Part shown: positions 1-24,620 of the stretch, piece after piece
Layout of the letters: the number at the start of each line of letters is the position of its first letter
Numbering within the stretch: position 1 is the first letter of the stretch
Virus record (IMG/VR): IMGVR_UViG_3300031706_000042
Location: 1-24,620 of that record
DNA length: 24,620 nucleotides
Source of the DNA: a virus
Strand: one strand, 5' to 3'
The notes under the pieces: generated by a model
Told to the model about the DNA's origin: nothing
What the model saw: the letters and a program-made list of their open reading frames with translations, nothing else
Database searches by the model: none
Position numbers and translations under genes: made by a program

Positions 1-1
1 A

Positions 2-3000
2 ATAGCTAATGGCGGATCAGGGTATACACAGGCACCTACTATTAAATTAACAGGCGGTGGCGGCACTGGTGCTACAGCTATTGCTAAATTAGGAGTAAAC
101 GGAACTGTAACAAGTGTAGAAGTTACAAATAAAGGAAGTAGTTATATTACTGCTCCTACATTAATGTTAACTGGCAGTGTATCTGAAACAGGTAAAAATG
201 CAAAACTTAGTGTTATCCTAGGAGACGGATTAACAAGAGGAATGCTAAACGTAGTAAAATTTGATAGAGTAAGCGGTGATTATTCTATTACTAGTATTAA
301 TGAAACAGAAACATTTACAGGCACTGGCTCCAAGTACATTTACGAACTAAAATGGCCAATGGATCTTAAAACTACAAACGTTACTGTAACTGTAAATAAC
401 ATTGAACTTTTAAGAAGTGAATATAGCTTTATTAATATAAAAGATAGTACTACAACAAGTTATACTAGGTATCATGGAAAAATTACACTTGCAGAACCAA
501 CACCTGTTAACACTTCTATTGTTATTACTTACAAAAAAGCAATTAGCTTATTAACAGCACAGGATAGAATAAACATTGCGTACAACCCTGTAACAGGTCA
601 ATTTGCAAAAGACCTTGGACAGTTAATGGACGGTGTTGACTATGGCGGAGTAGAAGTTAAAAGTTTCGACTTTGGTGGCCCTACAGGCTGGGATACAGCC
701 CCTTGGTTCACTAGCGAGTATGATACTTACGACCAAACTTTTGAAGATGAAACATTTACTTTAGATGGTAGTACAATTAGTGTTACATTAGCTACGCCTT
801 TAGAAAGCGGAGTTGTATATAACTTATACAAAAATGGTGTAAGATTAGATGACCCAGACTGGGTAAATGACAGTTCGCAGTTTACAAATCCAAATGCCGT
901 AATGAGAAGTATAACAGGTGATGGAGTACAAACATTAATTGAGTTAGATGAATTAGGTATATCTAATGGAGCAAATGATGTTATAGTTATACGTAAGAGT
1001 ACTAGCGATGGAAGTTTCCTTCCTGTTCCAGGAACGTATGACACACTTATTGAAGGCGGCGCCTTAGAATACAATACTGCTAAAGGCATACTTGCAGAAG
1101 AAATTAATATTGACGGTGACGGGTTTGCAACAACTGCTAACAGTGGCGGCCCAGACGAGAATCTGCCAGGCAGAGTATTTGACACAGTTGATATAAAGGT
1201 TTATGAAAGGCCTACAGGCGGATCAAGTAAAATACATTCAAGAAATTACGTAGGCGACGGTACAACTACAGATTATGATATTGGAACAACACCTATATTA
1301 GACGAGCTAGTATTTGTAAAAGTTAATAATGTTATACAAACAGCATACACTATTGATTATGAAACTAACAAAGTTAAATTTACTACTGCACCAACATTAG
1401 CATCTAAAATTAATCTTGTAACTCTAGACTATAGTGGTACAAACATATTAGACTTAGATGAATTTATATCGGATGGTAGTACAGCTGATTTCTTAACAAA
1501 CATTACACATACTCCTAATTTAAGTAGTTTAGTTACTATTGACGGTAAAAAAGTTGAGCATGTTCTTACAAAAAGTAACAACACATATGCTGCAGAAAAT
1601 AGAATTGTTATCCGATTTGCAGAACCTCCTAAGATTGATGCTGTAGTAAAATATGCAATTTTTGAAGGACCTATACAAAACTTTAGTGCAGTGACTATAG
1701 ACGAGTTTATTGCTGATGGTAGCACGATATTGTTTGATCTTACACAAACACCGTTTACACAAAAGCCACATGAATGGTTTACTATTGTACAAGTAAACAA
1801 CACAATATTAAATGCAGGATATTCTCAAAAATATGTTATGACAGAGTCAAGAGAATATCAGTTAAAGCTATGGCAAGTACCTACAGGTTCTGTAAGGTCA
1901 GGACAGTTAAGAATTTACTTAAACGGTCAAAAAATTAACTATATTGACGATTGGTCATTTACAAGTGCAGGCCAGTATAATTCTGCATTAGACGCTGACG
2001 ATCAACTAGGTAGTGCGGTATTGTTAAATGCCAGTGTTGGAGCACCTGGTGACATCTTAAGAATATATATTGTAGGACAAGAAGACAGTACTGCCGCAGG
2101 CGGAGATTATAGATATGGTTACTTTGACAACGACAATAACTTTGTAGAAGATGACGGAAAATTATCTATCTATTCTACTTTGTCAAACGGTGACAAGGTT
2201 AAAGTTTACCAGTTTAGTAACCACGACACTCAAGGTATTGAACGACAGAGTTTAGATGTTGTTGAGCGTACACTACTATCCCCAGGTGTTGCAGCTAACA
2301 GACAGGTATTTGAAATTGACGGAAGCACAGCAAATTTAAATTTATTACCGCCACTGGCAGCTAGAAAGCAATATGCAGTATATTTAAATAATACAAGAAT
2401 TGACGATCCAAATTACAATACTGCACAGCAAACAAACGACAACGCAGTGCTATTAACAATTACTGGAGCAGAGCAAACTATTTTTGATGCGCAAGCAACA
2501 GGACTTGTTCTTGTTACAGGTGATATTTTAGAAATTGTAGAACTTGGTGCTAGTGTTACTCCTGACAGCGGTACAGCTGACTGGTATGAACTAAGACAAC
2601 TAAGAGCTGGGTATATAAATTTACAAAGTCCAGCAGTTGACGATCAGTACGTTTGGGTTGTTAAAAACGGAACCTTATTAGATCCATCAGTTGACTATGT
2701 TGTTACTCCTAATAAAATGCGTATTAAGTTAAAAGAAAACTTAGATGAGAACGACACTGTTGAAACTTTCCATTTTGCAAAAGAAACTTTGAAAAATAAG
2801 TTTGGATGGCGACAATTTAAAGATATATTAAACAGAGATATCTATAAGAGATTAGATGGTAGACAAAATTACAGATTATCTGAACCATTAGCATTTAATG
2901 ATAAGGTAATTACAGTAGATAATAGTACTAATTTACCTGACCCAGTTCCGGGATCAAAGTATCCGGGTGTAATATTTGTTGACAATGAACGTATAGAATA

Positions 3001-3532
3001 CTTTAGAAAGACTGGTAATACTCTTGGACAGCTAAGAAGAGGAACATTGGGTACTGGAATTAAATCAATTTATTCTGTAGGCACAGAGCTGTATGATCAA
3101 AGTCAAACAGCAACTATGCCATATAAGGACGAAGTATTAACAAGTACATTTACAGCTGATGGTACATCAGCAGCTTATGATCTTGACTTTACTCCTGCTA
3201 GTGTAAACGAGTTTGAAGTATTTGTTGCAGGTCGTAGACTAAGAAAAACAGCATTAGAGTCGTATCAGTTAGATACAACGTTGCGTACAACATATGCAAC
3301 ATCGACAGAACAAATTAGTCAAGATTCTCCATTAGGAGATGTAACTTTACCAGCAGAGTTTAGCATACAGAACAGCAACGAATTAGTGTTGCTAGAAACA
3401 CCAGGAGTAAATCAAAAGGTAATAGTAATAAGAAAACAAGGTAGAATATGGAATGTTCCAGGCACAGCGTTAAGTAATGCAGAATCCGACATTAGTAGAT
3501 TCTTAAGATCAGCAACGGTTGACTTACCCTGA
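2..3532 (+). CDS. Giant repeat-rich virion structural protein, 3' part
   Basis: The frame is open from the first bases of the window, so the start lies to the left and 1176 residues are visible. The left edge carries a motif of the type NGGSGYTQAPTIKLTGG that recurs 40 residues later as NKGSSYITAPTLMLTG. This Gly/Thr-rich repeat is common in phage structural proteins. The rest is a chain of beta-rich modules, each with a DGST or DGT turn followed by lines such as YLNGQKINYIDD, LYKNGVRLDDPDW and YLNNTRIDDPNY. A distinct segment near the C-terminus contains PGVIFVDNERIEYF and LGQLRRGTLGTG. No enzyme motif or membrane segment is visible. Its position before tail-fibre genes and its modular composition suggest a large baseplate or tail-associated protein of marine T4-like phages. 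The exact role is not identifiable. The internal ATG at 164 lies inside the repeat and is probably not the true start. Confidence 0.8.
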   Translation: MANGGSGYTQAPTIKLTGGGGTGATAIAKLGVNGTVTSVEVTNKGSSYITAPTLMLTGSVSETGKNAKLSVILGDGLTRGMLNVVKFDRVSGDYSITSINETETFTGTGSKYIYELKWPMDLKTTNVTVTVNNIELLRSEYSFINIKDSTTTSYTRYHGKITLAEPTPVNTSIVITYKKAISLLTAQDRINIAYNPVTGQFAKDLGQLMDGVDYGGVEVKSFDFGGPTGWDTAPWFTSEYDTYDQTFEDETFTLDGSTISVTLATPLESGVVYNLYKNGVRLDDPDWVNDSSQFTNPNAVMRSITGDGVQTLIELDELGISNGANDVIVIRKSTSDGSFLPVPGTYDTLIEGGALEYNTAKGILAEEINIDGDGFATTANSGGPDENLPGRVFDTVDIKVYERPTGGSSKIHSRNYVGDGTTTDYDIGTTPILDELVFVKVNNVIQTAYTIDYETNKVKFTTAPTLASKINLVTLDYSGTNILDLDEFISDGSTADFLTNITHTPNLSSLVTIDGKKVEHVLTKSNNTYAAENRIVIRFAEPPKIDAVVKYAIFEGPIQNFSAVTIDEFIADGSTILFDLTQTPFTQKPHEWFTIVQVNNTILNAGYSQKYVMTESREYQLKLWQVPTGSVRSGQLRIYLNGQKINYIDDWSFTSAGQYNSALDADDQLGSAVLLNASVGAPGDILRIYIVGQEDSTAAGGDYRYGYFDNDNNFVEDDGKLSIYSTLSNGDKVKVYQFSNHDTQGIERQSLDVVERTLLSPGVAANRQVFEIDGSTANLNLLPPLAARKQYAVYLNNTRIDDPNYNTAQQTNDNAVLLTITGAEQTIFDAQATGLVLVTGDILEIVELGASVTPDSGTADWYELRQLRAGYINLQSPAVDDQYVWVVKNGTLLDPSVDYVVTPNKMRIKLKENLDENDTVETFHFAKETLKNKFGWRQFKDILNRDIYKRLDGRQNYRLSEPLAFNDKVITVDNSTNLPDPVPGSKYPGVIFVDNERIEYFRKTGNTLGQLRRGTLGTGIKSIYSVGTELYDQSQTATMPYKDEVLTSTFTADGTSAAYDLDFTPASVNEFEVFVAGRRLRKTALESYQLDTTLRTTYATSTEQISQDSPLGDVTLPAEFSIQNSNELVLLETPGVNQKVIVIRKQGRIWNVPGTALSNAESDISRFLRSATVDLP
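8..176 (+). repeat. 40-residue coding repeat at the left edge
   Basis: Two copies of a Gly/Thr-rich unit are encoded in the same frame with a period of 40 codons. The first begins NGGSGY and ends KLTGG; the second begins NKGSSY and ends MLTGS. Conserved positions are the Asn-Gly start, GSxY, xAPT and LTG. More copies probably lie to the left of the window. Confidence 0.6.
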
Positions 3533-3538
3533 TAAATA
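3531..3538 (+). promoter_or_regulatory. Putative T4-type late promoter (GATAAATA)
   Basis: The sequence GATAAATA lies in the 24-base gap between the stop of the giant structural gene and the ATG at 3557, with 18 bases between box and start. T4 late promoters carry TATAAATA, and marine T4-like phages a close variant with a free first base. The same box with similar spacing occurs before the gene at 8167. The motif is short and AT-rich, so chance matches are expected. Intergenic placement and equal spacing are the support. Confidence 0.5.
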
Positions 3539-3556
3539 ACACAGTAGGATATAAAA

Positions 3557-4171
3557 ATGAACGATAACTTTAAAGAAAAAAACGGTATACTGATCAACGG
3601 TCATATCAAAATACATAACCCGGAAACGGGGGAAATTTTCATTGATAAAAATAATGCTATTCATTATGAAAATATGAGTATTGCATTAGCAGACAGCGTT
3701 GGCAATAGGGGCAACGGCTGGATATATGAAATGAGCTTTGGCAACGGCGGTACTAGCGTTGATCCTACAGGCATTATTACATACTTGACGCCAAACTCTA
3801 CAGGAACAAATGCAAGTTTGTATAATCAGACGTATACAAAAATTGTAGATGATAACAGTGTAAACAACACTGATCCGGTTAGAAATAAGATCGAAACAAG
3901 ACACGTTAGTGGTACAAACTATACAGATGTATTAATAACATGTTTACTAGATTACGGCGAACCTAGTGGCCAGGATGCGTTTGATACGGCAACAGATCAA
4001 AACAGTTTATATGTATTTGACGAGCTGGGATTAAAAGGGTATTCAGCGTCAGGTACTGGAAATTTACTAACACATGTTGTTTTCCACCCTGTCCAAAAGT
4101 CTTTGAACAGGTTAATTCAAATTGATTATACTGTAAGGATACAAAGTCTTGCAGGGACGGTTGGGGAATAA
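3557..4171 (+). CDS. Putative virion structural protein, 204 aa
   Basis: The protein is hydrophilic and beta-rich, without signal peptide, membrane helix or catalytic motif. Visible landmarks are an N-terminal NPETGEIFIDKNNAIHYENM segment, a Gly-rich stretch around NRGNGWIYEMSFGNGG, and a C-terminal LTHVVFHPVQKSLNRLIQ line followed by a beta strand. Proteins of this kind and size occur among the structural genes of marine T4-like phages, so a baseplate or tail accessory role is likely but not proven. It starts 24 bases after the giant structural gene, with the GATAAATA box between them and AGGATAT before the ATG as a modest ribosome binding site. It ends three bases before the next gene, which suggests co-transcription. 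I do not recognise a named family. Confidence 0.65.
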   Translation: MNDNFKEKNGILINGHIKIHNPETGEIFIDKNNAIHYENMSIALADSVGNRGNGWIYEMSFGNGGTSVDPTGIITYLTPNSTGTNASLYNQTYTKIVDDNSVNNTDPVRNKIETRHVSGTNYTDVLITCLLDYGEPSGQDAFDTATDQNSLYVFDELGLKGYSASGTGNLLTHVVFHPVQKSLNRLIQIDYTVRIQSLAGTVGE

Positions 4172-4174
4172 TAA

Positions 4175-6190
4175 ATGGCATATACAATAGCATATACTGA
4201 TCAAGCTAACAAAGGTACAATTACTGTAGAAGATAATACTATCAATACAGAGACTGGGCTAGGCTTACCAGGCAGAAACGCAACAGCATATGGTACAACG
4301 ATCGCTTCAAACTTTTTACATATATTAGAAAACTTTGCTAGTGCTACACAACCGTCAACACCAGTTGAAGGACAGTTATGGTACGATACAGCTCCAGGAA
4401 CAGAACAATTAAAAGTTTATGACGGAACAAATTGGGTAGCTAGTGGAGGCCTTAAGAAAGCAAGTACTGCTCCTCAAGCAGGACAAAGTTTAATTGGAGA
4501 CCTTTGGGTTGACACTGATAACCAGCAGTTGTATCTGTTTAGTGGATCGGGTTGGGTATTAGTAGGACCTAACTTTAGTGATGGGCTTGTAACGGGAGCA
4601 TTACCAATTACAGTTATTGGTACTGACGACTTAACTTACAACGTATTACAAATTGAAGTTGATGCTAAGCCAGTAATACTTATTACAACTAAATCGTTTA
4701 CGCCTAAAGTTGTAATTCCAGGATTTAGTACACTAAGCCCCGGTATCAATCTTTCTGCAAATAATATCGAAGGCGCCGGAGCACCTAAGTTTTACGGTAC
4801 TGCTGAAAAAGCAGAAGGATTAATTGTAAGTGGTAATACTATTGCTGCAGGAAACTTCCTTAGAGGCGATGTTACAAGTACAACGGCTTTTCCTATTAAT
4901 GTTCAAAACAATACAGGAATAAATTACGGTATTAATGCAGAAATGAATATCGGTGTTGAAGGCAACGCTGGTGTATTCCAACATAATATTGCTGGGTCCT
5001 CAATGGACTTTAAAGTTAAGAACGATGGCATCTTAAAAAATGTTCTTCGATTAGATAGTAATTTAAAAGTTGGCGTTAATAATGTTGCACCTGACCAAGA
5101 ATTAGACGTTACTGGTAACATACAAGCTAGTGGGTTAATTAATACTACTTCAACTGTAAACAGTACAACGTTTAGCAACGGTAGTATTAGAACAGCAGGC
5201 GGATTAGGCGTTTCTCAAGATGTTAATATTGGCGGAGCACTAACTGTCACAGGCGTAACAACAACTAGAAATGTTCTACCTAATGAAAATAATACTAAAA
5301 GTATTGGTAGTACAAGTGCAAAATATGCAAATATATATGCAACTACTTTTGTGGGCAACTTAACAGGTAATGTAAGCGGCACAGTTTCTGGTAGAGCTGG
5401 AAGTGCAGACAGAATAACAAGTGCAACAACATTTAGATTTTCAGGAGATATCACAGCCGCAGATGTAGTATTTGACGGACAAACTGGTGGTACACTAAAA
5501 GTTTTTAATACTTCTATTAGTAATGACATCGTTGCAGGAAAAACAAACGTATTAACATCACAAGCTGATGATGAATTTTTAATTAACAGAACTTCTGGTG
5601 ATACTGGATTAAAGAAAATTAATAGAATTAATTTGTTTTCAGCTATCCAAGGACTTACTCCTGTAGGTACTGTTGTATCATTTGCAGGTGGATCAGCGCC
5701 AATAGGATGGTTAATTTGTGATGGTACAGAGTATTTAATAAGTCAATACGGGTCATTGTATGGTGTTGTTGGTACAACATATAAGGCGTCACCAACGTCG
5801 GGGTTTTTTGCATTACCTGACTTGCGTGGAAGATTCTTACTTGGACCAGACAACATGGGAGGCACAAGTGCTAATGTTGTAACATCAGGATCTGCAGATG
5901 TTGTTGGTGCTAAAGACGGTGCTGAAACTATTACAATTGCAACTGAAAACTTGCCAGAACATGAACATGATCTTAGAGGCGAAAGCGGTGACCAGTACTA
6001 TGCTACAAGAGATGTTTCTGGAACACCAAACGATAACGATGCAATTATTTATGATTCACCAACTGGCACAGGAGCTGGCCAAGCCTATCCTGCAAGTGGT
6101 GGTGTTTTAACAGATAATAGCTTAGGACAAGCAATAAGTGTTATGAATCCATATATGACAATGAATTTCATAATTTATACTGGAGGGTAA
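4175..6190 (+). CDS. Tail fibre with C-terminal tail-collar domain
   Basis: The N-terminus (about residues 1-135) holds a domain with NFLHILENFASATQPSTP, GQLWYDT and VYDGTNW, also present in the next two genes. The middle is a long Ser/Thr/Asn-rich fibre-like region with lines such as GVNNVAPDQELDVTGN. From about residue 495 to the end there is a phage tail-collar domain: GTVVSFAGGSAPIGWLICDG, LPDLRGRFLLG, PEHEHD near 594, and the closing NPYMTMNFIIYTG. This domain occurs in short tail fibres such as T4 gp12 and in other receptor-binding fibres, where it forms a trimeric tip. The protein is therefore probably a host-recognition fibre. It starts three bases after the preceding stop (TAATAAATG), with TTGGGGA as ribosome binding site. 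Domain assignment is from motif memory. Confidence 0.8.
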   Translation: MAYTIAYTDQANKGTITVEDNTINTETGLGLPGRNATAYGTTIASNFLHILENFASATQPSTPVEGQLWYDTAPGTEQLKVYDGTNWVASGGLKKASTAPQAGQSLIGDLWVDTDNQQLYLFSGSGWVLVGPNFSDGLVTGALPITVIGTDDLTYNVLQIEVDAKPVILITTKSFTPKVVIPGFSTLSPGINLSANNIEGAGAPKFYGTAEKAEGLIVSGNTIAAGNFLRGDVTSTTAFPINVQNNTGINYGINAEMNIGVEGNAGVFQHNIAGSSMDFKVKNDGILKNVLRLDSNLKVGVNNVAPDQELDVTGNIQASGLINTTSTVNSTTFSNGSIRTAGGLGVSQDVNIGGALTVTGVTTTRNVLPNENNTKSIGSTSAKYANIYATTFVGNLTGNVSGTVSGRAGSADRITSATTFRFSGDITAADVVFDGQTGGTLKVFNTSISNDIVAGKTNVLTSQADDEFLINRTSGDTGLKKINRINLFSAIQGLTPVGTVVSFAGGSAPIGWLICDGTEYLISQYGSLYGVVGTTYKASPTSGFFALPDLRGRFLLGPDNMGGTSANVVTSGSADVVGAKDGAETITIATENLPEHEHDLRGESGDQYYATRDVSGTPNDNDAIIYDSPTGTGAGQAYPASGGVLTDNSLGQAISVMNPYMTMNFIIYTGG

Positions 6191-6195
6191 AGTTA

Positions 6196-8127
6196 GTGAG
6201 TTATAGACTAAACAGAACAGATGGTGCATTACTGGTAGACTTAACTGACGGTATACTCGATACAGCTACCACTGATTTAACATTAATAGGAAAGAATTAC
6301 AAAGGCTTTGGAGAGTTTTTAAACGAAAACTTTATTGCATTATTAGAAAATTTTGCATCTACGTCACAACCAACTAATCCTATGGTAGGACAACTTTGGT
6401 ATGATAAACAAGATAATAGATTAAAAATTTATGACGGTGCTACTTTTAAATCTGCAACAGGCAGTGTTGTTAGTAGCACACGACCGTCAAACCTTACTAC
6501 TGGTGACCTTTGGATAGATAATGAAAATAATAAATTGTATATTTGGGACGGTACTGATCTTACATTAGTAGGTCCGGAATATAGTGCAGGCCAAGGAAAA
6601 AGCGGATTCGAAGTATCAAGTCAATTAGACTCTACTGATGTTCAGCGTACTATTCTTAAACTTTTCTTAGGCGGCACATTGGTCGGAATCTACTCTCCAG
6701 AAACGTTTTACATATTGCCAGAATATGCAATAGCTGGTTATCCTCTAATTGTAGGCGATGCGCTGAACAGACAACTTCTTGAAAAAGGATTTAATGTTGT
6801 TAGTGCAGACTTTTTATACAGAGGCACAGCTACAAGTGCAAAAGGCCTTATTGATGATGCAGGTGTTATAAGAAGTGCAAATAATTTTATTCCTACTGAT
6901 GCTAATGGTGCCACAACAGGTAGTTTAAAAATTAAAAACAGTGCTGGCCTAAGTGTAGGAGTTGGCGAAACTGAATATTCAATTTTAAAGATTGCTGGCA
7001 CTACAGTAACATTAGAAACGCAACAAAGTAATTCAGACTTTGCAATTAAAGTTAGGTCAGGCAGTAGCTTTTTACCTGCGATGTATGTAGATACTAGCGA
7101 AAGCCGTGTAGGTATATGGAACTCTAATCCTTCATATAGTTTAGATGTAACTGGTACTGGTAGATTTTCAAGTAACCTAACAGTAGGTGGAAATTTACTT
7201 GTTGAAGGAACAACAACGCATCTTAATACATCAACTTTAAGAGTTGAAGATAAAAATATAGAATTAGGAATACTAGACGATAGTACAGAAGCTAACGACT
7301 CGCAAATCGACGGTGGTGGTATAATTGTTAGAAGTAGTGAAGGATCTAAAGACTGGACTTGGATAGCTGCAACAGGTAGCTGGACGTCGAATCAAGATAT
7401 TAACATTATATCAGGACCTGACAATCCTGTTCCGCAACTTAAAGTTGATGGAACTAATATTCTAAGCAGTACTGCACTAGGATCAACAGTAACTTCAGCA
7501 CTAGGTTTAACACGAGTAGGTACATTAAGTGAACTAACAGTTGATAATATTAAATTAGATGCTGCTACAATTACAAGAATAAGTGGTACAGGATTAAGTA
7601 TTGTTGCTGGTGGCGACATAACAGTTGATAGTCAAAACATTACAGGTCTTGCAGAACCATCAGCCGCAACAGATGCAGCAACTAAAAATTACGTTGACGT
7701 ACAGTTATATAGTAAAGATGTTATTATATCGCTTGACGTTACAGGTTTAACAAATCCTGCAGCAATTGGCGCAAGCGACGGTCCAAAAAATAGTATTGCT
7801 ACACTATTACAAAATTTACAATCTGCAGCAACGTTTCAGACAGGAACTACAGCATATGTAATGGCAACGTCATATACGGGATCAACAGTTTCAGGAATCA
7901 ATGTTAATATTACTACAAGTCCTGATACATCTGGTGTATTAACAAAATCAAGTATTGCAGTGGATAAAAACAATGTAAGTAGTGCTGAAACAGTAATACA
8001 AGATATTAGTCAAAGTAATACTGCAAGTGGTGTCGTTGCACTAACGCCAATTAGGTATCTATACGAATATGTAGTGTCAGGCAGTGCTTGGACATTTGTA
8101 AGTAGATCACTACAGACAGTAACATAA
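6196..8127 (+). CDS. Tail-fibre-like structural protein, 643 aa
   Basis: The start is GTG, preceded by GGAGGG at 6182-6187 with an 8-base spacer. This start aligns the N-terminus (MSYRLNRTDG) with MSYTINKYNN of the gene at 8167. The N-terminal domain repeats the shared pattern NENFIALLENFAS, GQLWYDK, LKIYDG and GDLWID. The body contains a fibre signature, SYSLDVTGTGRFSSNLTVGG, then LNTSTLRVEDKNIELG, then an ITGLAEPSAATDAATKNYVD segment of a kind common in marine phage fibres. The C-terminus (about 530-643) matches neither the collar nor the peptidase-G2-like type, and I do not recognise it. Function is probably a component of the tail-fibre or baseplate assembly. The previous stop lies five bases upstream. 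Confidence 0.7.
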   Translation: MSYRLNRTDGALLVDLTDGILDTATTDLTLIGKNYKGFGEFLNENFIALLENFASTSQPTNPMVGQLWYDKQDNRLKIYDGATFKSATGSVVSSTRPSNLTTGDLWIDNENNKLYIWDGTDLTLVGPEYSAGQGKSGFEVSSQLDSTDVQRTILKLFLGGTLVGIYSPETFYILPEYAIAGYPLIVGDALNRQLLEKGFNVVSADFLYRGTATSAKGLIDDAGVIRSANNFIPTDANGATTGSLKIKNSAGLSVGVGETEYSILKIAGTTVTLETQQSNSDFAIKVRSGSSFLPAMYVDTSESRVGIWNSNPSYSLDVTGTGRFSSNLTVGGNLLVEGTTTHLNTSTLRVEDKNIELGILDDSTEANDSQIDGGGIIVRSSEGSKDWTWIAATGSWTSNQDINIISGPDNPVPQLKVDGTNILSSTALGSTVTSALGLTRVGTLSELTVDNIKLDAATITRISGTGLSIVAGGDITVDSQNITGLAEPSAATDAATKNYVDVQLYSKDVIISLDVTGLTNPAAIGASDGPKNSIATLLQNLQSAATFQTGTTAYVMATSYTGSTVSGINVNITTSPDTSGVLTKSSIAVDKNNVSSAETVIQDISQSNTASGVVALTPIRYLYEYVVSGSAWTFVSRSLQTVT

Positions 8128-8137
8128 TGATAAAAGC

Positions 8138-8145
8138 GATAAATA
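8138..8145 (+). promoter_or_regulatory. Putative T4-type late promoter (GATAAATA)
   Basis: The box GATAAATA lies in the 39-base gap between the stop at 8127 and the ATG at 8167, with 21 bases between box and start. The identical eight bases precede the gene at 3557. AGGGG at about 8156-8160 is a good ribosome binding site for the gene that follows. A late sigma factor (gp55-type) would be the expected reader. This is an inference from the T4 consensus. Confidence 0.5.
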
Positions 8146-8166
8146 AAGTTATAACAGGGGTAACAG

Positions 8167-9666
8167 ATGTCATATACAATTAACAAATATAACAATGTTC
8201 AGCTAACCGTTGTCGAAGACGGTACTATTGACCAAACTACAGATTTAAAATTGGTTGGTAAAAACTATGCTGGATACGGAGAAATACAAAACGAAAATTT
8301 TGTGTTTCTGTTAGAAAACTTTGCAGGAGCAAATCAACCACCAAAAGCGATCAGCGGTCAACTTTGGTTTGATACTAGTAACAGTAAACTTAAATTTTAC
8401 GATGGTTCTAAATGGAGAACTACTGGAGGAGCAGAAGTTGGAGCAACCACCCCTGCTGGACTTGCTCAAGGCGATTTTTGGTGGGATACTGGAAATGAAC
8501 AGTTGTATGCATACAACGGAACGTCATTTGTATTAGTTGGCCCACAAGGCGTTGGCGACACTGTAACACAATTCCAAAGTGCAAATATTAGAGATAATGT
8601 TGGCACATCAAGACCTGTTATTAAATCTGTTATTAATGATGAAGTAATTCATATTATTAGTGCCCAACAATTTACAATTGGCACAGAAGATGCATCTTCT
8701 TATCCTGGATTTGATGTTATACGACAAGGTATAACACTTAAAAATACAATTAATTCAACAAATGGTGTTACATCAACAGGACATAGGTTCTGGGGAACAT
8801 CATCAAATGCTTTAAAACTTAATGGTATAGATGCAGCTGACTATGTTGTTTCGGCATCAGGACAATCTACTTCGTTTACAACACTTACTGAATTTTCAGA
8901 CTTAGGTGTTGCAATCGGCGATGCAAATGATTTAGCAATTAAGATTGTAGATGATAACAAAGCATTACTAGCTAACGAGCAAGGTACAGCAATGTACTTT
9001 CAAGTTAATAATTCAAGTTCAGCACAAAAGATGCCATTGCGTCTAACAGCAAGTGCTATACTTCCAGGATTCAGTAATGTTACAACTTGGGCAGGCACAG
9101 AAACAGTTGACATTGGATCTTCTGCAAATAAGTTTTCAACAATGTATGCAACGACCTTTAGTGGTACAGCAACAAACGCACAAGCATTAGAAGTTGGAGG
9201 AGTTTCACGAACTGCTTCTACTAGTGCAACAGCAAATACAGTAGCAGGCAGAGATGCATCAGGTAATTTAACAGCAAATATATTTAACGGTACATCAACA
9301 GCCGCACAGTTTGCGGATTTAGCGGAAAAATATACAACAGCAGAAGAACTAGCACCGGGTACAGCAGTAGCAGTGCGTTTTGACGATGTTGCAGAAGTAG
9401 GTCCAGCAAGTTCGTCAAGTTTTGCAATCGGTGTTGTTTCAACTGATCCAGCACTTATGATGAATAGTGCAGCAGAAGGACAGTACATTGGTCTTAAAGG
9501 ACGTCTTCCAGTAAGAGTTAAAGGCCCTGTTAATAAAGGCCAGGCAATTTATGCTTGGGAAGATGGAGTTTGTTCAACAATCGCAACGACTGCACTAATT
9601 GGTATTGCGCTTGAAAGCAGCGACGACGAATCAGAAAAATTAATCGAGACCGTACTTAAAGTATAA
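8167..9666 (+). CDS. Tail-fibre-like protein with peptidase-G2-like C-terminus
   Basis: The N-terminal 130 residues contain the shared domain: VEDGTIDQTTDLKLVGKNYA, ENFVFLLENFAG, GQLWFDT, LKFYDG, then GDFWWDT. A fibre-like region follows. From about residue 380 comes a domain with FADLAEKYTTAEELAPGTAV, IGVVSTDPALMMN, GLKGRLPVRVKGPVNKGQAI and ALIGIALE. This resembles the C-terminal peptidase-G2 or intramolecular-chaperone type found on phage fibres and surface proteins, where it helps trimer folding and may be autoprocessed. I did not identify a catalytic dyad, so cleavage is not claimed. Its own late promoter candidate and ribosome binding site lie just upstream. A host-adhesion fibre is the best reading. 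Confidence 0.7.
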   Translation: MSYTINKYNNVQLTVVEDGTIDQTTDLKLVGKNYAGYGEIQNENFVFLLENFAGANQPPKAISGQLWFDTSNSKLKFYDGSKWRTTGGAEVGATTPAGLAQGDFWWDTGNEQLYAYNGTSFVLVGPQGVGDTVTQFQSANIRDNVGTSRPVIKSVINDEVIHIISAQQFTIGTEDASSYPGFDVIRQGITLKNTINSTNGVTSTGHRFWGTSSNALKLNGIDAADYVVSASGQSTSFTTLTEFSDLGVAIGDANDLAIKIVDDNKALLANEQGTAMYFQVNNSSSAQKMPLRLTASAILPGFSNVTTWAGTETVDIGSSANKFSTMYATTFSGTATNAQALEVGGVSRTASTSATANTVAGRDASGNLTANIFNGTSTAAQFADLAEKYTTAEELAPGTAVAVRFDDVAEVGPASSSSFAIGVVSTDPALMMNSAAEGQYIGLKGRLPVRVKGPVNKGQAIYAWEDGVCSTIATTALIGIALESSDDESEKLIETVLKV

Positions 9667-9687
9667 GTATAAAAAAGGAAATGAAAA

Positions 9688-10632
9688 ATGGCAGTTAGCG
9701 TAACTGATACAATCACAGCAGCACAGTATAACGGTGTGCAAAGTAGAATTAACACTATATTAGGTGCAGGTTCTGGTGCTAATGGGTATGGCCAGGCAAT
9801 GGCTAGTGGTCAAGTGGTCGTCGGTAATACAATTACTGCCGCACAATTTGATGCTTTAAGAACAGATTTAAATAAAGCAAATAATCACCAAAGTGGTGCA
9901 AATGCAGGTGTGGGAGATATTGCCGCAGGACAAGTTATCGGTGCAGACACTAGTGGTGCTGCAACGACCGAAGGGTTCAATGACTATGACACAGCAACTA
10001 GTACTATTGAAACAAACAGATATAATATTGACGGTGGCAATGCTACAGTAGAAGCAGGAATTACAGCCGCAAGAACTACAACGTGGAATGGTACAATTTC
10101 GCACATATTTACTGTAGGCTTTACTGATGCAAATGCAAGACGTTATTTCTTTAATTCCGGCGGTGAAATTCGGTTTAGTGCAGCTCTGTCAGGACAATCT
10201 GGAGCAAAATCAAACGATTGGTCAACCATGTTATCTAACATGGGCACAATTACTATGAATTATACTTCGACATCGGCAAGTGGTACTGGAACCGATACTG
10301 TGATAGGTAATGATGAACTAACAGGAACATATCAAACGATCTTTACAAGAACAGGTAGTGGTGTTTATGCTGAGAACGACTACAATATTGCTGCAAGATA
10401 CGAAGGCACTGGCGGCAAAACGCTAAGATTTAGAATACAGTTTAGAGATGATGACGCTGGCGATCAGCAAGCAGTCACCGATACCGGCACTGATGGTGTA
10501 GGTTCCGCTGGCCCAGCTGTTGACGAATCCGTAAACGGAAATCTTTCAAGTACTATACAGCAACTACGAGCTACTGGTGTCAACGTACAAGTTGCAACAC
10601 CTGCTTATACTAACGCAACTGCATTAGCATAA
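9688..10632 (+). CDS. Putative virion structural protein, 314 aa
   Basis: The N-terminal 75 residues carry two similar ITAAQ segments, DTITAAQYNGVQSRINTILG and NTITAAQFDALRTDLNKANN, each followed by a Gly/Ala-rich stretch. The remainder is a beta-rich, Thr/Gly/Asn-rich domain with FTVGFTDANARRYFFNSGGE and LRFRIQFRDDDAGDQQ. No enzyme motif or transmembrane helix is visible. Similar proteins sit at the end of fibre gene runs in marine T4-like phages, so a virion component is likely. It starts 21 bases after the previous gene with AAGGAA as ribosome binding site. It is the last gene before the promoter at 10640, so it marks the right border of the structural module. Confidence 0.65.
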   Translation: MAVSVTDTITAAQYNGVQSRINTILGAGSGANGYGQAMASGQVVVGNTITAAQFDALRTDLNKANNHQSGANAGVGDIAAGQVIGADTSGAATTEGFNDYDTATSTIETNRYNIDGGNATVEAGITAARTTTWNGTISHIFTVGFTDANARRYFFNSGGEIRFSAALSGQSGAKSNDWSTMLSNMGTITMNYTSTSASGTGTDTVIGNDELTGTYQTIFTRTGSGVYAENDYNIAARYEGTGGKTLRFRIQFRDDDAGDQQAVTDTGTDGVGSAGPAVDESVNGNLSSTIQQLRATGVNVQVATPAYTNATALA

Positions 10633-10639
10633 AAAACAC

Positions 10640-10668
10640 TTGACATTCTCCTTTAACTAGTGTATAAT
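10640..10668 (+). promoter_or_regulatory. Full-consensus sigma70 promoter
   Basis: TTGACA (10640-10645) and TATAAT (10663-10668) are separated by exactly 17 bases. This is a 12-of-12 match to the bacterial sigma70 consensus with ideal spacing. It lies in the 56-base gap between the last structural gene and the 113-aa gene. Transcription would begin near 10675, so the mRNA would start with the AAAGGAG ribosome binding site almost at its 5' end. In T4-like phages such promoters are read early by unmodified host polymerase. Confidence 0.85.
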
Positions 10669-10682
10669 AACACTTAAAGGAG
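10648..10682 (+). promoter_or_regulatory. Inverted repeat overlapping promoter and ribosome binding site
   Basis: The left arm CTCCTTTA (10648-10655) is the exact reverse complement of TAAAGGAG (10675-10682). An inner stem pairs AGTGT (10659-10663) with ACACT (10670-10674) around the loop ATAATA, leaving a 3-base bulge on the left. The right arm contains AAAGGAG, the ribosome binding site of the ATG at 10689. RNA read through from the structural genes could fold and hide that site. RNA begun at the embedded promoter, near 10675, would lack the left arm and expose it. There is no U-tract after the stem, so it does not look like a terminator. Confidence 0.7.
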
Positions 10683-10688
10683 AACCTT

Positions 10689-11030
10689 ATGGACAGTCAG
10701 TTGTCAAGTGCATTAGAGTTTGCTAATTATACGCAAACTTTATACAATCAAAAAAAACTAGCCGAACAAACATTTTTAGATGCGTGTGTAATATATCGGA
10801 ATGCCGGTAAGTTTACAATTACAATACAACTAATTGTATTATGCCAAGGATATCGAAATCAGTCGAGCGTTATATTGTTAGACGACAATAATATTCCTAT
10901 TAAATTAGACGATATAGGAGTTTTTGCACAAGAAATTCAAAAGAGCTACACAGCAGCAATTAGCACGTACTATGATGAGCATCAGCGTATTATATCTAAC
11001 AAAGATGTTAAAGGCGTAATAGATGAATAA
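10689..11030 (+). CDS. Small conserved phage protein, 113 aa
   Basis: This is a helix-rich soluble protein that opens with SALEFANYTQTLYNQKKLAE, continues through a central FTITIQLIVLCQGY strand-like segment, and has an acidic line ILLDDNNIPIKLDDI. Small proteins with a similar start and an ILLDD line occur beside structural or glycosyltransferase genes in marine T4-like phages, but I know of no assigned function. It is the first gene after the consensus promoter at 10640 and has a strong AAAGGAG site. Its last codons overlap the next gene by eight bases (ATGAATAA), so translation of the two is probably coupled. Confidence 0.65.
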   Translation: MDSQLSSALEFANYTQTLYNQKKLAEQTFLDACVIYRNAGKFTITIQLIVLCQGYRNQSSVILLDDNNIPIKLDDIGVFAQEIQKSYTAAISTYYDEHQRIISNKDVKGVIDE

Positions 11031-11811
11031 AGGCATTTTACTGTTTGCTTTTAACAATGAAAAAATTGATTATGTAAAGCAAGCAAAATTTGTTGCTACC
11101 CGTGCAAAACAATACCTTAATCTTCCAACAACATTAGTAACTGATAGTCCTGTTGAAGACGAAGTATTTGATAACGTACGGATTGCAGTAGATAATCATC
11201 CAACAAATAATAAAACATATCGAGATAGAACAACTTCGACTGTGCTTAATTTTAAAAATAGAGCAAGAATGTATGCGTACGATCTTTCACCGTATGATAA
11301 TACTATTCTTTTAGATACAGATATTGTTATTTGTAATGACCAATATAATAAAGTGTTTCAACAAACTGATGATTTGTTAATGTATAGCAATGCATACGAT
11401 ATTACAGGAAATAGAAATAAGAACGAATTTACTTATGTAAGTGACATAGGTTGCAAATTTTACTGGGCAACGTGTGTATATTTTGAAAAAACAAAAAGAA
11501 CAAACATATTTTTTGATTTGCTTAAACATATAAGCCAAAATTATTCATACTATAAAGTATTATATGAATTGCCTACAAATGTATATCGCAACGATTATGC
11601 TTTTAGTATTGCTGTACACATTATGAATAATTTTTCTACAAAGGCAATAGGAGAGTTTCCTGGAACCTTATATTATTCAACAGACAAAGACAGTATTATA
11701 AATTTTAATAATAATGATATTTTGTTTTTATCTGAAAACAACAAGCCAATAAAAACAAAAGGCATGAATGTTCATTGTATGAATAAATTTAATTTGGAGA
11801 GCATTCTGTGA
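11023..11811 (+). CDS. Putative GT-A-fold glycosyltransferase
   Basis: The 262-aa protein begins KGILLFAFNNEKIDYVKQAK and follows the layout of nucleotide-sugar glycosyltransferases of the GT-A fold. An early strand ends in TLVTD (residues 37-41). The DxD-type metal site is DTD at residues 98-100 in TILLDTDIVI. Close to the C-terminus, MNVHCMNK offers a His that could complete metal binding, as in GT8-like enzymes. It would transfer a sugar from a nucleotide donor in the cytoplasm; donor and acceptor are unknown. It overlaps the preceding gene by eight bases and the next by four (GTGA). The gene at 11808 is a diverged paralogue with the same N-terminal plan. Assignment rests on motifs only. 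Confidence 0.6.
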   Translation: MNKGILLFAFNNEKIDYVKQAKFVATRAKQYLNLPTTLVTDSPVEDEVFDNVRIAVDNHPTNNKTYRDRTTSTVLNFKNRARMYAYDLSPYDNTILLDTDIVICNDQYNKVFQQTDDLLMYSNAYDITGNRNKNEFTYVSDIGCKFYWATCVYFEKTKRTNIFFDLLKHISQNYSYYKVLYELPTNVYRNDYAFSIAVHIMNNFSTKAIGEFPGTLYYSTDKDSIINFNNNDILFLSENNKPIKTKGMNVHCMNKFNLESIL

Positions 11812-12560
11812 AAGGATACCTTTTATACGCCCAAGGCGATACTCATATAAATTATGCAATTCAGTGTGCATATAGCTTGCGTGAGATAGGTGATACAAAA
11901 CCTATAAGTCTTGTTACAGATAAGCCGTGTAATGATACTGTATTTGATAAAATTATTATCGTAAAAGAAAACACAGATAAGTTCCATGTTGTAAACAGAT
12001 CTAATTTATGGAAGCATAGTCCGTATGACGAAACTACTGTAATTGAAAGTGACTGTCTAGTAACGCAAAGTTTGGATACATGGTGGCAAGCAAATGCTGA
12101 TAGAGATTTATCGTTTATTAGTCAAGCATACACTTATAGACAGGAACCGTTAGATATTAGATTTGACAGAAGGACTTGGATACAAAACGATCTTCCTAGT
12201 TTGTATGTTGCATTTCATTATTTTAAAAAGACATCGTTTGTTAAAGAATTTTTTGAGTTAGTTACTACAATTAACTCGCATGAAGAAATTACAAAAACGT
12301 TTCTTCCTAAAAGAAGTCCTAAAGTTCCGAGTATGGATGTAGCAATATGTTTAGCAACAAAATTTTTAGATTGTTATTATAAAGTTGCATACACAGCTAG
12401 TGATCCTATGTTTATACATATGAAACCAAACGCCCAAAAGTTTGTAACGCCATCTACTAATTGGTCCGACAAAGTAGGATTTTATAAAAACGGTAGCGAA
12501 GTCTTTATTGGTAATTTTAAACAAACCGGAATACTTCATTATATTGAGGAGGTTGTGTAA
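11808..12560 (+). CDS. Putative GT-A-like glycosyltransferase, paralogue
   Basis: The start is GTG overlapping the previous stop as GTGA, with TTGGAGAG as ribosome binding site. The 250-aa protein has the same layout as the gene before it: KGYLLYAQGDTHINYAIQCA, then LVTDKP, then a DxD-like site ESD at residues 80-82 in TTVIESDCLV, and a C-terminal GILHYIEE with a possible metal-binding His. The first Asp of DxD is replaced by Glu, which many GT-A enzymes tolerate. A middle block FKKTSFVKEFFELVTTINSH matches the position of FEKTKRTNIFFDLLKHISQN in the paralogue. Function is likely sugar transfer to a surface or virion glycan, with unknown substrates. It shares a TAATG junction with the next gene. 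Confidence 0.55.
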   Translation: MKGYLLYAQGDTHINYAIQCAYSLREIGDTKPISLVTDKPCNDTVFDKIIIVKENTDKFHVVNRSNLWKHSPYDETTVIESDCLVTQSLDTWWQANADRDLSFISQAYTYRQEPLDIRFDRRTWIQNDLPSLYVAFHYFKKTSFVKEFFELVTTINSHEEITKTFLPKRSPKVPSMDVAICLATKFLDCYYKVAYTASDPMFIHMKPNAQKFVTPSTNWSDKVGFYKNGSEVFIGNFKQTGILHYIEEVV

Positions 12561-13042
12561 TGTATGTGTATTTTGAGAAAGAAACTAGAAATATACTGTC
12601 AATAACAAATGCCCTAAATGAGAATTTAGAAAACTTTGTAGTAAAGGACAAAGAAGAAGTTAAAGATTTTATTTCAGGCGCAAAGAACTTTGCACACTAT
12701 GTTATAGATAAAGATTTTAACATAACAGAAATTAACACTAACACTACATCTTTTAACATAAATGAAGTATTGCATCATATTGTATCACAAGAAGATCCTG
12801 ACCTAACAGTTATTCATGATAGCAAATGGGCGTTCTCTATGCAAAAACCTGTTAGCGGAAATTTATTTTTTGCAGTTACAGAAAAACATAATCCGAACAA
12901 ATTAATTAGAACAATAGCAATTCCAGCATCAAGTTTAGATTGCGAAATAGAGTTTAAATATGCAAGTGAACACAACATTAATAATATAAGCATTTGGATA
13001 CTACATAAAACGTTTCCGGTATGTTCGTTGGAGGTAAAATGA
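12560..13042 (+). CDS. Unknown protein, 160 aa
   Basis: I do not recognise this family. The protein starts with a beta-hairpin-like YVYFEKETRNILSITN, has an acidic helical segment (KDKEEVKDFISGAKNFAH), and a C-terminal half rich in alternating hydrophobic residues, for example LFFAVTEKHNPNKLIRTIAI. There is no signal peptide, membrane segment or cysteine cluster. A strong GAGGAGG site lies before the ATG, and the start overlaps the previous stop by one base (TAATG). The stop overlaps the next gene's start as ATGA, so it belongs to the same translationally coupled string of glycan genes. A structural or accessory role in that pathway is a guess from position only. Confidence 0.6.
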   Translation: MYVYFEKETRNILSITNALNENLENFVVKDKEEVKDFISGAKNFAHYVIDKDFNITEINTNTTSFNINEVLHHIVSQEDPDLTVIHDSKWAFSMQKPVSGNLFFAVTEKHNPNKLIRTIAIPASSLDCEIEFKYASEHNINNISIWILHKTFPVCSLEVK

Positions 13043-15693
13043 GCCAAGAATTTAAAGTATACGACTATGATATAATTTATTTAAGTTACGACGAACCAAA
13101 CGCAGAAGAAAACTATTATCATCTAAAGCAAAACATTCCTTGGGCAAAACGTGTGCATGGTGTAGAAGGCAGTGATGCTGCTCACAAAGCATGTGCTAAT
13201 ATTGCAGAAACTGAAAGATTTATAACTATTGACGGCGACAATAAAGTCGATCCTAAGTTTGTAAATGAAGTTTTGCAGTTTGCAGATGACGTAGATTTAA
13301 GTAAGTGCGTGGTTAGTTGGAGTGGTTATAATATGATCAACGGACTAACATACGGAAATGGCGGAATTAAATGTTGGCCGACTGATCTTGTAAAAACAAT
13401 GCGCACACACGAAAATGCTGATCCTAACAATCCACATGCACAAGTTGACTTTTGTTGGGACTTAGAATACTTACAAGTTGACAAAACTTACAGCTATGTT
13501 TACAATAATGCAACTCCGCATCAGGCTTGGAGGGCAGGTTTCCGCGAAGGTGTTAAGATGAGTTTGCTTGAAGGCATACCTGCTAGTAAAGATAAGTTTT
13601 GCGAGCAGGTGCCTAAGAAAAACTTTGATAGGTTAAAAATTTGGTGTACAGCAGGTGCCGATGTTAAAAACGGTCTATGGGCAATTTATGGAGCTCGCGA
13701 AGGCCTTTATAAAACAATGTGTACAGACTGGGACCATGTTAATGTAAGAGACTTTGAGCATTTAAACGACCTATGGAATGATAAAGTACAAGATGAAAGC
13801 GACCTATTAGAAGCAATTGAAGATTACGGTGAGCGACTATTAGTAGAACTAGATATGCCAATTCCTATAGACCCACTTAGCAAAGAACAAAGCAAGTTTT
13901 TTAAAGGTGTTTACTTGCCGCCGCAACGTACTCCGCAAACATTTCTTACAAACAAAGATACAGCAGAATATGACATTGTGATGATAAGTTACAAAGAACC
14001 TAATGCAGAAGAAAACTTTGATAAACTTAAAAGACGGTTTCCACGGGCCAAACGTGTACATGGAGTTAAAGGAATTCATCAAGCACATATTGAAGCAGCA
14101 AAATTATGCACTACTGATCTAATTTGGATTGTAGATGCAGATGCCGATGTACTTGATAGTTTTAACTTTGATTACAAGTCGCCCGATAAAGAAAAAAATT
14201 ATGTAAAAGTATGGCGTAGTATAAATCCTATTAACAATTTAGAATATGGGTATGGCGGCGTTAAGCTATTCCCTCGTGAAGCAACATTAAATATGGATAC
14301 TACTAGGGCTGATATGACTACAAGTATTAGTAGACATTTTAAACCTATAAAGGTAGTAAGTAATATTACAGCATTTAACACAGATGCGTATAGCGCATGG
14401 AAGGGTGCATTTAGAGAATGTGCAAAATTAAGTAGTAAGGTAATTGACAGACAAAAGGAGGATGAGACAAATGAAAGACTTGAAATTTGGACAACGGTGG
14501 GAAAAGACAAACCGTTCGGCGAATACTGTATTAACGGTGCTCGTGCTGGCATGGAGTTTGGTTTATCTGATGGCGCTGATCTTAAATTAATAAACGATTT
14601 TGATTGGTTAGAACAACAGTTTAATAATCAAACTGTAGACAAAGATACTCTTACAGCAAGCCCCAAAGTATCAAATAATGATATTAAAGACTTATTAGAT
14701 AGATTTGAACTCTTATATGGCGGCGACATAGAAAATGTTAGACGTTTTTATAATGATAAAGATTTGTCTAGCATATTTAAATTAACAGAAAATGAAGAAT
14801 TAAGAAAAGCAGTAGTTGAAAAAAATCTACACAGTATTTTTAGACTCTCTAACACCGACGATGACTTACGCAAAGCAGTACTTGAACAGAACTTGCATAG
14901 TGTTTTTAGATTAGTAGGCGGAGAAGAAGATCTGCGCAAGGCCGTATTAGATAATAACTTATACAGCCTTGCAAGGATTATGCCAGAAGTATCAGATGAA
15001 TTTAAAATTGTAAATAATAATGATTTTTATGCCCTGTGGAAAGTGTTAGAAAAGTATACAAATAGTTCTTATATAAAACCGTTAAAGGCACTATACAATG
15101 ATACAACCTTTGACACTGATAGTTTTAGTAGAGGACAACTAGAAAGCAAAAAGTGGTTAGTCGACACTGTTAAAGATCTTAATTTAATATTAGGTAATAT
15201 ATTCTTGTGTGCAGGATGGTATGCAACTGTAATACCTATGTTACAAGATAATGAAATATCATTTAATAATGTTCGAAGTTTTGATTTAGATCCTAATGTT
15301 TGGAAAACAGCAGAGATTTTTAATAAAGCACTTACGTCTGATGGTTGGAAATTTAAAGCACAAACGCTTGACATTCAACTTTTAAAATATGACGGATTTG
15401 AATTTGAAACTATTAAAAGTAATGGTAACATAGAAGTTATAAAAGATAGTGCAAATACAATTATTAATACAAGTTGTGAACACATAGAAAATTTTACAGA
15501 CTGGTATGCAAAAATACCAAATGGTAAATTAGTTATACTACAAAGCAACAACTTTTTTGAAGTTGACGAACATGTAAACTGTGTGAATGATATTGACGAA
15601 TTTAAAGAGATGGCACCTATGACTGAGTTACATTATATGGGCTCTAAAGATATGACTAAGTACACAAGATTTATGTTGATTGGAATAAAATGA
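13039..15693 (+). CDS. Fusion: two GT-A-like domains, helical repeats, methyltransferase
   Basis: I place the start at the ATG at 13039 (884 aa), not at the in-frame ATG at 13021. The former has GGAGG at 13030-13034 and forms an ATGA overlap with the previous stop. Two homologous domains come first. Copy 1 (from about residue 10) has YLSYDEPNAEENY, AKRVHGVEG and DGD at 65-67. Copy 2 (from about 311) has MISYKEPNAEENF, AKRVHGVKG and DAD at 366-368. Both continue with a GYGG or GNGG motif and a C-terminal AGAREG-like helix. Residues 576-661 are four short repeats. The last 180 residues resemble a class I SAM methyltransferase: GNIFLCAGWYATV (from 719), acidic FDLDP (748-752), INTSCEHIENF (from 809). 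I infer a glycan-building and methylating enzyme. Similar domains occur in marine T4-like phages. Confidence 0.65.
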   Translation: MSQEFKVYDYDIIYLSYDEPNAEENYYHLKQNIPWAKRVHGVEGSDAAHKACANIAETERFITIDGDNKVDPKFVNEVLQFADDVDLSKCVVSWSGYNMINGLTYGNGGIKCWPTDLVKTMRTHENADPNNPHAQVDFCWDLEYLQVDKTYSYVYNNATPHQAWRAGFREGVKMSLLEGIPASKDKFCEQVPKKNFDRLKIWCTAGADVKNGLWAIYGAREGLYKTMCTDWDHVNVRDFEHLNDLWNDKVQDESDLLEAIEDYGERLLVELDMPIPIDPLSKEQSKFFKGVYLPPQRTPQTFLTNKDTAEYDIVMISYKEPNAEENFDKLKRRFPRAKRVHGVKGIHQAHIEAAKLCTTDLIWIVDADADVLDSFNFDYKSPDKEKNYVKVWRSINPINNLEYGYGGVKLFPREATLNMDTTRADMTTSISRHFKPIKVVSNITAFNTDAYSAWKGAFRECAKLSSKVIDRQKEDETNERLEIWTTVGKDKPFGEYCINGARAGMEFGLSDGADLKLINDFDWLEQQFNNQTVDKDTLTASPKVSNNDIKDLLDRFELLYGGDIENVRRFYNDKDLSSIFKLTENEELRKAVVEKNLHSIFRLSNTDDDLRKAVLEQNLHSVFRLVGGEEDLRKAVLDNNLYSLARIMPEVSDEFKIVNNNDFYALWKVLEKYTNSSYIKPLKALYNDTTFDTDSFSRGQLESKKWLVDTVKDLNLILGNIFLCAGWYATVIPMLQDNEISFNNVRSFDLDPNVWKTAEIFNKALTSDGWKFKAQTLDIQLLKYDGFEFETIKSNGNIEVIKDSANTIINTSCEHIENFTDWYAKIPNGKLVILQSNNFFEVDEHVNCVNDIDEFKEMAPMTELHYMGSKDMTKYTRFMLIGIK
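14764..15021 (+). repeat. Four tandem 21-22-residue repeats within the fusion protein
   Basis: The units begin LSSIFKLTENEELRKAV, LHSIFRLSNTDDDLRKAV, LHSVFRLVGGEEDLRKAV and LYSLARIMPEVSDEFKIV. The first three are close copies (L-x-S-[IV]-F-[KR]-L, an acidic tetrad, LRKAV[VL][ED]xN); the fourth is degenerate. Each looks like a pair of short helices. They separate the glycosyltransferase-like part from the methyltransferase-like part and may act as a spacer or a binding solenoid. Confidence 0.7.
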
Positions 15694-16790
15694 AAATAGG
15701 GTTTATTGGTCTAGGTAAGTTAGGATTACCGTGTGCTGAAGTAATTGCTAAAAATGGCCATGTAGTATTAGGATACGATATAACACCGGTTAAGAGCAAC
15801 TACGTCATAGTTGAAGATTCTATCAAAGAAACTGTTACACCAGCAGACATAGTTTTTGTTGCTGTTCCTACTCCGCACGATCCTGCATATGACGGCAAGG
15901 CACCTACTTCACATTTACAGCCTAAAGACTTTGATTATAGTATTGTAAAAGATGTACTTGTGGAAGCAAACAAACATATGACAAATAATCAAATGATTGT
16001 ATTAATTAGTACAGTATTACCAGGTACAGTACGTAGAGAATTTGCACCACTAGTAACTAATACTAGATTTGTTTACAATCCATATTTAATTGCTATGGGC
16101 ACAGTTGCATGGGATATGGTCAATCCTGAAATGATTATGATTGGCACAGACGATGGTAGCGAAACAGGTGATGCAAAACAACTTGTAGATTTTTATAAAA
16201 CAATAATGGAAAACAATCCTCGCTACGTAATTGGCACCTGGGACGAATGCGAGTGTATTAAAGTTTTCTATAATACATTTATAAGCACTAAAATTGCCCT
16301 TGTAAACATGATACAAGACGTAGCAGTGCAACAGGGTAACATTAACGTAGACGTTGTTACAGACGCTTTGTCGCAAGCTACACAGCGTATTATAAGTCCG
16401 GCGTATATGACAGCAGGGATGGGAGATGGTGGCGGATGTCATCCTAGAGATAATATTGCTCTGCGTTTTCTAGCAGAGAAGCTAGATTTAGGATACGACA
16501 TGTTTGACGCAATAATGATAGCAAGAGAACAACAAGCACGGAACATGGCTATTGAAATTTTAAAACACGGCAATCGGATACAGTTTAGTAGCGACAGTTA
16601 TAAACCGGGTGTTGAATATACTGACGGTAGTTACAGTCTATTAGTGCAACATTATGTAAAAGAACTTGGCGGACAGATTGTTGATAGCAACCCGTTGGTG
16701 TATGTTTTAGTTCATCCAACTTGCAGGCCAATAAATAATGTATATAACTTCGATCCATGGAACAACTACGGAGTAAAGTATGAAACTTAG
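15690..16790 (+). CDS. UDP-glucose/GDP-mannose 6-dehydrogenase family, divergent
   Basis: The family oxidises the C6 hydroxyl of a nucleotide sugar to a carboxylate with two NAD+. The Rossmann motif is at the N-terminus (GFIGLGKLGLPCAEVIAKNG, residues 4-23, and Asp30 as the likely adenosine ribose contact). STVLPGT gives Thr108. The central helix has Lys191 and Asn195 in KVFYN. The catalytic loop GGGCHPRD has Cys250 and Asp254. These match the usual Thr, Lys, Asn, Cys and Asp of the family. The segment normally written NPEFLREG reads NPYLIAMGT (130-138), so both glutamates are replaced. The length of 366 aa is below the usual 400 or more, with a short C-terminal domain. The start overlaps the upstream stop as ATGA. 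The family call is strong, the substrate uncertain. Confidence 0.8.
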   Translation: MKIGFIGLGKLGLPCAEVIAKNGHVVLGYDITPVKSNYVIVEDSIKETVTPADIVFVAVPTPHDPAYDGKAPTSHLQPKDFDYSIVKDVLVEANKHMTNNQMIVLISTVLPGTVRREFAPLVTNTRFVYNPYLIAMGTVAWDMVNPEMIMIGTDDGSETGDAKQLVDFYKTIMENNPRYVIGTWDECECIKVFYNTFISTKIALVNMIQDVAVQQGNINVDVVTDALSQATQRIISPAYMTAGMGDGGGCHPRDNIALRFLAEKLDLGYDMFDAIMIAREQQARNMAIEILKHGNRIQFSSDSYKPGVEYTDGSYSLLVQHYVKELGGQIVDSNPLVYVLVHPTCRPINNVYNFDPWNNYGVKYET

Positions 16791-16995
16791 TTTGAGAGAA
16801 ATGCAAAAAGAAAGTGCTAGGGCATTAAGCTCAATGCAAGCAACAAACAACAACATCTACCAATTTAATAAACAAGCACATCACAACAGTCAAAATTGGT
16901 ATGCAGCAGTAATAGATTGGTATGTTAATGAGCACGGAGACTTGCCTAGTAAAGTTGGCCCAGGCAAAGATATTAAATTGGTGCTAGATGATTAA
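16780..16995 (+). CDS. Small unknown protein, 71 aa
   Basis: The ORF has GGAG at 16770-16773 six bases before its ATG, and it overlaps the previous gene by eleven bases and the next by one (TAATG). This tight packing favours a real gene. The product is soluble and charged, with an N-terminal helix (LREMQKESARALSSMQ), a Asn/Gln/His-rich middle and a Trp-containing segment NWYAAVIDWYVNEHGDLP. I recognise no domain, signal peptide or cysteine. A role as a partner or regulator of the neighbouring enzymes cannot be judged from sequence. Confidence 0.6.
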   Translation: MKLSLREMQKESARALSSMQATNNNIYQFNKQAHHNSQNWYAAVIDWYVNEHGDLPSKVGPGKDIKLVLDD

Positions 16996-18029
16996 TGAAA
17001 TATGCATTTATAGATGACATTCAATCGTGGGCAAAAACAGATATTAGTATGCTGCCAGAGATTGAAACACCCGATGATGTACAAATATATCCTATTGAAT
17101 ATTCTCCGGGGATAGACGAACCGATTGATCAATGGATACAATTAGTAATAGACGGAACAAATAAACAGTTTATTAAACACAATAATGTTAGAGTAGTACT
17201 TTTTGATTTATTTGAAGCAAGTAAATTTGTTTACAACGCTGCGAAATTATTAAACACCCATTTACAAAAGAAAATTTATGTAATAACTTGTGATCAATTA
17301 TTACCTAACCGGTCTACTAAAGATTTACATTTTATTTTTCATAACTTTTGGAGCGGTCGTATGCTTCCGTCTAAACGTGTATTATTTTCTAGCAAAAAAT
17401 TATATATAAATTGTACTAGAGTAGTACGCCCTCATAGAGCACAATTAATAGAAGAATTAATTAACAACAATCTTTTTGACTTAGGATATAACACAATAAG
17501 TGATAAAGGTGGCGAGTTAACAAATTATCTTAATAAGACTACAACGTCAAAGATTCCTGATCAAAAATTTGATGTATTAGATGTTAATAATTTAATTAAT
17601 ATAAATCCTAATAACTTTGTACCTATAAAACAATGTGAGAAATCTTTTGTGTATATTGCAACAGAAACATTGGTTGACAATAATCGACTGTTCTTTTCAG
17701 AAAAAGTTTACAAACCAATTGCAATTGGAATGCCGTTCATGGTATTAGGTAATCCTGGAACATTAAAATCTTTAAAACAAATGGGGTACAAGACTTTTGA
17801 TAAATGGTTTAACGAAGACTACGACAACGATATTAATTTAGCAGATCGAATAAAAATCATTACAGATAATTTAAACTATTATAGAAATTTTACAAAGCGT
17901 GAATTAGACGTTATAAGATTTGAAATGAAAGCAGTGACTACGCATAATCACAAAGTTTATAAGAAACGATGCGCAATCACTAATTTAGAAAAACTAAAGA
18001 CTGCTATACAAGGAATTATAAATGAATAA
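16995..18029 (+). CDS. GT10-like (fucosyltransferase-type) glycosyltransferase candidate
   Basis: The 344-aa protein has an N-terminal alpha/beta part (VRVVLFDLFEASKFVYNAAK, then IYVITCDQLLP) and a C-terminal block at about residues 217-265: SFVYIATETLVDNN, FFSEKVYKPIAIGMPFMVLG, NPGTLKSLKQMGYKTFDKWF. The block resembles the nucleotide-binding half of family-10 alpha-1,3-fucosyltransferases, with an EKxYxPIAxGxP core, and a widespread set of similar phage and giant-virus proteins of unproven activity. I infer a GT-B-type sugar transferase that completes the glycan made by the neighbouring genes. The start overlaps the previous stop by one base without a strong ribosome binding site, so its translation probably depends on coupling. 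The stop overlaps the next gene by eight bases. Confidence 0.5.
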   Translation: MKYAFIDDIQSWAKTDISMLPEIETPDDVQIYPIEYSPGIDEPIDQWIQLVIDGTNKQFIKHNNVRVVLFDLFEASKFVYNAAKLLNTHLQKKIYVITCDQLLPNRSTKDLHFIFHNFWSGRMLPSKRVLFSSKKLYINCTRVVRPHRAQLIEELINNNLFDLGYNTISDKGGELTNYLNKTTTSKIPDQKFDVLDVNNLININPNNFVPIKQCEKSFVYIATETLVDNNRLFFSEKVYKPIAIGMPFMVLGNPGTLKSLKQMGYKTFDKWFNEDYDNDINLADRIKIITDNLNYYRNFTKRELDVIRFEMKAVTTHNHKVYKKRCAITNLEKLKTAIQGIINE

Positions 18030-18456
18030 AGGAACTATTATAGTAGTTGATGCCTGGAAGCATTGTGAAAGACCTGATATAAGACGCTTTCCGTACATTG
18101 AACAGGAAGCAAAATTATTTGGTAGCTTTTTAAATCTACGTTTAAAAAATTTAAGATCAAGCTATACGATTGTGCATTGTGCAGACGGTAGAGAGACAAT
18201 GGACGAAATTAATACTTGGGAAGATATAGTAATCAATAAGATACACGAAACTCCGGATACCGGCGGCCCATACTACTTTTGTGGGTTTCATCTCGGACGC
18301 TGCATAGATAGAAAATATAACGAACTAGGCAGAACTTCACATATTATTGTAAATTTAAGTTTACTTTATCCTGGAGATGAGTATTATAAGATTGACAAAA
18401 CTAAAAATATGTGTTATAATACATATAGAGGTATGGAAAAATGCAGTATGATTTAA
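18022..18456 (+). CDS. Small protein with isochorismatase-like features, 144 aa
   Basis: The N-terminal strand TIIVVDAWKHC puts Asp10 where isochorismatase-like cysteine hydrolases have their catalytic Asp. The segment YYFCGFHLGRCID puts Cys94 where they have the nucleophile. A basic residue near 73 could be the Lys, but this is not certain. At 144 aa it is shorter than the usual 180-220 aa. Cysteines at 15, 53, 87, 94, 134 and 141 are numerous for this window outside the radical SAM genes. AAGGAAT is the ribosome binding site, and the start overlaps the previous stop by eight bases (ATGAATAA). The 3' end contains the consensus promoter at 18392-18420 and overlaps the next gene by sixteen bases. 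The family call is tentative, and hydrolase activity is unproven. Confidence 0.45.
   Translation: MNKGTIIVVDAWKHCERPDIRRFPYIEQEAKLFGSFLNLRLKNLRSSYTIVHCADGRETMDEINTWEDIVINKIHETPDTGGPYYFCGFHLGRCIDRKYNELGRTSHIIVNLSLLYPGDEYYKIDKTKNMCYNTYRGMEKCSMI
18392..18420 (+). promoter_or_regulatory. Full-consensus sigma70 promoter with extended -10
   Basis: TTGACA (18392-18397) and TATAAT (18415-18420) are separated by exactly 17 bases, and the -10 box is preceded by TGT, which makes an extended -10. The site lies within the last codons of the 144-aa gene, 20 bases before the ATG of the SGNH-like gene. Transcription would start near 18427, just at the AGAGGT ribosome binding site, so the leader is almost absent. 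The same layout is seen at 10640. Confidence 0.8.
18407..18426 (+). promoter_or_regulatory. Palindrome centred on the -10 box
   Basis: ATATGT (18407-18412) and ACATAT (18421-18426) form a perfect inverted repeat around the TATAAT box. In RNA the stem extends by a G-U and a U-A pair to eight pairs with a UAUA loop. It may be a repressor operator or a read-through hairpin. Unlike the one at 10648 it ends just before the ribosome binding site and does not contain it. It lies in coding sequence, so chance is possible. Confidence 0.45.
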
Positions 18457-19196
18457 TTAATTTAGGCGGTGGAAACGGTACTGGCGGAAATGCCTCCGGC
18501 ACAACAATTAACTTTCCAAGTTCGTCTGACCAAAAGATGTGGCAAAAACTAAAACGTCGAAAGGGTAAGAATTGGAAATATGCGAATCTTAGAAACGATC
18601 CTATAAAATTTACACATAATACTATGGGATACAGAACGCATGAATTTGACTTTGACAACGATGACGAATACATTATCCACATTGGGTGCAGTAATACATA
18701 CGGATTATACTTACATGAATCTGAACGTGCTTCGAATCTTATAGAAAAGAATTTAGATATAAAAACCTACAATTTAGGACAATGCGGCGGCAGTCCAAAT
18801 TATATTATGATGAATATAGCTAACCTATTATATAATGCATCAAAACGACCAAAGGCAGTAGTTATACAATGGCCAAAATCTATGAGACTAAATCTTCCGT
18901 ACACACATCCTAAAAGTGCTGTGATGCGTATACGCCCTACTGAAAATCAAAAGGGATTTGAATCCTTTATACGAGACGAAATTAACCCTTTAGAAACACA
19001 TTCTAAATGGTGCCACCAGCACACTTTAAATTTATTAAATAGTTTTGATATTACTGCTATTGAATATTGCGTAGATCACGAATCTAATTTGTACGGCACA
19101 ACTGAAATTGAACGACTAGATGTAGCATATGATAATAAACATATAGGCGCATTAACTAATGAAAGCATTTTTAACTATGTTAAGGAACAGTTATAG
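18441..19196 (+). CDS. SGNH/GDSL-like hydrolase or acyltransferase
   Basis: A Gly/Asn-rich N-terminal tail is followed at about residue 78 by IIHIGCSNTYGLYLHES. This fits block I of SGNH hydrolases, with Ser84 in GCSNTYG as nucleophile. NLGQCGGSPNYIMMNI fits the next blocks (Gly and Asn of the oxyanion hole). Near the C-terminus DNKHIGALTN supplies Asp231 and His234 as the DxxH part of the triad. The family cleaves or transfers ester-linked groups, often acetyl groups on sugars. Here it would add or remove an ester on a glycan; this is inferred from the neighbours. AGAGGT serves as ribosome binding site. It is the first gene after the promoter at 18392, and its stop overlaps the next start (TAGTG). 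Confidence 0.6.
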   Translation: MQYDLINLGGGNGTGGNASGTTINFPSSSDQKMWQKLKRRKGKNWKYANLRNDPIKFTHNTMGYRTHEFDFDNDDEYIIHIGCSNTYGLYLHESERASNLIEKNLDIKTYNLGQCGGSPNYIMMNIANLLYNASKRPKAVVIQWPKSMRLNLPYTHPKSAVMRIRPTENQKGFESFIRDEINPLETHSKWCHQHTLNLLNSFDITAIEYCVDHESNLYGTTEIERLDVAYDNKHIGALTNESIFNYVKEQL

Positions 19197-20260
19197 TGTA
19201 TAACTATGCCGATATAAGATCAATTCATCTTGAAGTAACACAAAACTGTCAAGCTAGTTGCCCTATGTGCGATCGCAACATGAATGGTAAAGGTATTAAT
19301 CCTCACATTAATTTAGATGAACTTAGTTTAGAAGATTGTAAAACGATATTCCTTCCAGAGTTTATTGCACAGCTAAACACAATGTTTATGTGCGGCAACT
19401 TGGGTGATCCTATTGTAGCACGAGATACATTAGAAATATTCAAATACTTTAGAGAGCATAACCCTAAGATGTGGTTAAGTATGAATACAAATGCAGGAGC
19501 AAAAAGTGTTGCTTGGTGGAAAGAGCTTGCACTAGTAATTAATAAAAAAGGTGCAGTTATATTCAGCGTAGACGGATTGCGTGATACCAATCATCTTTAT
19601 CGCCAAGGAGTAAACTGGGACAATGTAGAGCGCAACATGCAAGCGTTTATTAATGCCGGAGGCAGAGCACGTTGGGACTTCTTAATATTTGAACACAATC
19701 AACACCAAGTAGAAGAAGCAGAAGAACTTGCAACGTCTTGGGGTTGCGAAAAGTTTATGAAGAAAAAAACTGGACGATTCATCACCCAAGATTCAAAGAA
19801 GAAAGAATCTCATCAATCTCAGGACCGTAAAGGTAATAACTCTGCTGAACTTAAAAAACCAGATGCAAAGTATGTTAACAACGCACTTAGTAAGCAAGAA
19901 GTAATTATCAACAAGTACGGTACTATGGATGCTTACTATGATGCGGCACCTATCATTTGTAAAGTAAAGAAAGATAATAGCTTATTCATAACAGCAGAGG
20001 GCCTAGCGATGCCGTGTTGTTGGACTGCTGGACGTATGTATAAATGGTGGCACAAGGATCCTAAAGTAGAACAGATATGGGACTTTATTGATAAAGACGC
20101 CCTTGATGCACGTAACGGCTTAGAACAAGTATTTGCTACAGGTGCATTTGACAGAATACAAAACAGCTGGAATAAACCTAGTTGCAGTGACGGAAAACTT
20201 AAAGTGTGCGCTATGAAATGTGGCGCCGAGTTTGATCCTTTTGCAGAACAATTCAAATAA
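19196..20260 (+). CDS. Radical SAM enzyme with C-terminal auxiliary-cluster domain (1)
   Basis: The start is GTG overlapping the previous stop as TAGTG, with AAGGAA upstream. Near the N-terminus Cys18, Cys22 and Cys25 form the CxxxCxxC motif that binds the SAM-cleaving 4Fe-4S cluster. MFMCGNLGDPI is the following beta2 region, and FSVDGL and HNQHQ mark later strands. A basic linker (about 195-250) leads to a C-terminal set Cys255, Cys274, Cys275, Cys330, Cys338 and Cys342. This resembles the twitch or SPASM type of auxiliary Fe-S site. Such enzymes generate the 5'-deoxyadenosyl radical for oxidation, epimerisation or cross-linking of peptides and sugars. The substrate here is unknown; glycan genes next door suggest a sugar. 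It is the first of four paralogues in a row and is intact at 354 aa. Confidence 0.8.
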   Translation: MYNYADIRSIHLEVTQNCQASCPMCDRNMNGKGINPHINLDELSLEDCKTIFLPEFIAQLNTMFMCGNLGDPIVARDTLEIFKYFREHNPKMWLSMNTNAGAKSVAWWKELALVINKKGAVIFSVDGLRDTNHLYRQGVNWDNVERNMQAFINAGGRARWDFLIFEHNQHQVEEAEELATSWGCEKFMKKKTGRFITQDSKKKESHQSQDRKGNNSAELKKPDAKYVNNALSKQEVIINKYGTMDAYYDAAPIICKVKKDNSLFITAEGLAMPCCWTAGRMYKWWHKDPKVEQIWDFIDKDALDARNGLEQVFATGAFDRIQNSWNKPSCSDGKLKVCAMKCGAEFDPFAEQFK

Positions 20261-20271
20261 GTAGATATGCA

Positions 20272-21303
20272 ATGAATATAGATAATATTAAAAAAATAGA
20301 ACTTGAAATAACAAGTAATTGTAATGCAGCCTGTCCGGGGTGTGCAAGAACACAAAATATAGACTTATTTGATGTTGAAAGTTTTTATCTAGAAGATCTA
20401 AAACGATTATTTCCTACAGAAAGATATATTGCTAATAAGCAATTTAAATTTTGCGGAGTTCTCGGCGACCCGGCACTAAACAAAGACGCCGTGCTTATGA
20501 CAGAATATCTTACTAATTCCGGAGGATATTGTCAATGGAGCACAAATGGTGCATACCAAACAGCAGACTGGTGGAGCAAATTAGGACAAATTAGCAAAGA
20601 TACTAATCTAGTTGACGTTAGTTTTTGCGTAGATGGACACAAAGAAACTAATCATATCTATAGAGTTAGTACTAAGTGGAATGTACTTGAGCGAAATATG
20701 CAAGCATATAGTGATGCAGGAGGCAAGGCAACTTGGATCTTTATTGTATTTGACCACAACGAATATGAACTAGAGGCTGCAAGAGAACATGCAAAACGTT
20801 TAGGATTTACTTTTGCAACACGCACAGGAATGCGTAATAGCTATCATGATTGGGTAGCATTAATTGGTAAAAAGAATCAGCAAGAAAAGAAAGTTATAAC
20901 AACTACTGGTAAAAAAGAACACAGTAAAAAAGCACAAGTTGAACAGTTAGATAAAATTATTTTAGAAAATAAAGTCGACGAAAAAATTATCAACACCATC
21001 AAATGTAAACTAATACACGAAGGTGAAATATTCATTAGTGCAAAACAAGAACTTTGGCCTTGTTGTTTTCTATGGGATAGCGCATTTAAAAATAAGGAAA
21101 ACATACTTGATAAACTCAGTGAATATCAAACAGGTTGGAATAGTTTAAAGACAAACAGTATCGAAGACGTGTTAGTACATCCTTGGTTTGATAAAGTGTT
21201 AAGTGACAGCTGGGATCCTACACACAGCAAGCATATTACACGTTGTATCAGAACTTGTGCGTACAACAAGGCATATCAAAATGAAATAAAGGTAGAAGCA
21301 TAA
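20272..21303 (+). CDS. Radical SAM enzyme with C-terminal auxiliary-cluster domain (2)
   Basis: Cys17, Cys21 and Cys24 (SNCNAACPGCAR) form the radical SAM cluster motif. FCGVLGDPAL, FCVDGHKETNHIYR and FDHNEYE match the corresponding lines of the other copies. The C-terminal cysteines are Cys245, Cys264-265 and Cys325/Cys329 (CIRTC), with the same 19-residue step from the single Cys to the Cys pair as in copies 1 and 3. A Lys-rich linker (about 203-240) separates core and auxiliary domain. It starts eleven bases after copy 1 without a clear ribosome binding site, so re-initiation or coupling is likely. It ends directly before copy 3. The reaction is unknown. At 343 aa it appears intact. Confidence 0.8.
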   Translation: MNIDNIKKIELEITSNCNAACPGCARTQNIDLFDVESFYLEDLKRLFPTERYIANKQFKFCGVLGDPALNKDAVLMTEYLTNSGGYCQWSTNGAYQTADWWSKLGQISKDTNLVDVSFCVDGHKETNHIYRVSTKWNVLERNMQAYSDAGGKATWIFIVFDHNEYELEAAREHAKRLGFTFATRTGMRNSYHDWVALIGKKNQQEKKVITTTGKKEHSKKAQVEQLDKIILENKVDEKIINTIKCKLIHEGEIFISAKQELWPCCFLWDSAFKNKENILDKLSEYQTGWNSLKTNSIEDVLVHPWFDKVLSDSWDPTHSKHITRCIRTCAYNKAYQNEIKVEA

Positions 21304-22260
21304 ATGAGCTGGTCTAGTGAAACATTAGAATGGATTGATATTGAATTAACTAGTTTTTGCAACATTAAATGCAAAGGGTGTTTTCGAGTTATATCTAAAG
21401 AAGCAGATAAAATATTAAACAAATCCTATATAGACATTGATGTAATACGTAAACGTTTTCAAAAAGAAATGTTTCCTAGTATAAAGATTATTAATTTTTG
21501 TGGCAGTGTTGACGAGCCATGTAGTCATCCGCAATTTTTTGAAATTATAAAACATTTTGCTGATTGGGATTGTCACATTAATATTGCCACTAATGGTAGT
21601 TTGCGCACAGTAAAATGGTGGACAGAACTAGCTAGTATACTTCCTAGAAGTCATAAAGTAGTTTGGGGCATTGATGGTAGCGACGAGTTGTCAGAAGAGT
21701 ATAGAGAAGGTAGTAGTTTTAAGAAAGTACAACAGAACTACAGAGCATTTATAGCAGCAGGCGGCAGAGCTAATTGGCAATTTATTAGTTTTGAACATAA
21801 TGAACATCAGTTAGAAACAGCAAGACAGATAGCAAAAGACGAAGGCTTTATAGAGTTTAAAACTATTATAAGCCACAGAAAAGATTCAGGAGGCGTAAAA
21901 CATAAAAAAGTTGAAGCCCAAGAGTCGCCGTGTATTAGTTGTAAGTATTCTAACCAAAAACGTATTTTTGTAAATCATATGGGCAATGTTATACCATGTT
22001 GTCATTTGAATAGTAAGATGTTAGAATTTGCAGTAAATCCTAAACAAAAAGACCGTTTCGAAGAAATATTAGTTAAGCAGGATTATATGAATGATATTAA
22101 TCTTGCAAATGTTTCTTTAGATGAAGCAATGAATGGAAAAGTTTGGACAGAGATACAAAACAGTTGGACGGGTGATGATCGGATCGGCAAGTGTGTAAGC
22201 ACATGTAAGGAAAATAATCGAGATATTTTTATTAAAGAACAGTTGGGAGTTAAAAGATGA
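21304..22260 (+). CDS. Radical SAM enzyme with C-terminal auxiliary-cluster domain (3)
   Basis: The ATG directly follows the previous TAA. Cys19, Cys23 and Cys26 (SFCNIKCKGCFR) are the radical SAM motif. FCGSVDEPCSHP, WGIDGSDELSEEYR and FEHNEHQ match the pattern of the other copies. The auxiliary set is Cys210/Cys213 (CISCK), Cys232-233 and Cys297/Cys301 (CVSTC). The extra Cys210 is specific to this copy. It is the shortest at 318 aa and diverges from the others around DELSEEYR, where they read DTNHxYR. Its stop overlaps the following lyase-like gene by four bases (ATGA), so the two products are likely made together. Substrate unknown. Confidence 0.8.
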   Translation: MSWSSETLEWIDIELTSFCNIKCKGCFRVISKEADKILNKSYIDIDVIRKRFQKEMFPSIKIINFCGSVDEPCSHPQFFEIIKHFADWDCHINIATNGSLRTVKWWTELASILPRSHKVVWGIDGSDELSEEYREGSSFKKVQQNYRAFIAAGGRANWQFISFEHNEHQLETARQIAKDEGFIEFKTIISHRKDSGGVKHKKVEAQESPCISCKYSNQKRIFVNHMGNVIPCCHLNSKMLEFAVNPKQKDRFEEILVKQDYMNDINLANVSLDEAMNGKVWTEIQNSWTGDDRIGKCVSTCKENNRDIFIKEQLGVKR

Positions 22261-22805
22261 AATTTAGTGCTAGTTGTGGTGGTATACATTCTGTAGTAGG
22301 CAATGACTATACTTTTAAGGACGCAAGGGGCAAGTGCCCAGGAGATAGCGATCCTTTCTACGACCGTGATACAGGAGAACAACGTTGGGCTTATAAAGAA
22401 CGCAACGAAGCAAAAAGCCCACTACTACATCCTGGCAAGTATGAATTCCAGGCAGATGTTAGTATACACGCTGACAAAGTTCGTCATGCAGAATGGTACA
22501 GCATATTTCAAATACACAACGGTGTCCGCGACGGAATACCGCCTAGTATGTTTACGGTATTTCAGCATGGAAGATGGCATATTGATGGTCGAGATACTCA
22601 TGTAACTCCAAAACTAGAATTTGCTCTTAAAGTAAATTTAGAAATTAAGGAAAATTTTATTACTGTTGATTATTACGTTGATGAAGAATACCTGGGGTCG
22701 TCTAGAACGTACGAATTAGCACAACCTTTTATAAAATTTGGATTATACAGAATAAACGAATATTGTTCAGCAACACAAATATATAAAAATGTAAGAGTTA
22801 ATTAA
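22257..22805 (+). CDS. Jelly-roll polysaccharide-lyase-like protein
   Basis: The 182-aa protein looks like a small concanavalin-type beta-sandwich. KYEFQADVSIHAD is an opening strand pair, WYSIFQIHNGVRDG (from about residue 80) recalls the QxHG strand of heparin-lyase- and alginate-lyase-type enzymes, and FIKFGLYRINE (158-168) matches their KxGxYR strand, followed by TQIYKNVRV as the last strand. Those families cleave uronic-acid polysaccharides by beta-elimination or serve as sugar-binding modules. I could not fix the catalytic residues, so a lectin role is equally possible. No signal peptide is visible. GGGAG precedes the ATG, which overlaps the stop of radical SAM copy 3. The stop touches the start of copy 4. 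A uronate link to the dehydrogenase at 15690 is an inference. Confidence 0.5.
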   Translation: MKFSASCGGIHSVVGNDYTFKDARGKCPGDSDPFYDRDTGEQRWAYKERNEAKSPLLHPGKYEFQADVSIHADKVRHAEWYSIFQIHNGVRDGIPPSMFTVFQHGRWHIDGRDTHVTPKLEFALKVNLEIKENFITVDYYVDEEYLGSSRTYELAQPFIKFGLYRINEYCSATQIYKNVRVN

Positions 22806-23840
22806 ATGAGTTGGCCGATAGAAGCAAAAAATGTTAAAAAGATACAAATAGAAATCTCAAATTATTGTAATGCACGTTGTCCACAGTGTGCAAGAGAATT
22901 AATATTTGACGGTAAAGTACAACCTAAACATATAGGTATAAATGATAACTTTATAACACTTGAACAATTTAAGAGTTGGTTTGACAAAGATAACTGGGAG
23001 AATTTATTTTTGTTAGACTTTTGTGGAAGTTATGATGAACCTACAACTAATCCAGACCTAATAAAAATTGTAAAATGGATAATGAGTTACAAAGGATTTA
23101 ATAACTATCTCAAAGTAAACATTTCTACAAATGGCGGAACAAGAAACAAAGAGTTTTGGAAAGAGCTTGCTGAGATTGGCAGTGCTAACCTTTCACCTGA
23201 AGGTACTAAACGGATACAAGTAAATTGGGGTATTGATGGACTTGAAGATACCAACCATATTTACAGAGTAAATGTTAAATGGGATAAGTTGCAAGAAAAC
23301 TTTAGAACATTTATTAAACATGGAGGCCGTGCTTGGTGGCAGTTTATATATTTCAGTCATAATGAACATCAAGACCAAGAAGCAAAACAGCGTAGTATAG
23401 ACGAAGGATTTGAAGGTATCAAATGGCGAGGCTCCAAAGGGCGTGATGCTATAGAAAAAGTAAAACAAGCATCAACACCTAAGTTCCAATTAGAAAATGA
23501 AAAACCTGCAACCAAAATTCAATGTAAAGCACTAAGTAGACCTAACTATTTTGGTTTAGATACAGGATTGTATGTTACAAATAGAGGAACAGTTTTGCCG
23601 TGTTGTTGGGTAGGCACTGAAACAGAAATGCAAAATTTATATGATAAACACGGATACAAATATAATATTTTAGATAATGTATTGAGTGGCAAAAATAGTT
23701 TCCAAGAAATTTTAGATAGTCCGTGGTATAACGGTTTACATGCTATGATTCTAAAAGAAACATGGAGACCTTGCACTAGACACTGCAAAGAAAATGTAAT
23801 AAGTACCATTAATAATGAATTACACCCTAACAAGGAATAA
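22806..23840 (+). CDS. Radical SAM enzyme with C-terminal auxiliary-cluster domain (4)
   Basis: The ATG directly follows TAA, as in copy 3, and both proteins begin MSW. Cys21, Cys25 and Cys28 (NYCNARCPQCAR) form the radical SAM motif. FCGSYDEPTTNPD, WGIDGLEDTNHIYR and FSHNEHQ are the family lines. The C-terminal set is Cys240, Cys266-267 and Cys323/Cys327 (CTRHC); here the step from single Cys to Cys pair is 26 residues, not 19. A small extra loop (NLSPEGTKR) precedes the WGIDG strand. At 344 aa it appears intact. It lies eleven bases before the fifth radical SAM gene. Reaction and substrate are unknown. Confidence 0.8.
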   Translation: MSWPIEAKNVKKIQIEISNYCNARCPQCARELIFDGKVQPKHIGINDNFITLEQFKSWFDKDNWENLFLLDFCGSYDEPTTNPDLIKIVKWIMSYKGFNNYLKVNISTNGGTRNKEFWKELAEIGSANLSPEGTKRIQVNWGIDGLEDTNHIYRVNVKWDKLQENFRTFIKHGGRAWWQFIYFSHNEHQDQEAKQRSIDEGFEGIKWRGSKGRDAIEKVKQASTPKFQLENEKPATKIQCKALSRPNYFGLDTGLYVTNRGTVLPCCWVGTETEMQNLYDKHGYKYNILDNVLSGKNSFQEILDSPWYNGLHAMILKETWRPCTRHCKENVISTINNELHPNKE

Positions 23841-23851
23841 GTACGTATATA

Positions 23852-24620
23852 ATGACAGATAAAACAAATAAATATCCATCAGACACATTTTGTTTATTAC
23901 CGTGGGTGCATCTAAGCACTAGACCCGACGGTAGTATGCGAGTATGCTGTACTGCAAATGCTAGTAGTGTTGGAGCTACTAATGACAAAGAACACGGAGG
24001 CCAAGTTGGCATTCTTAAAACCGATGACGGTAAGCCTAACAATTTAAATGTTAGTGACTTTGAGTCAGCTTGGAATAGTACATATATGAAAAATGTACGT
24101 ATGCAGATGCTCGCCGGAGAAAAGCCACCTAGCTGTTTAAAATGTTATAAAGAAGAAGCAGCCGGGCACCGAAGTAAACGTATGTGGGAAACAGATTATT
24201 GGGGCAAGCGAGTTGATCTTGATAAAATACTTTCTGATACACAACCTGACGGCGAAGTGCCGCCTAACTTAGCATACATTGATCTACGTTTTGGTACCAA
24301 ATGTCAATTAGCGTGTGTTATGTGTAGCCCACATGATAGTAGTGGCTGGATCAAGGATTATAAAAAGATCTTTCCTGAAGTAAAAAACGAATCCCTAAAA
24401 GAGATTATGCAATGGAAAGACAAAGGCAGCACCAATGGTAGTAGCTACAACTGGCATAAACAAAACCCTACGTTTTGGAAACAGTTTTACGAGCAAATGC
24501 CTAGTATGCAACAGATATATTTTGCTGGCGGCGAAAGTCTTATCATTGAAGAACACTATGAGATACTTGAACATGCTATTAAGATGGGCTATGCAAAAGA
24601 CTTAGAACTACGTTATAACT
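23852..24620 (+). CDS. Twitch-domain radical SAM protein, 5' part
   Basis: The gene runs off the right edge with 256 codons visible. It begins with a cysteine set Cys14 (FCLLPWVHLSTRPDG), Cys32-33 (VCCTANAS) and Cys95/Cys98 (CLKC). The radical SAM motif comes only afterwards, at Cys151, Cys155 and Cys158 (KCQLACVMCSPHDSSG), and FAGGESLIIEEH follows as the GGE-type line. The auxiliary part is thus N-terminal, the reverse order of the four genes before it. I recall this as a known family, the twitch-domain-containing radical SAM proteins, common in marine T4-like phages. Its reaction is not known to me. A TATAAT string overlaps the start codon but has no -35 partner, so no promoter is claimed. 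Confidence 0.8.
   Translation, partial: MTDKTNKYPSDTFCLLPWVHLSTRPDGSMRVCCTANASSVGATNDKEHGGQVGILKTDDGKPNNLNVSDFESAWNSTYMKNVRMQMLAGEKPPSCLKCYKEEAAGHRSKRMWETDYWGKRVDLDKILSDTQPDGEVPPNLAYIDLRFGTKCQLACVMCSPHDSSGWIKDYKKIFPEVKNESLKEIMQWKDKGSTNGSSYNWHKQNPTFWKQFYEQMPSMQQIYFAGGESLIIEEHYEILEHAIKMGYAKDLELRYN

Follow-up and report, generated by a model that had tools for sequence, protein, structure and literature searches.

The window, by which we mean the whole 24,620-nucleotide stretch of marine phage DNA analysed here, carries a row of four radical SAM genes with a further gene lodged between the third and fourth copies (Table 1). Its reading frame is open throughout and encodes 182 residues. The ATG and the TGA that ends radical SAM copy 3 together form the sequence ATGA, a 4-base overlap of the two genes, and the TAA is followed at once by the ATG of copy 4, so that the read coordinates bear out the coupling to copy 3 and the abutment on copy 4 described in the initial annotation. 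Both distinct relatives of the gene retain the ATGA overlap, which is thus present in 3 of 3 distinct members.

Table 1. Coordinates of the lyase-like gene, its candidate active-site codons and neighbouring features in the window
Feature	Position	Strand	Remark
UDP-glucose dehydrogenase gene	15690..16790	+	context; in none of the three gene-bearing relatives
Radical SAM copy 1	19196..20260	+	context
Radical SAM copy 2	20272..21303	+	context
Radical SAM copy 3	21304..22260	+	directly upstream of lyase-like gene
Overlap (ATGA) of start codon and radical SAM copy 3 stop codon	22257..22260	+	
Lyase-like beta-sandwich gene (predicted fold)	22257..22805	+	182 aa, no evident signal peptide
R49-N50-E51 codons (PL7 R-x-E)	22401..22409	+	
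Q85-I86-H87 codons (PL7 Q-x-H)	22509..22517	+	
K160-F-G162-L-Y164 codons (PL7 K-x-G-x-Y)	22734..22748	+	
Radical SAM copy 4	22806..23840	+	directly downstream of lyase-like gene

Copy 4 scores above the cut-off of the Pfam Radical_SAM family and copies 1-3 score below it. A further gene starts at 23852 and stays open to the end of the window, and direct reading of its translation reveals a CxxxCxxC motif. Upstream of the array, the gene at 13021-15693 has a weak glycosyltransferase match in Pfam (E 0.003, below the cut-off), and the other upstream genes are without a clear family; we take some of the upstream reading frames to be tail genes. The gene immediately preceding the radical SAM row (18441-19196) has a weak match to DUF6473 (E 1.4e-4, below the cut-off).

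Relatives, genomic slot and selection

Relatives were gathered by scanning with radical SAM copy 3, which returned 27 loci, and with copy 4, which added L030 to give 28 records (L029 is the same contig as L023 and hence no extra record). The lyase-like gene was found in 3 of these 28 related phage records by tblastn of the loci and profile search of the whole records. The L023 protein is 56% identical to the window protein and those of L021 and L022, whose DNA is the same, are 41% identical to it, leaving three distinct family sequences (window, L023 and L021). Viral contigs, searched with the window protein, the alignment, each relative and a DNA pattern, yielded no further distinct member, and no member was found in genome contigs including GTDB or, by tblastn, in phage and plasmid collections; the contig scans rely on short near-exact peptides and may therefore miss distant members.

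All family members sit directly behind radical SAM copy 3. Judged from the DNA at hand, copy 4 comes after copy 3 in 6 of 27 records (L017, L018, L019, L021, L022 and L023), and the lyase-like gene is confined to 3 of these 6, with no copy in the 21 others. In L019 the slot is filled by a PP-loop gene (QueC / NAD synthase-like) instead of the lyase-like gene, and in L021 such a gene comes after it. PP-loop ATPase-like genes lie by or between radical SAM genes at L019:10954-11613, L021:11511-12182 and L030:1123-1914, with matches to QueC, NAD synthase and ATP_bind_3.

The number of nonsynonymous changes per site was lower than that of synonymous changes in 3 of 3 pairs of family members (dN/dS of 0.348/0.966, 0.566/1.525 and 0.566/1.191), corresponding to ratios of about 0.36, 0.37 and 0.48 that are only rough because dS, at about 1 or more, is near saturation. 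Between the window and L023, the neighbouring genes give 0.11 (copy 3), 0.04 (copy 2) and 0.23 (copy 4). Judged from these comparisons of sequence, the gene is under purifying selection, yet it is the least constrained of the genes compared. The presence of two distinct relatives in the same slot and the excess of dS over dN in all three comparisons indicate that 22257-22805 is a real gene rather than a chance reading frame.

Between the window and L023, the DNA of copy 4 is 97% identical, versus 67% for the adjacent lyase-like gene. Along the alignment of the two copies (window 22806-23840 and L023:11499-12533), identity drops to about 67-80% on both flanks, with edges near the gene ends. From this sequence pattern, copy 4 is a gene-sized cassette of recent exchange.

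The initial annotation had singled out a pairing of a uronate lyase with a C6-oxidising dehydrogenase. This pairing does not extend to the relatives, as 0 of 3 gene-bearing relatives carry a UDP-glucose dehydrogenase. The dehydrogenase was also considered as an obligate partner and rejected, since neither a close nor a distant copy occurs in the three gene-bearing records (fragments of 30, 60 and 84 kb), an absence that is weak evidence because all records are fragments. Besides the window, 3 of the 28 records (G007, G019 and G026) have a close copy, all three without the lyase-like family, and G012 and G013 hold a distant member of the dehydrogenase family (27% identity).

Predicted fold and active-site residues

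AlphaFold2 models were computed from the three sequences for the window protein (pLDDT 78.6, pTM 0.79) and for the L021 relative (pLDDT 76.8, pTM 0.78). Both are all-beta, as expected for the beta-sandwich on which the initial annotation had staked its reading. The top VIA-align match of the window model is the PL18 alginate lyase 4q8k (Z 14.9, rmsd 2.4, 157 aligned residues), followed by 1j1t (14.8), ECA2234 (3mep; 14.5) and PL7 entries (14.5 or less), and, lower, by the GH16 enzyme VvEG16 (13.9), PRYSPRY (13.5), an ulvan lyase (13.4) and the glucuronan lyase 2zzj (13.1); rows within 1 Z were counted as tied. The non-lyase jelly-rolls ECA2234, VvEG16 and PRYSPRY thus come close to the lyases in score, which weighs against the lyase reading. 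The L021 model likewise retrieves 4q8k (Z 13.6, rmsd 3.4, 157 aligned residues) and 1j1t (also 13.6), with PL7 entries next after PL18 (13.5 and below), and alginate lyases fill the first 17 of its best 50 VIA-align rows. The likeness to uronate lyases proposed from the sequence is therefore recovered in the predicted fold, with PL18 and PL7 alginate lyases as the best solved matches and the ulvan and glucuronan lyases further down the list.

Foldseek ranks the yeast protein 3o12, a match that is unexplained, first for the window model and an alginate lyase second; for the L021 model it puts the PL7 enzyme 5zqi first and also retrieves 2zzj, presumably a PL20 enzyme, with an E-value of 1.1e-5. 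The first match in a viral structure library is named alginate lyase (Hyperionvirus). No row named PL13 or PL14 appears among the VIA-align and Foldseek matches listed, which excludes neither family, and a literature search for the residues of heparinase I came up empty.

Galectin-8, CBM66 and other binding domains are also among the Foldseek matches listed, and the fold alone is thus no proof of function. They lend weight to a carbohydrate-binding beta-sandwich without catalysis, a lectin-like protein that would present an acidic glycan to the neighbouring enzymes or sit on the virion, as do the position of the gene within an island of tail and glycosyltransferase-like genes and its fast sequence divergence. 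We nevertheless consider this rather unlikely, given that VIA-align places lyases above binding domains for both models and that the full set of lyase residues described below is kept in the three sequences. The small uncharacterised proteins 3o12 and 3mep and glycoside hydrolases also match and would fit another chemistry on the same fold, exerted by an enzyme or scaffold that acts, for example, on a radical SAM product such as a modified sugar nucleotide or peptide. The PP-loop ATPase genes found at this slot in L019 and L021 agree with such a role, but what is conserved is a set of lyase residues and we hold it to be improbable.

The PL7 motifs are given as RXEXR, QXH and YXKAGXYXQ, with His acting as proton acceptor and Tyr as donor, in the sections of PMC8618178 consulted. 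The residues mutated in the PL7 structures 2zaa (H191N/Y284F) and 2zab (Y284F) correspond to the His of Q-x-H and to the Tyr of K-A-G-x-Y. The window protein has R-x-E, Q-x-H and K-x-G-x-Y in the PL7 order, and all are invariant in the three sequences. Comparison with the strict motifs shows that (i) Q-x-H is present with its catalytic-type His as Q85-I-H87 in 3 of 3 sequences; (ii) R49-N-E51 of R-x-E-x-R is kept, with K, K and T in place of the final R; and (iii) K160, G162 and Y164 of Y-x-K-A-G-x-Y-x-Q are kept, with A replaced by F, the final Q by I or M, and F, F and Y at the position of the first Y. The Gln-His-Tyr set that the initial annotation proposed to look for is accordingly present as Q85, H87 and Y164, together with R49-x-E51.

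A relaxed pattern (R.E, Q.H, [YF].K.G.Y), which was defined after the protein had been seen, picks out all three distinct family members and 8 of the 9 PL7-type sequences. It matches 0 of the 676 remaining reading frames (of 687 of at least 120 aa) and 16 of 300,000 shuffled versions of the window protein. The PL7-type sequence missed (L047) is without Q-x-H. Six PL7 pattern matches were found in viral contigs, two of which (L040 and L041) were excluded as cut-off ends.

We aligned the three family members with 8 PL7 sequences and L055, leaving out L047, using MAFFT in three modes, all of which placed the seven residues of the three members in PL7 columns. When each query was aligned to PL7 on its own, 5 of 7 residues fell in column for the window protein, 7 of 7 for L023 and 5 of 7 for L021; 126 unrelated reading frames reached at most 4, and 5 was reached by 2 of 100 shuffles. 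All seven residues belong to the 56 invariant positions of 182 (chance 2e-4).

The window model places the seven residues on strands 47-53, 80-87 and 158-166. The QIHNG and KFGLYR strands picked out in the initial annotation are found there, with Q85-I-H87 on strand 80-87 and K160-R165 on strand 158-166. Confidence near R49 is no more than moderate (block means of 63 in the window model and 57 in the L021 model), and the L021 model puts R48 immediately ahead of its strand, in a part of low confidence. The location of the conserved residues on three predicted strands agrees in part with the clustered polar groove that was anticipated.

Proposed function

The residues kept and the predicted fold suggest that the protein is probably a divergent, minimal PL7/PL18-like lyase that is catalytic, and 22257-22805 a real, rare and fast-diverging gene for a probable minimal uronate lyase, its product probably cutting or editing a sugar chain during infection. 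The explanation we favour on balance is that this minimal lyase is made in the cytosol and cleaves a uronic-type acidic sugar by beta-elimination. The putative enzyme would act on a 4-O-linked uronic acid or on an acidic sugar of similar chemistry; R49 with Q85 would hold and neutralise the C5 carboxylate, roles that we assume for these two residues, H87 would accept the C5 proton and Y164 would protonate the leaving group. The enzyme would be likely to target an acidic glycan, located on the host surface or the virion and built or remodelled by the island of glycosyltransferase and radical SAM genes, and the putative lyase may trim this glycan inside the cell or be freed at lysis.

The absence of a signal peptide noted in the initial annotation agrees with a crude hydrophobicity check, in which the highest mean over 12 residues close to the N-terminus is 1.13 for the window protein versus 2.55 for the lipoprotein-like lyase encoded at L055 in the related record G007. 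This L055 protein (L055:1387-2214) comprises 275 aa, matches PF14099 with an E-value of 3.9e-16 and is encoded between an AAA-type ATPase-like reading frame and another reading frame, about 20 kb from the radical SAM genes of the same record. Its lipoprotein-like N-terminus indicates that exported lyase-like proteins exist in this phage group and, along with the tail genes upstream in the window, is consistent with the same lyase serving as a virion or lysis depolymerase that would clear host or bystander surface glycan instead of editing sugars within the cell. We regard this place of action as possible, if on the unlikely side, because the window protein has neither an evident signal peptide nor a fused tail-fibre domain and the coupling of its gene to radical SAM copy 3 is present in 3 of 3 distinct members; its likelihood overlaps with that of the cytosolic lyase, as both are lyases that differ in where they act.

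A more specific proposal, which we put forward tentatively and consider unlikely, is that the intracellular phage uronate lyase works in one pathway with the radical SAM enzymes as an exchangeable glycan-editing cassette, in which glycosyltransferases and radical SAM modifiers would build or rewrite an acidic glycan and the dedicated lyase would cut it to length. If active, the protein would be an enzyme of the alginate-lyase fold, small and divergent, and would offer a handle on the target of marine-phage radical SAM arrays, since the lyase substrate would name the glycan. Whether islands of this kind edit the surface sugars of host or virion in the course of infection would thereby become testable.

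Comparison with known systems

The gene set of the window island resembles the host recognition cluster of pelagimyophages, described in the parts of PMC7029224 consulted as combining tail fibres, glycosyltransferases, UDP-glucose 6-dehydrogenase and radical SAM cassettes, and we infer that the phage belongs to a pelagimyophage-type group. The window island differs in its lyase-like gene, as the word 'lyase' does not occur in the main text of that paper. Among titles on pelagiphage lyases and phage PL7, none reports such a gene, and no literature joining SAR11, phage, radical SAM and polysaccharide lyase was found, both within searches of incomplete coverage.

Among annotated phages, the radical SAM proteins match three Campylobacter phage records and Pelagibacter phage Mosig (24-27% identity), and the first large reading frame of the window has no match. 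Campylobacter phage CP220 (70690-78497) has five annotated radical SAM genes in a similar row, accompanied by a possible amidinotransferase gene and one resembling nucleotide-diphospho-sugar transferases; two unnamed reading frames of this array, read by eye, are both without the lyase motif set.

PF14099 (Polysacc_lyase) is the sole Pfam match of the window protein (residues 76-116, E 0.0085, 16.4 bits versus a cut-off of 29.9) and is absent from the two relatives in the Pfam search. The R-x-E, Q and G-x-Y columns are common to the window protein and the PF14099 member L055, which, unlike the window protein, has K for the His of Q-x-H (hence Q-x-K), A for Lys and a lipoprotein-like N-terminus. 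The PL18 alginate lyases (4q8k aly-SJ02 and 1j1t) are the best structural match of both models, with 17-18% identity over about 155 residues. The likeness lies in the predicted fold; PL18 is described as using Tyr/Tyr and not His/Tyr in the sections of PMC8618178 consulted.

The PL7 family profile (PF08787) is matched neither by the window protein nor by its family, hhalign against PL7 gave nothing significant in local or global mode, PDB searches with the protein and the alignment returned nothing beyond weak matches to unrelated proteins (E of 0.64 at best), and PHROGs and NCBIfam contain no match for the window protein. The hhalign result, the PF14099 score below its cut-off, the lack of PF08787 and the partial agreement with the strict motifs are the reasons why we do not file the gene as PL7, even though its residues and predicted fold suggest that the product most likely works like a PL7 enzyme. 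Compared with the PL7 alginate and glucuronan lyases (2cws/2zaa A1-II', 1vav PA1167, 5zqi AlgAT5 and 7nde), the window protein departs in the second R, the A and the last Q of the motifs, in its length of 182 aa without an evident signal peptide and in a profile likeness that is not significant, whereas it resembles them in its predicted fold, in the order of R-x-E, Q-x-H and K-x-G-x-Y and in the positions of the catalytic His and Tyr.
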